Shown: positions 1 through 64,000 of the stretch, in pieces
Numbering within the stretch: position 1 is the stretch's first letter
Layout: each line of letters starts with the position of its first letter
Origin: Acidobacteriaceae bacterium
GTDB lineage: Bacteria; Acidobacteriota; Terriglobia; Bryobacterales; Bryobacteraceae
Length of the DNA stretch: 64,000 nucleotides
Direction: 5' to 3'
Assembly: GCA_019240405.1 (NCBI GenBank)
Contig: JAFAYL010000043.1
Location: 1 to 64,000 of the forward strand
Position numbers and translations under genes: made by a program
Notes under the pieces: generated by a model
The model's input: the letters and a program-made list of their open reading frames with translations, nothing else
Told to the model about the DNA's origin: nothing
Database searches by the model: none

Positions 1-253
1 GCCATTGTTCGCGGGCGGCGGTTTCCAACATCAGGCGGTCGGCGGTGTTGAGGGGCTGGTAGTCGGCGAGCCAGTCGGCGCGGAGCTGGTCGAAGGCTTC
101 CTGGCTTTCGGTGGGGAGGATGAGGGTTTTCGAGCAGCAGCCGTGGAGGAGGGCGTTGCGGCTGGATTTTAATTTTCCGGCGGGGGTGGTGGGGCCGGTG
201 GCGCGGCGCGATGGGTGGTGAGTGGAGTCAAGGGATGGGCCGAGGTCGCTCAT
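1..253 (-). CDS. Hypothetical protein, N-terminal 84 residues (runs off the window start)
   Basis: An open frame runs leftward from an ATG at 253 to the window edge with no stop, giving 84 residues. The protein begins MSDLGPSLDSTHHP, followed by a basic stretch ending in KSSRNALLHGCCSKTL and then an acidic, helix-prone segment (SQEAFDQLRADWLADYQP). I recognise this arrangement (basic N-terminus, SxxNALxHG motif, 'LP.ES.E.F..L...' segment) from small uncharacterised proteins common in Acidobacteriota genomes. No function is known to me. It is divergent from the glycosyltransferase at 512, with about 260 bases between them. The frame is read directly; family membership is from memory, and the C-terminus is not visible. 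Confidence 0.7.
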   Translation of the reverse strand, partial: MSDLGPSLDSTHHPSRRATGPTTPAGKLKSSRNALLHGCCSKTLILPTESQEAFDQLRADWLADYQPLNTADRLMLETAAREQW

Positions 254-406
254 GGCGCGGGTATTGCTGGCGAGTATCGGGCGGGGCGGAGCGCGGGGAA
301 TCGAAATTTACGGGCTAAGGCGCTGATTTTGTTTGCGAAGGTTTATTTGCGCGAACGGTGATCGGGCGCCGAGGAAAAGCCGCCAGGCGTTTTTGCGAAA
401 CGAACT

Positions 407-424
407 GGGGAGAGGGCTCGCCCC
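407..424. repeat. GC-rich imperfect inverted repeat in the 254–511 intergenic region
   Basis: The 18 bases form arms GGGG-A-GAG and CTC-G-CCCC around a two-base centre. It lies in the gap between the divergent hypothetical gene and the glycosyltransferase. It resembles other short GC-rich palindromes in this window (6110–6140, 26495–26516) and may belong to a dispersed intergenic repeat class. It has no T-tract, so I do not call it a terminator. Confidence 0.3.
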
Positions 425-511
425 TACATCGGACGGTTTCTCTAGAAAATTTGGAGAGGTCATTTTTGGCTTGTTTACGATGTAGCTACCGTCGTAAGCT
501 TCCAAGATTGC

Positions 512-1558
512 ATGAATATCCTGAACGTGGCGTATCCGCTCTTGCCGGTAGGGCCGGACGCGAGCGGGGGCGCGGAACAGATTCTGTCGCTGATTGAACG
601 CGGGCTGCTTGCGCGGGGCCATCGATCCGTCGTAATTGCTGCCGCTGGGTCGGAGATAGCGGGAGAATTGATTGAATCGGCAGTCGTACGCGGCGAGATC
701 ACTGAGGAAGTTCGGCAAAATGCGCAGCAGGTCCACCGCGAGTGCATCCAGCGAGCGTTGAAAACATATTCGATTGATCTGATCCACTTTCACGGATTGG
801 ATTTCTACAGCTATCTGCCGGAGGAGGATGTGCCGGTGCTAGCCACGCTTCATCTTCCGATCTCGTTTTATCCGCCGGAGATTTTCGCAGACAGGCGAGT
901 TTGTTTGAACTGTGTTTCCGAGATGCAGGCGAACTCTGTTCCGTGCCGGAATAAACCGCCGGTTGTATGCAACGGGATCGACACAGAGCGTTTCCGAAGG
1001 GTATCGAGCAAGAAGGAGTTTCTGTTGATGCTGACGCGCATCTGTCCAGAGAAGGGGGTGCATATCGCGCTAGAGATCGCGCACCGGCTTGATGTCGCGC
1101 TGATCATCGCCGGACCTGTCCATCCGTTCAAAGATCACGAAATCTATTTTTCCGAACAGGTCCGGCCCAAGCTCGATGAACGGCGCCACTATGTGGGCGC
1201 GGCGGGTTCCGAGACGAAGACGCGACTGCTCGCCGAGGCACAGTGCCTTCTCATACCGAGCTCGGTTGAGGAAACGAGTTCGCTGGTCGCGATGGAGGCG
1301 ATGAGCTCGGGGACTCCGGTGATTGGTCTTCGATCGGGCGCATTGCCGGAGATAATCGATCACGGCGAAACGGGATTCGTGGTGGACTCGGAAGCGGAGA
1401 TGGCCGAAGCGGTGGGCAGGATTTCTGAAATTTCACCCGCGAAGTGCCGGAGGACCGCGCAGCGGCGATTCGACGCACGGCGGATGGTGGACGAATATAT
1501 CGGGCTTTATCGATCGGTGATGGAGAAGGTCTGTTCTAGCTCGCGCGGATCAGTTTGA
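512..1558 (+). CDS. Glycosyltransferase family 4 (GT-B fold)
   Basis: The 348-residue protein has the GT4 layout. The N-terminal Rossmann-like domain opens MNILNVAYPLLPVG with a glycine-rich donor/acceptor loop (DASGGAEQ). The C-terminal domain carries the nucleotide-sugar signature EETSSLVAMEAMSSGTPVI, equivalent to the E-x7-E motif, around residues 250–270. It probably transfers a sugar from a nucleotide donor to a lipid-linked or polysaccharide acceptor at the inner membrane face; the substrate cannot be read from sequence. The ATG at 512 begins directly at the first beta strand. It converges with the acyltransferase gene, overlapping its 3' end by 23 bases (1536–1558). The neighbouring minus-strand genes are also sugar-related, so a shared surface-glycan role is likely. 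Confidence 0.88.
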   Translation: MNILNVAYPLLPVGPDASGGAEQILSLIERGLLARGHRSVVIAAAGSEIAGELIESAVVRGEITEEVRQNAQQVHRECIQRALKTYSIDLIHFHGLDFYSYLPEEDVPVLATLHLPISFYPPEIFADRRVCLNCVSEMQANSVPCRNKPPVVCNGIDTERFRRVSSKKEFLLMLTRICPEKGVHIALEIAHRLDVALIIAGPVHPFKDHEIYFSEQVRPKLDERRHYVGAAGSETKTRLLAEAQCLLIPSSVEETSSLVAMEAMSSGTPVIGLRSGALPEIIDHGETGFVVDSEAEMAEAVGRISEISPAKCRRTAQRRFDARRMVDEYIGLYRSVMEKVCSSSRGSV

Positions 1559-2531
1559 CGCGGCGCTTCGGGATTTTTTGGGCGCCCCACCAGAATTTAT
1601 AGGGCTCTTCGCCGCGCAAAAAATTCCATGCTGCATAGCCGTTCTCATGGCAGTGCCGCAGGGCATCATAGAGCAATGTGCGGCCGAGTCCCAAGTGCTC
1701 GTGCTGGGGATGAAATGCGCTGAGATATCCGTACATAGTGTTGCGGTAAGAAAACGCAACGATGAGCGCGGATATTTTGCCGGCAAAACGCAGGCTGAAG
1801 AAACGCAGCATATCGCGGGGCGCAAAGGCTCGAGCGATGTCGCATAGAAATTCCGCGGATCCGTTGGCTTGAATCATGCCGAGCTGACCGCGTTTTTGCC
1901 ACTTAGCAGTATGTAGCTCCACCAGAGCATCCATCAACTCGGGATCGGCTTCTTTGGTTACCTGGAACAGGAGCGAGCCAAGCGCTTCTGCTTTCTGGCG
2001 GTAGCGGCGCAGATTGCGCTTCAGGTCTTTTGGGCGCGCTTTTCGGAATTCTTCAAACGTTCCGGTGAAGCGGATCTCGGTGCAGGGCTGATCGTCAGTA
2101 GTTGCGCAATCGAATTTCCCATTGGATTTCAGCTTGCTTAGTGGAGTGTTCGCCGAAAGATCTTGCCAATCACAGATGCTCCAATCTGAGTGCGCTTCGA
2201 GATGGCGCTGCAATTGGCCAAGAATCTCGGGACAAGACTGCGAATGGATGGCGGGCTCCAGATAATCGGAGATTCCCGAACCGATGAGAGTCATTTGACG
2301 CTGGCCATTCCATTGATGCAGGAACAGGGGAATGACTCCAGCAATTTCACCGCCCTCGCGGAAGACAAGCACGTGCGGCTGGCCTGTGGTTCCGAAATGC
2401 GACCACCAGGTTAAGAGCCACTCGGGAAGCTGAAAGGGAGTGACTTCTGCGATCGCGCGCGCGAAGGCGGACCATTCGGACTCGAAGGCGCGCAGCCGTG
2501 AGTCATTGTCGATGACCTCGAGCTTAATCAT
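1536..2531 (-). CDS. FemAB/CelD-like GNAT acyltransferase
   Basis: This 331-residue protein matches the Acetyltransf_6 (BcsL/CelD/FemAB-like) pattern. The N-terminal half has WLLTWWSHFG followed by VLVFREGGEIAGVIPLF. The C-terminal half has the acyl-CoA fold strand KISALIVAFSYRNTMYGYLSAF, then LGLGRTLLYDALRHC and YKFWWGA. Family members acylate sugars or aminoacylate cell-envelope precursors. It is the third gene of a minus-strand set: CgeB-like glycosyltransferase (3296–4408), nucleotidyltransferase (2559–3293), then this gene after 27 bases. The context suggests modification of a surface polysaccharide. The donor and acceptor are unknown. Confidence 0.8.
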   Translation of the reverse strand: MIKLEVIDNDSRLRAFESEWSAFARAIAEVTPFQLPEWLLTWWSHFGTTGQPHVLVFREGGEIAGVIPLFLHQWNGQRQMTLIGSGISDYLEPAIHSQSCPEILGQLQRHLEAHSDWSICDWQDLSANTPLSKLKSNGKFDCATTDDQPCTEIRFTGTFEEFRKARPKDLKRNLRRYRQKAEALGSLLFQVTKEADPELMDALVELHTAKWQKRGQLGMIQANGSAEFLCDIARAFAPRDMLRFFSLRFAGKISALIVAFSYRNTMYGYLSAFHPQHEHLGLGRTLLYDALRHCHENGYAAWNFLRGEEPYKFWWGAQKIPKRRVKLIRAS

Positions 2532-2558
2532 GGGTGAGGGGCGCCGATCATTCCGCGA

Positions 2559-3293
2559 CTATCGGACGTCCGCGGCACAATGCGCATCGAGAAGGCGCAG
2601 CGCTTCGCGATACCCGTTCAGCGTGCCGACATCGACGTAAGACTCGCCCGCTTTGAAGGCGTAGGCGCGGCCGCCGCGGGCCAAGTATTCATTGATCAGC
2701 GTCCCCAAATACTCATCTCCGCGCGCTTTCCAAAGACAGTGAAGCTCGTTGAGAATAGCTCCCGGCATTTTGAGAGCGCCCCAAATCCATTTTGTAGATG
2801 CTTGCGAACTCTTTACCCTTACCTCGAGGATTTCGTTTCGATCATTTGTAAGTACTGCGTCGAAGTTTTCGGGATGGTCGACGGGAAATAGCAAGAATGA
2901 GAGAACATTGGTTGGAAGTTTGGCGAGAGCGGTTTCCGGGAACCAGATAGTGTCCGGAAGTCCGATGCAGACATGGTCCTCGGAAGGAATTAGCGGAAGA
3001 GCCTGAAAAATGGCATCGCACAAACCCGCTGGCCGCTGTTGAACGGCATAGAAGATAGTGGCAGAGAGCGCGTGGCCGCCGAAGTAATCCATGATGTCGG
3101 ACTTGCCCGGTGAGATTACGAAACAGATTTTGTCGACGCCGCCGTTCACCATGCGCTCGATGAGATACTCGCTGACGGCGCGAGGGCGTTCGGTTAGACC
3201 GGAAACATGGCTGCCGACGGGCAGAAGCTCTTTTGAAAATGCGAGCGGCTGGATGCGAGTACCGGCTCCTGCGGCTGGAATAATTCCCCACAT
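2559..3293 (-). CDS. Sugar-phosphate nucleotidyltransferase (RmlA/GalU-like)
   Basis: The protein (244 residues) opens WGIIPAAGAGTRIQPLAFSK, the nucleotide-binding G-x-G-T-R-x-x-P-L…K signature of NTP_transferase enzymes such as glucose-1-phosphate thymidylyltransferase. Further family landmarks are FVISPGKSDIMDYFGG, the metal-site region CIGLPDTIWF, and the C-terminal 'SYVDVGTLNGYREALRLL'. It should activate a sugar 1-phosphate to NDP-sugar for the adjacent glycosyltransferases. It is shorter than RmlA (about 290 residues), lacking the C-terminal regulatory part. Two bases separate it from the upstream glycosyltransferase stop, so the two genes are almost certainly co-transcribed. Confidence 0.85.
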   Translation of the reverse strand: MWGIIPAAGAGTRIQPLAFSKELLPVGSHVSGLTERPRAVSEYLIERMVNGGVDKICFVISPGKSDIMDYFGGHALSATIFYAVQQRPAGLCDAIFQALPLIPSEDHVCIGLPDTIWFPETALAKLPTNVLSFLLFPVDHPENFDAVLTNDRNEILEVRVKSSQASTKWIWGALKMPGAILNELHCLWKARGDEYLGTLINEYLARGGRAYAFKAGESYVDVGTLNGYREALRLLDAHCAADVR

Positions 3294-3295
3294 TG

Positions 3296-4408
3296 TTATG
3301 CCGATTCGGACAGACAGACCGCGGCCTGCATGTCTTCGCGCTGGTCTGACGGCGCTTCGAGCAGGTCAATGAGCTGTTGCGCGCGAATCTCGGCGGTGTG
3401 ACAGTCGAGTGCACGCTCGCGCGCGCGGGCGCCGATTCGCCGAAGCATCGCAGTTTGTTTGGCGATGGCCGAGACGGCATCTTGCGTAGAAGTGGCGATC
3501 AAAATTTCCTCGCCGGGCCGGAAAAACAGATCTAATCCGGTCCACCAGTCGCTCAGAACAGCCGTGCCGCACGCGGCGGCCTCGAACAAGCGGCCGGAAG
3601 GGCAATAGCCCATGGCGGCCATGGAAGCTCGTGTGATGTTCAGGGTAAGCGGAGACGAAGAGTAGAAAGCAGAGTGCTCCGGAGGAGAGACATGGCCGAA
3701 ATATTTGATGTTCGCAGGCCAGCTTTCAGGAGACGGATACATGGCTCCGGCTATTAGAAAATTGCGCTCGGGGAGCAGGCGGGCAGGGGAGATAAGAAGA
3801 TTTTCGAGTGCGGCTTGGCGATCCGCAGAGTAGGTTCCCAAGTAGGAGAGATCGGCCGCGAACTGAAGGGATGGGTCGACGTGATGGTGGTTCTCCGGAT
3901 CGACGCATCCGTACAGCGCGGAGACACACCGCGCGCCGAGCTTCTCCCGAAGCTGATCGAGCGCAGCGCCGCCCGTGTAGCTGAGCACGAGATCGAATTG
4001 CGCTAAACCTTCTGGCGGAAGATACTCAACCGATTCACCTCGCGCGAGGCGGCCCAATGTGACGGGTGTATCCATGTCGTAGAAAACGGTTCGCGGAAGA
4101 TCCGAGGACAGCACGAGATGAGCGGCATCTGGCCCATCGGGGCAGTAAGACGTCACGATGCCCGCGTCAGCATCTGAGAGTTCCCGCTTCGCTAATTCGA
4201 GATTGACCTGCCAATCAGAGTAGAAGTGCAGATGGGCAAACGGCAGCGACTCGGCGTCGCGATGAGCTGCATAGTAGGGAACGTCACGCTCAAAGAAGTG
4301 GATGCGGTGACCGCGTTTGTTCAGAGCACGAAACAATCCGCGTAGCAGCGTGGCATGTCCATTGCCCCAAGCGGAGCTGATAGAGAGACCGAATATGACA
4401 ATCTTCAC
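3296..4408 (-). CDS. CgeB-like glycosyltransferase
   Basis: The 370-residue protein begins MKIVIFGLSISSAWGNGHAT, a GT-B N-terminal strand with a G-x-G-H-x-T loop, followed by RALNKRGHRIHFFERDVPYY. The C-terminal region PSGRLFEAAACGTAVLSDWW fits the Glyco_trans_1_2 / CgeB family donor site. The middle part (YGCVDPENHHHVDPSLQFAAD) is also typical of CgeB. It is the first gene of the minus-strand set leading to the nucleotidyltransferase and acyltransferase and diverges from the antiporter at 4506. The substrate is unknown. Confidence 0.82.
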   Translation of the reverse strand: MKIVIFGLSISSAWGNGHATLLRGLFRALNKRGHRIHFFERDVPYYAAHRDAESLPFAHLHFYSDWQVNLELAKRELSDADAGIVTSYCPDGPDAAHLVLSSDLPRTVFYDMDTPVTLGRLARGESVEYLPPEGLAQFDLVLSYTGGAALDQLREKLGARCVSALYGCVDPENHHHVDPSLQFAADLSYLGTYSADRQAALENLLISPARLLPERNFLIAGAMYPSPESWPANIKYFGHVSPPEHSAFYSSSPLTLNITRASMAAMGYCPSGRLFEAAACGTAVLSDWWTGLDLFFRPGEEILIATSTQDAVSAIAKQTAMLRRIGARARERALDCHTAEIRAQQLIDLLEAPSDQREDMQAAVCLSESA

Positions 4409-4505
4409 TCTAAAAGTAGTCTAAGAGATACATGGAGCAAGCGCGGCGAGATTTGGGCCGATGCGCTGAGAAGGAGTTACCCTGGGCGCGCACTCCGTAG
4501 CCGTT

Positions 4506-5705
4506 TTGCTGTTCGCCGACGGTGCGGACCTGGCACATCTTCCATTTGAGCTTCTGCTGATATTTGGCGCTGCGAAGATCCTGGCGGAGATTTGCGAGCG
4601 GTTGGGCCAGCCGGGTATTATCGGCGAAATTTTGGCCGGCGTGATCATTGGCCCGAGTTTGCTGAATTGGGTTCAGCCTGATCCTATTCTGGCGGCCCTG
4701 GCGCAAATCGGAGTGATGTTCCTGTTATTTCGTGTTGGGCTGGAGGCGCGGGGATCGGAGCTGCTTCGCGTGGGTGGGACGGCTCTGCTGGTAGCAATTC
4801 TAGGAGTGGCGATTCCGTTCGGGGTCGGCTGCGCGGTAATGGCGAGCGTTCGAGCCTCGTGGATCGAATCATTTTTTATCGGAGCGTCACTAGTGGCGAC
4901 AAGCGTGGGGGTTACAGCGAGAGTACTCGCCACGCGAGGGCTCGTTCAGGAGCGCGCGAGTCAGGTGATTGTGGCCGCGGCGGTGATCGACGATGTGCTG
5001 GGGTTACTCGTTCTGGCATTTGTCAGTAGTGTCGCGGAACACCGGCTGAATGTTCCGAGATTGGTCGGCAGCACTGTTTTGGCGGCTGGTTTCACTGTGG
5101 TGATTGCAAAGTTTGGCACTCGGACCCTTCGGCACGTAGTGCCCCGAGTTGAGCAGCAGCTCAGGACGGGTGAAACGCAATTCAATATCGCGCTGATTGT
5201 GCTGTTCGGGCTTTCGGTGTTGGCGCTATGGATCGGAATTGCGGCGATTGTGGGAGCTTTTCTCGCCGGAATGGCGCTTTCCGAAACGGTAAAACCCAGA
5301 GTGCACGACATGGCGCAAGGAGCGACAGAGCTGCTGGTTCCTTTTTTCCTGGCGGGGATTGGATTGAATCTGGACATGGCCGTGTTTCGGGATCGCGGGA
5401 CGATCCTGCTTTCAATTGTGGTGGTGATTGCGGCGGTTCTGAGCAAACTGGCTGGGTGCGGGCTGGGGGCCTGGCACCTGGGATGGAAGGACATGATGCG
5501 CATTGGAGTGGGCATGGTGCCGCGCGGCGAAGTGGGAATGGTAGTCGCGCAACTTGGATTGAGCCTTGGCGTGATCAACAGCGCCGTTTACGCGATTGTG
5601 GTTTTTATGACCGTGGTGACGACAATGGCAGCTCCTCCGATGCTGAAGTACGCATATCGCGATTGCAGACCAGGGCTGCCGGAGGAGAAGTACACGTTGT
5701 CGTGA
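4506..5705 (+). CDS. Cation:proton antiporter (CPA2/Kef type)
   Basis: The 399-residue, almost wholly hydrophobic protein has about 12–13 membrane helices and the Na_H_exchanger signature. The early motif is RLGQPGIIGEILAGVIIGPS; the central charged motif AAAVIDDVLGLLVLA has the paired Asp residues expected of electrogenic CPA2 antiporters; a late helix contains MVPRGEVGMVVAQLG. It should exchange Na+ or K+ for H+ across the inner membrane. No C-terminal TrkA-N/RCK regulatory domain is present, unlike full-length KefB/C. The start is a TTG at 4506; no ATG or GTG in frame precedes it. The stop lies 3 bases from the convergent PIN remnant. Confidence 0.88.
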   Translation: MLFADGADLAHLPFELLLIFGAAKILAEICERLGQPGIIGEILAGVIIGPSLLNWVQPDPILAALAQIGVMFLLFRVGLEARGSELLRVGGTALLVAILGVAIPFGVGCAVMASVRASWIESFFIGASLVATSVGVTARVLATRGLVQERASQVIVAAAVIDDVLGLLVLAFVSSVAEHRLNVPRLVGSTVLAAGFTVVIAKFGTRTLRHVVPRVEQQLRTGETQFNIALIVLFGLSVLALWIGIAAIVGAFLAGMALSETVKPRVHDMAQGATELLVPFFLAGIGLNLDMAVFRDRGTILLSIVVVIAAVLSKLAGCGLGAWHLGWKDMMRIGVGMVPRGEVGMVVAQLGLSLGVINSAVYAIVVFMTVVTTMAAPPMLKYAYRDCRPGLPEEKYTLS

Positions 5706-5708
5706 CTG

Positions 5709-5945
5709 CTATTTGAATGCTCGGCCCGTCTTCAGGACCTGAGTCATTCTTTGAGGAATATTTCGACGCGGCTCGAGCTCCCAGGTCGCGACTCCGCAGC
5801 CAAAAAAATCCGTGTCTTCCGTCCAGATTGGGCAACCGAGCGCTAGAGCAGCCGCCAGAATCGGCCAATCTTCTGGATGCCGATCCCTGAGTCGCTCGCG
5901 AGATAAAGCCTCAAAAACGCCATAAACCTCGCTTCCAATCAGAAG
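5709..5945 (-). pseudogene. C-terminal half of a PIN-domain toxin gene (split gene)
   Basis: The last 80 or so codons encode IGSEVYGVFEALSRERL followed by DRHPEDWPILAAALALG and CPIWTEDTDFFGCGVATW, the C-terminal half of a PIN ribonuclease with the conserved D-x-D-F-F metal-site region. Homology fades upstream of about 5945, and no start is seen next to it. The missing N-terminal half lies on the same strand at 7681–7916, beyond the AIPR-like gene. In a reconstructed gene the two halves join at about ALVSLL/LIGSEVYG. I read this as one PIN gene split by an insertion. The frame stays open to 6074, but the extra residues (SHSQPSQNF and upstream) do not look like PIN sequence. Confidence 0.82.
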
Positions 5946-6109
5946 AAAGTTTTGGGAGGGTTGTGAATGAGAGCAGGTGAAGGCGTGCGGGTGAGGGGCG
6001 GCGGGCATCGAGCGACCCACAGGCGCCTTTTGCATTCCTGATCCAACAATTGCATTCGTTTTTTTGAGAATCAAATCTCTTCTCTGGAAAGCGCTGCCAC
6101 GGATAAAAC

Positions 6110-6140
6110 CCTTGAGGTGGGAATGTTCCCCACCTCAAGG
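6110..6140. repeat. Long inverted repeat / hairpin downstream of the AIPR-like gene
   Basis: The left arm is CCTTGAGGTGGG (6110–6121) and the right arm CCCACCTCAAGG (6129–6140), a perfect 12-base stem around a 7-base loop. It lies 27 bases past the stop of the AIPR-like gene, inside the segment that splits the PIN gene. It could act as a terminator for that gene, but the bases after it on the minus strand (TTTTATCC) are only a weak T-tract. It could equally be a dispersed palindromic repeat. Confidence 0.55.
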
Positions 6141-6166
6141 CCTTAGTGGGGTTGGCCCGCAACCAA

Positions 6167-7405
6167 CTAGGGTTGGGCGTTCCCGCTTACGGCCGTTAAT
6201 TGCGCACGCAAGAGACGCAGCTGCATCTTCATATGTAAGTTATCCCAGTGTTTCCGGTTCTTACCTATCATGTCGGGCGTTCGCCCGATCTCTCTTGTTG
6301 CATTGAATGTTTCTGCCACTAGCTCGGGCCCGGCTTCTCGCCATGCTCGCAGAACGCCTTCAAATCCGCCAAGCCAATCAGCTTCGCCTGTCATTGAGTT
6401 AACCTGCACGTGATTCCTGAACGCGCCTAATATCGGGTAAGTCGCTCCCTTAGTAAGCCGATATTCGTGAGGATCGAGCCCTGCGAATGGAAAGTCGAAA
6501 ACACGACGCTTACTGCCGGCTTCTTCGATAATGCTCAGCTTACCAGCGCTTCCGCCATTCGCGTTGTGGATCTTCCGAAAATCGTGGCGGATATGATCGT
6601 ATAGCGCTAAGCCACCCGGAAGGAGCTTTCGAAGACGGTAATAGCGGCTCTTTTTTCGGTTATTTCGATTCTGTTCGAAATCGTCTGCGAACTTGTCGAG
6701 CGGAACACTCCACTTCTCGTACGCGCTAATTGGGTGTTTGCCACCGTCGTTCGGGAAGTCGAAAACGTTAAAGATCTCAAGAACACCGATTAGATCGCGA
6801 ACATCGTACTCCTGAGTATCAGATTCCTTCCAGGAGAAGATGTCGCCGTAGGGCTGTTTGTCCACGATTTCTTTCAGCCACTGGAACACACCGTCGATGT
6901 TGTAAATAGATTTTGGCGCCACCTGCATGCCCGTGTTTAAGCCGCGAGCAATGTCAGTCACGATTCCGTCACTAACGCCCGTCCGTACATACACCTCAAC
7001 GTACTGGTCTGGGTGCGTGGTGCCCTCCTCGTTTGCTTGCTCTATGACTTTTGCGGTGTGTGCGCCGTCAACGACGCCTCCCTGCTCGTCGTCTACCGAA
7101 ACCTCGACCACGCGCGTGTCACGGTCCTTTTCCAACACGCGAACTTGGGTTGCGAGGATTGTAATGCCCTTATTCATTAGGTCAAATGTGCCCGGGAGCG
7201 CTTCTTTGCCTTCCAAGCTAGCTTTCACATCTCGATAGACACGACGATTCAGCCCAATCGGGTCTCTCGCGTTTGCTGCAGTGCTGATCCCGGATGGAAG
7301 ATCCAGTGCACGTATGGTGAGCCAATACTTATCGATGGAATCGAGAATAGGATGAGAGATCTTCCGTATTTCGAACACACGGAAGCGGTGGGTGGAAATA
7401 GCCAC
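6167..7405 (-). CDS. AIPR-like (abortive infection phage resistance) protein
   Basis: The 412-residue protein resembles the AIPR family (PF10592). It has a region GTFDLMNKGITILAT (family: F..NKGI...A), a short insert, then GGVVDGAHTAKVIEQANEEG (family: IVNGGQTT-like), a strand VEVYVRTGVSDGIVTDIARGLN and the N-x-G/N-x-Q-like element NTGMQVAPKSI. The remaining half is helical and basic, with an RNNRKKSRYYRLRKLL patch. In DGAHT the family Gln is replaced by His, which also recalls DGQHR-type proteins. AIPR genes are linked to phage abortive infection (AbiP), but the activity is not established. It stands alone, inside the segment that interrupts a PIN toxin gene. No signal peptide or membrane helix is visible. 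I assign the family with moderate confidence. Confidence 0.62.
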   Translation of the reverse strand: MAISTHRFRVFEIRKISHPILDSIDKYWLTIRALDLPSGISTAANARDPIGLNRRVYRDVKASLEGKEALPGTFDLMNKGITILATQVRVLEKDRDTRVVEVSVDDEQGGVVDGAHTAKVIEQANEEGTTHPDQYVEVYVRTGVSDGIVTDIARGLNTGMQVAPKSIYNIDGVFQWLKEIVDKQPYGDIFSWKESDTQEYDVRDLIGVLEIFNVFDFPNDGGKHPISAYEKWSVPLDKFADDFEQNRNNRKKSRYYRLRKLLPGGLALYDHIRHDFRKIHNANGGSAGKLSIIEEAGSKRRVFDFPFAGLDPHEYRLTKGATYPILGAFRNHVQVNSMTGEADWLGGFEGVLRAWREAGPELVAETFNATREIGRTPDMIGKNRKHWDNLHMKMQLRLLRAQLTAVSGNAQP

Positions 7406-7680
7406 TTTGTTTTCCTTTCAATGCCGACGATGCGGCTTGGTTGAATTCTGTCGAGCGCACGTTGACGCCGACCGCTCGACTATATCAAAGTCGCGCGTGC
7501 ATTGCAATGCCGGCCGCAGCGGGGCTACTTTCGGCGATCCCAGACGCCAGTTTCGATGGCTTTTGGAAGCGGCGGCTGCGCTTAGGCGCTCGGCTAGCTC
7601 CGGCCAAATCCCAGATTTCCTGGATTAACCGCGCAACGGAGCGAGCACGGGGCGAGATCGAAGGGGCGGGCGTCTCAGTC

Positions 7681-7916
7681 CAGCAGACTCACTAAAGCAT
7701 TTAGTAAAGCGAGCGCCTTTTCTGGATCACCACCATGTCGATCATCAGCTCCGGCAAGTGCTTTTCGGCATCGGCGAATGCGGCCTCCGGAACGAAAAAC
7801 GACACTTCTCCGGTATACGTTTCGATCATTTTGCGGACACGCTTGCCCAATACCGCTGGAATAAGAATATTGGCATCGATTACAAGTGCCTTACCTGGCA
7901 TTCCGTTTCTTTTCAC
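7681..7916 (-). pseudogene. N-terminal half of the split PIN-domain toxin gene, frameshifted
   Basis: From the ATG at 7916 (or more likely ATG 7901) the frame gives GKALVIDANILIPAVLGKRV and EVSFFVPEAAFADAEKHLPEL, the PIN N-terminal half with the first catalytic Asp (VIDANIL). After LPELMI the frame goes wrong and soon stops. A one-base gap at 7740/7741 explains this: reading one frame over from there gives HGGDPEKALALLNALVSLL, exactly what PIN homologues have next, followed by a stop at 7675. Homology then ends abruptly at about 7681. The C-terminal half is at 5709–5945. The gene therefore carries two lesions, a frameshift and an insertion. Confidence 0.82.
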
Positions 7917-8169
7917 CGGCGGCCCGGCGGATCGCTTTGTACTCCTCTATTAATTCGCCTTCGCTCACCTGCCAGGACGCCATCATCTCGTCGAGATCTC
8001 TGGCGGCGGCTCGCATGGCTTCGAGCTCTGCCTTTCGGTTTCGCCTTTGTGCAGGTATATAGAAGCCGAGCGTCTCGCCATGGCGCATGATGGCCAGCGG
8101 CTTTCGTGATTCAAGATATCCCGCGAGCTTTTCACGGAACTCGCGGACACCCACCTCAACCGTTTGCAT
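7891..8169 (-). CDS. Phd/YefM-type antitoxin
   Basis: The 92-residue protein begins MQTVEVGVREFREKLAGYLE, the prevent-host-death antitoxin signature, followed by RKPLAIMRHGETLGFYIPA (the beta-strand pair of the Phd DNA-binding domain). The C-terminal 45 residues are helical and charged (RAAARDLDEMMASW), as expected for a toxin-binding tail. I chose the ATG at 8169 because the extra upstream residues (VLRRTLGTR) are not family-like. Its 3' end overlaps the PIN toxin start (7901/7916), the usual antitoxin–toxin order. The partner toxin is broken, so this antitoxin is probably an orphan that may still autoregulate or cross-neutralise. Confidence 0.82.
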   Translation of the reverse strand: MQTVEVGVREFREKLAGYLESRKPLAIMRHGETLGFYIPAQRRNRKAELEAMRAAARDLDEMMASWQVSEGELIEEYKAIRRAAGEKKRNAR

Positions 8170-8186
8170 ACGTGTACCTAGTGTAC
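8170..8186 (-). promoter_or_regulatory. Candidate antitoxin operator/promoter with TGTAC repeats
   Basis: Immediately upstream of the antitoxin ATG lie two TGTAC copies (8173–8177 and 8182–8186), nine bases apart start to start. A TACACT box on the minus strand (8180–8185) would fit a -10 element and give a very short leader. Phd-type antitoxins autoregulate through repeats in this position. This is inferred from position and repetition only. Confidence 0.3.
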
Positions 8187-8205
8187 GCCTCAGAACCAAG
8201 AATGA

Positions 8206-8224
8206 CCCGCCGCTGCGCTGCGGG
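8206..8224 (-). terminator. Candidate terminator hairpin after tamB
   Basis: Arms CCCGC and GCGGG flank a short core that can extend the stem with GC/GC. On the minus strand it is followed by TCATTCTT. It lies about 40 bases past the tamB stop, at the end of the BamA–TamB operon. Confidence 0.4.
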
Positions 8225-8260
8225 CTCCCATATCAGCATTGTGGGGACAACCGGCGGACT

Positions 8261-11200
8261 CTATCGGACTTTGAATTTATAGAAGAATTGGATGCTGACG
8301 TTGCCGTTGTAATCGTGCAGGGCAACACCGGAAAACTGAGGCGTGAACGCCCATTCGACGCGAATGATTTCTGAGTTCGTTTGAGTGACGTCGGTGATGT
8401 AAGTGAACGTAAGGTTCTGAGTAATCTGCTGCTGGAGCGTGACGCGCGCCGAAGGCTGACCGCCGCTGCCGGCGAACGATGGATCAATTTTGAACTGGCT
8501 CAGACCGAATACGCGCTGGACGCGACTGGCAAGTGGATTCGCAACAGCTTGCCCGAGAATCGCCGATTCGCCCATTTGCGTGAAGGACTGCTGCGGAGGA
8601 GTTGGCTGCTGAGCAGCAATTGTGGGATCGGTGGTGGGCGTTTTGTTGGCGGCGAGAAGCTCCACGATCTGCTCGAAGGTGAGAGGTGGATCGGAACGAT
8701 AAGTCAGTTTGAGATTGTCCATGGGACCGGAAACGCCAATGGTGACGTCGACGCCTTGCACGTTTGCCTCGAGCGAGACATCGAGCACGGGCTGAATCGC
8801 AGTCGGGTTGTAGAAATTAACGGTTCCGGTATTTACGGTGTACTCGTTTCCAAAGAATACTAGCTGGCCATTCGTCACGCTTACGCGGCCGATTACTCCC
8901 GGATTGGCTGCAGTGCCTCGCACGGTGAGGTCTGCTTCGACTTGCAAGCGCTGGGCGTAGGTGGTGATGACGCGGAGATCGGGAGCTGTCAGGATGTGGA
9001 TATCTAATCTCATTCCGGCGATAATGCCCGAGGGCGTTTCAGGCGTTGAGGGCGGCGTCGAAGCGCTAGTGAGCATGGACCCGATGTCGCCCGATGATTG
9101 ATAGGCGATGCGTTGAATGGTTACGCCGCCGGCCATCAGAGAGCGTTCTGAATTGCCCGTCAGCCGGAGCGTGGCGCTCGAAACGACACTGATGCCCGAG
9201 TAACGAGTGCGCACGCGAGTAGCGCTGGCTTGGACGTTGTAGTTCAAGGCGGTTCCGGTGAAACCAATGAAGCCGGCCAGGACAATCTTTCCGCCGCCGC
9301 TTTCGCCGGTGAGGTTCTGAATACTCGCGCTAGTTCCGTTCAGGAGAATGACTCCATTTCCGTTTGAGAGCCCGTTGGGCGCGCTGGCGTAATTCAGATT
9401 GGCATTCTTAAGCTCGATCCGGCCATTCACGAGCGGCTGCGCAAAATCGCCATGGACAGCGGCCTGAAGCGTGACATTACCGTTCGAATAGACATCGCGA
9501 TTAATGTCCTGGAGCATTTTCAAATCAAGATTTGCGTCCAGGTTCAGGCCGAGAGGCGCGGTTGTATCGCTCAGATTCACTTGGCCCGAAGCATGCATCG
9601 CGCTCGAGGGACCTTCTATGTCCAGGTGCTGAATCTGGACGACGGAATGATTCAAAGCGATGACAACGGGACCCTCATTATGAAGCGCGAGCGCGCGAGG
9701 CGGAGGCGCGCCGGTGGGAGATTCCTGGGGCACCGTGGTCATCTCGAGGCGACTGAGTTGAAGGCGGCCGGTCAAGTCGTTGTTCTTGAGAACCGGACCA
9801 TTTACGGATGCCTCCCCCTCGACAAGCGCATCGAAGCTGGGTTTGACGCTGGGCTCGCTCGATATAAACGGCGCGATGTTCGAATACTTGATATTCGCGA
9901 AAGAGAGATTTGCGCGAAGCGGGTAGTCACCGGAAAGCTGGCCTTGACCCGAGCCGTGAATGCGGCTGGCAGCGATATCGGAATCGAGCGAAAAGTTGAG
10001 AGTCGATCCCGCGGTGTGCGCAGTAAAGCGGGCTTCACCCAAATTACGATCGTTCATGCGCAGCGAATTGGCGGATGCGTCGGCGTTCAGGTTCGAGAAA
10101 AGCACGGCCGGCTTGCCGTTTTGCTCGCGCAAATTGGCAGAGAGGTCCGCAGCGAGACGTATGATGCCAGTGACGGCGGGCTTCTCCTGGCGGACGTGCT
10201 GGATTTTCGCAACCTGAATATCGCTGCTTGAAACGCGCAGCTTCAAAGATCCGGCGTTGAAGTTTTTCTCCGGGTGCGAGAACGATCCGGTGAGCGTAAT
10301 CCGGCCAGCGGGAGCATCCAGTTCGAGCGATGGAATATCGACGAGCGTGTTCGAGTAGTGCAGCGTAGCTTGGAAGCGATTGAGCGGCTCTGTATAGACG
10401 TTTGCATTCACGAGGGCGAGTGTGAGATCTGCGTTGGGTGCTTGTAGGGTGCCGGCGACATGGGCATTTGCGGACAGGGTCCCGCGCGCCGGAATCGAGG
10501 TCTGGCCAGTAATTTGAAGCGTTTTTTCAACAGACAGATTTTGAATGAATGCATCGGCGGTGGTTGCGTAATCTTTCGTCAATGCGGTTTGACCTTTTAC
10601 GCTAATGCTCGACCCGGCAAAATTAGACGCAAGCTGGTAATTGACATCGCGGCCTACGGTTCGCGCGGTCGCGGTGAGGTCGCCCGCATCCTGATGTTGG
10701 ACGCGCAGGCCGCGCGCCGAGAGATCGGCCGTGACACTATCGACATTGACTTCCGATTGATGATTCACTTGACGCAAATCTGCGGCAGCATCGGCAGACA
10801 GTTGAATTAGCCCGCCCACGCCAGGACTTTGGCGCTGGAGTGTTTTCAGGTTGGCGAGCTGAAGATTCGACGTTGCCAGGTGAAGCTGCGCGTGTCCCAC
10901 CGTAAAGCTATCGCGCGGATGCTGGAAGGTTCCGTTTACATCGATGCGCGCGGAACCGGAGGCGAGCTCGAGAGTGGAAAGTGTGATGAGCTGATCCGAA
11001 AGATTGATTTTCGCGTAGAGCCGGTCGAACGCTTCCTGATAGGCGCTGCCGTTGAGTACCTGGAGAGTAGCGCTTCCGAGCGGATTACCGTAGGTGCCGC
11101 CCACATGGACATCGGCGCCGACGTTTCCGGTGGCTGGAATTGACGATTCGCCCGCGAGTGTCAGTAGGTCGGCCAGGTCGCCGTTGCGCATCGTGAGATT

Positions 11201-13189
11201 CGCGGTTAGAGGCGAGCGAGAAACGGGACTCCATTTACGAAGGCCGATGGAAGCATCGAAATTCGTTTGCAGCGTATTGCGAGTCAAAATTCCGTTCTGA
11301 ATACTTGCGCCAGAGGGTGACGCGGCGAGATCTAAAGCGAAGCGATTGAATAGATGCGGCTGACCAGGCGGTTGATTCGGCGGTACCGGCGGGCTTACCG
11401 CAAAATTGTTCATGGCCATGTGAGCCGAGATATGAGGCGCAGAGAGATCGCCGGTGATTTGAGCTTGAACGGTCGCGGCGCCGCCTTCGAGCGTGATGGG
11501 AAGCGATGTTTGTGGCTTACCGGAAGATCCGAAGTTTGCGGCGGGCAGAAAATCGTTCAAGTTTCGCGAGGTGAGATTGACATCGACGCGCTGATTCGGA
11601 GAGCCGGATAGGTCGATTCGTGAGCTAGGCAGCGCGAGATATGAGTGATCGAGCGTGACTGTATCGCGCGCTCCCACGTAATCGGCATTAAGATGGCCGC
11701 TAAGGGGTACGCCATGGTATCCGGGGACAATAAGCAATCGAGCTTGAGCTGAATAGCCGGTCGTGCCTTTCGCTTTTAGGTCGCCGTCAGCGCGAAGAGA
11801 TCCATCGATTGTTCCGTCATATCCGAGTCTCTTGCCTGTGAAGGTTTGAGCGAGCACAGGGATTGCGAAGCCTTGCAAATGACCCTCGACGCTGAGCTTT
11901 TGCATATTCTCGATAAAGATTTTTGCGCTCAGATTCCCGCCGGCGGCGTTGAGTTTTAAACCATCGAGGCTGACGAGATACGGATCAGCGTGGAATGGCG
12001 AATAGAGGCTGACGTTCGATAAACGTGTTGTGCCGCTGCGGAGGGAGACATCGCGCGTGTTCAATGTTCCATCGACAAAATAGTTATTTTGCGCATCGAG
12101 CTTGGCCGTGCCGTGGGCCTGAAGCGCGCCCGTGGCTTGCGCCGACGTGACTTTCAAAAGCGCAGCAAGCTCGGTAAGAGCAAAATTGGCGTTGAATTGC
12201 ACGTTGCCGGTTTTGGAAGCGTCGCGCAACGTGCCTGAAGCTTCAAATGTGGTTTGGCCAAGAGCAATATGCGCGGTTTGAAGCTGCATATTTTTGTTTG
12301 GATTGGTGACGAGAGCCAGGTCGGCGCTGAGTGCTCGGGGCGCTCCTTTGGCATTTGCGTCGACCGGCAATTCGAAACTGCGCTGGACTTCGGGAAGTGA
12401 AACATTCGCGTTGAGATGCGCTGAAACTACAGGCGCATTCATCTGCTCGATCGCGGCGCTCAGAACGATTTGTGACTGATCAGTATTGAGCTTTGCATTA
12501 GCCAACCGGACGGCGTCCTTTTCGAGCGTGACCGGCAGATTCACATGAACGTTGAGAGGCGGGCGGTTGCCGGAGCTGAGGAACAGCGGATGGATCGAAA
12601 GATTGCCCTGGTAACTTGCGGGGGTGAAATTGTAGTTCAGGAGAGCGCGAAGATTTTCGCCCTGGGCGCTGAACGCAGTCTCCTGTTGTGAGAATTCGAG
12701 CAACCCATTTTGAATCTGGAATTGCCCGACCGCCAGATCAACAACGGTTTCGAGGCCCGAAGTCTGGCTGGGCTTCTTCTGAATCTTAGGTTGAGGAACA
12801 TTTGTTTTGCCATCGGGAAAGACGATGAAATTCACTTGCGGCTGCTGGATACCGAGATATTGGATATCAACGGCTTTCTTCAGCCCCGCGAGAAGCTTCA
12901 GGCGAACTTCGAGGAGCTGGACGCGGACCAGGGGATCGCTGCCCGGCGGCTCCGTTCCATGCAGCACGAAATTCCGGATGCGCGCGGTGAGATGAACCCA
13001 ATCAAATTGAAACGCGGCGATCTCCACCTTGCCTCCGGTGGATTCTTCCGTAACGGCGATGATTTTCTCCCGCACATAGTTGGCGAACCACGCGCTACGC
13101 AGCACGAGAATGGATGCGATGACGAGAACGACGATGAGACCGGCGAGCGATGCCGCGATGGTGAGTAAGATTCTCTTTCGTTTGGTCAT
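8261..13189 (-). CDS. tamB: TamB-like translocation/assembly module protein
   Basis: The very large protein (1642 residues) begins with a short cytoplasmic stretch and one membrane anchor (TIAASLAGLIVVLVIASILVL, roughly residues 8–30). An AsmA-like segment follows (VEIAAFQFDWVHLTARIRNF), then more than a thousand residues of repeating beta-strand sequence. The C-terminal DUF490/TamB domain (about residues 1320–1642) has GVIGRVSVTNGQLVFFGNEY and PPLTFEQIVELLAANKTPT. TamB-type proteins form a periplasmic groove that moves lipid or outer-membrane protein substrates between the membranes. The gene overlaps the SurA-like gene upstream by 4 bases (ATGA) and ends a three-gene operon with a BamA/TamA-type barrel, the classic partner. 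Confidence 0.92.
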   Translation of the reverse strand: MTKRKRILLTIAASLAGLIVVLVIASILVLRSAWFANYVREKIIAVTEESTGGKVEIAAFQFDWVHLTARIRNFVLHGTEPPGSDPLVRVQLLEVRLKLLAGLKKAVDIQYLGIQQPQVNFIVFPDGKTNVPQPKIQKKPSQTSGLETVVDLAVGQFQIQNGLLEFSQQETAFSAQGENLRALLNYNFTPASYQGNLSIHPLFLSSGNRPPLNVHVNLPVTLEKDAVRLANAKLNTDQSQIVLSAAIEQMNAPVVSAHLNANVSLPEVQRSFELPVDANAKGAPRALSADLALVTNPNKNMQLQTAHIALGQTTFEASGTLRDASKTGNVQFNANFALTELAALLKVTSAQATGALQAHGTAKLDAQNNYFVDGTLNTRDVSLRSGTTRLSNVSLYSPFHADPYLVSLDGLKLNAAGGNLSAKIFIENMQKLSVEGHLQGFAIPVLAQTFTGKRLGYDGTIDGSLRADGDLKAKGTTGYSAQARLLIVPGYHGVPLSGHLNADYVGARDTVTLDHSYLALPSSRIDLSGSPNQRVDVNLTSRNLNDFLPAANFGSSGKPQTSLPITLEGGAATVQAQITGDLSAPHISAHMAMNNFAVSPPVPPNQPPGQPHLFNRFALDLAASPSGASIQNGILTRNTLQTNFDASIGLRKWSPVSRSPLTANLTMRNGDLADLLTLAGESSIPATGNVGADVHVGGTYGNPLGSATLQVLNGSAYQEAFDRLYAKINLSDQLITLSTLELASGSARIDVNGTFQHPRDSFTVGHAQLHLATSNLQLANLKTLQRQSPGVGGLIQLSADAAADLRQVNHQSEVNVDSVTADLSARGLRVQHQDAGDLTATARTVGRDVNYQLASNFAGSSISVKGQTALTKDYATTADAFIQNLSVEKTLQITGQTSIPARGTLSANAHVAGTLQAPNADLTLALVNANVYTEPLNRFQATLHYSNTLVDIPSLELDAPAGRITLTGSFSHPEKNFNAGSLKLRVSSSDIQVAKIQHVRQEKPAVTGIIRLAADLSANLREQNGKPAVLFSNLNADASANSLRMNDRNLGEARFTAHTAGSTLNFSLDSDIAASRIHGSGQGQLSGDYPLRANLSFANIKYSNIAPFISSEPSVKPSFDALVEGEASVNGPVLKNNDLTGRLQLSRLEMTTVPQESPTGAPPPRALALHNEGPVVIALNHSVVQIQHLDIEGPSSAMHASGQVNLSDTTAPLGLNLDANLDLKMLQDINRDVYSNGNVTLQAAVHGDFAQPLVNGRIELKNANLNYASAPNGLSNGNGVILLNGTSASIQNLTGESGGGKIVLAGFIGFTGTALNYNVQASATRVRTRYSGISVVSSATLRLTGNSERSLMAGGVTIQRIAYQSSGDIGSMLTSASTPPSTPETPSGIIAGMRLDIHILTAPDLRVITTYAQRLQVEADLTVRGTAANPGVIGRVSVTNGQLVFFGNEYTVNTGTVNFYNPTAIQPVLDVSLEANVQGVDVTIGVSGPMDNLKLTYRSDPPLTFEQIVELLAANKTPTTDPTIAAQQPTPPQQSFTQMGESAILGQAVANPLASRVQRVFGLSQFKIDPSFAGSGGQPSARVTLQQQITQNLTFTYITDVTQTNSEIIRVEWAFTPQFSGVALHDYNGNVSIQFFYKFKVR

Positions 13190-13830
13190 CGCAAGTCCGC
13201 CTCTAAATATTGAATTTTTGTGTCCTTGCGCTGAGCGTCCAGCCAGGCAAAAAACTGCTGATTAACTCGCTCGTCTGTGAGAAGGTCCCGAATGTCATCG
13301 CGCAGATCGTTAAGAGAAGATCTGCCGGGGAATTGACGGCGAAGCTCCGCCGCGTGATCGCGATAGTATTTCTCGATCTCATCGTCGCTGATGAGAACAG
13401 CGGGTTTGAAGCGCGAGTTAATAAAGCGAAGCACCGTGAGCTGCCATTGGAATCGGAAGCGCAGATCGAGCGCGTTCAAGCTGTAACTGCGGAGAGCTGC
13501 GTTCAAAGCGGTTTGGCTTCTGAACCTCTCTTTCTCCAGGCTATCGAGCTGCTGGTCTGCCTGTTGAAGAGTCGCTTGCGGGTAGCCGCCCAATTCGATT
13601 TCGCGGCGGATAAAGATTTGGTCGATCAGACGATTCGCAGCCTGTTTCTGAGATGCCGGGCTGAGATCCGGCCGCTGATTATTGAGAAAGCTGGTGACGC
13701 GGATATCGCGGCGTATGTCGCTATCTTTGACAATCATTTTGTTATCGATGATGATTGCAATGCGATCGATCACAACCGCTGAAGCGATCGCCCCCGTGAG
13801 CAAGAGCAATGTAATGAGACGCGATCGCAT
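13186..13830 (-). CDS. SurA-like periplasmic chaperone without a PPIase domain
   Basis: The 214-residue protein has a signal peptide (MRSRLITLLLLTGAIASAVV) followed by DRIAIIIDNKMIVKDSDIRRDIRV, typical of the SurA_N chaperone domain, then the helical stretch ANRLIDQIFIRREIELGGYP. The C-terminal part (ISDDEIEKYYRDHAAELRR) matches the point where SurA/PrsA proteins pass into a parvulin domain, but no parvulin repeat follows. About 50 residues with LRDDIRDLLTDERVNQQFFAWL end the protein. It probably guides outer-membrane proteins. It overlaps the BamA stop by one base (TGATG) and the TamB start by four, so it is tightly coupled to both. Confidence 0.78.
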   Translation of the reverse strand: MRSRLITLLLLTGAIASAVVIDRIAIIIDNKMIVKDSDIRRDIRVTSFLNNQRPDLSPASQKQAANRLIDQIFIRREIELGGYPQATLQQADQQLDSLEKERFRSQTALNAALRSYSLNALDLRFRFQWQLTVLRFINSRFKPAVLISDDEIEKYYRDHAAELRRQFPGRSSLNDLRDDIRDLLTDERVNQQFFAWLDAQRKDTKIQYLEADLR

Positions 13831-16800
13831 CAGAATGCCTGGCCTATCGAAAAGAAAAACTGAAAATGGCTAAGCTGCTGGCCGATCGGACTGCAGGATT
13901 TCGTGATGCCAATCTCTTGCGGCGTGCACGCGATCAGAGTCTGTATGGGTTCGTTCATGTCGAACCCTATGTAGCGCGGCGGGTTGAGCGTGTATGCCAG
14001 GTCGACGCGCACGGGTCCAAGAGGCGTCTTATACCGGATTCCAAAACCGGCGGCCTGAACCGCGTAATTAAACGCAGGAATAGGAATCTGCGTAACCCCG
14101 GTAGCCGGTTTTGCTGGATACAGGAACCCGGTGTCGGGCTGATGGTAGGCGAGCGAGATGTCGCTCAATGTGCTGTAGATATTCCCCATGTCGTGGAAGA
14201 AAACGCCGCTGATGTTCGGCCCCAGAAGCGGAAAACGCAATTCAAAAGTGTTGAAGAAAATCGCATCACCGCCGATGGGGAAACCGGTGGGGGGAGTGAC
14301 TGGAGTTCCCGGCAACTCGGATAAAGTTCCGATATCGCGAGGGCCGGCCTGGTTGTCTCCGAAACCCCGCATCGAAACGCTGCCTCCGCCAAAAAAGCGC
14401 TCGGGCAGCGGAATCACGTCGAAGCTATTGAAGCCGGCCTGAATCCTATAGGGCTTGATCAGGCCAATCTGCGTCTGGCGCGCGAAAACAAGATTCCTAC
14501 CAAGCGAAGTATAAGTGGCATTCCGCCCGAGCAGCCGGACGTAGTTGCGCTGTGAGCCGAAGAAATTGCCGGCCAGCCCGCCGTCGACGGTGTTCCAAAA
14601 TCCCCGGTGCGCGTCAGCGGGGTTATCACGGTGGTCCTGGATGTAGCTGCCCGAGAGTTCGCCTAACCGGACGGCGCTTGTGAAAGCGGGCGTATTTAGA
14701 GCCGGAATCGTGGTGTTTGGGGCGTCGCGACGGTAAATGAAACGCATCAACATTGTGGAGGCGCGATTAAATCGTTGCGAAATCTGAAGCGACGCCTGTT
14801 CTCTCCGGACTGAGAAGGTCTGAACGTTTTGAGTAGTGTCGTAGAGGATGGAAAAAGTGCCGGTGCGCTTGGGCGAGCCGAGAAAGCGCGGGACGATGTA
14901 ATTCAGGGATTCGCGCTGTTCGAGCGGTGAATACCGGAACTGCAGAGAGATTGTCTCGCCGCGTCCGAGGAAGTTGATGCGATTTATGTCGCCGGCGAGA
15001 ATCGGCGAAATTCCTTTAGCCCCACCGGCCTGAGCCAAATTGGTTGTAGTCCCGCCGAACTGTCCGACCTCCAGCCCGACTCCGAATCGCATGGAGTAGC
15101 GCGCGGCTTCTTCGAGATCGTACAGAACATATTTGTACCGATTGGTCCCGTCGGGATCCTGAAGCGCGCTGTTGACGTTTGCAAAAATGCCGAGATCGGC
15201 GAGCTGGCGTGAAATATCGCTGACCTTGACCATCGAAATAGGCTCACCTTCTTGCAGATTGATGGCGCGCTCAACGAGATAAGGGCGAGTGCGGTTGAGA
15301 CCCGAGACTACAACGCTGCGGACAAACTCGCGGGGCCCCTCAGTGATGTTGTAGGTGAGATTGATGGTCGCGGGCTCAGGACCTGGAGTGGTGGCGATGG
15401 TGACCGATGCGGCAGGAAATCCATTCGAGTAGTAGTACTCGAGAATGCGGTTGCGGTCGGAGTCGACATTCACGTCAGCGTAGGGCTGACCTTCCGCGGA
15501 GGCTAATTGATCCCGCAGAGGCGCGACATCGAGGCGCACTGCGCCGGTAAATTCAAGCTTATTGACCAACCACTGTTTTCCTTGATCAATATGAAACGTG
15601 ACCGCAATATCGTTTGGCTTACCTTTGTAGTTAGTTTCGACTGCGGAATTGACTTTCACGTCGCGAAAGCCGTTGGCCTGATAAAGATTTTCGATCGCTT
15701 CCTTATCTTTCTGCCGGAAGATCTCGCTGTAGCGGCCGTATCGCATCACCAGGGAGTTCTCCTGCAAGAAGATGCGTTCGCGGATTGTGGTTTCGGTGAA
15801 ATAAGTGCTGCCGACAAAACCGATGTGAACCAGCTTGCGACGAGGGCCGCGCGAAATGTAGTAATTGATTACCTCCTGATCGTTCTTTAAAGGCTCGCGC
15901 CGCACGTCCACCTGAACGTCGGGATAGCCTTTCGATTGGAAGTAATCGCGCAGATTATGAGCGCCTTCAAATAATAAGTCGTTATCTACACTGCCTTCCT
16001 CGTAGACGGGAACCAATTCCCGCAACTTACTTTTTCTGACTTTGGCTTCGATCGCTTTGATAGTGATCTTTGGTCCGGCATTAATTTCGAGGGTAGGCTT
16101 CAGGCGTCTTGTATCGGGATTGTAATCGAGCGATGTGATATCGACAGAAGCAGTCAGGCGGTTTTGTTTCGCGTACTTCTTCTCGATTCCATCTGTACCT
16201 TTGTCGGTTAACGCCTGAGTAACTTGACGCCAACGATGAATAAAGCGAATACGCCATCCAGTAGCGCGAACGATAGCTGCGTCGGAGAGTTTCGTGTCAC
16301 CTTTGATAACCGGCATCTCATATCGCGCGCGCTTGCCTACTTCGACCAGAAACCGGATTGTGACTTGATGCGTGTCAGGATCTTCAATAGTTGCGGTGCC
16401 GACTTGCGCCTCGTAAAGACCGTTGTCATGAAGTAGCTGCTCAATGTTCGCTTTGGCGGTATTCAAAGCGTCGGGATCGAACGGAGTTCCCAGATTCAGC
16501 TCGGCATCGCTCGCGATGACGGCGCGAGTGGGCGGATCGGAGAGTTTTCCTTCGACATCGACGTGGCCGATGAACCGGCGGCTGCGCGTGATAAAACGCA
16601 GCGTAACTCCGTTGCCGGCGGGTTCTGCATCTACTTGAATGTCGTCGTATAAACCGGTCGCAAAAAGCCGGTCTATGGTAGCGGCGACTTGATTTGAATC
16701 GAGCGGCTCGCCGACGCGAACTAGCTGCGCGTCCTGGAGATCGTGGGAATCGATAGGCTGCTGTTGGGGATCGTATTGAATTTCCGCTACCGTGCGGCCG

Positions 16801-16892
16801 TTGAAATCTTGCGCGCGCAATACACCAGAAACCGCGATGAGTAACAGGAATAAGGGAGAAAAGAGATGGCCAGCAAATAAAAACTTCTTCAT
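13830..16892 (-). CDS. BamA/TamA-family outer-membrane assembly protein
   Basis: The protein (1020 residues) has a signal peptide (AGHLFSPLFLLLIAVSGVLRAQ), several POTRA modules in the N-terminal half (for example GVTLRFITRSRRFIGHVDVE and GPRRKLVHIGFVGSTYFTE), and a C-terminal Omp85 barrel ending in FFFSIGQAF with the terminal Phe needed for insertion. The barrel contains the lid-loop region with GGGSVSMRGFGDNQAGPRDI, matching the conserved VRGF/Y motif of Omp85 proteins. It is longer than E. coli BamA (810 residues). Placement with TamB suggests a TamA-like role; the many POTRAs suggest BamA. It leads the operon, so regulation is probably at the 16.9 kb promoter. Confidence 0.9.
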   Translation of the reverse strand: MKKFLFAGHLFSPLFLLLIAVSGVLRAQDFNGRTVAEIQYDPQQQPIDSHDLQDAQLVRVGEPLDSNQVAATIDRLFATGLYDDIQVDAEPAGNGVTLRFITRSRRFIGHVDVEGKLSDPPTRAVIASDAELNLGTPFDPDALNTAKANIEQLLHDNGLYEAQVGTATIEDPDTHQVTIRFLVEVGKRARYEMPVIKGDTKLSDAAIVRATGWRIRFIHRWRQVTQALTDKGTDGIEKKYAKQNRLTASVDITSLDYNPDTRRLKPTLEINAGPKITIKAIEAKVRKSKLRELVPVYEEGSVDNDLLFEGAHNLRDYFQSKGYPDVQVDVRREPLKNDQEVINYYISRGPRRKLVHIGFVGSTYFTETTIRERIFLQENSLVMRYGRYSEIFRQKDKEAIENLYQANGFRDVKVNSAVETNYKGKPNDIAVTFHIDQGKQWLVNKLEFTGAVRLDVAPLRDQLASAEGQPYADVNVDSDRNRILEYYYSNGFPAASVTIATTPGPEPATINLTYNITEGPREFVRSVVVSGLNRTRPYLVERAINLQEGEPISMVKVSDISRQLADLGIFANVNSALQDPDGTNRYKYVLYDLEEAARYSMRFGVGLEVGQFGGTTTNLAQAGGAKGISPILAGDINRINFLGRGETISLQFRYSPLEQRESLNYIVPRFLGSPKRTGTFSILYDTTQNVQTFSVRREQASLQISQRFNRASTMLMRFIYRRDAPNTTIPALNTPAFTSAVRLGELSGSYIQDHRDNPADAHRGFWNTVDGGLAGNFFGSQRNYVRLLGRNATYTSLGRNLVFARQTQIGLIKPYRIQAGFNSFDVIPLPERFFGGGSVSMRGFGDNQAGPRDIGTLSELPGTPVTPPTGFPIGGDAIFFNTFELRFPLLGPNISGVFFHDMGNIYSTLSDISLAYHQPDTGFLYPAKPATGVTQIPIPAFNYAVQAAGFGIRYKTPLGPVRVDLAYTLNPPRYIGFDMNEPIQTLIACTPQEIGITKSCSPIGQQLSHFQFFFSIGQAF

Positions 16893-16938
16893 CTCTGCCG
16901 GTATTTAGATAGGAAATTCAAGAAAATCTTTCATCCCG

Positions 16939-16944
16939 AGTATA
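16939..16944 (-). promoter_or_regulatory. Candidate -10 box for the BamA–TamB operon
   Basis: On the minus strand, TATACT lies 47 bases upstream of the BamA-like ATG in the 136-base divergent gap. No good -35 element is visible at the usual spacing, so this is a weak call. Confidence 0.3.
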
Positions 16945-17028
16945 AGTGGACGCCCCTTCAGCGCGGGCTGTTACAGTGATCTCAGCGCCGGCCGGCTGAG
17001 GACCTTGCGAATTCGATGAGCAGCGAAG

Positions 17029-17925
17029 ATGCCGCCTAGAGCAGTTACAGAATTACTGAAGTCCGCGGCTTCGAAATGGAGTGATCACAACGCGCCCCGA
17101 CTCGGAGCGGCGCTGGCGTATTACATGCTGCTTTCCATCGCGCCACTGGTAATTCTCGCGGTCGGAATCTGCGGAATTGTATTTAACAGGACGGTAGCGG
17201 AACGCGAGTTACTGGAGCAGATACGGCGGGTTGCGGGTTACTCGGAAGCGAATACCGTTCGCACTTTACTAGATAACGCGCACCGGGCAAGCTCGGGAAT
17301 TCCCGCGGCAACTGTCGCTCTCATTACCTTGCTATTCGGGGCCTCGGGAGTGTTCGTAGAATTACGAGAATCTCTGAATATCATCTGGGATGCGCCTCGC
17401 AGAAGATCCTCCACCTGGCGCAGTCTGCTACAGGATCGATTCGCGTCCGTCGTGATGGTCTTCGGGTTCGCGCTGCTGCTTCTCGTCTCATTACTCGTAA
17501 GCGCGGGCTTCACTGTCGCGGGAAAATTCTTCAGCGCATACGTTCCGCTGCACACCGCGATCGCCGGGGAAGCGGCGAACTTCGTGCTTTCGTTCGCCGC
17601 AATCGCGGTTCTCTTTGCGCTGATTTTCAAGTTCGTTCCGGATGTTCCGATCGCCTGGCGGGACGTGGGAATCGGCGCAGCGGCAACGGCGCTTCTGTTT
17701 ACGATCGGCAAATCGCTGCTGGCTTTATATATCGGCACTGCTGGGGTCGGGTCGACGTATGGCGCGGCCGGGTCGCTGGTGGCGCTTGTGGTTTGGGTGT
17801 ACTATTCGGCGCAGATCTTCTTTTTTGGCGCGGAGATTACAAGAGTGTATGCCGATTTAGTTGGATCGCGCTCAGGGAACACGCCAGTCCCGCAAGAGCC
17901 GCGCGGGAAAGCCGCAGTAAACTGA
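17029..17925 (+). CDS. YihY/BrkB-family inner-membrane protein
   Basis: The 298-residue polytopic protein starts near ATELLKSAASKWSDHNAPRLG, followed by AALAYYMLLSIAPLVILAVG, the hallmark of the YihY/virulence factor BrkB family. The central region contains SSGIPAATVALITLLFGASG and the conserved LNIIWDAPRRR; later helices include GSTYGAAGSLVALVVWVYYS and IFFFGAEITRVYAD. About six membrane helices are visible. Its molecular function is unresolved. It diverges from the BamA operon and precedes the ABC-F gene by 22 bases on the same strand. Confidence 0.88.
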   Translation: MPPRAVTELLKSAASKWSDHNAPRLGAALAYYMLLSIAPLVILAVGICGIVFNRTVAERELLEQIRRVAGYSEANTVRTLLDNAHRASSGIPAATVALITLLFGASGVFVELRESLNIIWDAPRRRSSTWRSLLQDRFASVVMVFGFALLLLVSLLVSAGFTVAGKFFSAYVPLHTAIAGEAANFVLSFAAIAVLFALIFKFVPDVPIAWRDVGIGAAATALLFTIGKSLLALYIGTAGVGSTYGAAGSLVALVVWVYYSAQIFFFGAEITRVYADLVGSRSGNTPVPQEPRGKAAVN

Positions 17926-17947
17926 AGATTCCCACCTGGTTTTCCAC

Positions 17948-19549
17948 ATGATCTCAGTTAGCAATGTCAGCATGCGTTACGGAGGCAAAATCCTATTTGA
18001 AGACGTAACGACAACCTTTCTACCGGGCAGACGGTATGGCTTGACAGGCCCGAACGGCGCGGGCAAATCCACCTTTATGAACCTGCTTTCGGGCGAGTTG
18101 GAGCCGCAAAAAGGAGCCGTGGTTCGTCCGAAAAAGGTTGGGGTATTACGGCAGGACCAGTTCGCGTTCGACCAGTTTCGCGTGATCGACACCGTCATTA
18201 TGGGCAACTTACCGCTATGGAACGCGCTGGAAGAGCGCGAGAGGCTCTACGCGAAAACTGATCTGACAGACGAAGATGGAATGCGCCTCGGCGAGCTGGA
18301 AGGAATCGTCGCCGAGGAAGATGGATATTCGGCGGAGAGCGACGCGGCTATTCTGCTCGACGGACTCGATATTCCCGAACCGCTGCATGAACGCAAAATG
18401 GGCGAATTGCAGGGCGGTCAAAAGGTGCGGGTGCTATTAGCTCAGGCGCTGTTCGGACATCCGGAAGGTTTTTTATTGGATGAGCCGACGAACTATCTCG
18501 ATCTCGAATCGATTCACTGGCTGCAAAACTTTTTGAGTCACTATGACGGTGTGCTGGTGGTGATCTCGCACGACAGGCATTTCCTGAATAGCGTGTCGAC
18601 ACATACGGCCGATATCGATTATCAAACGATCATCACCTACCCGGGCGGATACGACGATATGGTGATGCAGAAGACACAGATCCGGTCGCGTATTGAGGCG
18701 GAGAACGCGCAACGCGAAAAGAAGATCGCGCAACTGAATGAATTCATCGCGCGGTTCGCGGCGGGAACGCGGGCAAGTCAAGTGACTTCCCGAAGGAAAG
18801 AAGTGGAGCGGCTGCAAACGACCGAGCTTGCGCGGTCGAACATACAGCGGCCGTATATCCGGTTCGATATGAAGCGCCCCTCGGGGCGGCACGCGCTCGA
18901 ATTCAAAGCGGTGAATAAGAGCTACGGCGATTTGCAAGTAATCGATAACTTCACGGCGGCGATACAGCGCGGCGAGAAGATAGCAATTCTAGGACGCAAT
19001 GGCGCCGGGAAGACAACCCTGCTGAAAGCTTTGCTCGCAAATGCGCCGGGAGTGGACGATCCCGATGTGGGCCTGGACTCGGGAATCGTGACGTGGGGGC
19101 ATGAAGTTCAGGTGGGTTACTTTGCCCAGGATCATCGCCCGAGCATTCGCCACGGCACAACGGTGGCGGACTGGTTGCACGAGTGGGACCCGCAAGCGTC
19201 AAAGGAGGAGATCCGGGGCCTGCTGGGGCAGATGCTGTTCAGCGGAGAAGAGGGTCTGAAGCCAACCGACGCGTTGTCGGGCGGCGAGGCGGCGCGGCTG
19301 ATCTTTTGCAAGCTGATGCTGCAAAAACCGAATTTCCTGGTATTCGATGAGCCGACGAATCATCTGGATCTGGAGTCGATAAATGCATTGAACGTCGCGC
19401 TGCAGAGATTCGAGGGCACGGTCCTGCTGGTGACGCACGATGAGGATTTGGTCGACGAGGTGGCGACCCGGATCTGGCAATTCCAAGCGGGGCGGATCGA
19501 AGATTTTGCTGGATCCTATGAGGAGTACGCGGCGGCGGTATCGAGATAG
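17948..19549 (+). CDS. ABC-F family ATPase (YbiT-like)
   Basis: The soluble protein (533 residues) has two ABC cassettes and no membrane part. The first has GLTGPNGAGKSTFMNLLSGE (Walker A), LQGGQKVRVLLAQALF (signature) and FLLDEPTNYLDLESI (Walker B). The second has ILGRNGAGKTTLLKALLANA, DALSGGEAARLIFCKLML and FLVFDEPTNHLDLESINALN. Between them is the charged ABC_tran_Xtn linker (about residues 235–300, with KKIAQLNEFIARFAAGTRAS). Length and opening (MISVSNVSMRYGGKILFEDV) fit the YbiT branch. ABC-F proteins act on the ribosome to relieve stalls or give antibiotic protection. It may be co-transcribed with the YihY gene. Confidence 0.92.
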   Translation: MISVSNVSMRYGGKILFEDVTTTFLPGRRYGLTGPNGAGKSTFMNLLSGELEPQKGAVVRPKKVGVLRQDQFAFDQFRVIDTVIMGNLPLWNALEERERLYAKTDLTDEDGMRLGELEGIVAEEDGYSAESDAAILLDGLDIPEPLHERKMGELQGGQKVRVLLAQALFGHPEGFLLDEPTNYLDLESIHWLQNFLSHYDGVLVVISHDRHFLNSVSTHTADIDYQTIITYPGGYDDMVMQKTQIRSRIEAENAQREKKIAQLNEFIARFAAGTRASQVTSRRKEVERLQTTELARSNIQRPYIRFDMKRPSGRHALEFKAVNKSYGDLQVIDNFTAAIQRGEKIAILGRNGAGKTTLLKALLANAPGVDDPDVGLDSGIVTWGHEVQVGYFAQDHRPSIRHGTTVADWLHEWDPQASKEEIRGLLGQMLFSGEEGLKPTDALSGGEAARLIFCKLMLQKPNFLVFDEPTNHLDLESINALNVALQRFEGTVLLVTHDEDLVDEVATRIWQFQAGRIEDFAGSYEEYAAAVSR

Positions 19550-19582
19550 GGCGGCTATCCGGGACGATATCGAAACGTGCAG

Positions 19583-19807
19583 CTATTCGAGAGCGGCCAG
19601 GAATTCTTCTACCGTAACGCCGGCTTTCGCGATTAACGCTCGCAATGTGCCTCGAGCGACCTCAGGATGATCGGGGATCGACAAGGTCACGAGAGCACCG
19701 GGTTTGATCAAAATAATATGGCTTCCTCGCTGTCTCGCGACCTTCCACCCCAGGATTTCAAAACCCCGAATGACCTCGCGAGGTCGAAGCACCGGAAGAA
19801 CCGGCAT
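19583..19807 (-). CDS. hicA: HicA-type mRNA interferase toxin
   Basis: This 74-residue protein has the YcfA/HicA dsRBD-like fold: RPREVIRGFEILGWKVARQRGS, then the catalytic His in RQRGSHIILIKPG, then LSIPDHPEVARGTLRALIAK. HicA toxins cleave mRNA. I placed the start at the ATG at 19807 (MPVLPVLRP); upstream codons in the same frame belong to antisense of hicB. The start overlaps the hicB stop by one base (TGATG), so translation is coupled. Here the antitoxin gene comes first, the less common order for hic loci. The module looks intact, in contrast to the two broken toxin loci elsewhere in the window. Confidence 0.88.
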   Translation of the reverse strand: MPVLPVLRPREVIRGFEILGWKVARQRGSHIILIKPGALVTLSIPDHPEVARGTLRALIAKAGVTVEEFLAALE

Positions 19808-20013
19808 CAGACGACAACTTCGACTTCCCGGGTCGCAACTGTCAAGGGCAAGCCTAGCTCGGCACGCGCGGCGAAGCATTCCCGGATTGCATCGGCAATA
19901 TTCGACTCAGCTTCGGCCTCGGTGCTCCCTTGACTTACGCAACCCGGGACGGAGGGGCATTCAGCAATATACATGCCATCCTCGTCCTGATAGATGCTAA
20001 CGACAAGCTTCAT
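19807..20013 (-). CDS. hicB: HicB-type antitoxin (short form)
   Basis: The 68-residue protein begins MKLVVSIYQDEDGMYIAECP and continues SVPGCVSQGSTEAEAESNIA, DAIRECFAARAELG, the RNase H-like HicB antitoxin core. It binds and blocks HicA. There is no added ribbon-helix-helix or HTH domain at the C-terminus, so it is the short form; autoregulation through this protein is uncertain. It lies 24 bases from the ispF stop, on the same strand. Confidence 0.87.
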   Translation of the reverse strand: MKLVVSIYQDEDGMYIAECPSVPGCVSQGSTEAEAESNIADAIRECFAARAELGLPLTVATREVEVVV

Positions 20014-20037
20014 CCATTTGTCATCTTAACGAGACAG

Positions 20038-20571
20038 CTAGTCTGAGTGCATGTAACTTTGCTTCTCGGGATCGCTGCGCGTACTCAGTAAAACAACAGC
20101 ATACGCTTCACAGGACCGGCCCTCGCCTACGGGGCCGACTTTCTCGGCGGTCTTGAATTTTACGCTGACACGATCGGCAGGCAGGCTCAAGGCTTGTGCG
20201 AGGTTGTCTCGAATTGCAGCACGAAAATCTTTGAGTTTGGGGCGCTCCAAGATCACTGTGGAATCGACATTCTCAAGCCAATAGCCGTTCTTTGAGGCAA
20301 GAAGCAGTGCTTTCTGGAGGAAGCGGACGCTTGGGACGTTCTTCCATTCCGCGGAGGTATCCGGGAAATGCATGCCGATGTCGCCGAGCGCGAGCGCGCC
20401 CAAGATAGCATCCGTTACCGCATGAAACAGAACGTCAGCATCTGAGTGTCCGGCGAGTCCGAATTCAGAGGGAATATTCACGCCAGCGAGGATTAGCGGA
20501 CGGCCGGGCTCGATGCGATGCGTATCCCAACCATGACCGACGCGAAAACGTGGCAAAGCTGTTTCTGTCAT
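20038..20571 (-). CDS. ispF: 2-C-methyl-D-erythritol 2,4-cyclodiphosphate synthase
   Basis: This enzyme of the MEP isoprenoid pathway converts CDP-ME 2-phosphate to MEcPP. The 177-residue protein carries the zinc site VGHGWDTHRI (D and H; E. coli has GxGxDxH), AGHSDADVLFHAVTDAILGA with the second His, IGMHFPDTSAEWK, and VSVKFKTAEKVGPVGEGRSCE, where KTxE(K)xGxxGxGxxxxA is the family C-terminal motif. Length fits the family (about 160 residues) with a short tail (STRSDPEKQSYMHSD). It follows ispD by 18 bases on the same strand. Confidence 0.95.
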   Translation of the reverse strand: MTETALPRFRVGHGWDTHRIEPGRPLILAGVNIPSEFGLAGHSDADVLFHAVTDAILGALALGDIGMHFPDTSAEWKNVPSVRFLQKALLLASKNGYWLENVDSTVILERPKLKDFRAAIRDNLAQALSLPADRVSVKFKTAEKVGPVGEGRSCEAYAVVLLSTRSDPEKQSYMHSD

Positions 20572-20589
20572 GTGGCTTGCGCGCGATTT

Positions 20590-21312
20590 TTACGCGAGAT
20601 GCAGGGTACTCTCAAGGGCAAGGTAAAGCCGGGCGAGTTCCATGTCGGCGGGTTTAGTGATCTTGATATTGCGATCCGTGCCCGGCACGACCGACACTTC
20701 CACTTGCTCCAGACGCTCGACCAGCGACGACTCGTCGGTACCGATAAACAAGTCGTGACGAGCCCTTGCGAACGCCTCTCGGAGTAGCTCAAGCTTGAAC
20801 ACCTGCGGGGTCTGAGTAAGCACCAGCCGTTCTCGCGGCAGTGTTGCTCGGACTTTGTTTCGATGAACCTGTTTAACCGTATCGACAGGCACGATACCGA
20901 CGATGGCTGCGCCGGTGTCATTCGCCTCTTGAATCACTTTTTCGATTACTTCGACTTCCACGAATGGCCGCACGGCATCGTGAACTCCGACCAAATCTGT
21001 ATCGTCGCTCAAAGTAGCCAAGGCGTTCCCGACAGATTGCTGGCGCGTTTCGCCACCTTCGACCGGCCGCACGATTTTAGAAAAGCCTTGACTCTTGAAC
21101 AAATCCTCTGCCCAGGCGAAATCATCCGACCGGAGCGCAACGACAATCTCAGTGACTAGCGGACAACTTACGAATTTGCGGATCGTGTGAATCAGGATAG
21201 GGGAGCCGTTGAGGAGCATGAATTGCTTCCGGCTGATCCCCTCCTTTTCCGGCGCGCTCCGGCCCATGCGTGTCCCGAGTCCAGCGGCGGGAATAATGAT
21301 AGAGACTCTCAT
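20590..21312 (-). CDS. ispD: 2-C-methyl-D-erythritol 4-phosphate cytidylyltransferase
   Basis: The 240-residue protein begins VSIIIPAAGLGTRMGRSAPEK, the CTP-binding loop (AAG-x-G-x-R-M) with the catalytic Arg/Lys pair, followed by SRKQFMLLNGSPILIHTIRK. The substrate-binding region is VGVHDAVRPFVEVEVIEKVI and the C-terminal part has RLVLTQTPQVFKLELLREAF and TDESSLVERLEQVEVSVVPG. It makes CDP-ME from MEP and CTP. Gene order PIN/TRAM protein–ispD–ispF mirrors yacL–ispD–ispF of Bacillus, so the cluster is conserved across phyla. Confidence 0.95.
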   Translation of the reverse strand: MRVSIIIPAAGLGTRMGRSAPEKEGISRKQFMLLNGSPILIHTIRKFVSCPLVTEIVVALRSDDFAWAEDLFKSQGFSKIVRPVEGGETRQQSVGNALATLSDDTDLVGVHDAVRPFVEVEVIEKVIQEANDTGAAIVGIVPVDTVKQVHRNKVRATLPRERLVLTQTPQVFKLELLREAFARARHDLFIGTDESSLVERLEQVEVSVVPGTDRNIKITKPADMELARLYLALESTLHLA

Positions 21313-21405
21313 GAAGGCGGTCTTCAGGCCCGAAACCCGGTTTTCGCGGCTTGAATTTACATGATAGTGGAAGTGGAACGGGCGTTCTAAATTGCAGACG
21401 CGTTT

Positions 21406-22491
21406 CTACGAACCGCCCGCTGCGGTGGCTGAAGAAGCACCCGTCGGAGCGTTGGGTGAGCCACCAGTTCGAGCGTCTCCGGAGCTCTGGAATCGTTCGT
21501 CGTATCGCCCAAAGATCATTCTGCCCGCGGTAGTTTGCAGCACGCTGGTGACAGTGATCTCAACGGTTTTCGAGACGAGCCGCCGTGCGTGGTCGACGAC
21601 GACCATCGTTCCGTCGTCGAGATAGGCGACTCCCTGGTCGTATTCTTTGCCTTCTTTCAAAATGAACACACGCATGGCTTCACCGGGCAGGACAACGGGC
21701 TTCAACGCATTTGCCAGCTCGTTGATATTGAGAACCCCCACCTTTTGTACTTGAGCAAGCTTATTCAGATTGAAGTCGTTGGTGACGATTTTGGAGTTGC
21801 GCAGCTTGGCGAGCTCGATGAGTTTCAGATCGACCTCGCGGATTGCCTGGAAATCGCGATTCACCACTTCGACTTCAACACCGGGTGTCTTCTGAAGGCG
21901 GTGAACTACGTCGAGCCCGCGCCGGCCTCGGTTGCGCTTGGCGGAATCGGGCGAGTCGGCGATAAACTGCAGCTCGTGAAGCACGAATTGGGGGACTACT
22001 AATTTACCTTCAAGGAAACCGGCTTCCGCGATATCAGCAATCCTGCCGTCGATCAGCACACTGGTGTCCAAGATTTTGGCGCGCGAAGATGCCTCGCGAT
22101 TACGCGGAATCGAGCCGAAACGGCCGAGATCGAGAAGATCAGATCGAGCAATTCCGACGACAAGACCGAGATACGCGCCGAGGACCGGCACAAACAACTC
22201 AAAGAATTGCAGGGTGCCTCCGGTTTTGAATCCAGCCTCGTTAAGGACACCCACGATGACGAGGCTGAGCACTCCACCGACCAGCATGCCCAGCGCGCCG
22301 CCCGCGATAGATTGCAAGGCAGCGTGCCTGATTCGCATCTCCAAAAGACTGGCTCCGAGGCCGATGCAAATACCGCAAGCAGCGGCAACGGGAGCGGAAA
22401 GGCCAAATGGACGGAAGATCGCCGTTAACGCGCCGCTTAGAGCAACGAAGAAAACACGAATGAGAACGGCATCCCAATCTGAACGGCCCAA
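21406..22491 (-). CDS. YacL-like membrane protein with PIN and TRAM domains
   Basis: The 361-residue protein has about four membrane helices in residues 10–120 (for example VAAACGICIGLGASLLEMRI and LGMLVGGVLSLVIVGVL). A PIN nuclease domain starts at about residue 143 (ILDTSVLIDGRIADIAEAGF, with the metal-binding Asp and the later KIVTNDFNLNKLAQ). A C-terminal TRAM RNA-binding domain spans about residues 270–335 (VLPGEAMRVFILKEGKEYDQ). It is typical of the YacL family; in Bacillus the gene also sits next to ispD. The C-terminal tail is low-complexity (GGSPNAPTGASSATAAGGS). Its role in RNA processing or signalling is unknown. Confidence 0.88.
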   Translation of the reverse strand: MGRSDWDAVLIRVFFVALSGALTAIFRPFGLSAPVAAACGICIGLGASLLEMRIRHAALQSIAGGALGMLVGGVLSLVIVGVLNEAGFKTGGTLQFFELFVPVLGAYLGLVVGIARSDLLDLGRFGSIPRNREASSRAKILDTSVLIDGRIADIAEAGFLEGKLVVPQFVLHELQFIADSPDSAKRNRGRRGLDVVHRLQKTPGVEVEVVNRDFQAIREVDLKLIELAKLRNSKIVTNDFNLNKLAQVQKVGVLNINELANALKPVVLPGEAMRVFILKEGKEYDQGVAYLDDGTMVVVDHARRLVSKTVEITVTSVLQTTAGRMIFGRYDERFQSSGDARTGGSPNAPTGASSATAAGGS

Positions 22492-22579
22492 GTGTCACCT
22501 TCTCCGCCGGGTGTTTAGACGCATAGCGCCGCACACACGGCAAACGCAGGAGCAACAAATCTAACTAGCAGGTATCGCT

Positions 22580-22601
22580 GCGCAGTATAGCATTACTGCG
22601 C
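22580..22601. terminator. Perfect 8-base stem hairpin between the PIN/TRAM and RRM genes
   Basis: GCGCAGTA (22580–22587) and TACTGCGC (22594–22601) flank a 6-base loop. It lies 56 bases beyond the stop of the minus-strand RRM gene (22658) and upstream of the PIN/TRAM gene. It could end RRM transcription, although no T-tract follows, or be a regulatory palindrome. Confidence 0.4.
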
Positions 22602-22657
22602 GCCAAATGGGAGGGAGACGGAGAGAAAAGGAACTGAACGGAAGGAAATCTGAAGAG

Positions 22658-23068
22658 TCAGAGAGCTTTTGCAAGCTCCTCGGCAAAGGCGCTTTGCTTG
22701 TTAGAGGCAGCAGGGCGCCGGCCGTTCCCGCTTTTGCGTGGGGGAGCACCAGAGCCACCGCTGGCGCGCTTATTTCGATCTGCAGGCGGCGTGGGTCGCG
22801 AAGCTCCTTTGCCAGATCTCGGGGGTTGAGCGGGATTTGCTCGAAGAAGCCGGTCTTCTAACGGCGCCCGGTCAAAACGGCGGATGATCGCATTCATTTC
22901 GTCCTGGTTCGGAGAATCGATGAAGGCGAACCCCTTCGATTCTTGCGTTTCGGGATTGCGGATCACCTTAATCGAATCGGCGACCAGGTTTTCTGAGGAC
23001 AGCCACGACTTGATATCGTCAGCCGTCACCCATACCGGGAGATTGCCGAGAAAAACGGTAAAGCTCAT
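22658..23068 (-). CDS. RRM-type RNA-binding protein
   Basis: The 136-residue protein has one RNA recognition motif: RNP2 is VFLGNLP (about residues 4–10) and RNP1 is SKGFAFID (about residues 46–53). It is followed by a basic, glycine/proline-rich tail (SGKGASRPTPPADRNK, GAPPRKSGNGRRP) ending FAEELAKAL. This is the bacterial small RBP layout, probably a single-stranded RNA binder. I placed the start at the ATG at 23068 (MSFTVFLGNLP); upstream residues in the same frame are not family-like. The gene diverges from rsmB with about 160 bases between. Confidence 0.85.
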   Translation of the reverse strand: MSFTVFLGNLPVWVTADDIKSWLSSENLVADSIKVIRNPETQESKGFAFIDSPNQDEMNAIIRRFDRAPLEDRLLRANPAQPPRSGKGASRPTPPADRNKRASGGSGAPPRKSGNGRRPAASNKQSAFAEELAKAL

Positions 23069-23226
23069 TGGAAAGTGTCGTGCTTCGGAGGGAGTGCAAG
23101 GCGAACCTCGCAGGAAGCGTCTCTCGAAGGCTATCCACATCCTAGCACAGGCGCGCCAAACAGGTAAATACCGAAAACGCTCTCAATGTGTTGCTACATA
23201 AGAGCTAGAAGTTTTTTTCGAGGTCT

Positions 23227-24423
23227 GTGATCGAAGTTTTGCCGGCCCATATTTCACCTGCGCGACGAATCGCATTCGAGGTACTCGAAACAGTAAGCAA
23301 AGGCGCGTTTGCGTCCGACGCGCTGCGCGAGCACAGCAGCGTTTTGGGAGTTCGCGATGCAGGACTGGCTTCACAGATCGTTTTCGGCTGCCTCCGGTAC
23401 CAGGCGCAACTCGATTATTTGATTTCCCTTTATTCGGGCCGCGAAATTGGGTGGCTGGACAACGCGGTCACAATCGCTTTGCGGATGGCAATCTTTCAGT
23501 TGCGATATCTCGATCGGATTCCAGCGCACGCAGCGGTACACGAATCGGTCGAGATTGTGAAAGGCAGAAAGCGTTCGGCAGCCGGCTTCGTAAATGCAAT
23601 TTTGCGGAGAGTAAACCGCTCACCTGTGAAATGGCCCAGGGCGGACATCGAACTCTCCTGCCCAGCCTGGCTACTGGACCGATGGGCAGAACATTTCGGT
23701 GTAAAGGAGGCTCGAAAGATTGGCGAAGCTGCTCTGAACGAACCGCCGCGGTATATTCGGGTGCCTCCCGGCCGCGGGGCTCCCGAGGCGGCAGTTACCT
23801 CAACCTCAGTCCAGGGGTGCTTTCGCCTGCTAGGTGAGACTCCCGAAGGCATCCGTCTGCACGACATTGGATCTCAGTCCATTGTGCCGCTCCTTAATCT
23901 CCAGGCCGGGCAGACATTTCTGGACCTCTGTGCGGCGCCGGGCAACAAAACGCTTCAAGCGCTCGAAACACCGCTGGGACTCGCAATTGCGTGTGATATC
24001 AGTCCGAACCGGACATTTGAGATCCCGGACATCTGTCCTCGGGTCGTGCTGGACGCTACTCGGGAACTACCTTTTTCACGCGCATTCGACCGGATACTGG
24101 TCGACGCACCCTGTTCCGGGACCGGGACGGTAGGCCGGAACCCGGAGATTAAATGGCGCGTCCAAGCGAAAGACTTTAAGGCATTTCAAGAGAGGCAAAC
24201 GCGGATCTTGCTGCAGGCTATCCGCCATCTCGCGCCTGGGGGGAAGCTTGTTTACAGTACTTGTTCGTTGGAGGCCGAGGAAAACGAAGACGTAGTCCGC
24301 GCGGCGCTCGAATCCAGCCCTCGCCTGCGGTGTGACAATGAAATCTGGCGTCTGCCCGGCCGGGAAGAAGGAGATGGCTTCTACGCCGCCCGTCTGGTGG
24401 CGGATTCCCGTGTTACAGATTAG
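23227..24423 (+). CDS. rsmB: 16S rRNA (cytosine-967-C5)-methyltransferase
   Basis: The protein (398 residues) has an N-terminal NusB-like RNA-binding domain (ARRIAFEVLETVSKGAFASD…LASQIVFGCLRYQAQLDYLI) and a C-terminal SAM methyltransferase domain. The SAM motif is FLDLCAAPGNKTLQAL. Motif IV is VDAPCSGTGTVGRNPEIKW and motif VI is LVYSTCSLEAEENEDVV, giving both conserved cysteines of m5C methyltransferases. The start is a GTG at 23227 with the N-terminus fitting the family. It is followed by rpe 15 bases downstream, probably one operon. Confidence 0.93.
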   Translation: MIEVLPAHISPARRIAFEVLETVSKGAFASDALREHSSVLGVRDAGLASQIVFGCLRYQAQLDYLISLYSGREIGWLDNAVTIALRMAIFQLRYLDRIPAHAAVHESVEIVKGRKRSAAGFVNAILRRVNRSPVKWPRADIELSCPAWLLDRWAEHFGVKEARKIGEAALNEPPRYIRVPPGRGAPEAAVTSTSVQGCFRLLGETPEGIRLHDIGSQSIVPLLNLQAGQTFLDLCAAPGNKTLQALETPLGLAIACDISPNRTFEIPDICPRVVLDATRELPFSRAFDRILVDAPCSGTGTVGRNPEIKWRVQAKDFKAFQERQTRILLQAIRHLAPGGKLVYSTCSLEAEENEDVVRAALESSPRLRCDNEIWRLPGREEGDGFYAARLVADSRVTD

Positions 24424-24438
24424 GAGAGCGGTCCCATC

Positions 24439-25110
24439 GTGCAAATCGTCCCTTCCCTGTTCGCGGCGGACTTTGTCCATTTAGGCGACGATATCCAGCG
24501 TGTCGAAAAAGCTGGGGTGAAAATGCTCCACGTCGATATCATGGACGGGCATTTTGTTCCCAATTTCACGATGGGTACTCCCATTACTGAAGCGGTGCGC
24601 CGCTTCACGAGGCTTAAGCTCGATCATCATTTGATGATCGAGGACCCGGACACCTACGCGCCGATCTTCATTAAGGCGGGCGCCGATTGCGTGAGCGTTC
24701 AATACGAGGTCTGCCGGAATCTCGACCGTACGCTGCACATGATTCAGGATCATGGGGCAAAAGCTGGAGTGGTAATTAATCCGGCGACACCTGTGGGGCT
24801 GCTGGAGAATGTTCTCGACATTGTGGATTACGTCTTGGTGATGAGCGTGAACCCGGGGTATGGGGGACAGGCATTTATCCCTCATTCTCTCGAAAAAGTG
24901 CGGGATCTCCGGCGACGTCGCGCCGAACGGGATCTTACATTCAATATCGAAATCGACGGAGGCGTGGGAAGCGATAATATTGGTGAAGTTGCCCGCGCTG
25001 GGGTAGATTGGGTTGTGGCGGGCTCATCCGTATTTCATACAGCCGACCCGGCCGAGGCTGTTCGCGAAATGATGCGCGCAGCCGAAGAAGCGACCTCAGT
25101 CAAGGTTTAG
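24439..25110 (+). CDS. rpe: Ribulose-phosphate 3-epimerase
   Basis: The 223-residue TIM-barrel enzyme begins MQIVPSLFAADFVHLGDDIQ, with HVDIMDGHFVPNFTMGTPIT (metal ligands His and Asp), LDHHLMIEDPDTYAPIFIKA, MSVNPGYGGQAFIPHSLEKV and NIEIDGGVGSDNIGEVARAG. It interconverts ribulose 5-phosphate and xylulose 5-phosphate in the pentose phosphate pathway. The start is a GTG at 24439. It lies between rsmB and the BamD-like gene, with 23 bases to the latter. Confidence 0.95.
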   Translation: MQIVPSLFAADFVHLGDDIQRVEKAGVKMLHVDIMDGHFVPNFTMGTPITEAVRRFTRLKLDHHLMIEDPDTYAPIFIKAGADCVSVQYEVCRNLDRTLHMIQDHGAKAGVVINPATPVGLLENVLDIVDYVLVMSVNPGYGGQAFIPHSLEKVRDLRRRRAERDLTFNIEIDGGVGSDNIGEVARAGVDWVVAGSSVFHTADPAEAVREMMRAAEEATSVKV

Positions 25111-25133
25111 AGGATGTAAGGTTTAGATTGTCT

Positions 25134-26483
25134 ATGATTTGTAGGTTTCTGCCCAAGCGGGCGATTCTCGCGCTTCTTTCGATGGGCCTTCTCGCATCGT
25201 GTTTTCACAAGAAATACGAGACTCCGATCACGAAGAACACACAACAGCCGGATAAAGTGCTGTTCGATCAGGCGGTACACGATATCGAGCACGGGAAATA
25301 CGAGGTCGCGCGGATCTCGCTCCAGACGCTGATGAACACGTATGAATCGAGCGAGTATTTGGCGAAAGCAAAATTGGCGATTGCCGATAGCTGGTATCGC
25401 GAGGGCGGGCCGAACGGGTTAGCTCAGGCTGAGGCCGAGTACAAAGACTTCAAGCTGTTTTACCCGAATATGCCGGAGGCGGCGGAAGCGCAGAACCGGG
25501 TGTGCGACATCCATTACAAGCAAATGGACAAGAGCGACCGCGATTGGTCGCAGACCCTGCGGGCGGAAGAAGAGTGCCGCACGTTGTTGATTGAATTTCC
25601 CAACAGCAAATTCGCCCCAGTCGCGGCGCAACGGCTGCGGAATATTCAGGAGAGCCTGGCGGAGCACGAGTACGTGGTCGGCCACTTTTATCACCAGCGG
25701 GACATGAATCCGGCCGCTGCAAACCGGCTGGATGCATTGGTGCAGCAGTATCCGCTGTACAGTAAGGCCGATGAAGCGCTGTTCGAAGCAGGCGATTCAT
25801 ATTCGAAAATGGGGCCGCGCTTCCGTCAAAAAGCGGGAGAGATGTTTGCGCAAATCGTGCGCGAGTATCCGCTCAGCGCCCGGGCGGATGATGCAAAGAA
25901 GCGCCTTGAAGACATGGAGATGCCCGTTCCGCAGGTGGATCAAACCGCCTATGCGCGGATGAAATACGAGCAGGAGAACTATCGACGACCCGGCTTGCTG
26001 GCTCGTTCGACGCGGTTTCTTCGCGGGTCGCCGGACGTAAGTCATGCGGCGAAATCCGGGCAGCCGACGATGACCGATCCGAAACCGACGATTCCGGCGA
26101 GTGTTCCCGTTGTAAGCGCGATGGACTCGGGCGGCACCTCCGGCACAGGTACGGGCACTACTGATGTCACCGCGACACCGGTCAGCGGCAGCAGCGCACT
26201 CGATAAGAATCCCGACGCGCGAAGCCGCGGGGGAGCAGCCTCAACTACTGACGCGAATCAGGGGTTGCCGACCAACCGTGACGCAGAACTGAAGAAACTG
26301 CGCGAAAAACAAGCTAAGCAGCAAAAGAAGCTTCAGAAAAAGAAGAATAAGGAACAAAACCAGCAGCAGCCTGCGACGACGCCGGCGACCGCGCCCAATA
26401 ATGCGCCGGCGGCTTCGAATCCTCAACCCTCCAGCTCGGCGACTCCTCAGAGTTCGAGTCAAAATCCGCCTCAGATGCAATAA
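25134..26483 (+). CDS. bamD: BamD-like outer-membrane assembly lipoprotein
   Basis: The 449-residue lipoprotein starts at the ATG at 25134 with signal ILALLSMGLLASC, the Cys being the lipidation site. The TPR-like core (about residues 40–270) has tetratricopeptide repeats typical of BamD/YfiO: FDQAVHDIEHGKYEVARISL, EYLAKAKLAIADSWYREGG, FYPNMPEAAEAQNRVCDIHY and KFAPVAAQRLRNIQESLAEH. The last 110 residues are a long Lys/Gln-rich then Ala/Pro/Ser/Gln-rich tail (LREKQAKQQKKLQKKKNKEQ, QSSSQNPPQMQ), unlike classical BamD (about 245 residues). It should scaffold BAM at the outer membrane. The BamA-like gene is 8 kb away on the other strand. Confidence 0.85.
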   Translation: MICRFLPKRAILALLSMGLLASCFHKKYETPITKNTQQPDKVLFDQAVHDIEHGKYEVARISLQTLMNTYESSEYLAKAKLAIADSWYREGGPNGLAQAEAEYKDFKLFYPNMPEAAEAQNRVCDIHYKQMDKSDRDWSQTLRAEEECRTLLIEFPNSKFAPVAAQRLRNIQESLAEHEYVVGHFYHQRDMNPAAANRLDALVQQYPLYSKADEALFEAGDSYSKMGPRFRQKAGEMFAQIVREYPLSARADDAKKRLEDMEMPVPQVDQTAYARMKYEQENYRRPGLLARSTRFLRGSPDVSHAAKSGQPTMTDPKPTIPASVPVVSAMDSGGTSGTGTGTTDVTATPVSGSSALDKNPDARSRGGAASTTDANQGLPTNRDAELKKLREKQAKQQKKLQKKKNKEQNQQQPATTPATAPNNAPAASNPQPSSSATPQSSSQNPPQMQ

Positions 26484-26494
26484 GCTTGAGGTCT

Positions 26495-26516
26495 GGCGCG
26501 GGACTGTGTCCGCGCC
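26495..26516. repeat. GC-rich palindrome between the bamD and yajQ genes
   Basis: GGCGCGGGAC (26495–26504) and GTCCGCGCC (26508–26516) form a stem with one bulged G and a 3-base loop. It occupies most of the 45-base gap between two genes on the same strand and ends with CTAC. It may be a terminator or a copy of a short repeat family. No T-tract follows. Confidence 0.5.
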
Positions 26517-26528
26517 CTACGAACTTCC

Positions 26529-27029
26529 ATGCCCGAAAACACCTTCGACATAGCGTCTAAAATCGATTTGAATGAGGTAGCGAATGCGATTCAGCAAGCT
26601 GCGAAAGAAATCCAAACTCGCTATGACCTGAAGGACAGCAAATCGTCAATTGAGCTGAACGAGAAGGAGCGCAAGATCCTTCTCGCGAGCTCGGACGAAT
26701 ATAAGCTGAAGGCGATCACCGAGATCCTGAATCAAAAGCTGGTCAAACGAAACGTGCCGCTCAAGGGTTTGGAATACGGGCGTGTTATTGCTGCATCGCA
26801 GGGCAGCGTGCGTGAGGAGATCACTTTGCAGCAGGGAATTCCGACAGAGAAGGCGAGAGAGATCGTAAAGCTGATCAAAGACAGCAAGCTCCGGGTGCAA
26901 GCAAGCATTCAGGGCGATCTGGTGCGCGTCAGCGGAAAGGATCGCGATACGCTCCAGCAAGTGATCGCGTTGCTCAGGGCTAAGGACTTCGGGATTGATG
27001 TTCAGTTCACGAATTACCGAAGCAATTGA
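26529..27029 (+). CDS. YajQ-family nucleotide-binding protein
   Basis: The 166-residue protein begins MPENTFDIASKIDLNEVANA and continues AAKEIQTRYDLKDSKSSIEL, the YajQ signature. Two ferredoxin-like repeats are visible; the second has QQGIPTEKAREIVKLIKDSK and LRVQASIQGDLVRVSGKDRD. Family members bind c-di-GMP in some Gram-negatives or RNA/nucleotides. Length fits (about 160 residues). The stop TGA overlaps the start of the next gene by one base. Confidence 0.92.
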   Translation: MPENTFDIASKIDLNEVANAIQQAAKEIQTRYDLKDSKSSIELNEKERKILLASSDEYKLKAITEILNQKLVKRNVPLKGLEYGRVIAASQGSVREEITLQQGIPTEKAREIVKLIKDSKLRVQASIQGDLVRVSGKDRDTLQQVIALLRAKDFGIDVQFTNYRSN

Positions 27030-27661
27030 TGGCGCGCCGCATTGAGACCTTCTTCATAGCGGGTCCTGCGGGAAGGCTCGAAGCAATACTCGAAGAACCA
27101 GAGACAAATCATCCGGTTGAAGCAGCTTTGGTGTGCCATCCCCATCCGCAGCATGGAGGCACGATGCACAACAAAGTGGTGTACAGGCTGGCGCGCGGGC
27201 TTCGGGAATCGGGATGCGCCGTGCTGCGCTTCAATTACCGGGGCGTAAATTTAAGCGAGGGCGAATACGATCGCGGGCACGGGGAAACAGAAGACGCGCG
27301 AATTGCGTTTCGGGAACTCGAAGGCCGCTACCCCGATTTGCCGCTACTCGCGGCAGGGTTTTCATTCGGATCGCGGATCGCTTTGCGCCTTGCGGGCGCG
27401 GAAGCTTCGGTGAGGCGCGCAATTATTGTCGGTTTTCCCGCGAAGGAGTCAGATTGGGGATCAGCCGATGGAGTTCGGACTCCGAAGTATTTCGTTCAGA
27501 GCACTCGAGACCAGTTTGGACCTCGTCAGGAATTCAGCGCTTTCTATGCGTCGGTTCCGGAGCCCAAACACCTGGATTGGGTGGAAGCGAGCGATCATTT
27601 TTTTAAAGATGCTCTGGACGCCTATGAGAGCGTAATTGAGCGGATTGGGCGGACGCGATGA
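27029..27661 (+). CDS. Alpha/beta-hydrolase
   Basis: The 210-residue protein has VEAALVCHPHPQHGGTMHNK (the oxyanion loop HPHPxxGG), AVLRFNYRGVNLSEGEYDRG (conserved NFRG), and the nucleophile elbow LAAGFSFGSRIALRLAGAEA with G-F-S-F-G. The late VEASDHFFKDALDAYESVIE holds the catalytic His. This is the small serine hydrolase group often annotated as dienelactone-like or DUF-type hydrolase. The ATG at 27029 overlaps the yajQ stop (TGATG), so translation is coupled. The substrate is unknown. Confidence 0.82.
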   Translation: MARRIETFFIAGPAGRLEAILEEPETNHPVEAALVCHPHPQHGGTMHNKVVYRLARGLRESGCAVLRFNYRGVNLSEGEYDRGHGETEDARIAFRELEGRYPDLPLLAAGFSFGSRIALRLAGAEASVRRAIIVGFPAKESDWGSADGVRTPKYFVQSTRDQFGPRQEFSAFYASVPEPKHLDWVEASDHFFKDALDAYESVIERIGRTR

Positions 27662-27690
27662 GGCTACGCAGCGAGTGGCTTGCGGTCCGG

Positions 27691-28116
27691 CTAACCGGCT
27701 CTGAGCTGCCGTTCCACGATGCGGGCGGCACGCTGGCTGATTAAGTCGGCTACCTTACTAAGTAACTCGGGAAGATCTTCGGGTTTGATCAGCACGGGGC
27801 GGCCAAGGTCCGGTGGCTTGTTCTGGTAGGTCGTGAGAATCGCCGTCGCGGGCTTGTATTCCATCAGACGGGCATGGGCTAGAACTTTGAGTCCGGCTTC
27901 CGGGGATTCCATCTCCAAGTCGCTCAAAACCAGTTCATATTGTTGCTCATCAAGCTTGCCGACGGCTTCGGCCGCCGATGCCGCTCCGTCCACAAAGTAA
28001 CCGCCTGCTTCCAGAACTGCTTTTAGAGTGAGTCGCGAGGTCAGGTCGTCATCGACCAAGAGCACCCTGGCAAGCTCTAAGTCCTTTCCTGTCAGCGATT
28101 GGTCCCTGGCGAGCAC
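27691..28116 (-). CDS. Stand-alone response-regulator receiver protein
   Basis: The 141-residue protein is a single REC domain: RVLLVDDDLTSRLTLKAVLE (acidic triad), ELVLSDLEMESPEAGLKVLA (phospho-acceptor Asp), ATAILTTYQNKPP (Thr) and RPVLIKPEDLPEL (Lys). No output domain follows, so it may act by protein contact or as a phosphate sink. No histidine kinase is adjacent. It lies downstream of purB on the same strand, with 78 bases between. Confidence 0.88.
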   Translation of the reverse strand: MLARDQSLTGKDLELARVLLVDDDLTSRLTLKAVLEAGGYFVDGAASAAEAVGKLDEQQYELVLSDLEMESPEAGLKVLAHARLMEYKPATAILTTYQNKPPDLGRPVLIKPEDLPELLSKVADLISQRAARIVERQLRAG

Positions 28117-28194
28117 GTCGTGGCCCTCAATGCCCGCATATAGTGTAAACGAAATCGCTCCAAATACCCATAGTGTGTTTCTAAATATCCTGCT

Positions 28195-29511
28195 CTAGGT
28201 CTCGACACCGAAGACCCGGTTGAAAATAGAGTCAACTTGGCTCAAATGGCGGGATAACGAGAACACCTGATCGAGCTTTTCGCCTGGTAGGAAGGCTCTG
28301 ATGCGTGGATCTGACGTGACTCCGACTCGGAAATCCCCGTTGTTTTCCCAGGCGTTCATCGCGTGCTGCTGGACCAAAGTGTAAGCTTCTTCGCGCAGCA
28401 TGCCTGCTGCTGCAAGGTCGAGGAGCAATTGGCCTGAAAAAATCAGCCCTCGGGTGGCATCGAAATTCGAGCGCATCCGGTCCGCGTTGACTCGCAAACC
28501 CGAAAAAAGCCATAGACTCTTCGCGAGAAGATAGTCAACCAGAATCGTCGAATCGGGCAGGATCACTCGTTCTACAGACGAGTGCGAGATATCGCGCTCG
28601 TGCCACAAAGCGACGTTTTCAAACCCCGCCTGCGCGTTGGACCGGACGACTCGCGCCAGGCCACAGATCTGTTCGCAAGTCACAGGATTGCGTTTGTGGG
28701 GCATCGCCGATGAACCTTTTTGGCCGGGCGCAAAGGGCTCTTCTACTTCACGGATTTCGGTGCGCTGGAGATGTCGAATCTCGAGAGCAAACTTGTCCAG
28801 GCTGGATGCGATACCGGCCAGGGACGCGAGATACTGGGCGTGCAAATCTCGAGACAACACCTGAGAGCTGATTCGAGCGGCTTTGAGCCCAAGGCGCTCG
28901 CAAATCTTTTCCTCCGCTTGCGGGCTGATGTGAGCGAACGTCCCGACAGCGCCGGATAGTTTTCCGATCCGCATCTCTTCCGCAGCTTCAGCAAAGCGCT
29001 TTCGGTGACGCCCTAGCTCATCCCACCAGTTCGCGATTTTCAGTCCGAATGTGATGGGCTCGGCGTGCATTCCGTGCGTGCGTCCAATCTGAAGCGTTTT
29101 CTTGTGCTCGAACGCAAGCTTTTTGAGAGTGGACGCGAGTTCTTCAAGACCGCGGGCGATCAAGTTCGATGCATCTCTGATCTGAAGAGCTTGGGCGGTA
29201 TCGACTACATCGTTTGAGGTGAGGCCATAATGCAGCCATCGTGACGCTTCGGCTGCTCCCTTCGATTTGAGGATTTCAGAAACCGATGTCGTGAACGCGA
29301 TCACATCATGCCGGACCTCACGTTCAATTTCTTGAATACGGTTCAGATCGAAAGCGGCATGGTCGCGCAACGCCTGTGCTGCTTGTTGGGGAACCTCGCC
29401 CAGTTCGGCGAGCACGCCTGAGGCCGCCAGCTCCACCTGAAGCCAGCACTCGTATTTGTGACGGTCGCTCCAGATGGCGCCCATTTCAGGGCGTGTATAG
29501 CGCGCAATCAT
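28195..29511 (-). CDS. purB: Adenylosuccinate lyase
   Basis: The 438-residue enzyme begins MIARYTRPEMGAIWSDRHKY, typical of PurB; I chose the ATG at 29511 because upstream residues are not family-like. Landmarks are IAFTTSVSEILKSKGAAEAS, RWLHYGLTSNDVVDTAQALQ, IGRTHGMHAEPITFGLK and the signature loop GQKGSSAMPHKRNPVTCEQI with the catalytic Ser. It cleaves SAICAR and adenylosuccinate in purine synthesis. It follows the MBL-fold gene by 40 bases on the same strand and lies across the palindrome from purS. Confidence 0.95.
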   Translation of the reverse strand: MIARYTRPEMGAIWSDRHKYECWLQVELAASGVLAELGEVPQQAAQALRDHAAFDLNRIQEIEREVRHDVIAFTTSVSEILKSKGAAEASRWLHYGLTSNDVVDTAQALQIRDASNLIARGLEELASTLKKLAFEHKKTLQIGRTHGMHAEPITFGLKIANWWDELGRHRKRFAEAAEEMRIGKLSGAVGTFAHISPQAEEKICERLGLKAARISSQVLSRDLHAQYLASLAGIASSLDKFALEIRHLQRTEIREVEEPFAPGQKGSSAMPHKRNPVTCEQICGLARVVRSNAQAGFENVALWHERDISHSSVERVILPDSTILVDYLLAKSLWLFSGLRVNADRMRSNFDATRGLIFSGQLLLDLAAAGMLREEAYTLVQQHAMNAWENNGDFRVGVTSDPRIRAFLPGEKLDQVFSLSRHLSQVDSIFNRVFGVET

Positions 29512-29551
29512 GCCATTGACTATTCTGCAAGATGCGCCGGTCTGCCGGGCC

Positions 29552-30331
29552 CTAATAGCAGAACACTTCTGATGGAAGCCGCGGGTCCGCGACGACCAGC
29601 TTGGTGAATAGGGCCCGGCCATCTAGGGCCTTGAATCCCATGTTGCGCACCAATTCCGGGTGGTTGTTGTGCTCGCTAATATGGCCCAAGATGAGTGTTG
29701 AAACAGTGCTATCAAGATCGTGCCGGATAAACTCGGCAGCGACTTCGTTGGATAAGTGACCGCGACGGCTCATGACGCGCTGTTTGACGGACCAGGGATA
29801 TGGCCCTACTCGCAACATTTCTAAATCGTGATTCGATTCAAGCAGCAACAGATTGACTCCACGTAGATGGACGCGAAGCGAATCAGTTATGTAGCCGAGG
29901 TCCGTAGCAATTGCGACTCTGATGCCTTCAGCTTCCAGCGTGTATCCTACGGGATTCACCGCATCATGAGGAACGGTGAAGCTTCTAATATCGAAGTCGC
30001 CGATTGAAAAGGCGCATCCCGCCTGAAACGATTCACAAGCCGGTGTGGACTCGCACCAGTCAATGAAGGTGGGCGTCCCATGAGTTACATAGACCGGGAT
30101 ATTCCGCACGCATGACCCATGCTTAATCAGCGCCGGAAGGCCACAGGTATGATCAGTGTGCTCGTGAGTGATTAAGACGGCGTCGATTGAATCAAGATCT
30201 TCGCCGATCGCAGCAAGCCGTTTCGCAATTTCCCGCCGGCTCAGCCCCGCGTCCACCAGCAGTCGCGTTCTAGCCGTCCCAACAAAAGCCGAGTTTCCGG
30301 CACTGCTGCTGGCGAGTATGCAGATCTTGAC
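29552..30331 (-). CDS. MBL-fold hydrolase (YycJ/WalJ-like), start codon unusual
   Basis: The metallo-beta-lactamase domain shows VLITHEHTDHTCGLPALIKH (HxHxDH), PVGYTLEAEGIRVAIATDLG (metal Asp) and TLILGHISEHNNHPELVRN. The family N-terminus, KICILASSSAGNSAFVGTA, is encoded upstream of the first ordinary start (GTG at 30256), continuous with the rest. In frame it begins GTC-AAG at 30331, and before that an in-frame stop (TGA) is met with only ATC and ATA as start-like codons. So either a rare start or a mutated GTG/ATG is used; the call to 30331 is based on homology. The WalJ group includes exonuclease-like enzymes. It probably leads the purB operon. Confidence 0.8.
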   Translation of the reverse strand, partial: VKICILASSSAGNSAFVGTARTRLLVDAGLSRREIAKRLAAIGEDLDSIDAVLITHEHTDHTCGLPALIKHGSCVRNIPVYVTHGTPTFIDWCESTPACESFQAGCAFSIGDFDIRSFTVPHDAVNPVGYTLEAEGIRVAIATDLGYITDSLRVHLRGVNLLLLESNHDLEMLRVGPYPWSVKQRVMSRRGHLSNEVAAEFIRHDLDSTVSTLILGHISEHNNHPELVRNMGFKALDGRALFTKLVVADPRLPSEVFCY

Positions 30332-30380
30332 GATGGGATGGCCCGCCTTTCGTCTGTTCTTATCGGTTATAGCAGAATTT

Positions 30381-30407
30381 CAAAACAATTTCTTCTAAAT
30401 TGTTTTG
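30381..30407. promoter_or_regulatory. Perfect 11-base inverted repeat between MBL and purS genes
   Basis: CAAAACAATTT (30381–30391) and AAATTGTTTTG (30397–30407) flank a 5-base spacer. The site sits in the roughly 100-base divergent region between the MBL–purB genes and purS–glmS. A TACAAT box at 30420–30425 could be the -10 for purS, putting the right arm near the -35. Position and symmetry fit an operator of a dimeric repressor, but the arms match neither the E. coli PurR nor the Bacillus PurBox consensus that I know. Confidence 0.5.
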
Positions 30408-30437
30408 CCCGTTCGCTTCTACAATGGTCTATTGCCG

Positions 30438-30683
30438 ATGAAAGCTCGCGTTTACGTCTCGATAAAACCGACTATATTGGACCCTCAGGGTCAGACCATC
30501 TGCTCTGCGCTGATCGGGCTTGGCCATACGGAGATCTCCTCGGTCCGGCAAGGAAAGTACTTCGAGATAGGGCTTACGGAGGGTACCTCCCCGGTGGATG
30601 CGGCAAAGGCGCTCGAGGAGATAGCGCGGGACGTGCTCTCGAACCCGGTCATTGAGGAGTACAGGGTTGAGATTCTAGACTGA
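30438..30683 (+). CDS. purS: Phosphoribosylformylglycinamidine synthase subunit PurS
   Basis: The 81-residue protein is MKARVYVSIKPTILDPQGQ…, with the PurS core LIGLGHTEISSVRQGKYFEI and AKALEEIARDVLSNPVIEEY. PurS bridges PurL and PurQ in the split FGAM synthetase. I chose the ATG at 30438, because the 11 residues upstream in frame are not conserved. No purQ or purL follows here; the next gene is glmS, 20 bases on. Confidence 0.92.
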   Translation: MKARVYVSIKPTILDPQGQTICSALIGLGHTEISSVRQGKYFEIGLTEGTSPVDAAKALEEIARDVLSNPVIEEYRVEILD

Positions 30684-30703
30684 AGGCGTAGACTTCTCAT
30701 ATT

Positions 30704-32557
30704 ATGTGCGGGATTGTAGGCTACATTGGCGGCCGGGAGGCGGTTCCCGTGATCGTAGACGGCTTGCGGCGACTGGAGTATCGGGGCTACGACTCAGCGG
30801 GGGTGGCGGTCTTATCCGAAGAGAAATGCCTTGAAGTCCGGCGCGCCTCGGGCAAGCTGAGGAACTTGGAAGACGCGATTCAAGCTAATCCGCTTTCCGG
30901 CTCCTACGGGATTGGGCACACTCGTTGGGCGACGCATGGCCGACCCACCGAAGAAAATGCCCATCCGCACCGCGACTGCAAGGGTGAGATCGTTGTTGTA
31001 CACAACGGCATTGTGGAAAACTACCTTTCGCTTCGCAAACAGCTTGCTTCTGAAGGCCATACATTCAAAACCGAGACCGATACGGAAGTGGTCGCGCACC
31101 TCGTGGAGAAGCATCTGAATGGGAATTTAGAAGATGCTGTCCGCAAGGCTATTAAGCAGCTTTCGGGCGTCTTCGCCCTGAGCGTCATTTCGAGCTCCGA
31201 TCCGGAAAAGATCGTGGCAGCGCGTTCCGGCCCTCCGGTAGTGGTCGGGTTGGGTCAGAACGAGTTCTTCGTCGCTTCGGATGTGCCGGCTATCCTTAGT
31301 CACACTCGCGACATGTTCTTCCTTAACGATGGCGATGTCGCGATCCTGACTCCCGGAGGCGTACGCCTGACCGACTTTGATGGCCAGACGGTCCGGCGGC
31401 AGATTTCACATATCCTCTGGGACCCGGTAATGGCCGAAAAAGGCGGCTACAAGCATTTCATGCTCAAGGAGATCTTTGAGCAGCCGCGGGCCATCAAGGA
31501 TACGATGCTCGGACGCATGGGCCTCGAAAGCGGGCGCGTGTTCTTGGATGAAGTGAGTATCTCGGAAGCGGAATTCCGGGAAATCCAGCAAATCAAGATC
31601 GTGGCCTGCGGCACAAGCTGGCATGCCGGGCTAGCGGGCAAGTTTATTATTGAGCGGCTCGCGCGGCTACCCGTCGAAGTCGATTATGGAAGCGAATTCC
31701 GCTATCGCGATCCGATCATCCCGCCAAACACGCTGACAGTCGTGATTTCTCAATCCGGAGAAACGGCGGACACGCTGGCGGCGCAGCGCGAAGCGAAGCA
31801 GAAAGGCTCGAAGACGCTTGCGATCTGCAACGTGGTCGGATCCATGATTACGCGCGAAGCGGCCGGCACCCTGATGACGCACGCCGGTCCGGAGATCGGC
31901 GTGGCTTCGACAAAAGCCTTTACATCGCAGCTTACTGCGCTGCTCATTCTCGGTATGTATCTGGGCCAAGTGCGGGGGACCCTGAGTCCCGATGTGTCGT
32001 CCAGGCTGGTACAGGATTTGTCCCGGCTCCCCGGGCAGATGGAGCACGTGCTTTCAGACACCGCGACTTACGAAAATCTCGCGCGTGTTCTATTTCGTGC
32101 CAGTGACTTTCTCTATCTCGGCCGCGGCATTCACTTTCCGATTGCGCTCGAAGGGGCGCTGAAACTCAAAGAGATTTCGTATATTCACGCCGAGGGCTAC
32201 CCAGCGGGCGAGATGAAGCACGGACCAAACGCGTTGATCGACGAGAACCTGCCTGTGGTGGTTCTGGCGACGTGCGATCCGGAATCCGAAGAGAGCCGGG
32301 TTCATTATGAGAAGACGCTTTCTAATATCCAGGAAGTGAAAGCGCGCAGCGGTATCGTTGTGGCAGTTGCCTCAGAGGGCGATGAAGAGGCCGCGAGGAT
32401 GGCCGATCACCTGATCTCGATTCCTGTCACGCGCGAGTTGCTTTTGCCCCTGCTCGAGATGGTCCCGCTGCAGTTGCTTGCTTACCACATCGCTGTGCGG
32501 CGCGGTTGCGACGTGGATCAACCTCGGAACCTGGCAAAAAGCGTCACGGTCGAGTGA
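30704..32557 (+). CDS. glmS: Glutamine–fructose-6-phosphate aminotransferase (isomerizing)
   Basis: The 617-residue enzyme begins [20 protein letters not shown] with the catalytic N-terminal Cys (Cys2, processed) and the glutaminase motifs [20 protein letters not shown] and [15 protein letters not shown]. Two SIS domains follow: [20 protein letters not shown]…, and [20 protein letters not shown] with [20 protein letters not shown]. The C-terminus is NLAKSVTVE, the family's usual end. It makes glucosamine 6-phosphate for cell-wall and glycan synthesis, which fits the envelope genes in this window. It is probably co-transcribed with purS. Confidence 0.97.
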
Positions 32558-32583
32558 CCCCAAAATTGCCCTAGACTGGTTAT

Positions 32584-32841
32584 GTGAAGCTGATGACGGA
32601 CGTTCAACTGTTAATCCCATTTGCGACGTTTGTGGGGACGCTCGCTGTCGTCGTGGTCGGGTTCTCATATAACAACAGCCGCATTTCGGATTTAAGAAGC
32701 GAGATGAATCATTGTTTTGAGGATTTTGACAGGTTGCTGGATGCGAAGCTGGCACGGCTCGAAGAAATGATGCTGCACAAATTCGCCGAGCTGAATGACC
32801 GCCTCATTCGGATTGAGAACCGCCTAGGAATGCGCGAGTAA
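32584..32841 (+). CDS. Small membrane-anchored coiled-coil protein
   Basis: The 85-residue protein has one membrane helix (IPFATFVGTLAVVVVGFSYN), then a coiled-coil stretch (LDAKLARLEEMMLHKFAELN DRLIRIENRL). I recognise the type as a common small hypothetical in Acidobacteriota; the function is unknown. The start is probably GTG at 32584 or ATG at 32593. It sits between glmS and yjbQ with short gaps on both sides, so it probably belongs to that run. Confidence 0.7.
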   Translation: MKLMTDVQLLIPFATFVGTLAVVVVGFSYNNSRISDLRSEMNHCFEDFDRLLDAKLARLEEMMLHKFAELNDRLIRIENRLGMRE

Positions 32842-32846
32842 GTTTT

Positions 32847-33266
32847 TTGAAAATTTCGAGCACTACCGTTACGGTGCCGACGCGCGGTAAAGGGCTGTAT
32901 CCGTTTACAAAAGAGGTTCAGGATTGGCTTTCGAAACGAAATGCCGGGAACGGACTTCTCACGGTTTTCATCCAACACACGTCTTGTTCTCTCGTGATCC
33001 AAGAAAACGCCGACCCTGATGTAACGCTCGATCTGCGCGACTTTTTCGAGCGCCTTGTACCAGAGAAAGAGGACTGGTATCGTCACACTACTGAAGGGGT
33101 GGACGATATGACATCGCACATCCGGTCGGCCCTGACGCAAACCAGCGTTTCCATTCCCGTAGTCTCTGGCCGCCTTGCCCTTGGGACGTGGCAGGGATTG
33201 TATGTATTTGAGCACCGATCCGGACCGCACGAGCGGCGGATCGTGCTGCACCTCATGGGGGAATAG
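32847..33266 (+). CDS. YjbQ-family protein (UPF0047)
   Basis: The 139-residue protein has the UPF0047 signature: LLTVFIQHTSCSLVIQENAD, DMTSHIRSALTQTSVSIPVV and LGTWQGLYVFEHRSGPHERR. The fold is a small beta-barrel; the family is annotated as secondary thiamine-phosphate synthase, but its physiological function is unclear. The start is probably TTG at 32847, 5 bases after the small protein. GH2 begins 3 bases after its stop. Confidence 0.9.
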   Translation: MKISSTTVTVPTRGKGLYPFTKEVQDWLSKRNAGNGLLTVFIQHTSCSLVIQENADPDVTLDLRDFFERLVPEKEDWYRHTTEGVDDMTSHIRSALTQTSVSIPVVSGRLALGTWQGLYVFEHRSGPHERRIVLHLMGE

Positions 33267-33269
33267 ATC

Positions 33270-35198
33270 GTGCCGGGCCCTAACGATACCGTGACCATAC
33301 CGAGCCGAGAAAGCGCACGCCCGTCACAATCAGGCGCAGCTCCCCGGCTGGATTCTCATTTATATCCCCGGCCCCAGCTTCAAAGGGATGAATGGATTTC
33401 GCTCAATGGAACTTGGGAGTTTTCAATCGATCCCGAAGGCACACAAACGGGCGCTCGTTCGATCGATTGGGGCGCAAGAATTGTTGTCCCCTTCAGCCCC
33501 GAGACTCCCGCAAGCGGCATTAATCAATCCGGCTTTTACAGCGCTGTTTGGTACCGGCGCAATTTTGAACGGGTACATCTCAAAGACGGGCAGCGCCTGT
33601 TGCTTCATTTCGGGGCGGTCGATTATTTGGCGACTGTATGGGTAAACGGAACTGAGGTATGTTCTCACTGGGGAGGGTATACCCCGTTTTGCGCGGATAT
33701 CACGGACGCGCTCATTGATTCCGCTACTCAAGAGATCATCGTCAGAGCGTTTGACGATCCCGCGGATCTGGCAAAACCGAGAGGTAAACAGGACTGGCGG
33801 TTGGAACCGCACTCCATCTGGTATCCGCGGACGACTGGCATTTGGCAAACCGTATGGCTCGAAGTTGTTCCCAAATCATTTATTTCGGTGATTAACTGGA
33901 CCTCGAGCCTAAAGCGTTGGGAGATCGCGCTCGAGGCTCACGTTGATGGCTTGCAGCAGAACGGTTTGTGCCTGGCCGTTCGTTTGAATGTCGGGGAACA
34001 GGTTATCGCAGAAGACTCGTATTCAGTGATCGCGGGAGAGGTGCACCGGCGAATTGCTCTTTCCGATCCTGGAATCGACGACTACCGGAACGAATTGCTG
34101 TGGAGTCCGCAATCGCCGACGATTATCGATGCGGAACTGGAGCTGCGCGATAAGCAGGGTCGAGTGCTCGACCGTGTTCACAGTTATACGGCGCTGCGGG
34201 CAATTGCGATCCAGGGCGACCGTTTCATTCTTAACGGCCGTCCGATAACCTTGCGGCTGGTTCTCGATCAGGGTTACTGGCCTGAGACAGGGCTGACGGC
34301 GCCGAGCGACGAGGCTCTACTACACGATGTCGTGATGGCAAAAAAGCTCGGATTCAACGGCGTACGGAAGCACCAGAAAATCGAAGATCCGCGGTACCTG
34401 TATTGGGCAGACCGCATGGGCTTACTGATCTGGGAGGAAATGCCCAGCGCGTACCGATACACGCATAACTCAATTGAGCGGGTTACACGGGAGTGGATGG
34501 AAGTTTTGAAGCGCGATAGCAGCCACCCCTCAATCGTCGCCTGGGTTCCGTTCAATGAGTCCTGGGGGGTGCCTGACTTGCCCGACAGTGCGGCGCAGCG
34601 GAATTACGTACAGGCGCTTTATCATTTAACGAAAACGCTCGATCCAACACGGCCGGTAATCGGAAACGACGGTTGGGAGAGCGTTGCGACCGACATAATC
34701 GGCATTCACGATTACGACGACCGGCCCGAGCGCATCGGGAAGCGTTATGGTTTAAACGGCAACGAAGCACATTTCTTCAAACGGGAGCGGCCTGGAGGCA
34801 AGATGCTTGTCGTTAACGGCAAAGTTCGCGCGGGGCAGCCCATTGTTCTCACTGAGTTTGGTGGAATTGCGCTCACGGATAGCGAGGAAGGCTGGGGCTA
34901 CTCCCGCGCCGAAACGGCAAAGCAACTATTGGAGCGCTACCGCGCGCTTTTACAAACGGTTCGAGAGCTATCTAATTTGGCCGGCTTTTGCTATACGCAG
35001 TTCACTGACACGTACCAAGAAACCAACGGATTGCTGTATGCAGATCGCACGCCCAAAATGCCGGTCGAGGAGATCGCGCTGGCAACGGCAGGGGTGCGGC
35101 CCGATTTCGATCTTCAAACAGAACCGGCCTGGAGAGAGCGGATGATGGAGGGCCAGCGGCGCTCCATTCGCCCGGGAAAATCCACTCAAGACTCTTGA
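33270..35198 (+). CDS. Glycoside hydrolase family 2 protein
   Basis: The 642-residue protein has a GH2 jelly-roll N-terminal domain (SLNGTWEFSIDPEGTQTGAR, RLLLHFGAVDYLATVWVNGT with HWGGYTPFCADITDAL), an immunoglobulin-like middle, and a TIM-barrel with the acid/base region WVPFNESWGVPD at about residues 425–440 and a nucleophile-region glutamate in QPIVLTEFGGIAL. No signal peptide is visible, so it may be cytoplasmic. It may act on beta-galactosides, mannosides or glucuronides; the sugar cannot be read. It converges with the FUSC gene, overlapping its 3' end by 13 bases. Confidence 0.88.
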   Translation: MPGPNDTVTIPSRESARPSQSGAAPRLDSHLYPRPQLQRDEWISLNGTWEFSIDPEGTQTGARSIDWGARIVVPFSPETPASGINQSGFYSAVWYRRNFERVHLKDGQRLLLHFGAVDYLATVWVNGTEVCSHWGGYTPFCADITDALIDSATQEIIVRAFDDPADLAKPRGKQDWRLEPHSIWYPRTTGIWQTVWLEVVPKSFISVINWTSSLKRWEIALEAHVDGLQQNGLCLAVRLNVGEQVIAEDSYSVIAGEVHRRIALSDPGIDDYRNELLWSPQSPTIIDAELELRDKQGRVLDRVHSYTALRAIAIQGDRFILNGRPITLRLVLDQGYWPETGLTAPSDEALLHDVVMAKKLGFNGVRKHQKIEDPRYLYWADRMGLLIWEEMPSAYRYTHNSIERVTREWMEVLKRDSSHPSIVAWVPFNESWGVPDLPDSAAQRNYVQALYHLTKTLDPTRPVIGNDGWESVATDIIGIHDYDDRPERIGKRYGLNGNEAHFFKRERPGGKMLVVNGKVRAGQPIVLTEFGGIALTDSEEGWGYSRAETAKQLLERYRALLQTVRELSNLAGFCYTQFTDTYQETNGLLYADRTPKMPVEEIALATAGVRPDFDLQTEPAWRERMMEGQRRSIRPGKSTQDS

Positions 35199-37366
35199 GC
35201 GCTAGGCTGTGTTGCGACCTCGTGAGCCAGACACCGCACGACCTGTTCGCGAAGCGTGTTGAGCGCAGTCGTCAGGCGATCTGTTTCAATCAACACAAAT
35301 TCGTACGCTGGCGGGAAGCTCTTGCGCACCTGCATCAGGCGACTGTGATCTTCGCGCAACTTCGGCAATGTTTCTGAAGCGGCTGCCGAGCCTCGGAGCG
35401 CGGCTGCGAGAAAATAAAGCGTAAATTCCACATCATACGCAAACGCTCGGAGTTCTGGAGGAGGGTTCCCCGGTTCAGTTGCGAGTTCACCGGCTTCGAG
35501 GGCCATCATGGCGTGCATCAGGGCGTGCGAGTGCGCGAGTATGGATGTGAGGCAATTGAGCCGTTCGCGCTTGATGCCCGGCTCTGCACTGACCCGGTCA
35601 ACTGAGGCTTCCGCATCGGATCGGGCACGCCTCAAATCGCGGCGGGTCTGATCCAGGTTGGCCTCAAGCGAAGGATCCTCCCTTTCGAGCCGCTCGAGAA
35701 CCGCACGAAAGTAGATACGGCAAGCATCGAACATTGCGGCGACGGATTCGTTTACCTGCATCCGCTCCCAAGTGGGCCAGAGCGCGTAAGCCAGCAAGGC
35801 CAGGATGCCGCCTGCCGCTGTGTTCAGCGCGCGCTCCGTAACGACTTCTTTCGGCGTGACCCCGGTAGCGGCAATCAGAAAAACGATCAAGCCACTCACT
35901 GACACGCTGAAGACGCCGTAGTTTGCCGGTCCGATTGAGCGAAGCAAGAAAGTGAAAGCTCCGACCAGGATCAACTGGGTCAGCGCCGATTCTGGAAACA
36001 CGTGATAGAGACCAGTTGCGAGGACGAGGCCTACAAACGTTCCCGCGAGGCGCAGGATACCGCGGCTGAATGTTGTGGTGAAATCCGGCTTCAGCACGAC
36101 GGCCATTGTCATTGGAAGCCAGTACGATCGCTGCCAACTGGTACCGCGTCCGATCGCATCCCCGATTGCAACGCAAACAGTCAAGCGAACGGCATGACGG
36201 AAAGCAGGGGAGTTGAAATGCAGGTTCGCGCGTAGGATTCCGAACCAGTTAGTGACCTGCAGTTTCCAGGGTTGTGCTGCTTCACGCTTAGCGAATTCCG
36301 ACAATCCTTCAGGCGTCGCATGCTGCGCGAGCTCCAGAACGGATCGTAGCTGTCCGGTAAGAGTATCGACAGCAGAAGGTAGTTCAGTTTCGAGTAGCGG
36401 ATCGGCCTTGGAGGTTTGACAATGCGCTTTTTCAAACACCACATCTAATGCCTTCAGCAGATCGGGTCCGCCTTCAATTGGTCTATCCGCGCCTAACGAA
36501 TCGCCTACGCGGCGCAACAAGTTTGGAGTTATCTCGAGTAACTCTTTTACGCATTCGGCAGCCTTCTGCCGGTCCGGTGTATCGTCGTATTTCTCATGCC
36601 GCAATGCCTGGCCGAGCCGCGCCAGTATGAAACTGGAGAGCCGGATTCGATCCGCCTGATCGAATAACAAGCGATAGCGCTCGCCTTCGATGCTATGATC
36701 CCTGCCGAGAGCGGACAGCGTGTCTTGCGCCTGCGGGCTGAGAGTGCTTACCGGCAAGTCGGTCAGCTTGCCCGATTGGGGGTCGATATCTCGGGCAAGG
36801 TCGAGATAGAGTTGGCCAAGCAGTTGTCGTTCCGGTTCTCTGCGCCGAAGCGGCCAAAAGAGCAGAGCCAGACAGGTTTGAAGCAATCCGCCGGCCAGGA
36901 CGAGCGAGGCTGCAATTGCGGCATCTTTGGCTGAGAACGCGGCGCGGGCCGCAAAGACAATTAGCGCGACGAGCGTGTTCAGGCCGAGATCGCCGGCGCG
37001 CGTGCTGATCGAGACCAGCATTCCAGCTACGAACGCCCAAGCGGCTGCAACGACGATGGCGGCCCAATGATATTTGCCTGTCGCCGAGCCAGTGAATACC
37101 GCAACCGCGCCGAGGATGCTCCAGGTGAGCATGCGCCGCGCGCGTTGGCCGTAGGGATCGCGGCCATCGGAATACGAGACGTTCAGCGCGCCGGTGGTGA
37201 TTGCGACGGCGCCAAGCGGCTCTCCGATCGCGATTCCGATGCCGAGCGGCAGCGCTACGCCGAGCGAATTTCGGAACGCAATCCAAGTGTTGATCTTGCT
37301 TCTATCTAGCTTGGTGATCGTGCGCCAGAACGCGGTTGCTGGACGCGGCTGGGGTATGTCGGCCAA
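35186..37366 (-). CDS. FUSC-family membrane protein (aromatic acid exporter type)
   Basis: The 726-residue protein has two clusters of membrane helices. The first (about residues 30–160) begins RNSLGVALPLGIGIAIGEPL and includes AAWAFVAGMLVSISTRAGDL. The second (about residues 395–560) has SYWLPMTMAVVLKPDFTTTF, typical of FUSC / aromatic acid exporter proteins, and IGPANYGVFSVSVSGLIVFL. A soluble helical tail follows. It probably exports aromatic or other organic acids. The start is a TTG at 37366; no ATG or GTG fits better. A TATACT box on the minus strand at 37373–37378 lies only 7 bases upstream, so the mRNA may be leaderless. Confidence 0.82.
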   Translation of the reverse strand: MADIPQPRPATAFWRTITKLDRSKINTWIAFRNSLGVALPLGIGIAIGEPLGAVAITTGALNVSYSDGRDPYGQRARRMLTWSILGAVAVFTGSATGKYHWAAIVVAAAWAFVAGMLVSISTRAGDLGLNTLVALIVFAARAAFSAKDAAIAASLVLAGGLLQTCLALLFWPLRRREPERQLLGQLYLDLARDIDPQSGKLTDLPVSTLSPQAQDTLSALGRDHSIEGERYRLLFDQADRIRLSSFILARLGQALRHEKYDDTPDRQKAAECVKELLEITPNLLRRVGDSLGADRPIEGGPDLLKALDVVFEKAHCQTSKADPLLETELPSAVDTLTGQLRSVLELAQHATPEGLSEFAKREAAQPWKLQVTNWFGILRANLHFNSPAFRHAVRLTVCVAIGDAIGRGTSWQRSYWLPMTMAVVLKPDFTTTFSRGILRLAGTFVGLVLATGLYHVFPESALTQLILVGAFTFLLRSIGPANYGVFSVSVSGLIVFLIAATGVTPKEVVTERALNTAAGGILALLAYALWPTWERMQVNESVAAMFDACRIYFRAVLERLEREDPSLEANLDQTRRDLRRARSDAEASVDRVSAEPGIKRERLNCLTSILAHSHALMHAMMALEAGELATEPGNPPPELRAFAYDVEFTLYFLAAALRGSAAASETLPKLREDHSRLMQVRKSFPPAYEFVLIETDRLTTALNTLREQVVRCLAHEVATQPSAQES

Positions 37367-37589
37367 GGTTGAGTATAAGGCTCGGAAGACGCTGTTCTAA
37401 AGGGCAAATGGGTAAATTGCCAAAAAACAATTCGACGTTTTCCTCTGTGAATTGAGCCAGACTATCGACGTCGTTTGTAAAGCGAGGCTCGCCGAAAGCC
37501 GCACTGGCCCAGGACCCTCCTATCGCGTAGCGAATCCCGGCTCGCTCGAGTGCGGAGCGTAGCGGATCGAACCCGTCCGCAGGGGACAT
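37302..37589 (-). pseudogene. Truncated nucleotidyltransferase-like protein
   Basis: The first 55 residues (ALERAGIRYAIGGSWASAAF with GEPRFTNDVDSLAQFTEENV) fit the minimal nucleotidyltransferase pattern G(G)S-x9–13-D-x-D: GGSWAS then NDVDSL. Intact members run for about 150–200 residues. Here homology stops at about FFGNLP and the frame continues with unlike sequence into the 5' end of the FUSC gene, ending at 37302. The gene starts one base inside its partner's stop (TAATG). It is probably a decayed remnant. Confidence 0.65.
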
Positions 37590-37846
37590 TACGGTTTTCG
37601 GTAAGCCTTTCTCGCGAGTTCTAATCCAAACCGAGTGACAGCAATTCGAAATGTGATTTCGGCCTCATCGGCGTGCGGATCGTTGCGCCGGGCTGCAGCA
37701 CGTTGGAGAGAATCTGCTGCCCTCCAAAGGGCGGCCGTCAAACCGAGCCGTTCCGAGCGTGTCAAGCTTTTCAGCCGTTGGAAGTAGATCTCACTCGCCT
37801 TTTGAGATGTGTCGCTAAACGTCACAGTATTTCGAGTATCTCTCAC
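37589..37846 (-). CDS. Small helical partner of the nucleotidyltransferase remnant
   Basis: The 85-residue protein (QKASEIYFQRLKSLTRSERL, GLTAALWRAADSLQRAAARR, EAEITFRIAVTRFGLELARK) is helical and soluble. It is immediately upstream of, and overlaps by one base, the truncated nucleotidyltransferase. I recognise this pairing from Acidobacteriota, where a small helical gene precedes a nucleotidyltransferase. Whether it is an antitoxin-like partner is unknown. Its own frame looks intact. Confidence 0.6.
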   Translation of the reverse strand: MRDTRNTVTFSDTSQKASEIYFQRLKSLTRSERLGLTAALWRAADSLQRAAARRNDPHADEAEITFRIAVTRFGLELARKAYRKP

Positions 37847-37855
37847 GTTTCTAAC

Positions 37856-39196
37856 CTACACAGGCCGAAACGTCGCCTTGAAATGGCGGAGATACTTCGG
37901 TTCGGAAACGATCTCGAAGCCGCGCAGTCCGTCTCTGCGCTCGTTTACTTCGAGAATCGCTTCGACTAGGTAATCGATGTGACTTTGCGTATAGACGCGA
38001 CGCGGGATCGCCAGCCGCAAAAGCTCGTGACGCGCATTCTCGCCGAACATCACTGATCCAATCTCGACTGAGCGAATACTGGCGTGCCGGTAAAGCTCGA
38101 CGGCCAGCGATTGCCCGGGAAATTGATGACGCGGAATGTGCGGCAGCATGCGGCCTGCGTCAATGTATATGGCGTGACCGCCCGGTGGCTCGACAATGGG
38201 CACACCGTGATCGGCGATATGCCGGCCGAGATACGCAGTCGACGCGATTCGATATTCGAGATAATCCGGCTGCAAGACTTCCTCAAGCCCAACCGCCATT
38301 GCGTCGAGATCGCGCCCGGCAAGTCCGCCGTATGTGGGAAAACCTTCCGTCAACGTGAGGAGGTCTTTTTCCTGCTCGGCGAGCCGGTCATCGTTGGTGC
38401 ACAATAAGCCACCGATATTCGCGAATGCGTCTTTCTTAGCTGAAAATGTGCAGCCATCGGCAAGCGAGAACATCTTTTGAGCGATCTGCTTAGGGGTCCA
38501 ATCTTTGTACTCGGATTCGCGCTGCTTGATGAACCAGGCATTTTCCGCAAAGCGGCAGGCATCGAGATACAGCGGAATTCCGTGCCGCGAAGCTATCTCG
38601 CGCACCTGTGCGATATTCGCCATCGAGACGGGCTGGCCGCCGCCGGAGTTGTTGGTTACCGTAATCATAATCAGCGGAATATTCAATGCGCCTTCGCTTT
38701 CAATCAAGCGCTCCAGCGCTTCGATATCCAGGTTCCCTTTAAAAGGAAGACGTGACTGCGTATCGGCTGCAATGGGCAGGTCGACCGCTTTTGCGCCGCG
38801 GTATTCAATATTGGCGCGCGTTGTATCGAAGTGGGAATTGTTGGGCACGATCGCGCCAGGGTGACAGGTAATGGCGAACAGAATGCGCTCAGCGGCCCGG
38901 CCTTGGTGCGCGGGAATGATATGGCGGAATCCAGTGAGATCCTGAACCGTTTCTTTGAGCCGGTAGAAGCTGTCGCTTCCGGCGTATGACTCGTCCCCAC
39001 GCATCAGCGCCGCCCACTGCTCGGTGGACATGGCGCTGGTTCCGGAGTCAGTGAGCAGGTCGAGAAGGATGTCGCGTGCTCGCAACAAAAAGAGGTTGTA
39101 GCCGGCTTGTTCGAGAAGGCGCTCACGCTCCTCCGGAGTCGTGCGGCGAAGGGGCTCGACGCTCTTGATGCGAAACGGCTCAATAATCGTCTTCAC
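37856..39196 (-). CDS. tnaA: Tryptophanase (tryptophan indole-lyase)
   Basis: The 446-residue PLP enzyme has EPFRIKSVEPLRRTTPEERE, LLTDSGTSAMSTEQWAALMR, IPAHQGRAAERILFAI, VTNNSGGGQPVSMANIAQVR, LYLDACRFAENAWFIKQRE and the PLP-lysine loop FSAKKDAFANIGGLL. Tyrosine phenol-lyase is a close relative. Two positions favour tryptophanase: YLRHFKATF has His where phenol-lyases have Phe (E. coli TnaA H463), and VEIGSVMFG has Ile where phenol-lyases have the substrate-binding Arg. It should yield indole, pyruvate and ammonia. It diverges from the cystathionine beta-synthase gene. Confidence 0.9.
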   Translation of the reverse strand: MKTIIEPFRIKSVEPLRRTTPEERERLLEQAGYNLFLLRARDILLDLLTDSGTSAMSTEQWAALMRGDESYAGSDSFYRLKETVQDLTGFRHIIPAHQGRAAERILFAITCHPGAIVPNNSHFDTTRANIEYRGAKAVDLPIAADTQSRLPFKGNLDIEALERLIESEGALNIPLIMITVTNNSGGGQPVSMANIAQVREIASRHGIPLYLDACRFAENAWFIKQRESEYKDWTPKQIAQKMFSLADGCTFSAKKDAFANIGGLLCTNDDRLAEQEKDLLTLTEGFPTYGGLAGRDLDAMAVGLEEVLQPDYLEYRIASTAYLGRHIADHGVPIVEPPGGHAIYIDAGRMLPHIPRHQFPGQSLAVELYRHASIRSVEIGSVMFGENARHELLRLAIPRRVYTQSHIDYLVEAILEVNERRDGLRGFEIVSEPKYLRHFKATFRPV

Positions 39197-39234
39197 CGTA
39201 TCCTTATAGATAGCAATCGCAGTAAAGCCTGCTC

Positions 39235-40629
39235 ATGGAAACACATACGTTAATGCCCGGCGCGTCGGTCGCCGTCCCGACTCTCAACCTGATTGGCAAC
39301 ACGCCGTTAGTCGAACTCGTTGGATTCGATACGGGAGTCTGCGAGCTGTACCTGAAACTTGAATCGCAGAATCCTGGCGGATCGATCAAGGACCGGATGG
39401 CGGTTTCGATGATCGAAGCGGCCGAACAAAGCGGCGCGCTGGCGCACGGCGACACGATTATTGAAGCGACGGCCGGTAATACGGGGATCGGTCTAGCTCT
39501 CGTCGCGGCCGTCAAAGGTTACCACCTGATCTTGGTAATTCCCGACAAAATGTCACCGGAAAAGATCGCGCACGCGCGAGCACTGGGAGCCGATATTCGA
39601 CTGACACGCTCAGATGTCGGCCCGGGGCATCCCGATTACTACCAGGACATGGCGGCACGCATCGCGAAAAAGACGCCGCGCTGTTATCACATCAACCAGT
39701 TCGCGAATCCCGCAAATCCGCTGGCCCATGAAGTGACAACGGGGCCGGAAATTTGGCATCAGATGGATCACTGCGTGGATGTTGTGGTTTGCGGAGTTGG
39801 TTCTGGGGGAACGATGACCGGCCTCAGCCGGTTTTTTGCGCGCGTGCAGCCGGATTGCGAGATGGTACTCGCGGATCCGGCCGGTTCCTCGATTGCTGAA
39901 TTCGTGCGCACCGGGAAAGAGGTTCCTTCCGGAAGTTATGCGGTGGAAGGAATCGGCGGAGCTTGCGTGCCGGACATAGCAGACCTGTCCCGTGTGCGGC
40001 GCGCTTTTAGTATCAGTGATTCGGAGAGTTTTCTTACCGCGCGGGATCTACTCAAGCGGACAGGCATTTTTGGCGGGCCTTCATCTGGAACGCTGCTCGC
40101 GGCTGCGCTGCGCTATTGCCGTGAACAGACAGTAAGCAAACGAGTCGTCACGTTCGTGTGCGACACAGGATCGAAGTATTTATCAAAAATGTACAACGAT
40201 TACTGGCTGCTTGATCAAGGCTATCTCGAACGCCCTTCAAAGGGGACGCTCGGCGAGCTGATTGCAAGGCGCTACGAAGAAGGGGCGGTGATTACCGTTG
40301 GTCCTGAGGACACGCTGCTCACGGCATTTCAGCGCATGCGAATGGCGGATGTTTCGCAGGTGCCTGTTTTGCAGGAGGGCAAATGCGTAGGCGTACTGGA
40401 TGAATCGGATCTGCTGGTTGCGATGCACGGCGATCCGAGCAAGTTTCATTCGCCTGTGCGTGATGCTATGACGAGGCGGCTCGAGACAATCTCGCCCCAT
40501 CAAGGAATTGAGTCGGTCTACGACATTCTCGATCGCGGGTTGGTGGCGCTCGTAACCGAACGAGACAATTTCCTAGGCTTGATTACTCGATCCGATCTAC
40601 TGAGCTATCTGCGGCGGAAGCTGCACTGA
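39235..40629 (+). CDS. Cystathionine beta-synthase with CBS domains
   Basis: The protein (464 residues) has a PLP fold-type II domain (about residues 10–325): TLNLIGNTPLVELVGFDTGV, SQNPGGSIKDRMAVSMIEAA (with the PLP Lys), EATAGNTGIGLALVAAVKGY, and the phosphate-binding loop CGVGSGGTMTGLSRFFARVQ. Two CBS motifs follow (about 335–464; AVITVGPEDTLLTAFQRMRM and METISP-like region). It condenses serine and homocysteine to cystathionine. The next gene is the matching lyase, so the pair does reverse transsulfuration from homocysteine to cysteine. Confidence 0.9.
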   Translation: METHTLMPGASVAVPTLNLIGNTPLVELVGFDTGVCELYLKLESQNPGGSIKDRMAVSMIEAAEQSGALAHGDTIIEATAGNTGIGLALVAAVKGYHLILVIPDKMSPEKIAHARALGADIRLTRSDVGPGHPDYYQDMAARIAKKTPRCYHINQFANPANPLAHEVTTGPEIWHQMDHCVDVVVCGVGSGGTMTGLSRFFARVQPDCEMVLADPAGSSIAEFVRTGKEVPSGSYAVEGIGGACVPDIADLSRVRRAFSISDSESFLTARDLLKRTGIFGGPSSGTLLAAALRYCREQTVSKRVVTFVCDTGSKYLSKMYNDYWLLDQGYLERPSKGTLGELIARRYEEGAVITVGPEDTLLTAFQRMRMADVSQVPVLQEGKCVGVLDESDLLVAMHGDPSKFHSPVRDAMTRRLETISPHQGIESVYDILDRGLVALVTERDNFLGLITRSDLLSYLRRKLH

Positions 40630-40651
40630 GCGGCTCCTCCCGAACACTCTC

Positions 40652-41800
40652 ATGCCGCATCGTTTCGGAACACGCGCGATCCACGCCGGACAATCTCCCG
40701 ATCCGTCGACGGGCGCAATTATGACGCCGATCTACGCCACGTCGACGTATGTTCAGCAAAGCCCGGGCGTGCATCACGGGTTCGAATATTCGCGCTCGCA
40801 GAACCCGACGCGATTCGCTTACGAGCGATGCGTTGCCGATCTCGAGGGCGGAACGCGCGGTTTTGCGTTTGCTTCCGGCTTGGCGGCCATGGCGACTGTT
40901 TTAGATCTGCTTAATACCGGCGACCACGTGGTTGCGATGGATGACCTCTATGGCGGCACGTTCCGGTTATTCGAGCGTGTACGGAAGAAATCTGCCGGCC
41001 TGGAATTCAGCTTCGTCGACATGTCAGATCTTGAATCGCTTCGACGCTCACTGAGGCCAAACACGCGCATGATTTGGGTCGAGACGCCTTCGAACCCGTT
41101 GTTGAAGATCGTGGATCTCGAAGCGGTGGCAGGGGTCGCGAAAGAGGGCGGACGTCTCACGGTGGCCGATAACACGTTCGCAAGCCCCTATCTCCAGCGC
41201 CCGCTCGAGTTCGGCTTCGATATCGTCGTGCATTCAGCGACGAAGTACTTGAACGGGCACTCGGATATTGTCGGCGGCGTCGTGGTTGTAACCGATCGAG
41301 AATTGGGCGAGCGCTTGGCGTTTCTTCAAAATGCAGTGGGCGCAATCGCGAGCCCGTTTGACTCTTTCCTGGTTTTGCGTGGCTTGAAGACGCTGCACTT
41401 GAGGATGGACCGGCACTGCGCGAATGCGCAAGAGTTAGCTGAGTGGCTAAAGGGACATCCCGCCGTTGAATCCGTGATGTACCCCGGACTTACATCGCAT
41501 CCGCAGCACGCGCTTGCGCGAAAACAGATGGACGCGTTCGGCGGAATGATGTCGCTCGTTTTGAAAGGCGATCTTTCTGATGCGCGAAGAATGCTCGAGC
41601 GATGCCGCGTGTTCGCTTTGGCGGAGAGTCTTGGAGGTGTGGAAAGCCTGATAGAGCATCCCGCGATCATGACTCACGCATCTGTTCCAGCGGACCAGCG
41701 GCGGCTTGCAGGAATCTCGGACACATTGATTCGCCTTTCGGTCGGGATCGAAGAAGTGGACGATTTGAAGAAGGATCTGGAACAGGCACTTGCGGCTTGA
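40652..41800 (+). CDS. Cystathionine gamma-lyase/synthase family PLP enzyme
   Basis: The 382-residue protein has the Cys/Met metabolism PLP signature: FGTRAIHAGQSPDPSTGAIM, TPIYATSTYVQQSPG, YSRSQNPTRFAYERCVADLE, GTRGFAFASGLAAMATVLDL, and the PLP-lysine loop VVHSATKYLNGHSDIVGGVV. It ends with the family C-terminus (RLSVGIEEVDDLKKDLEQAL). Following cystathionine beta-synthase by 22 bases suggests cystathionine gamma-lyase, making cysteine, 2-oxobutyrate and ammonia; gamma-synthase cannot be excluded by sequence alone. Confidence 0.88.
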   Translation: MPHRFGTRAIHAGQSPDPSTGAIMTPIYATSTYVQQSPGVHHGFEYSRSQNPTRFAYERCVADLEGGTRGFAFASGLAAMATVLDLLNTGDHVVAMDDLYGGTFRLFERVRKKSAGLEFSFVDMSDLESLRRSLRPNTRMIWVETPSNPLLKIVDLEAVAGVAKEGGRLTVADNTFASPYLQRPLEFGFDIVVHSATKYLNGHSDIVGGVVVVTDRELGERLAFLQNAVGAIASPFDSFLVLRGLKTLHLRMDRHCANAQELAEWLKGHPAVESVMYPGLTSHPQHALARKQMDAFGGMMSLVLKGDLSDARRMLERCRVFALAESLGGVESLIEHPAIMTHASVPADQRRLAGISDTLIRLSVGIEEVDDLKKDLEQALAA

Positions 41801-41829
41801 ATGTGGGTTGGTCAGAAGGACACGGTGCA

Positions 41830-42879
41830 ATGAACAGACGTCAGGTATTGAAGCGGATAGCGGTTCCGGTTGCCGCTGCTTTTGCGCAGCCGGTGGACAA
41901 GCCAAAGTCAGACGCGCAGGCAATCGGGCCGGCGACCGAGCGGACGCCACTCATGGCAGAATATGAGCGGTTGCGTTTCGGCGTCTCCTATCACTTCAGC
42001 ATGAACACGTTCACCGGAGACGATTACGAACAGGGCAAAGTGCCGGCCACCACATACAATCCGACCAAGCTCGATGTGCGGCAGTGGATCAGCGCCGCGC
42101 ATGATCTTGGGGCGAAGTACGCTGTGTTGACGGCCAAGCACATGTCGGGATTTGCGCTTTGGGATTCGGAAGGATACGAGTACGATGTGGCCGCGAGCGG
42201 AAACAAGACGGATGTCGTCGCGGCGTTCATGGCTGCTTGCCGCGAATTCGATATACGGCCCGGATTCTACTACTGCATTCTCGATCCTCACAATGAAGGT
42301 AAGTTTGATTGGAACGCGCCCGTTTTACCCGCCTATTACAAGCTCATCTATCATCAAGTGACAGAACTGCACACGCGCTACCCGGGTGCGTTCTATCAGC
42401 TCTTCGATATCACCTGGAAGGTTTCGGATGAGCAACGCTGGGAGCTCTACAGGCTGGTCAAGAAGCTAAACCCCGAGTGCGTGATTGTAATGAATCAGGC
42501 GTTTTATCAGAGCAAGCGCAATCAAGGACGAACTGCCGAGCCGAAGAGCTGGCCTACGGACGTGATCAACGGCGAAGATCAGTTGCCGCCTCCGGAAGGG
42601 CACGACCCGCATCTCAAGTTTGAGGGCAAGACGTATTACCTGCCATTTGAAGCTTGGATGCCCGCCGGCCCGCTCTATCCACCGATGCCCGGAATGCATA
42701 GCTGGTTTTGGCGTGAAGGATTTAAGACGCAGAGTCCGGAAGCGATCGCGGGCTTTTATCGCGCTTGCACGACGCGCAATTCGAATCTCCTGCTCAACCT
42801 AAGCCCCGACAAGACAGGCCGCTTACCGGACGAACAGGTGGAGACGCTGCACGCGGCCGCGAAGCTGATTCACGCCTGA
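41830..42879 (+). CDS. Alpha-L-fucosidase (GH29-type)
   Basis: The 349-residue protein starts at the ATG at 41830 with MNRRQVLKRIAVPVAAAFAQ, a signal-like N-terminus with a twin-arginine-like NRRQVLK but weak hydrophobicity. The GH29 core has RFGVSYHFSMNTFTGDDYEQ, KYAVLTAKHMSGFALWDSEG, FYYCILDPHN and LLLNLSPDKTGRLPDEQVET, all fucosidase landmarks. It removes fucose from glycans. It is shorter than many GH29 enzymes, lacking the C-terminal beta-sandwich. It converges with the TonB-dependent receptor gene. Confidence 0.83.
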   Translation: MNRRQVLKRIAVPVAAAFAQPVDKPKSDAQAIGPATERTPLMAEYERLRFGVSYHFSMNTFTGDDYEQGKVPATTYNPTKLDVRQWISAAHDLGAKYAVLTAKHMSGFALWDSEGYEYDVAASGNKTDVVAAFMAACREFDIRPGFYYCILDPHNEGKFDWNAPVLPAYYKLIYHQVTELHTRYPGAFYQLFDITWKVSDEQRWELYRLVKKLNPECVIVMNQAFYQSKRNQGRTAEPKSWPTDVINGEDQLPPPEGHDPHLKFEGKTYYLPFEAWMPAGPLYPPMPGMHSWFWREGFKTQSPEAIAGFYRACTTRNSNLLLNLSPDKTGRLPDEQVETLHAAAKLIHA

Positions 42880-42903
42880 GCGGCGCTGACTTTTGTAGCG
42901 CTC

Positions 42904-45900
42904 CTAAAACTGAAGTCTCAATGCGAACTGCAGCTCGCGCGGAAGACCTGCACCCGTGTTATCGGCTGCAAACTTATCACTGTTGCTGTTTAAGTTGACA
43001 AGCGACGTGATTTGCCCAAAACCCGCCTCAGGTACAACATATGCGGTGGGGTGTGTTGCATCCGGCGGATTGTAATCAAGGGTCAGGTTGTTTGGGTCCG
43101 CAAGCTGATCTTTGTTGAAGATGTTGAATGCCTGTGCGATGAATTGCAGACTGAATTTTTCGTTCAGTTTGAATTCTCGCTGCAAAGCGACGTCGATCTG
43201 CCACACGGTTGGCGCGCTAATGAGACTTCGTCCGGCATTCCCGAAACGCAATAAGACTCCGTTGGGATCGGATGGAGGAGCCGTGAACGCGGCCGGATTC
43301 ACCCAGTTATTCGCGTTTTGGTTCGCGGGTACAACAGAGACTCCCGACACGACATCGGGACGTACATTATTTGCATTTCCATCGGGAATAAGACTCGGGT
43401 CAATGTTCAGGTTTACAGTCAAAGGATGCCCGGTATGCCACGTCCCAATACTGCTTAATTGCCATCCGCCAAATACCGCTCCAAGAAAGCCGCTCTGAAG
43501 GTACGGCTTGTCATGTCCAAATGGCAGCTCATAAACGGAGTTGACGACAACGTTATGCCGCACATCGTAAACGCTCGAAGCGCGGTCGCACTCGCGGCAC
43601 AGAACATTTTGCGGAGCATTCGATTCGCCGCCTCCGACAGAACCGTCGTTTATGGAATGCGACCACATGTACTGCATACCGAACAGCCATCCCGCGGTGA
43701 AATTACGCTGCAATGAAACGTGCAGGGCGTTAAAGCTGCTGTTCGCATCGTTTCTCTTCAGATCGATTTGATCGAACCCAGGAAGAGGCCGCAGACCCGT
43801 AGCAGGATCAATGGTGTTGATAAAGGTGCGCTCGAACAGGCGCCGTCCTTGGCTTGCGAAGTATCCCGTGTCAAGCACGAACTGCGCGGGGAGGTTCTGT
43901 TGAATAGACAGGCCGTATTCCGTCGCGTACAGATCCTTGCGATCGCGCTGCAAGGCTCGCGGCGTCCGGCCCGCCACCGAAGCCAGCGGGATAAATGGCT
44001 CGATGGGATAGGAAAGATTTGGATCATCCGCCGAGGTGAGTGAAATCCGAACGTTGTCGCTTTCGAGCGCGGCGTTCCGGTCATCATTCTGAGCCGGGGC
44101 GTGGTAGATACCAAAGCCGGTGCGAATCGCCGTTTTTGGCGTGACTGCCCAGGCAATCGCGAAGCGGGGATCGAAATTGGTGTAATTCGGAAACTCCAAA
44201 GCCGAATTCGGCGAACAAATGCCTTGGCACCGGTAGAGATCGAAAATCCGAACGCGGTCCTTCACTTCGTACACCGGCGAATAATACTCCCAGCGCAAGC
44301 CCATATTGATCGTCAGATTCGGAAGCACTTTCCATTCGTCCTGGAAATACGGCAGGATGAATGAATGCCGAAGCCCCCGGCAGCACCAGGAACTTTTCAG
44401 CAAAAAAGAACTTACGTGATCGGCGAGGATCGCATTATTGTCGTCGAAATTGATGGAGTTGTCTTCCGTGATCCCTTGATTTAGATCGATCCGGCGAACC
44501 TCCATACCAACCTTGAATGTGTGCCGTCCGCGAACGATGCTGAGGTTGTCGATCCAACTGTACGTCGTCCCGACTTCGTTGTCCGTGTTGTTGTTATTGA
44601 GCGGCTCAAAATTTGCAAAACTGACTGCGTATGGAAAGAGGCTCACTTGCGGATTGTGAAAAGGCGAGCGATTGATTCCAAATTTTGCCTCGTTGAAGAT
44701 GGTGGGCGAAAAAATATGCTGAAGGGAGATCATGTAGTTCTGCGGCCGATTAATGATTTCCTGCTTATCGAGCAGATTACCGAGCGGAGCGCTGGTGAAA
44801 GAATCATCGATCGCCAGGCGAAACGAAAGAAATGTTCGGTCGCTAATGCGATGATCTAACCGCATCAGCCCGCTGTTCTCGACTAGATGAATGGCCCCTT
44901 GACGAGTATATTCATCCGTATTCGGATCAACGGAAAGCTGTCCCGTTGGATATACGTTCAAAATGGGCGCGAGCTGAGGGGATTGCGACATCACCTGCGC
45001 TTTAAAGGCAAGGCTGGGAACAAAGGCGTGCAAGGTCTGGCCGCGAAACTGCTGGATTCCTTCGAACGAGACGAAAAAGAACGTCTGGTCCTTAACGATC
45101 GGACCGCCAAAGCCGGCTCCAAACTGATTCATGCGGAACGGCGGAACTGTTGTCGGTCCGGTAGCCGCCGGATCGTTGTCGATATCTAAGAAGGATCGCG
45201 AATCGAAGATGCTGTTACGTAGATAATCAAACGCTTCGCCGTGAAAGTTGTTGGTTCCTGATTTCGAAACCAGATCGACCTGTCCGCCCGATCCGGCGCC
45301 GTACTCGGCCGTATACAGGGCCGAATTGACGCGATACTCCTCGACGGCATCGGTGGGGATTTGGAGGCGCGTTGTGGATTTCTGTGCTTGCTCTTGAATT
45401 CCAGTCGCATCGATTCCGTCCATCCGGTAGTTGTTATCATCGCGCGCCCGGCCAGCAAATCGGATCGACCGCTCGTCGCCACCCCCGTCATCTACGGCAA
45501 GCGGCGCCAGAATCAGAAGATTAGCCCAGTTCCGGCCGTTTGTCGGAAGATTGTCGATCTGCTCTGACCCGACGGTGGCAGAAATCTCGGCAGTGTTTCG
45601 CTCGAGCAGTGGTTCAGCCGACCTCACTTCCACCTGTGTTGTCGTGGTTGCGACCTGAAGCCGCGCATCGAGAGTCACATTCTGGCCCGCTTCCAACTTC
45701 ACGTGCTCGAAGGTCAAGCTTTGGAAGTGACCGCTTGAGAACTGTAGCGTGTATTCGGCGGCAGGCAGCTTGGGGAGGATGTAAATTCCATCGCGATTCG
45801 TGATGACTGTCCGCACCTCGCCTGTCGCACTAGAGACGGCCGTAACCTTAGTGTCGCGGATTACACCGCCACTCGGATCGGTGACTGTGCCGTTGAGGGT

Positions 45901-45990
45901 TGCAGTGTCAACCTGCGCCAGTGCTGAATTCATAACACCCGCAAGCAACGCCACAAACAGCGGCGTGACACACTTGTTCAACAATCTCAC
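42904..45990 (-). CDS. TonB-dependent receptor with carboxypeptidase-regulatory-like domain
   Basis: The 1028-residue protein starts at GTG 45990, preceded by an AGGAGGGAG site six bases away. The signal peptide is PLFVALLAGVMNSALAQ; a CarboxypepD_reg-like domain (about residues 30–115) has GTVTDPSGGVIRDTKVTAVS and GIYILPKLPAAEYTLQFSSG. A plug region follows (NLPTNGRNWANLLILAPLAV), then a long barrel ending in FALRLQF with the C-terminal Phe. This is the Oar-like receptor type abundant in Acidobacteriota. It imports an unknown ligand, perhaps a glycan product released by the adjacent fucosidase. Confidence 0.9.
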   Translation of the reverse strand: MRLLNKCVTPLFVALLAGVMNSALAQVDTATLNGTVTDPSGGVIRDTKVTAVSSATGEVRTVITNRDGIYILPKLPAAEYTLQFSSGHFQSLTFEHVKLEAGQNVTLDARLQVATTTTQVEVRSAEPLLERNTAEISATVGSEQIDNLPTNGRNWANLLILAPLAVDDGGGDERSIRFAGRARDDNNYRMDGIDATGIQEQAQKSTTRLQIPTDAVEEYRVNSALYTAEYGAGSGGQVDLVSKSGTNNFHGEAFDYLRNSIFDSRSFLDIDNDPAATGPTTVPPFRMNQFGAGFGGPIVKDQTFFFVSFEGIQQFRGQTLHAFVPSLAFKAQVMSQSPQLAPILNVYPTGQLSVDPNTDEYTRQGAIHLVENSGLMRLDHRISDRTFLSFRLAIDDSFTSAPLGNLLDKQEIINRPQNYMISLQHIFSPTIFNEAKFGINRSPFHNPQVSLFPYAVSFANFEPLNNNNTDNEVGTTYSWIDNLSIVRGRHTFKVGMEVRRIDLNQGITEDNSINFDDNNAILADHVSSFLLKSSWCCRGLRHSFILPYFQDEWKVLPNLTINMGLRWEYYSPVYEVKDRVRIFDLYRCQGICSPNSALEFPNYTNFDPRFAIAWAVTPKTAIRTGFGIYHAPAQNDDRNAALESDNVRISLTSADDPNLSYPIEPFIPLASVAGRTPRALQRDRKDLYATEYGLSIQQNLPAQFVLDTGYFASQGRRLFERTFINTIDPATGLRPLPGFDQIDLKRNDANSSFNALHVSLQRNFTAGWLFGMQYMWSHSINDGSVGGGESNAPQNVLCRECDRASSVYDVRHNVVVNSVYELPFGHDKPYLQSGFLGAVFGGWQLSSIGTWHTGHPLTVNLNIDPSLIPDGNANNVRPDVVSGVSVVPANQNANNWVNPAAFTAPPSDPNGVLLRFGNAGRSLISAPTVWQIDVALQREFKLNEKFSLQFIAQAFNIFNKDQLADPNNLTLDYNPPDATHPTAYVVPEAGFGQITSLVNLNSNSDKFAADNTGAGLPRELQFALRLQF

Positions 45991-45996
45991 GATAGG

Positions 45997-46005
45997 CTCC
46001 CTCCT
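45997..46005 (-). promoter_or_regulatory. Strong ribosome-binding site deciding the GTG start of the TonB receptor
   Basis: On the minus strand, AGGAGGGAG lies six bases upstream of GTG at 45990. It outweighs the longer frame from 46074, which lacks such a site. Confidence 0.85.
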
Positions 46006-46126
46006 CTTCTTGCCTGAGTTAGCCGGAGAGTACCAGTGCAATATGAAAAATGGGTGACTATTTGCTGACTGCACGATGAATTCAATTGCGATGACGGACG
46101 GCGGGAACTACCCTACACTTAGGTCG

Positions 46127-47149
46127 ATGTTTCATCGCGGATGTGTTCTTGCTGTATTTGCGACTGCTCTTTTCACAGTGGCTTGCTCAACCGTCGAGTC
46201 ACGGAATCAAGCGGCAGATCTCGAAACCGGGCCGTTATTTCGCATCGAAGAGCACGCCGGTCAGCCGCTCACCGTCATCACTTACGGCGACACGCGGTTC
46301 ACCGATCCGCAGGAGACGGAAGCCACGAACCCGCAGGTCCGCCGCTGGCTGGTTGACAAAATCGCTTCAGAACATCCGGATGCGCTTCTTCTCAGCGGAG
46401 ATGTTCCGTGGCATGGAGGGAACGCGAACGACTACACTGTGTTCCGAGACGAATCGCGTTCCTGGCGCGATCAGCACATCTTTCTCTTGCCCGCGCTCGG
46501 GAATCACGAGTTCAGCGAAGGTTCCGAGCAGACCTGTTTGCAACATTGGTGGACCGCGTTTCCTGAATTGCGTGGACGGCGCTATTATGCCGCGCAGATT
46601 GGCGCTGAGATCTATGCCCTCAACCTCGACACTGAGCTATCATTGCTCCCCGGCAGCGAGCAGGCTCACTGGATCGCGAATCAACTGGCTAATTTGCCTT
46701 CATCGGTCAAATGGGTGTTTATTAACCTGCATCACCCTCCAGTGGCGGACTTCCAAGCGAACGGGGATGCCAGCCACAATCCGCGGCCAAATGAAATCGC
46801 TTTGGCCGGACTGCTAGAGAACAGGGCGCGTTCGTCATCGGTCAAATTCATCGTGGTCGCCGGACATATTCACAATTACGAACGGTTTCTCGAGGGCGGA
46901 GTTGTTTATATGGTTTCAGGCGGCGGCGGAGCCAAGCCGAGACCCATCGTGCGCTCGCGCGAGGACCTGTTCCAGGACACGGGATTTCCTAATTACCACT
47001 ACATAAAATTCGTGAAGGGCGCCGCAGATCTCGACGCGGTTATGATTCGTGTCGTCGATCCGAACGCCCCGGCGCCTTCGTGGGAAACAAAGGATCACTT
47101 TCAGATTCCGTCAAACCGAGAGCACGCTACTCGTAGCGCAAAGCTGTGA
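46127..47149 (+). CDS. Calcineurin-like metallophosphoesterase lipoprotein
   Basis: The 340-residue protein starts best at ATG 46127 with lipoprotein signal LAVFATALFTVAC. The metallophosphoesterase motifs are GDTR (about residue 46), ALLLSGDVPWHGGNA, LPALGNHEFSE, VFINLHHPP and FIVVAGHIHNYERFLEGG. It is periplasm-facing if lipidated. The substrate may be a nucleotide, phospholipid or phosphoprotein and is unknown. Its 3' end overlaps the convergent permease stop region by 23 bases. Confidence 0.85.
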   Translation: MFHRGCVLAVFATALFTVACSTVESRNQAADLETGPLFRIEEHAGQPLTVITYGDTRFTDPQETEATNPQVRRWLVDKIASEHPDALLLSGDVPWHGGNANDYTVFRDESRSWRDQHIFLLPALGNHEFSEGSEQTCLQHWWTAFPELRGRRYYAAQIGAEIYALNLDTELSLLPGSEQAHWIANQLANLPSSVKWVFINLHHPPVADFQANGDASHNPRPNEIALAGLLENRARSSSVKFIVVAGHIHNYERFLEGGVVYMVSGGGGAKPRPIVRSREDLFQDTGFPNYHYIKFVKGAADLDAVMIRVVDPNAPAPSWETKDHFQIPSNREHATRSAKL

Positions 47150-49577
47150 CGGGCTCGATGCGCATGGCCCGAAGCGCGGGCAGCAAGCAGGCGGCAAGCG
47201 TGGCGATCGTCAGGATGACCGCGGTCAGGATAAATGAGGGCGGATCCAATTGCGACACGCCGAAGAAGAGCCCTTCGAGCGATCGCGTGAGAAGGAGCGC
47301 GCCAAGAATTCCGACGCCAACTCCAATAATCCCCATGAATAATCCCTGACCAATCACCTGCAGAAGCAATTGTTGCGGCTCTGCACCGAGTGCCATCTTG
47401 ATGCCGAACTCGGTTGTGCGCTGCTCGACGGAATACGAGATCACTCCGTAGATGCCCACTGCAGCCAACCCGAGAGCGAGCACCGAAAACATCGTAAGAA
47501 TCAACGTGAGAAATCGAGGCCGGGAGCTTGCGGCGGCGACAACATCATCGATGGTCCGTATTTTCGCGAGCGGCAGGCTGGGATCGATAGAAGCAATTAC
47601 CCTTCGCACTTCGCTGGTTATTGCGAGCGGGTTGCCGCTGGTTTTGACGACGATATTGGGGCTGTCTAATCCGTCTCTGTCCGGCAGAAGCTGGTACGGA
47701 ATGAAGAGCTCCGTTCCTGCAGGTTTATCGAGACCGCTGTTCTTGATGTCTGCGATAACGCCAACAATCGGAATCCAAGGAGCCTTTGGGCCGGCGAAGC
47801 GCACACGTCTACCAAGAGCCGATTGATGCGGCCAAAATGTACGGGCCATACTCGCGTTTATGACAATTCCGGGGGTTGTCTCTGTGCCGTCCTGAGGCTC
47901 GAGAAACCTGCCCTCGATCAATCGCGCTCCCAGAGTTTGGAAAACCTTGTCGCCCGCGATCTGATAGAAAGCGACATTTTGAATCGGGCCACCAGGAACG
48001 CGAACGAAATTCTCAATATCGGTATCGTTGTCATTCTCAGGCCGCAGCGGCGGTAAGCCGTACAGCATGGTTACTGAGCTCACGCCGGGCAGTCGACCGA
48101 TGCGTTCCTGGGCAACTCTCCAAAAATATCTCGCGGCATTCGCATCTTTATAGGTCGCTTGAGGCAGCGCGACATTAAACGTCAACATGCTGCTTGGGTT
48201 AAAACCGGGATTCACCTGTTGGAGCTTCCAGAAGCCCCGAACCATGAGTCCTGCGCCGGCGACCAACAAAAACGCCATCGCCATTTGAGCGACCACAAGT
48301 ACTTGTCGGTAGCGATTGGATGCGACGGTGGACGAAGCGCGGCCACCGGCGGCTTTCAGCGTTTCATAAACGCGGATCGCCGATACGTGAATAAACGGAG
48401 CGAGACCAAAGAGAATGCCCGTGATCACCGATACGCCTAGCGTGAAGAGCAAGACCCGCCAATCCAGCCGGATTTCGTCTATGCGAGGAATGCTTCCCGA
48501 GTTTGTCGACTCGATCAGCTTCAGACTTTGAGATGCGAGTGCAATTCCGAGCGCAGCGCCGACAACAGAGAGGAATGCGCCTTCGAAGATGAATTGCTTC
48601 ATCAGATCGCCAGTTGATGCGCCCATCGCGCGCCGGACGGCAATTTCGCGCTGCCGCGCCTCACTCCGGGCAAGCAGCAGGTTCGCGACGTTGACGCAAG
48701 CAATCAGCAGTACGAACACCACTGCGCCGAGCAGCATCAGCATTGCCCTTCTTACGCCGCCGACGACTTCGTCATAGAACGGATACATGGAGACGGGGTG
48801 TTGCTTTGGGCTGAAAACATGCGTATTCGGGGACTCAGCTTCGCCCCAGCGGGCGACCAGCCGCGCCATCTCATCTCGGGCCTGGGTGAGAGTGATTCCG
48901 CTGCGAAGACGTCCGAGGACGTTGTAGTTGTGACCGCCCCGGTTCGTGCTCTTGGGATTGAGCTGGAGCGCAGACCACGCCTCGGTTTGATCGACAGCGT
49001 CGGGAGGAAACACAAATCCTTTCGGCATAACGGCGATGACGGTTGCCTTTGCGCTGTTGAGATAGGTATTTCGCCCAATAATCTTGGGATCCCCGCCGAA
49101 GGCGCGCTTCCACAATCCATACGACAAAACAATCACGGGCGCAGCGCCAGGGACGTCCTGTTCAGGCGCGATGAAATGGCCCATGAGCGGTTTGATCTCT
49201 AGCAGCGGCAAGAGCTCGGCACTTACGAAGGTAGTGGTGACGCGCACCGGCTGACTCAGCCCAGCGACATTCGCGCCCGTGGTTGCCCACGCCCCGATTG
49301 ATTCGAAGGATTTCGCTGAAGTCTTCAGATCAAATACCTCCGGTTCTGAAACCCAAAATTTGTGGAGGCCTCCACCCGGAAAGGTTGGGAACTCGGTATA
49401 GATGCGCACGAGGCGCTTGGAGTCGGGATACGGGAGTGGGCGCAGAACCACGGCGTTTACGATGCTGAAAATCGCTGAGGTCGCCCCGATTCCGAGCGCG
49501 AGACAGATCAACGCGGCGATCGTGAAGCTTGGGGTGCGAAGCAAGGTGCGAAGCGTGTACCGAAGGGTTTGGAGCAT
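47127..49577 (-). CDS. MacB/FtsX-like ABC transporter permease
   Basis: The 816-residue protein has an N-terminal helix (IAALICLALGIGATSAIFSI), the MacB periplasmic core domain, three helices with FtsX folds (VFVLLIACVNVANLLLARSE; LGVSVITGILFGLAPF), a second periplasmic domain, and a final three-helix FtsX block ending in RIEPVTALRYE. The family RIEPVxALRxE end is clear. The ATPase partner is not in the neighbourhood; in Acidobacteriota such large permeases occur in many copies without one. The substrate is unknown. Confidence 0.92.
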   Translation of the reverse strand: MLQTLRYTLRTLLRTPSFTIAALICLALGIGATSAIFSIVNAVVLRPLPYPDSKRLVRIYTEFPTFPGGGLHKFWVSEPEVFDLKTSAKSFESIGAWATTGANVAGLSQPVRVTTTFVSAELLPLLEIKPLMGHFIAPEQDVPGAAPVIVLSYGLWKRAFGGDPKIIGRNTYLNSAKATVIAVMPKGFVFPPDAVDQTEAWSALQLNPKSTNRGGHNYNVLGRLRSGITLTQARDEMARLVARWGEAESPNTHVFSPKQHPVSMYPFYDEVVGGVRRAMLMLLGAVVFVLLIACVNVANLLLARSEARQREIAVRRAMGASTGDLMKQFIFEGAFLSVVGAALGIALASQSLKLIESTNSGSIPRIDEIRLDWRVLLFTLGVSVITGILFGLAPFIHVSAIRVYETLKAAGGRASSTVASNRYRQVLVVAQMAMAFLLVAGAGLMVRGFWKLQQVNPGFNPSSMLTFNVALPQATYKDANAARYFWRVAQERIGRLPGVSSVTMLYGLPPLRPENDNDTDIENFVRVPGGPIQNVAFYQIAGDKVFQTLGARLIEGRFLEPQDGTETTPGIVINASMARTFWPHQSALGRRVRFAGPKAPWIPIVGVIADIKNSGLDKPAGTELFIPYQLLPDRDGLDSPNIVVKTSGNPLAITSEVRRVIASIDPSLPLAKIRTIDDVVAAASSRPRFLTLILTMFSVLALGLAAVGIYGVISYSVEQRTTEFGIKMALGAEPQQLLLQVIGQGLFMGIIGVGVGILGALLLTRSLEGLFFGVSQLDPPSFILTAVILTIATLAACLLPALRAMRIEPVTALRYE

Positions 49578-50081
49578 GTCGAATTAGAGATGTGCAACCG
49601 GCTGGCCGCGACGATTGGTAGCTATGTCAATAAGTTTACTCGCGTACATAGGTCCAAGTGTTCGCAAGTGGGACACGAATGCTCGCTAGGGCTTCCCACT
49701 TAGGCGTCGATTCACAGACCACGAACCCCGATGGTCTGCGCCACCGATTTTTTGGCGGCGGTGATGCGATGTTCGGGAGTTTCCAGGTGGATGTTTTGTA
49801 GAACATGGCTGTGGGGCGAACTGCACACGGACTTCATGGATGCGCTGATGCCGATGGTGTCGCAGCCAGTGGAGATCGCCGGGCGCGACCGGATATTTCG
49901 GAAAACTGCAGTGGACCTGATTCGCAACTACCTGGAAGAGTTGCTGCAGGCACCGGGGCAGTGACGCGACGAATCGTCACTAGAATTGATCGTCTTAATT
50001 ACCCCGCCACTGAAATACGAGGCCTTTCATTCACTCGTGTTCTGCTAGTGTGCTTCGAAATACATCAACTATCATCGGCGC
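49578..50081. other. About 500 bases without a confident gene
   Basis: Both strands have short open frames of 70–77 codons. On plus, 49731–49964 ends in DFMDALMPMVSQPVEIAGRD and RIFRKTAVDLIRNYLEELLQ; on minus, 49712–49927 ends NIHLETPEHRITAAKKSVAQ. Each has a protein-like look, but I recognise neither, and they overlap, so at most one can be real. It may be a gene remnant. The last 120 bases probably hold the promoter for the gene at 50082. Confidence 0.4.
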
Positions 50082-52454
50082 ATGGCCCGGAGTGTAATGG
50101 AAGCTCGAGATCTATTCCGACGACCTTCTGCGTCCCGATTTAGTCTGATTGCGGTTTTACTGTTGTGCAGTCTGGCTGCGGCGCAGACCAAGGTGCCGCT
50201 GCAACCTTTTGCGCAAGAAGTACGTCAGGTGGAGACCGCGCTGGCCTATTTAGGGGAGCCGCTGCCGCCGCAGGACGAGAATGCAATCAATGCGCTCATC
50301 GCTAAGACCGACGAGACAGAAGCGGTTTCGGGCCTCGAGCAAATTCTCGACAAGTACACGCTCGCGATCGTCGAAATCAATCCAGAGAGCCGTGTCAAAG
50401 TGCGTCCCGGGCCCGCAAGACGCGAGCTGGTCGAAGCCGGAACGCGCATTTTCCTCGTGAAAGTGATTAACCTGGCCGGAGTGACCCCGCGACTACAAGC
50501 AAAAAGCCCGAACGCGCTGCCCGTATACATTCAGTCGGACGGGAGCGCCGAGCCTGCGAAAGAAATTTCCCCGGCTGACCTCAGGGATCGATGGATAACT
50601 CTCGATCTTTATGACAAAGACCCAATGCCCGAGCGCCTTTCTGGCCTGCCATTGGAATATCGAATCGTGGAAATCTACAGCCGCGATCGAGGACAACGTT
50701 CCGCCGAGATCACTTTCGACGTGGGGCAAGGCACTCAGGACATCGGCTTTCGCAACCGGATGATCATATTGTTTGACGCGCTGCCTGCTGCACCGCTCGA
50801 GCTGCGGGTACGCGATGAGAATGGATTGCCCACCGTTGCTGCCTTCACGATCCGTGACCATTCGGGCCGGCTCTATCCGAATCCATCAAAGCGCCTGGCG
50901 CCCGATTTCTTTTTCCAGCCGCAGATTTACCGCAGCAATGGTGAAAAGATTCTCTTGCCCGAGGGCATTTATACGGTCACCTGCTCGATGGGGCCGGAAT
51001 ATCTTGCGCAGACCAAACAGGTCAGAGTCACGAACGCAGGCCGAAACCAAGCCTCTTTCGGCATGCAGCGCTGGATTAATCCCGCAAAATACGGCTGGTA
51101 TTCGGGCGACCATCACGTGCATGCGGCCGGCTGCTCGCATTATCAGAACCCCACCGAAGGAGTGCGGCCTGAGGACATGGTGCGCCAGATCAAAGGCGAA
51201 AAGCTAAACGTCGGAGCCGTGTTGACATGGGGTCCCTGCTATTACTATCAGAAGCAATTTTTCACGGGCAAAGACAACCCGCTCTCGGCGCCGGACCGGT
51301 TAATGCATTACGATCTAGAAGTTTCCGGTTTTCCGTCCAGCCACGCCGGACACCTAGTGTTGCTTGGCCTCAAAGACCAGGACTATCCCCACTGCGTTCG
51401 CATTGAGCAATGGCCTACTTGGGACCTGCCCATTTTGCGCTGGGGAAAATCGCAGGGAGCGCTGGTGGGCTTCGCGCATTCTGGCTGGGGTCTGGAAGTG
51501 AAATCGCATGAGCTTCCCAACTACGAAATGCCGGGATTTGACGGCATCGGCGCGAACGAATACATCGTTGATGTAACGTATCCCGATACCGTTGACTTCA
51601 TCTCGGCTGCGGACACTCCTTATATTTGGGAGCTCAACATCTGGTATCACACGCTGAATGTCGGCTTCCGCACGCGCATTTCGGGAGAGACCGACTTTCC
51701 TTGCATTACAGACGCGCGGGTCGGCCAGGGACGTGTTTACGCCAAGATTGAGGGCCCGCTCAGCTACCCGGCCTGGCTTGATGCTCTTCGCGCAGGCCGA
51801 AGCTATGTGTCCGATGGACGAAGCCATTTAATGGACTTCACCGTTAATGGTGTGGAACTCGGAACGCACGCGAGCGAAGTGAAGCTTGCAGAAGCCGGGA
51901 CAGTTCACGCCCACGTTAAGGTTTCCGCATACCTGCCTTATGCGGCCGAGCGTGGCGGAAGCGATGAGGAGCCCTCGTGGATGATTCCTCTGGGCAATGC
52001 GGGAACGAAACATATGGTCAATAGTGCTTCTTCTACAGATATCCGTGATCGCCCACTCGATAGCGAGCCTTACTGGCACCTCGAGCGCGCGCGTATTAAA
52101 AGAACGAGGCAAGTGCCAGTGGAACTCGTTATGAACGGAAAATCCATCGGCCGCAAGGATATCGTTGCGGATGGGACCGTTCAGGACGTGGTGTTTGATG
52201 TCCCTGTCGAACGAAGCAGTTGGCTGGCAGTGCGGATTCTTGGGTCCTCGCATAGCAATCCGGTTTTCATTCTAGTGGCCGGAAAGCCCATTCGCCCTTC
52301 CCGTCAGAGCGCTGAATGGTGTCTTGCTGCTGTAAACCAGTGTTGGACGCAAAAGGCTTCGAAAATCTCGCAGCGTGAACTTCCAGCGGCGCGCGCAGCT
52401 TATGATCATGCGCGCGCAGTTTATGCCAAGCTTCTCACCGAATCCGTGCAATGA
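50082..52454 (+). CDS. CehA/McbA-family metallohydrolase
   Basis: The protein (790 residues) has a signal peptide (FSLIAVLLLCSLAAAQ) and a PHP-type C-terminal metallohydrolase with GWYSGDHHVHAAGCSHYQNP at about residues 335–360, fitting the CehA/McbA family. Other landmarks are LVLLGLKDQDYPHCVRIEQW, LVGFAHSGWGLEVKS and DFISAADTPYIWELNIWYH. The N-terminal 300 residues are beta-rich and not recognised. It is probably periplasmic; the substrate is unknown. The start is ATG 50082, with ATG 50097 an alternative. Confidence 0.82.
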   Translation: MARSVMEARDLFRRPSASRFSLIAVLLLCSLAAAQTKVPLQPFAQEVRQVETALAYLGEPLPPQDENAINALIAKTDETEAVSGLEQILDKYTLAIVEINPESRVKVRPGPARRELVEAGTRIFLVKVINLAGVTPRLQAKSPNALPVYIQSDGSAEPAKEISPADLRDRWITLDLYDKDPMPERLSGLPLEYRIVEIYSRDRGQRSAEITFDVGQGTQDIGFRNRMIILFDALPAAPLELRVRDENGLPTVAAFTIRDHSGRLYPNPSKRLAPDFFFQPQIYRSNGEKILLPEGIYTVTCSMGPEYLAQTKQVRVTNAGRNQASFGMQRWINPAKYGWYSGDHHVHAAGCSHYQNPTEGVRPEDMVRQIKGEKLNVGAVLTWGPCYYYQKQFFTGKDNPLSAPDRLMHYDLEVSGFPSSHAGHLVLLGLKDQDYPHCVRIEQWPTWDLPILRWGKSQGALVGFAHSGWGLEVKSHELPNYEMPGFDGIGANEYIVDVTYPDTVDFISAADTPYIWELNIWYHTLNVGFRTRISGETDFPCITDARVGQGRVYAKIEGPLSYPAWLDALRAGRSYVSDGRSHLMDFTVNGVELGTHASEVKLAEAGTVHAHVKVSAYLPYAAERGGSDEEPSWMIPLGNAGTKHMVNSASSTDIRDRPLDSEPYWHLERARIKRTRQVPVELVMNGKSIGRKDIVADGTVQDVVFDVPVERSSWLAVRILGSSHSNPVFILVAGKPIRPSRQSAEWCLAAVNQCWTQKASKISQRELPAARAAYDHARAVYAKLLTESVQ

Positions 52455-52703
52455 GGACAGGTTCGTAGGGTTCCTCGTGTTGTTCCCGTCGATAAAGGAA
52501 CTCAGCGCGTACTCGCTGACGGTTGCTGCGTCAGTGGGGTTAGGCCCTTGTTTCGCCTTGATAGCAATTTCTGCAAAAGAAACTGGACTTACTATGCGTA
52601 CCGTTTCCGAGTGCTCCAGCAATCTTTGAACCTTCGGTGTGAACGCTACGTCGAAAATTCCCGCCACCACATACAGAGCCGTCGTACCGAAGAGAACTCG
52701 CAA
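52272..52703 (-). pseudogene. Truncated PIN/VapC-like toxin remnant
   Basis: Only the first 75 or so codons look PIN-like: MRVLFGTTALYVVAGIFDVA and VRIVSPVSFAEIAIKAKQG (the VapC 'S..S..EIAIK' helix). The usual first catalytic Asp of the family's LLDT motif is Gly here (LFGTT). The rest of the frame, from about 52463 back to 52272, is antisense to the 3' end of the metallohydrolase and not PIN-like. The start is a TTG directly after the antitoxin stop. The gene is truncated and probably inactive. Confidence 0.72.
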
Positions 52704-52952
52704 TCAGTAGTGACCTTGCAGAAAGTCATCGACTTCCTTGTTTGTCATAGGGCGCGTCGCTTCGTAAAATTGCTCCGGCGACATGGATACGACGCCTTTG
52801 AGCGTTCCGAACTTTGGAGCCGTTTTTGCACACGGCCGCACGATTTCGGCAATGACGCGACCGTGGCGTTCAATCGTCACGCGCTCGCCTTTCTCAACCG
52901 CCGTCAAGAGCTGGGTCAACTTGTTCCTCGCTTCTGTAACGCTCACGGTCAT
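52704..52952 (-). CDS. Phd/YefM-type antitoxin
   Basis: The 82-residue protein begins MTVSVTEARNKLTQLLTAVE and continues KGERVTIERHGRVIAEIVRP, the Phd/YefM family core. The tail (MSPEQFYEATRPMTNKEVDD) is a toxin-binding type. It directly precedes the truncated PIN remnant in the same orientation. The antitoxin frame is intact, the toxin is not, so this is another orphaned antitoxin. Confidence 0.85.
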   Translation of the reverse strand: MTVSVTEARNKLTQLLTAVEKGERVTIERHGRVIAEIVRPCAKTAPKFGTLKGVVSMSPEQFYEATRPMTNKEVDDFLQGHY

Positions 52953-52994
52953 ATGTACATTCTGGCTAGATCCTAGCGAGGTGTGAACAAGAAA

Positions 52995-53021
52995 CCCTCT
53001 CCCCGGTTATCGGGGAGAGGG
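52995..53021 (-). terminator. Intrinsic terminator after the YncE/phosphoesterase gene
   Basis: CCCTCTCCCCG (52995–53005) and CGGGGAGAGGG (53011–53021) make a perfect 11-base stem with a 5-base loop. On the minus strand it is followed by TTTCTTGTT. It lies 22 bases past the stop at 53044. The CCCTCTCCCC arm is also reminiscent of repeats seen elsewhere in the window (407–424). Confidence 0.72.
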
Positions 53022-53043
53022 CCGTTGCAGTCGGAGACGTATG

Positions 53044-55968
53044 TTACTCGCCGTCGTCGTCAGCTTTGGTGGGAGCAGGGTTGTTAAAGTCGCTCGGGAG
53101 GCGAACCTTGGTCTCGCCCGGGTAGGGCCGCGTAAATCCAGTCGACATGTACCAGTTGAGATGGTTGACCGTGTCCGGGTCTTCGGAGTCAGGTTTGGTC
53201 AGTTTGCCGGCGAAGATCGCCGCCTTTTTCTGAAGCCAAGCCGCCCGCAGGGTCTTAACCGCAGCGCTGTCCGTTTTCTTGGCTACGCTCGAGGTAACGC
53301 CCTGGTCTAGCGGGACCTGGTTCCGCACGTGATTCCAAGGTTTGAAGTTGGCAGCGGGCGGGTCGCCCGTGACGAAAGCCGTCCTCATGGGCGACGCCAC
53401 GAGGTCCATCTGGTTCATGGGCGTCAGACCGAGGATTTGCTCGATCGTCCGAGTCATGTTGACTTGCGTGTAGTAGCTGTGAACCGTTGGTCCGTACTGC
53501 ACGGTGTAGGGGCTGATGACATAGCCCGGGCTGCGGTGACCGTCGATGTGGTCGACGCCGTTCTGCGCGTCGTCTTCCTCGATGAAGATCGCCGATGAGG
53601 ACCAGACGTTGCTGTGGCTAATGTAGTCGATCATGCGCCCCACAGCTAAATCGTTATCGGCCTGTTCGGCTTGTGGAGTCGGCGGGCCGCCAGTGTGGTC
53701 GCACATGATCCATAGGATGCTCAACGCGGGCACCGTACCGGCCGCGAGGTCTTTGTTGAAATCCTGCACCCACAGATCGACGCGGAACTGGTCCGGGATG
53801 CCCAGATCGAAATAAGGGAAGTTCTTGACGAGATGGGTACTCACGGCCGGGATAGAGGATTCTGCGAGGATCTCATTTTGATAGTGCAGCGTCTTCTCCC
53901 CCGGGACGCCGGGTGCTTTGCAACCAGGTGCTTTCTCGAAGCACTGGGAGTCGGCATAGAACTGGCTCCAGCTTGGCTCCCCGCTTGGTCCGTACGATCC
54001 GTTCTTCTGTTTGTACAAATCGTTTTCGACGTATTCGCCGTAGATCTTCACCGGCAGACCAGCGTTCTCCGCTTCCGAGAACAGGAAACCCTTTTTCTGA
54101 TAGGCGAGCGCATCGCCGGCGTTCCCGCCCGGATAGCTGCGGACCCAGTCAGGCGATTGAATGTCGTCAGCATACGGCGCTACGCCCTCCATGATCCACT
54201 GATGACCATCAGCCGATTGGCGGCTCGGGTCGTAGAAATTGTCGAGCAGAGGGAAGCGCTTCACCCACTCGTGCGCGTTCGGCGTGATCGCCAGGCCGTT
54301 GGCTGTGGCGGCGGAGCCGTCGCCGAAGACTGCCAGCGAGGGGTCGCCATTGCCGGCGGCCACATCGCCCAGGATCTGATCATAAGTGCGGTTTTCACGG
54401 ACGATCAGGAACACGTGCTTGATCAGGGATGGATCGCCGATCCTCCCAGGGATTGGGACCGGTTTGGCATCTGGAGATCCACCGGAGGCAGACTCGATAT
54501 TTTGCTTCAGATCCCAGTGGTTGTTCTCGAAAACCTGCCGGGTCATCGCCTCCAACGTTCCGCTATCCGGCACGGGGATGATACTGACGGTGCCATTGTC
54601 CTGGTGGGTGTTGTAGCCGCAGACGCCGTGGTCGCACTCGAACGAATAACGCGTGCCGATGCCCTTGTCGTTGGCAACGAGGAGCGCGTTATTGGCTTGG
54701 TCCAGCACGACCGAGCTCGGAGCGTATGCTACCGGGATCATCCCCGTGACGGGATTCTTCGCGGTATTGCTGAGGTCGATCACCCCGATGGCGTTGGCAT
54801 TGTACAGCGCCACGTAGGCAACGCCTTTCTTCACATCGACTGCGATCGAGTTCGGGCCGGCGCCATAGGTCGGTTGCCCTTTGCCGGGCACTCCGATCGG
54901 CAGCCCGAGGTCGATCGTCCGCACGACCGTGTTGGAGGCGGTGTCGATCACTGAGATGGTGTCGCTATAGGTGTTGGCGACCAACAGGTGCTTTCCGTAG
55001 AACGCCATTCCGGTCGGGTGCAAATCGGTCGAAATGGTAGCGGTGACCTTCATCGAGGGTAGATCAACCACAGAAACGGTCCCAGTAACCGCGGCACCCA
55101 CAAATGGGTCGGCCACGATTTCCGTGCCGGCGGAGTTGATCTGGAAGTCCGCCTCGGTAGCGACGCGGCCACCCTCGTTGCTGACGTACGCGGTCTTGCC
55201 ATCACCGGTAATCACGACGCTGTGCGGCGCGTTGCCTACGCGAATCTGCGTAACCAACGTCGGCGGATTCGAGGTCAGGTCAATTTTGGCGAGTGTGTTG
55301 TTCTGGTTCAGCAGGGCATAGGCGCTGTTGCCATCGCTTGAGAGCGCGACGCCGCCGGGATAAGAAGTGCTCGGACTATAGAATGAGCCGCAGGGATTGC
55401 CATAAGAGGCCGGAGGGCTGTTCGGGAAGCACTTGATAAAGGAGTTGTTCGGCGGAACACTGACCTGGGCGTCGTCGTGCAGCATGCCCTCGTGATCGAC
55501 AGTGGCGATCGTGACATTGCTGCTGTCCTGGCTGAACACTAGGTATTTGCCATTTCTCGAATAGGCTATGCCGCTATAGCTGCCGCTCGGATCCAGGCCG
55601 AGGGTGATGTAGTTCTGCAGGACAACGCCGGTGCTGGTATCGAACACCTCGACGGCGCCCGGGCCGGACTGCGACGTGCCCAGGGTGAGGACAGCGGCGG
55701 TGTGATTGAAGGGACTGGGGTTCAGCGCGATGGCCTTCGCGCGGACCCGGTCGCCGAGGTTCACTAGGGTGCCGGCTGGGGTGATGACCTGGCCATTGCT
55801 GACGACCCACGAGCCGTTTGGCTGCGGGCCGGTGACGTAGGTCGGGAACGGCACGGACTGACAAAACAGCGCCGGAACGCTCAGCCCCGCCGCCAGCAGA
55901 GCTTTGAGCGGGCGCAGACGATTGACCCGAGAATTATTTCGAGACCTTTTTCGCGACTTTCGCGACAT
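53044..55968 (-). CDS. YncE-like beta-propeller fused to alkaline-phosphatase-type phosphoesterase
   Basis: The protein (974 residues) starts at ATG 55968 with an AAGGAGGA site nine bases upstream. A basic N-region and hydrophobic stretch (LKALLAAGLSVPALF) serve as signal. Residues about 50–460 form a YVTN/YncE-like propeller (TGTVSVVDLPSMKVTATIST, NTYSDTISVIDTASNTVVRT). From about 500, a phosphoesterase domain follows: IKHVFLIVRENRTYDQILGD, MEGVAPYADDIQSPDWVRSY, and IFIEEDDAQNGVDHIDGHRS. Some are annotated as bifunctional YncE/alkaline phosphatase. It probably acts in the periplasm or outside the cell. Confidence 0.9.
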   Translation of the reverse strand: MSRKSRKRSRNNSRVNRLRPLKALLAAGLSVPALFCQSVPFPTYVTGPQPNGSWVVSNGQVITPAGTLVNLGDRVRAKAIALNPSPFNHTAAVLTLGTSQSGPGAVEVFDTSTGVVLQNYITLGLDPSGSYSGIAYSRNGKYLVFSQDSSNVTIATVDHEGMLHDDAQVSVPPNNSFIKCFPNSPPASYGNPCGSFYSPSTSYPGGVALSSDGNSAYALLNQNNTLAKIDLTSNPPTLVTQIRVGNAPHSVVITGDGKTAYVSNEGGRVATEADFQINSAGTEIVADPFVGAAVTGTVSVVDLPSMKVTATISTDLHPTGMAFYGKHLLVANTYSDTISVIDTASNTVVRTIDLGLPIGVPGKGQPTYGAGPNSIAVDVKKGVAYVALYNANAIGVIDLSNTAKNPVTGMIPVAYAPSSVVLDQANNALLVANDKGIGTRYSFECDHGVCGYNTHQDNGTVSIIPVPDSGTLEAMTRQVFENNHWDLKQNIESASGGSPDAKPVPIPGRIGDPSLIKHVFLIVRENRTYDQILGDVAAGNGDPSLAVFGDGSAATANGLAITPNAHEWVKRFPLLDNFYDPSRQSADGHQWIMEGVAPYADDIQSPDWVRSYPGGNAGDALAYQKKGFLFSEAENAGLPVKIYGEYVENDLYKQKNGSYGPSGEPSWSQFYADSQCFEKAPGCKAPGVPGEKTLHYQNEILAESSIPAVSTHLVKNFPYFDLGIPDQFRVDLWVQDFNKDLAAGTVPALSILWIMCDHTGGPPTPQAEQADNDLAVGRMIDYISHSNVWSSSAIFIEEDDAQNGVDHIDGHRSPGYVISPYTVQYGPTVHSYYTQVNMTRTIEQILGLTPMNQMDLVASPMRTAFVTGDPPAANFKPWNHVRNQVPLDQGVTSSVAKKTDSAAVKTLRAAWLQKKAAIFAGKLTKPDSEDPDTVNHLNWYMSTGFTRPYPGETKVRLPSDFNNPAPTKADDDGE

Positions 55969-55977
55969 GTACGCTTG

Positions 55978-55985
55978 TCCTCCTT
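55978..55985 (-). promoter_or_regulatory. Strong ribosome-binding site deciding the YncE/phosphoesterase start
   Basis: On the minus strand, AAGGAGGA lies nine bases upstream of ATG 55968, favouring this start over the upstream ones (56049). Confidence 0.85.
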
Positions 55986-56185
55986 GGATTTTCATCACGC
56001 AACCGGGATCGGCCGTGAGACATCGGGGTGGAAATACGACCCTCACCAATCTCTACAGCCGACCTGTAACGGGTTCATGACGATCGAGTGAAATTTCCAT
56101 TTAGATAGAGTTGAACTGTTCTAGCGGATTGAGCGCAGCTGGACCTGAAGCGAAGCCTGTTTCGTGGATCTTGTTTTGTATATGC

Positions 56186-57847
56186 TCAGTCGACGAGCTC
56201 GCGCAGAGGTCCCAGCCAGGGTTTGTAGCGCCGCCAGCGCGCGACGGAGGTCTGATAGATCGGCTGCCGGGCCTGCCATTTGCTGGGAGTTTTCACAGCG
56301 CGAGTATTGCATTCGGGGCGCAGGCACGCGTCGTGCCAAGTCAGGCCACAGGCGGCGATGATCCGCCGGATGACTGGCTCGGGCTCGCGGGTCAAGTCCT
56401 CGTAATCGACCTCGATGAAGCGATCCGCCGGCAGCACGCTCCGCCAGTGGTCGACGAGCCGCTGGTAGCTGCGGAAATACGCGACCAGTTCGGCGCCTCC
56501 GGTTGGAAACGGCAGGCTCGGATGGAAATGAGTTTGATGGATTGACAGCGCTGTATCAGCGGCGGCGCGGCGGCAATGGATGATGGTTGCGCGCGGGAAT
56601 GCCATGTGGATCAGCCCGGCCCAGAGGAAGTTGAACGGCATCTTGTCGGTCACCCGCGCTGCTTTGGGTGCAATCGAACGCAGTACGCCGAGATAATCTG
56701 CCGCGGCCTGGGCAAGGAACGACCTCTCGTTTCCGACCCCGCCGGAACCGTGCCACGCCGCCCCGCGCTGGTTCCAGAAATTCAACTCATCGCCGGCCCC
56801 GACCTCGGGATGCATGGAGACAATCTGCTCCACGAGAGTTGTGCCCGACCGAGGCATGCCGATGATCAGCACAGGCTTGGCATCCGAGCTGCCGAGTTCG
56901 GGCGCGCGCGCGATCCATTCGGGTGTGCAGCGGGCAATCAGACGGTCGATCTCGGTCGAGAACGCGGACGAGTCGAAAGACCCAAAGCTCCGGCGTACGT
57001 CGTCTGCAGCGTCGAAATGCTGCATGGCCAAGGCGTAGTCGCCAAGATCCTCCGCCGCCTTACCGATCGCGAGATGAACCCGCAGGCGTTGCGCCGCTTC
57101 CAGCCCCGGGGTGGCCAGTGCGGCTTCCATCTGTTGAAGGAGACCGTCATCATCGGTTGTGACGGCGCGACAGCGGACCAGATCGTAGTAGCTTCCCGCC
57201 AGGAGGGGCGCCAGCGTGATCGCGCGTTCGAAGCATTCCCGGGCCTCGTCGAAACGGCCGAACTCAGAGAGCAGATTGCCCAGCAGATCATGCGCCATGG
57301 CGTTTGTCGAATCGAGCGCCAGCGTGTGTCGCAGCACCTTTTCAGCTTCTTGGTTGCGATTCTCGATCAGCAGCGCCCTCGCCTTGCCAAGGCGACCGAA
57401 GCTTGTAGTACTGCCGGTTGCGGCGGCGCGGCGGAAACAGCCGATCGCCTCATCACGATGGCCCAGTGTATAGACCAGAGCCCCGGCGCGGAACCACGCC
57501 TCGGTCAGGGAGGGGGACAGCTCAGTGGCGCGGTCGTATGCAACAATTGCTCCACCGATGTCGCCCAGCTTCTCCAAGGCGATTCCGAGGCGGAAATATG
57601 CATCGGTGTAGCGCGGGTCGCTGCCAGTGGCCCGCTGAAATGCCTCAATGGCATCCGGTAAGCACCCGACTTCGAGGCAGGCGAGGCCGAGGTCGTGCTG
57701 GATGATGGGATTCGCCGGCTCGAGCAGCGCTGCATCGCGCAATGGCGCGATCGCATCGGCTGGCCGCCCGGCCCTGAGCAACTCAGCGGCGGACGCAAGT
57801 AGAAGCGCCACCTGCTGCGGCGCGGCTGGATTTGGTGATTGAGACAT
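56186..57847 (-). CDS. TPR-repeat sulfotransferase
   Basis: The 553-residue protein has N-terminal TPR repeats (about residues 10–270; PADAIAPLRDAALLEPANPI, GCLPDAIEAFQRATGSDPRY, EAWFRAGALVYTLGHRDEAI) and a C-terminal sulfotransferase domain. The PAPS site is VLIIGMPRSGTTLVEQIVSM; later landmarks are KMPFNFLWAGLIHMAFPRAT and FIEVDYEDLTREPEPVIRRI. It probably sulfates a protein or glycan. I chose ATG 57847 (MSQSPNPAAPQQ); upstream residues are antisense-like to neighbours. Its composition looks more GC-rich than the flanking genes. Confidence 0.9.
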   Translation of the reverse strand: MSQSPNPAAPQQVALLLASAAELLRAGRPADAIAPLRDAALLEPANPIIQHDLGLACLEVGCLPDAIEAFQRATGSDPRYTDAYFRLGIALEKLGDIGGAIVAYDRATELSPSLTEAWFRAGALVYTLGHRDEAIGCFRRAAATGSTTSFGRLGKARALLIENRNQEAEKVLRHTLALDSTNAMAHDLLGNLLSEFGRFDEARECFERAITLAPLLAGSYYDLVRCRAVTTDDDGLLQQMEAALATPGLEAAQRLRVHLAIGKAAEDLGDYALAMQHFDAADDVRRSFGSFDSSAFSTEIDRLIARCTPEWIARAPELGSSDAKPVLIIGMPRSGTTLVEQIVSMHPEVGAGDELNFWNQRGAAWHGSGGVGNERSFLAQAAADYLGVLRSIAPKAARVTDKMPFNFLWAGLIHMAFPRATIIHCRRAAADTALSIHQTHFHPSLPFPTGGAELVAYFRSYQRLVDHWRSVLPADRFIEVDYEDLTREPEPVIRRIIAACGLTWHDACLRPECNTRAVKTPSKWQARQPIYQTSVARWRRYKPWLGPLRELVD

Positions 57848-57864
57848 GGCGCGAACGGAAGCCT

Positions 57865-60090
57865 TCAATGCAACGCGCGTCCCGTTCGATGCAACTGATT
57901 TCGCAGCATCGCGGCGTAGGGCTGCCATTCAGGCGACCGTAGATCTTCAATTTTGGCTTTCATTTTACGCTGCCAGTTGGGGTATTCGGCCGTGCTGCCC
58001 GGCAAATTCTGTTGCTCGGTTTCTTTCGTGAAGTCCTCCTGATTGAACAGCAGGATCATTGACGGAACCTGCGCAAGAAAAGCGATGATCGCGTTGTGAA
58101 GATCGCCATCGAGTTGCACCACACGGTCCGCGCTTCGCGGATACCAGTGCGGCAATAGATTTTCCGCATGAAGCGCGTCCAGCATGCTCTGCTTGTCGCG
58201 TTTGCGATCTTCAAGCTGGCTTCGGTATCCGCCTTCATCGATCAGCCCGGCGCTTTTTCGCGCCTCGATGTCGCGGCTAGTCCAGAAACCGGCGAGCGTC
58301 GGAAGGTCATGTGTAGTTGACGAGACCAGAGCTTGACGAGGATATTCTCCGCTGCCCTTGAATGACTGGTCTCGGTGCTTTTCGAAATAGAACAAGCGGT
58401 AGCTCAGGATGCCGAACCGCGAGAGCATATCGCGGATTTCGTCGGTTACGGTACCGAGATCTTCGCCAACAATGACGTTCTTATTGCGCACGCTCTCGAG
58501 CGCGAGAATCCGCATAAGATCCATTGCATTTTCGCGCACATAGATGCCTTCGGATGCGTCAACGCCCTCGGGAATCCAGAACAGCCGGAACAAGCGCATG
58601 ACATGGTCGATGCGCAGCGCTCCGCCGCATTTGGCAACTTTGCGAATGCTTTCGCGATAGAGCCGGTATCCGTTTTCCCTATGCGCAGTAAAGCGAGGCG
58701 GCGGGAAGGCCCAGTCCTGCCCGTTCGGCGAGAAGTCGTCCGGCGGCGCGCCGACACGGCAGCCCGGCACATAAAAATTGCGATGAGCCCAAAGATCTGA
58801 GCCGCAGTTGTCGGTAGCTAACGCCAAATCATGATATAGACCGATGGATAGTTTCTGTCTCGCGTACGTATTTGCGGCCGACAACTGCTCATCAAGAACG
58901 AACTGAACATATTTGTAAAATTCGATCGTTCGCGGATGCTGTTTGGCAAACGCGCGGCACGCGTCTGACTCGGGAGACTGGTATTCTTCCGGCCAGTCGC
59001 GCCAATTCCAGCAATCAGGATTCTGCCTGTGTAGAATTTCGTCAAACGCGCAGTACAGAGCAAATTTTTCGAGCAGGTCTCCTTCGCGATCGCAGTATTC
59101 AGCGAAGACGGCGGCTCGTGGAGAGCCTTGCGCATGGCGCTTGCGGAATTCGCGGAACAAAACTTTCAAGAATCGCCGCTTCAATTGGTCGATCTGTTCA
59201 TACTGAACAAATTCGGCCTCGCGAAGCTTGCGAATACTTTCTTGAATCGGAGGCGAAATAGCCAAACGCTGCGCCCAGAGAGACAATTTGAATTCGGGAA
59301 CGCTTTCGACGTCGATGTAAATCGGATTCTTATAAAAGATGGACAGCGGCAGATAGGGGCTGGTGTTGTATGGCACGCGGTTATACAGCGCGTGAAGCGG
59401 ATTGAGGCCGATGAAGCTGACGTCAAACTCAGTCGCAGCCCAATCAATGAGAGAGTGGAGATCTGAGAAATCTCCGCATCCCCAGTTGCGGTCGGAACGG
59501 AGCCCGTAGAGCGCAACATTTAAACCTGCGGTCCGAGCGCCGGATGCTAGGCTCTCCGGGAGATATGCGCGATCCGGACCCACGATCAGATGAGCCGTTG
59601 CGGCAAGATTTCCACCCAACGAAATTTTCAGCTCGTGATAACCGAGCGGCACATCGCGAGGGAACGCGAGGTCGTATGTGTACCAACGCAGCTCGTCCAT
59701 GACAAATTCACGACTCACACGTAATTGCGAAAGTTCGGCTTGCCCGGCTAGCCGTCCGCCCGTTTCGAGCAGAATTTCGAAGGAGACAGAGCCTTCGAAT
59801 GACGAGGCGAGCGAAAGCGGAATTGTTTTTTCAGAGCCGATGACCAGCGTGGGGGGCAAAGCGAAAGCGGCGCAGCGTTGAAAGATTCGAATGCGTTCGT
59901 CTTCGACGGTTGTGCGGGTCGAGACATCCAGCCCCAGAGCGGTCAGGATACGGCGGTGAACTTCAGGTGAAGCCTCGTGTTTCTTGCCAAGAATGTCCCA
60001 ATATTCACGATCGATGCCGGTTTCGTTCGCCAATCGGGCTAGCGCGTCTTCGTAACTCGATGAGGGCTGAAACACGGCTCGCGCGGGCAT
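57865..60090 (-). CDS. malQ: 4-alpha-glucanotransferase
   Basis: The protein (741 residues) has the GH77 motifs: FIGLNPLHALYNRVPYNTSP, LYHDLALATDNCGSDLWAHR, ALRIDHVMRLFRLFWIPEGV (nucleophile Asp), NVIVGEDLGTVTDEIRDMLS (acid/base Glu) and ALVSSTTHDLPTLAGFWTSR. A helical N-terminal extension (about residues 1–170) precedes the core, as in E. coli-type MalQ. It rearranges alpha-1,4-glucans in maltodextrin and glycogen metabolism. It follows a divergent start with nuoB, with 77 bases between. Confidence 0.93.
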   Translation of the reverse strand: MPARAVFQPSSSYEDALARLANETGIDREYWDILGKKHEASPEVHRRILTALGLDVSTRTTVEDERIRIFQRCAAFALPPTLVIGSEKTIPLSLASSFEGSVSFEILLETGGRLAGQAELSQLRVSREFVMDELRWYTYDLAFPRDVPLGYHELKISLGGNLAATAHLIVGPDRAYLPESLASGARTAGLNVALYGLRSDRNWGCGDFSDLHSLIDWAATEFDVSFIGLNPLHALYNRVPYNTSPYLPLSIFYKNPIYIDVESVPEFKLSLWAQRLAISPPIQESIRKLREAEFVQYEQIDQLKRRFLKVLFREFRKRHAQGSPRAAVFAEYCDREGDLLEKFALYCAFDEILHRQNPDCWNWRDWPEEYQSPESDACRAFAKQHPRTIEFYKYVQFVLDEQLSAANTYARQKLSIGLYHDLALATDNCGSDLWAHRNFYVPGCRVGAPPDDFSPNGQDWAFPPPRFTAHRENGYRLYRESIRKVAKCGGALRIDHVMRLFRLFWIPEGVDASEGIYVRENAMDLMRILALESVRNKNVIVGEDLGTVTDEIRDMLSRFGILSYRLFYFEKHRDQSFKGSGEYPRQALVSSTTHDLPTLAGFWTSRDIEARKSAGLIDEGGYRSQLEDRKRDKQSMLDALHAENLLPHWYPRSADRVVQLDGDLHNAIIAFLAQVPSMILLFNQEDFTKETEQQNLPGSTAEYPNWQRKMKAKIEDLRSPEWQPYAAMLRNQLHRTGRALH

Positions 60091-60167
60091 AACTTACGAT
60101 TCTAGGATCAAGAGTTTCTTTCAGGCACAAGGAGAGCGCGATCTCCGGTTCATGGCATAATTCGGTT

Positions 60168-60719
60168 GTGGATGACTCAGAACAATTCGAGATCAGCCAG
60201 CCCCCTGATTTATTCGCGCGAATCGATGATGCAGATCAAGTTGAGTTTCGGGAGAGCATCATCACCACAACGCTGGATAACGCGCTGAATTGGGCGCGAA
60301 AAAATTCTCTCTGGCCGATGACCTTCGGTCTCGCTTGCTGCGCGATCGAAATGATGTCGATGATGGCATCGCGTTACGATGCGGCCCGCTTCGGCGCTGA
60401 AGTCTTTCGCGGCTCGCCTCGGCAATCGGATCTCATGATTATTGCCGGTCGGGTTTCAAACAAAATGGCCCCTGTGATCCGGCAACTGTACCGGCAGATG
60501 CCGGAGCCGAAATGGGTGATTTCGATGGGCGCGTGCGCGACGTCAACAGGAGTGTTCAGCAACTACGCGCTGGTTCCTGTGAATCAAGTGATTCCGGTGG
60601 ACGTTTACGTTCCCGGGTGCCCGCCGCGTCCCGAGCAACTGATTTACGCCATCATGATGCTGCAGAAAAAGATTCAGGCGCAGCGCGGCACCTTGATGCA
60701 GACGTTGAATCTGGCCTGA
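60168..60719 (+). CDS. nuoB: NADH-quinone oxidoreductase subunit B
   Basis: The 183-residue subunit begins with GTG at 60168. It has [20 protein letters not shown], the two adjacent Cys of cluster N2, [16 protein letters not shown] and [20 protein letters not shown] with the other two ligands. It passes electrons to quinone in complex I. The other nuo genes are not in the window; stand-alone nuoB or a second cluster nearby is possible. Confidence 0.95.
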
Positions 60720-60730
60720 AAAATCTTTAT

Positions 60731-60782
60731 TTACCGATTTAGCGGATCTTCGATCTATTACCGATTTAGGGGATCTTCGATC
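60731..60782. repeat. 27-base tandem direct repeat over the ThyX-like stop codon
   Basis: Two copies of a 25-base unit, TTACCGATTTAG[C/G]GGATC then TTCGATC, occur at 60731–60755 and 60758–60782 with one mismatch and a 27-base period. The second copy encodes the last codons of the ThyX-like protein (IEDPLNR and stop); the first lies between it and the nuoB stop. It is probably a local duplication. Confidence 0.85.
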
Positions 60783-62215
60783 CAGGGCGGGGTTACTTCA
60801 ACGAGCGTTCCGAGTGCCGGATCGAGCCTTTCGAGAGCTTGCTTCATCTCCCACGCGATTTTTCGATAAGAGAAATGGCCTTTCACGCCGCTTCGTAGGC
60901 GCGAGATGTATTCCAATTCGGCGAAATCCATCTTAAATAGGAATCGGGATCGCGCGGCAAAAGGCAGCAGGTATTGCGCTGCCGGCTGTGGCAGCTTTTC
61001 AATTGCGGCATCGGCTTCGCGCAGCGCTTCCCGATAAACCTCTTCAGCCCCGCATTTGGCCAATAACTCAGGCGTTTCATAGCCGAGACGGTTCGTATAC
61101 TGCTGGCGAAATTGCTGGCAGCGGCGATGACGGTGCAGATCGCGATACGCGCCGACGTCCATTGTGAAATCGAACACGTAGGGCGCGCTGCGAAATTGGC
61201 GTGGCAATTCGTCCCGGCGACTTCGAGCGCCGAGCGCGACGGACAACAGCTCTTGTTTCTGAGGCGGATGCCATCCACAGGCAAGCTCATATAACTCGCG
61301 ATAGGGCCGGTCGGTCACGGAATAAAGGAGTGTTGCGCAGATGTCGGCGATCGAATCGGCCGGTTGCATCAGATCTAAGGGGGGCGCGCTCGAAGCTCCT
61401 GGCGCCGGTAGCCGATGCGATGCCCACTCGGTGAGATCGGCTCTGAGCCGGCTCGTGTATTCATCTCGATCCGCGTGGCGCGCGAGTGTAGGCGCCAGCG
61501 CTTCCTCGCCGGCCACGTGACCGTTCCATGCGCATTCAGGAGCGCTCGCACACGCGCCGGTTAGCTCGTCTGCCAATTCGCGGATTTCCTGAAATTCCGA
61601 CGCTTTTAGCCGCCGTATCTGCTTTTCCAGAGTTCGAATACTCGTTACTTGGCCCACGCCGGTGGAGCTGCCGAATGGCAGCAGGTAACGAGCCACGTCA
61701 AACGCGCGTGCAGCAATGTTCCGCCGGTAGGTCTCCGGCTTCATCGCTGCGGGCTGCGGCAGTTGCTCTTCGTAATACGAAACAGCACGCTGATGCACGG
61801 TTCGGTAGGCATCGCGCAGCCTTGCCGTTGCGTCTTCGTAGATTCTGATTTCAGAGGCGGTCAGTTCAGGAGGCACTATGACGCCGGCGCTCGAGAAGTC
61901 CTGGTAGCGCGAACTCCTCGCTTGGCCGTCCCAAAGTTGCTCGTCTTCAATTTCCGCAGCGGCTAATTCGGAAATGCCTTCGAAGCAGACCGCAACGTGC
62001 CCGAGATCTGCGATCGATGCATGCCCGTATTGAAAATAGAAGCTTTCCAGAAACCTTGCTGAATCGTGCGACCGCACCCACTCGAGTGACTTGGCGATGG
62101 AATCCGGCGACCGGCTGTAACGCGCTAACGCATACGCCAGCTTCTCTGCCGGCATCGGCGCAACGCTAAGCACGCGCTTGCGGGATGAGGGCTGAAGTAT
62201 CGGCGATCCGCTCAT
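60758..62215 (-). CDS. Tandem-domain ThyX-like protein
   Basis: The 485-residue protein contains two ThyX-like halves. In the first (about 1–235), SLEWVRSHDSARFLESFYFQ and YGHASIADLGHVAVCFEGIS resemble the ThyX N-terminus, and ARYLLPFGSSTGVGQVTSIR with EFQEIRELADELTG the C-terminus. The second half (about 270–485) has FDFTMDVGAYRDLHRHRRCQ, near the ThyX motif RHRxxSxxxxSxR, and AQYLLPFAARSRFLFKMDFA. Neither half has the full motif: the first keeps SSRY without RHR, the second has RHR with C/Q where Ser is usual. It may make dTMP or have another flavin function. It diverges from dut by 26 bases. Confidence 0.75.
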   Translation of the reverse strand: MSGSPILQPSSRKRVLSVAPMPAEKLAYALARYSRSPDSIAKSLEWVRSHDSARFLESFYFQYGHASIADLGHVAVCFEGISELAAAEIEDEQLWDGQARSSRYQDFSSAGVIVPPELTASEIRIYEDATARLRDAYRTVHQRAVSYYEEQLPQPAAMKPETYRRNIAARAFDVARYLLPFGSSTGVGQVTSIRTLEKQIRRLKASEFQEIRELADELTGACASAPECAWNGHVAGEEALAPTLARHADRDEYTSRLRADLTEWASHRLPAPGASSAPPLDLMQPADSIADICATLLYSVTDRPYRELYELACGWHPPQKQELLSVALGARSRRDELPRQFRSAPYVFDFTMDVGAYRDLHRHRRCQQFRQQYTNRLGYETPELLAKCGAEEVYREALREADAAIEKLPQPAAQYLLPFAARSRFLFKMDFAELEYISRLRSGVKGHFSYRKIAWEMKQALERLDPALGTLVEVTPPWIEDPLNR

Positions 62216-62241
62216 GAAGCCGCTATGATAGCGGATTCGCG

Positions 62242-62673
62242 ATGCGAATTAGGATCAAGAAACTGCATCAGGACGCGCACCTTCCCGAATACGCGCACGG
62301 CCCGCAAGAAGATGCCGGAATGGATATCCGATGTGTCGAAGGAGCGCTGCTCGAGCCAGGGATTCCGAAAGCCATTCCGACGGGACTTGCGCTCGAGATA
62401 CCATCGGGTTTCGAAGTCCAGATTCGACCTCGCAGCGGTCTGGCGCTGAAACACGCGATCACGCTGCCGAACTCGCCCGCAACGATCGATCCCGGCTATC
62501 GCGGCGAGTTGAAGATCATCATGCTGAACCTGGGAAGGGCAGCTTACGAAATACATCCTGGCGATCGCATCGCGCAAATGATTGTGGCGAGATACGAGCC
62601 GGTCGAATGGGAGGAGGGAGAGCTGGCCGACTCACAGCGCGGCAGTGGCGGCTTTGGTTCATCTGGCCGATGA
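62242..62673 (+). CDS. dut: dUTP diphosphatase
   Basis: The 143-residue protein has all five dUTPase motifs: motif 1 HGPQEDAGMDIRC, motif 2 VQIRPRSGLALKH, motif 3 NSPATIDPGYRGELKIIMLN, motif 4 HPGDRIAQMIVA and motif 5 RGSGGFGSSGR (RGxGGFGSTG). It hydrolyses dUTP to dUMP for thymidylate synthesis and keeps uracil out of DNA. The start is ATG 62242. It lies between the ThyX-like gene and dcd, a deoxypyrimidine cluster. Confidence 0.96.
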   Translation: MRIRIKKLHQDAHLPEYAHGPQEDAGMDIRCVEGALLEPGIPKAIPTGLALEIPSGFEVQIRPRSGLALKHAITLPNSPATIDPGYRGELKIIMLNLGRAAYEIHPGDRIAQMIVARYEPVEWEEGELADSQRGSGGFGSSGR

Positions 62674-62675
62674 AC

Positions 62676-63260
62676 CTAGGAGTCCTTTTTGTCCGCGATC
62701 TCCGCAGTCAATCGACTTGCCACCGGGTGCGCTTGCCCGGCGTACTTGTTCCCGGCCTTTTTGTAATAGGGCACCGACACGGCTGACGAGAGCTGTTCGA
62801 AAGTGAACGAGCAGATGCGCATTCCGGCGTAGAGCGCGACCGGCATGATGCCGAGATTACTGAGCTCGAGCGTCGCCCTGCCGCGCCATCCGGGATCAAA
62901 TAGGCCAGCGGTTCCATGTACGATGATGCCGATGCGCCCGAGACTTGACCGGCCTTCCAGCCGCCCAAGAACATCGTCGTCGAGCTCGAGAGTCTCTTCT
63001 GTAATGGCCAGCGCAAATTCGCGGGGCTGCAGAATAAACGGCTCGCCATCCTTGACGCGCACAGTTCGCATGATGTCCTGAATCGCGCTTTTTTCGCGCA
63101 CGTCGATATAGGGGAAGCGGCTATGCTCGAAGATGCTGAATTCGTTGCCTAAGCGGAAATCGACCGAGCAGCTTCCGAACTGCTCGGGTGGCAGCTCAGG
63201 CGAGATGCGGATTTTGCCCTCTTCGATGTAACGGCGGATATCGACATCGGAGAGAACCAT
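62676..63260 (-). CDS. dcd: dCTP deaminase
   Basis: The 194-residue protein begins MVLSDVDIRRYIEEGKIRIS and has GSCSVDFRLGNEFSIFE, FALAITEETLELDDDVLGRL, EGRSSLGRIGIIVHGTAGLF, DPGWRGRATLELSNLGIMPV and ISAVSVPYYKK-type end (SVPYYKKAGNKYAGQ), all Dcd landmarks. The catalytic Glu sits in ALAITEETLEL. It makes dUTP from dCTP. I chose ATG 63260 because residues upstream (LGWLFARRGSH) are not family-like. The stop is 2 bases from the convergent dut stop. Confidence 0.95.
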   Translation of the reverse strand: MVLSDVDIRRYIEEGKIRISPELPPEQFGSCSVDFRLGNEFSIFEHSRFPYIDVREKSAIQDIMRTVRVKDGEPFILQPREFALAITEETLELDDDVLGRLEGRSSLGRIGIIVHGTAGLFDPGWRGRATLELSNLGIMPVALYAGMRICSFTFEQLSSAVSVPYYKKAGNKYAGQAHPVASRLTAEIADKKDS

Positions 63261-63372
63261 ATGGGAGCCGCGCCGCGCGAACAGCCATCCTAGCATGCGA
63301 TGTTATATAAAGGGCGTGGCGGATTTGGTTGCGCCCTGCGCGCTTGCGTGATTTGCGCGGGAGTTGATTTGT

Positions 63373-63448
63373 GGGCGGCTAGCTCAGTTGGGAGAGCACC
63401 ACGTTCGCAACGTGGGGGTCGTGGGTTCGAATCCCATGCCGTCCACCA
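63373..63448 (+). tRNA. tRNA-Ala (anticodon CGC)
   Basis: The 76-base gene folds as a full cloverleaf: acceptor GGGCGGC with GCCGTCC, D arm GCTC/GAGC, anticodon stem CCACG/CGTGG with loop TTCGCAA (anticodon CGC, reading GCG Ala codons), T arm GTGGG/CCCAT with TTCGAAT, and an encoded ACCA 3' end. All conserved positions I checked pair, with wobble pairs only in acceptor and T stems. Confidence 0.96.
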
Positions 63449-63458
63449 AAGTGTCCTT

Positions 63459-63473
63459 TGTCCGTACCGGACA
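63459..63473. repeat. Short palindrome just after the tRNA gene
   Basis: TGTCCG-TAC-CGGACA forms a perfect 6-base stem with a 3-base loop, 11 bases past the tRNA end. It may end tRNA transcription or mark an integration junction between the tRNA and the restriction gene; no T-tract is present. The remaining bases up to 63545 show nothing else I can name. Confidence 0.35.
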
Positions 63474-63545
63474 GATAGGTAACAGATCGTACCTAAGACA
63501 TCGGTGAAACCTTTGGCCCGAATGGATTATCCGGGGGCTGCAAGG

Positions 63546-64000
63546 TTACGCAGCCAAATCCAATGGAAGGTCGGTTATATCTTTTAGCCGTTCACCCTCG
63601 ACCATGATCTTCAGAAGTTGGACCGAATCTTCGATTTGAAGCTTTTCCACGCTGCTAATAAGTTCGGGCAACGCGAAATGATAGACACAATCAATATCCG
63701 TGGTTCCTAGGGCAAGCGATGCCAAGCGGCTGGGCAGGGGCTCACCTGTAACGACAGCGATGTGCGGCACTCTACCTTTTCTCTTCCGAATTAAGCTCAG
63801 CGCTTCAGACCTGTCGGTCCGCAGTGTCCACTTACAAGAGATGCTGGCATGAAGGATCGCCGGTTTGTTATTATGCTCCCGAATTTGCGAGCGTAATGCA
63901 ACCATTTCATTAACCCGCACGTACTTCCGGTTAATAGCCTTGTCGGGCTCAAGCTCGCGCAGCACCAGCACATCTGGAGCGATAACGCAATCACTGCCCA
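63546..64000 (-). CDS. NgoMIV-like type II restriction endonuclease, C-terminal part (runs off the window end)
   Basis: The frame is open from the window edge to the stop at 63546, about 151 codons. I recognise the NgoMIV family: SDCVIAPDVLVLREL (active-site Asp), then AILHASISCKWTLRTDRSEA with the S-C-K active-site motif and a downstream Glu, then HIAVVTGEPLPSRLASLALG, TTDIDCVYHFALPELI and GERLKDITDLPLDL. NgoMIV cuts GCCGGC and belongs to the CCGG-recognising endonuclease group; the specificity of this protein is inferred. The 5' half and any methyltransferase are outside the window. It sits beside tRNA-Ala, a common integration spot. Confidence 0.85.
   Translation of the reverse strand, partial: GSDCVIAPDVLVLRELEPDKAINRKYVRVNEMVALRSQIREHNNKPAILHASISCKWTLRTDRSEALSLIRKRKGRVPHIAVVTGEPLPSRLASLALGTTDIDCVYHFALPELISSVEKLQIEDSVQLLKIMVEGERLKDITDLPLDLAA

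Follow-up and report, generated by a model that had tools for sequence, protein, structure and literature searches.

Can a protein made of two ThyX-like halves, with the active-site motif divided between them, serve as a thymidylate synthase? This question is raised by a gene close to the end of the window, the whole stretch of 64,000 nucleotides that was analyzed. The gene may code for an enzyme with one active site built from both halves, or the activity of its product may have changed. The features of the locus are the following:

60758..62215, minus strand: tandem ThyX gene (485 aa) with two stretches that match Pfam Thy1 (111.7 bits); one of the 176 distinct tandem proteins compared
61451..62215, minus strand: N half, residues 1-255, predicted ThyX fold; H65, S67, S101, R103, Y104, R176, R194
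61904..61915, minus strand: codons of SSRY (S101-S-R-Y104), the dUMP/lid loop; S.R[YF] in 90/90 N halves
60761..61450, minus strand: C half, residues 256-485, predicted ThyX fold; R362, H363, R364, R441
61124..61132, minus strand: codons of RHR (R362-H363-R364), the flavin-holding motif; in 90/90 C halves and 0/90 N halves
62242..62673, plus strand: dut, dUTP diphosphatase; Pfam dUTPase match, NCBIfam above cut-off; divergent from thyX
62676..63296, minus strand: dcd, dCTP deaminase; Pfam DCD match, NCBIfam above cut-off; convergent with dut

The gene cluster

The sequence-only reading had placed the ThyX-like gene, dut, and dcd together. All three are present here, but only the pair of dut and thyX is conserved in related loci. 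The start codons of these two genes are 26 bp apart, head to head, and a divergent dut adjoins the tandem thyX in 78 of 80 related loci; of the two exceptions, L064 starts at the contig end and L045 showed no dut. A dcd gene was near the tandem thyX in only 19 of the 80 loci, and dcd was dropped as an essential part of the unit. Among the same loci, nuoB was found in 7 and malQ in 5, and the numbers for all three genes need to consider that many loci are cut by contig ends. The minus-strand dcd gene starts at 63296 or, under the alternative start implied by the coordinates of the sequence-only reading, at 63260. No sigma-70-like site was found in the promoter scan. A tRNA-Ala (CGC) gene at window positions 63373-63448 separates dcd from a restriction-enzyme-like gene at 63546-63998, the product of which runs off the window, with a match of 213 bits to the C-terminal portion of the NgoMIV family of restriction enzymes.

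Predicted folds of the two halves

Two ThyX-fold halves had been proposed for this protein, and family matches and structure prediction agree with it. The match to Pfam Thy1 (PF02511; E 4.9e-32) passed the gathering score of 24.8. TIGR02170, the NCBIfam model of thyX, matched the N half only and did not reach its curated cut-off (37.7 bits versus 87.9), and Thymidylat_synt (PF00303) was not among the Pfam matches at E values up to 0.001. An AlphaFold2 model of the whole protein, based on its sequence plus those of 61 related loci, had a mean pLDDT of 82.4 and a pTM of 0.85. In this model, the N half matched M. tuberculosis ThyX (3gwc_E) with a Z score of 11.4 and 2.0 Å over 166 residues, and also PolB with a Z score of 8.5 and 2.5 Å over 154 residues, which is level with T. 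maritima ThyX. When folded alone with 60 sequences, the C half reached a pLDDT of 88.0 and a pTM of 0.87, with 3fnn as the best structural match (Z 10.9, 3.7 Å over 145 residues). The entry 3fnn is an atypical ThyX, from an organism that depends on ThyA according to the title, and ordinary ThyX followed just behind at Z 9.8; the top 47 entries consisted entirely of ThyX and the related PolB, before the Z score fell to 2.4 in the following row.

The pLDDT of the whole model was below 50 at residues 1-4, 59-72, and 442-444, and the mean values of the blocks 61-70 and 101-110, the latter with the SSRY segment, were 42 and 62, so that the uncertainty of the model is concentrated in the site loops. 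Neither the protein nor its alignment profile yielded a match in a sequence search of the PDB. The 17 weak matches of a C-half profile, all with E values of at least 0.041 (ribosomal protein S13, kinesin, SinR), were taken as chance. Two other tandem subtypes matched single-domain ThyX entries only, with at most 270 residues, and thus the sequence searches revealed no structure of a tandem protein.

If the protein were instead a ThyX relative with another substrate or function, for example a UMP/dUMP methylase similar to PolB or a flavoprotein with a regulatory role, the synthesis of dTMP would be left to another, undetected enzyme. The missed NCBIfam cut-off, the tie of PolB with T. maritima ThyX as a match of the N half, and the atypical ThyX at the top of the C-half list agree with such a protein, although ordinary ThyX is close to the latter. 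The active-site residues and the gene inventories presented below nevertheless make a changed job improbable, and less likely than one site formed by both halves.

Distribution of the active-site residues

According to passages of PMC6514825, the site of the Mycobacterium (M. tuberculosis) ThyX draws residues from three subunits: Arg95-His96-Arg97 and Arg199 from subunit A, Ser71 and Arg190 from B, and Ser105, Arg107, and Tyr108 (and Arg87) from C. Transferred by alignment to T. maritima ThyX, role A is represented by R78-H79-R80 and R174, role B by T55 and R165, and role C by S88, R90, and Y91. Passages of PMC3498832 attribute Ser88/Gln89 to one monomer and Gln75/Arg182 to the other. This Arg182 was taken as T. 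maritima R174, which activates dUMP as stated in a passage of PMC8316439. In the window protein, the N-half residues H65, S67, S101, R103, Y104, R176, and R194 correspond to T. maritima H53, T55, S88, R90, Y91, R147, and R165, and the C-half residues R362, H363, R364, and R441 to R78, H79, R80, and R174.

The separation of the motifs seen by the sequence-only reading was located exactly: SSRY occupies residues 101-104 of the first half only and RHR residues 362-364 of the second half only. A contiguous RHRx7S...RY motif within one domain is absent from the window protein; both parts exist, in different halves. The comparison comprised 176 distinct tandem proteins including that of the window, 155 of them from bacteria and 21 from records of phages or viruses, which were picked by full-length profile score and length and not by motif, and were condensed by shared 4-mers to 90 nonredundant proteins. 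Ten loci (L002, L019, L024, L150, L153, L155, L182, L206, L240, and L244) were excluded from both the tandem and the ordinary set as duplicate, fragment, contig-edge, intein-bearing, or single-domain cases, and 25 further loci were dropped because their frame was identical to one already in the set.

All 176 tandem proteins contain S.R[YF] first and RHR 184-292 residues further on (180-330 allowed), and none contains RHR followed by S.R[YF] at 5-9 residues. The S.R[YF] motif does occur in 5 of the 90 C halves, in none of them at the ordinary spacing after RHR, and 3 of the 90 have RHRx7S without the subsequent xRY. Ordinary ThyX proteins from the same phylum, including one contig-edge fragment (L164), possess [RK]H[RQ] and SxRY in 33/33 cases each, exactly as [RK]H[RQ]x7SxRY in 26 of them and with one additional residue (x8) in the other 7. 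A sequencing error as the origin of the split was dropped and the decay of one gene ruled out, since the partition is common to 176 distinct proteins.

Mapping of the ThyX active-site residues onto both halves, as had been suggested with the split, yielded complementary sets, RHR plus R174 in the C half and S/T55 plus S88/R90/Y91 in the N half. By alignment, each of R78, H79, R80, and R174 is present in 90/90 C halves. The N halves (n = 90) have S88, R90, S/T55, and R147 in 90 cases each, H53 in 89, and Y91 in 87, with F in the remaining 3. At the position of T55, S or T was found in 1 of the 90 C halves. Tyr occupies the Y91 position in 58% of the C halves, in a gapped loop. Arg also aligns with R174 in 65 of the 90 N halves, beside a one-residue gap, and this indicates that R174 was not cleanly lost there. 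Arg190, the role B residue that equals T. maritima R165, is kept in 50/50 N halves of the subgroup of the window protein and varies elsewhere; its value as a marker is low, given the variability of ordinary ThyX at this position. An alignment of 62 sequences with 59-74% identity to the window protein revealed H65, S67, S101, R103, R176, R194, D359, R362, H363, R364, and R441 as invariant and Y104 as nearly invariant.

The site is not identical to that of ordinary ThyX, because Gln75 is replaced by Asp and Glu86 by Ala in the subgroup of the window protein. These exchanges would again fit a changed job, but the principal residues for substrate and flavin are retained, though split. It is also very unlikely that catalysis is confined to one half, assembled into a homotetramer, with the other half as a structural passenger. 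The two halves are divergent and a ThyX fold is predicted for each, as such an arrangement would allow, but neither half combines RHR and S.R[YF] at the ordinary spacing in any protein (0/90), and both retained residue sets are near-invariant.

In a tree of the halves, the N halves formed one group with a weak support of 0.49, and the C halves stood apart with 0.89. A single fusion at the origin is favored on this basis, and a single duplication may have preceded it.

Thymidylate synthases in the genome and its relatives

A canonical thyA or thyX elsewhere in the genome had been named as the finding that would speak against a split site, and none was detected. The genome has no PF00303 ThyA, no second Thy1 protein, no PF00265 thymidine kinase, and no match to PF00186 DHFR. 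With 95.8% completeness in 63 contigs, the assembly could lack a normal thyA or thyX and the tandem protein could be dispensable, but this is the least probable explanation, because ThyA is absent from 40 of 40 genomes of the genus, family, and order (this genome included), among them the single-contig relative G027, in which Thy1 matches only twice, both times within a single 490-residue frame.

Thy1 was found in 37 of these 40 genomes, with two matches in 36; the three without it are 62%, 55%, and 93% complete. None of the 40 contains DHFR, and 13 have a thymidine kinase. The absence of ThyA from this genome and its relatives, and of a second Thy1 protein from this genome, argues against a changed job, as does the dut gene adjoining the tandem gene.

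Within the Acidobacteriota (n = 247, this genome included), Thy1 is present in 178 genomes, of which 126 show two matches and 52 a single one. A double match is not always the sign of a tandem protein, since G136 has an intein-split ordinary ThyX, G229 probably the same, and the two matches of G084 lie on separate contigs. A strong ThyA (E < 1e-90) is present in 58 genomes, none of which has Thy1. Another 17 have weak PF00303 matches only, 10 of them alongside Thy1 (7 with two matches) and 7 without, and 4 of the 247 have no Thy1, no strong ThyA, and no weak PF00303. The class sample lists 22 members of the family, and two of them, G226 and G355, have no tandem gene. Both have a PF00303 protein, and 19/19 tandem-bearing family genomes that were tested have none. 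This looks like gene replacement, which argues for thymidylate synthase activity of the tandem protein and again against a changed job. The tandem ThyX is probably the sole thymidylate synthase of this group of soil bacteria. For Acidobacteria, the section of PMC5954106 on this topic gives ThyX in 6/6 and ThyA in 0/6 cases and does not mention fused forms.

Several of these genes have features of their own. The ThyA-type proteins of G226 (L238, contig C7) and G355 (L248, contig C84) are about 500 aa long; the former is fused to DUF4346 (PF14251), and the latter is alike by eye. In G136 (L240, contig C1, 1508-3427, minus strand), the active-site motif of an ordinary ThyX is interrupted between KHR and SGRY by an intein-like insert that contains an HNH domain, and the protein of G229 (L155) may resemble it. 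Genome G076 (L239, contig C25) and other f30 g54 genomes have neither Thy1 nor a strong ThyA; their weak PF00303 protein, of 292 aa in G076, is possibly a divergent thymidylate synthase.

Homologs in other phyla and in phages

A check of plasmid records outside the sample gave 18 matching records. Five of them, from Euzebya, Miltoncostaea, Paenibacillus, Parabacteroides, and Thermomicrobium, are homologs whose scores extend over the greater part of the tandem profile; in the other 13, the match spans 31-36% of the query. All five have S-x-R-Y confined to the first half, and four have RHR in the second half, where Paenibacillus has R-H-N-R. The H53 position is Asp in 3 of the 5. The homolog from Thermomicrobium roseum (WP_012643046.1) is probably thermostable. 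The proteins themselves are not new, because members are already named FAD-dependent thymidylate synthase in public records.

Tandem split-site ThyX proteins are also encoded by large phages, namely, two Vibrio phages (L180 and L183), Ma-LMM01 (L179), and Tunturi_5 (L178). Tunturi_5 is a jumbo phage of an acidobacterium; its homolog is 37% identical over 98% of the query and adjoins a dCMP deaminase, with a dUTPase near. The copy of Vibrio phage MS32 is annotated as a hypothetical protein only. In a search of viral contigs, P0001 and the Tunturi_5 protein as queries retrieved no relative, and the Ma-LMM01 protein retrieved 24 loci with 92-97% identity over the best segment.

A probable site composed of both halves

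The gene most likely encodes a working flavin-dependent thymidylate synthase, a duplicated and fused ThyX with specialized halves that forms a two-site pseudo-tetramer, and this reading is given a probability of about 0.82. The proposal of the sequence-only reading that one site may be built from both halves gains from the conservation of the residues across the tandem proteins, from the three-subunit assignment in passages of PMC6514825, and from finding no other thymidylate synthase in the genome. The residues of all three roles, A (RHR and R174), B (S/T55), and C (S88, R90, and Y91), are contained in the tandem protein, role A in the C half and roles B and C in the N half.

A ThyX gene would have been duplicated and the copies fused, with specialization of the halves after the fusion. 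The C half would hold FAD with RHR and activate dUMP with the arginine that corresponds to T. maritima Arg174. The N half would contribute Ser-x-Arg-Tyr as the dUMP-binding or lid loop, and its Ser/Thr may touch the FAD phosphates. By analogy to ThyX, two chains would pair into a pseudo-tetramer with 222 symmetry, with positions A and D taken by the C halves and positions B and C by the N halves. Wherever a C half plays role A, N halves would fill both partner roles, and the site would be complete. A dimer, with an estimated mass of about 107 kDa, would thus possess two complete and two dead sites, a layout that follows from the published symmetry and the residue counts, and each complete site would draw domains from both chains. 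One FAD and one dUMP would be bound per chain. In concert with dut, and at this locus also with dcd, the presumably catalytically active protein would lead from dUTP and dCTP to dTMP.

ThyX sites span three subunits and the fusion splits them, so that the subunit roles are separable in one gene. Each residue set can be mutated alone in this natural fusion, and the composite-site model as well as the need for four sites could thereby be tested directly. The tandem protein should function like ThyX yet misses the TIGR02170 cut-off and the contiguous motif, and searches that use either of them can overlook this class.

Comparison with known systems

The tandem protein resembles ThyX (PF02511, TIGR02170; T. 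maritima TM0449, M. tuberculosis ThyX) in the predicted fold of both halves and in the FAD and dUMP residues. It also shares with ordinary ThyX the presumed composite multi-subunit sites, the putative role in dTMP synthesis, and the lack of ThyA or DHFR matches alongside. It differs by two fused copies per chain that have lost complementary residue sets, by a predicted number of two instead of four sites per four domains, and by a score below the TIGR02170 cut-off.

The phage tandem thymidylate synthases (PHROG 36506; Ma-LMM01 gp020, Tunturi_5 gp50, and those of the Vibrio phages MS32 and BONAISHI) agree in length and two-half layout, and in the motif partition in the five counted. The Ma-LMM01 protein matches the fold of the window protein over the full length (E 2.2e-22, TM 0.68). 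The phage proteins differ in sequence, with 37% identity to the window protein at best and 25-30% for the others that cover more than 80% of it, and they are annotated as thymidylate synthase or hypothetical.

Among the papers listed by searches of the open-licence PMC library, no title or abstract opening describes a tandem ThyX or a split-site reading. It would be a rather speculative step to regard these proteins as a widespread, undescribed class of thymidylate synthases, an obligate two-domain ThyX of Acidobacteriota, Actinomycetota, Bacillota, Bacteroidota, Thermomicrobiota, and several phages, in which the subunit roles of the homotetramer are fixed in different halves and half of the sites are dead by design and free for other purposes, for instance, nucleotide regulation. 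The ThyX of Chlamydia trachomatis (CT632) has about double the usual length, and is a possible precedent for the tandem form. Passages of PMC3498832 report its use in an NADPH oxidation assay.

A similar logic of duplication and fusion exists in an enzyme of unrelated family and reaction. The tandem ThyX may be compared in this respect to the dUTPase of Epstein-Barr virus, where a multimeric enzyme with composite sites was duplicated and fused, and fewer sites are spread over the fused copies.
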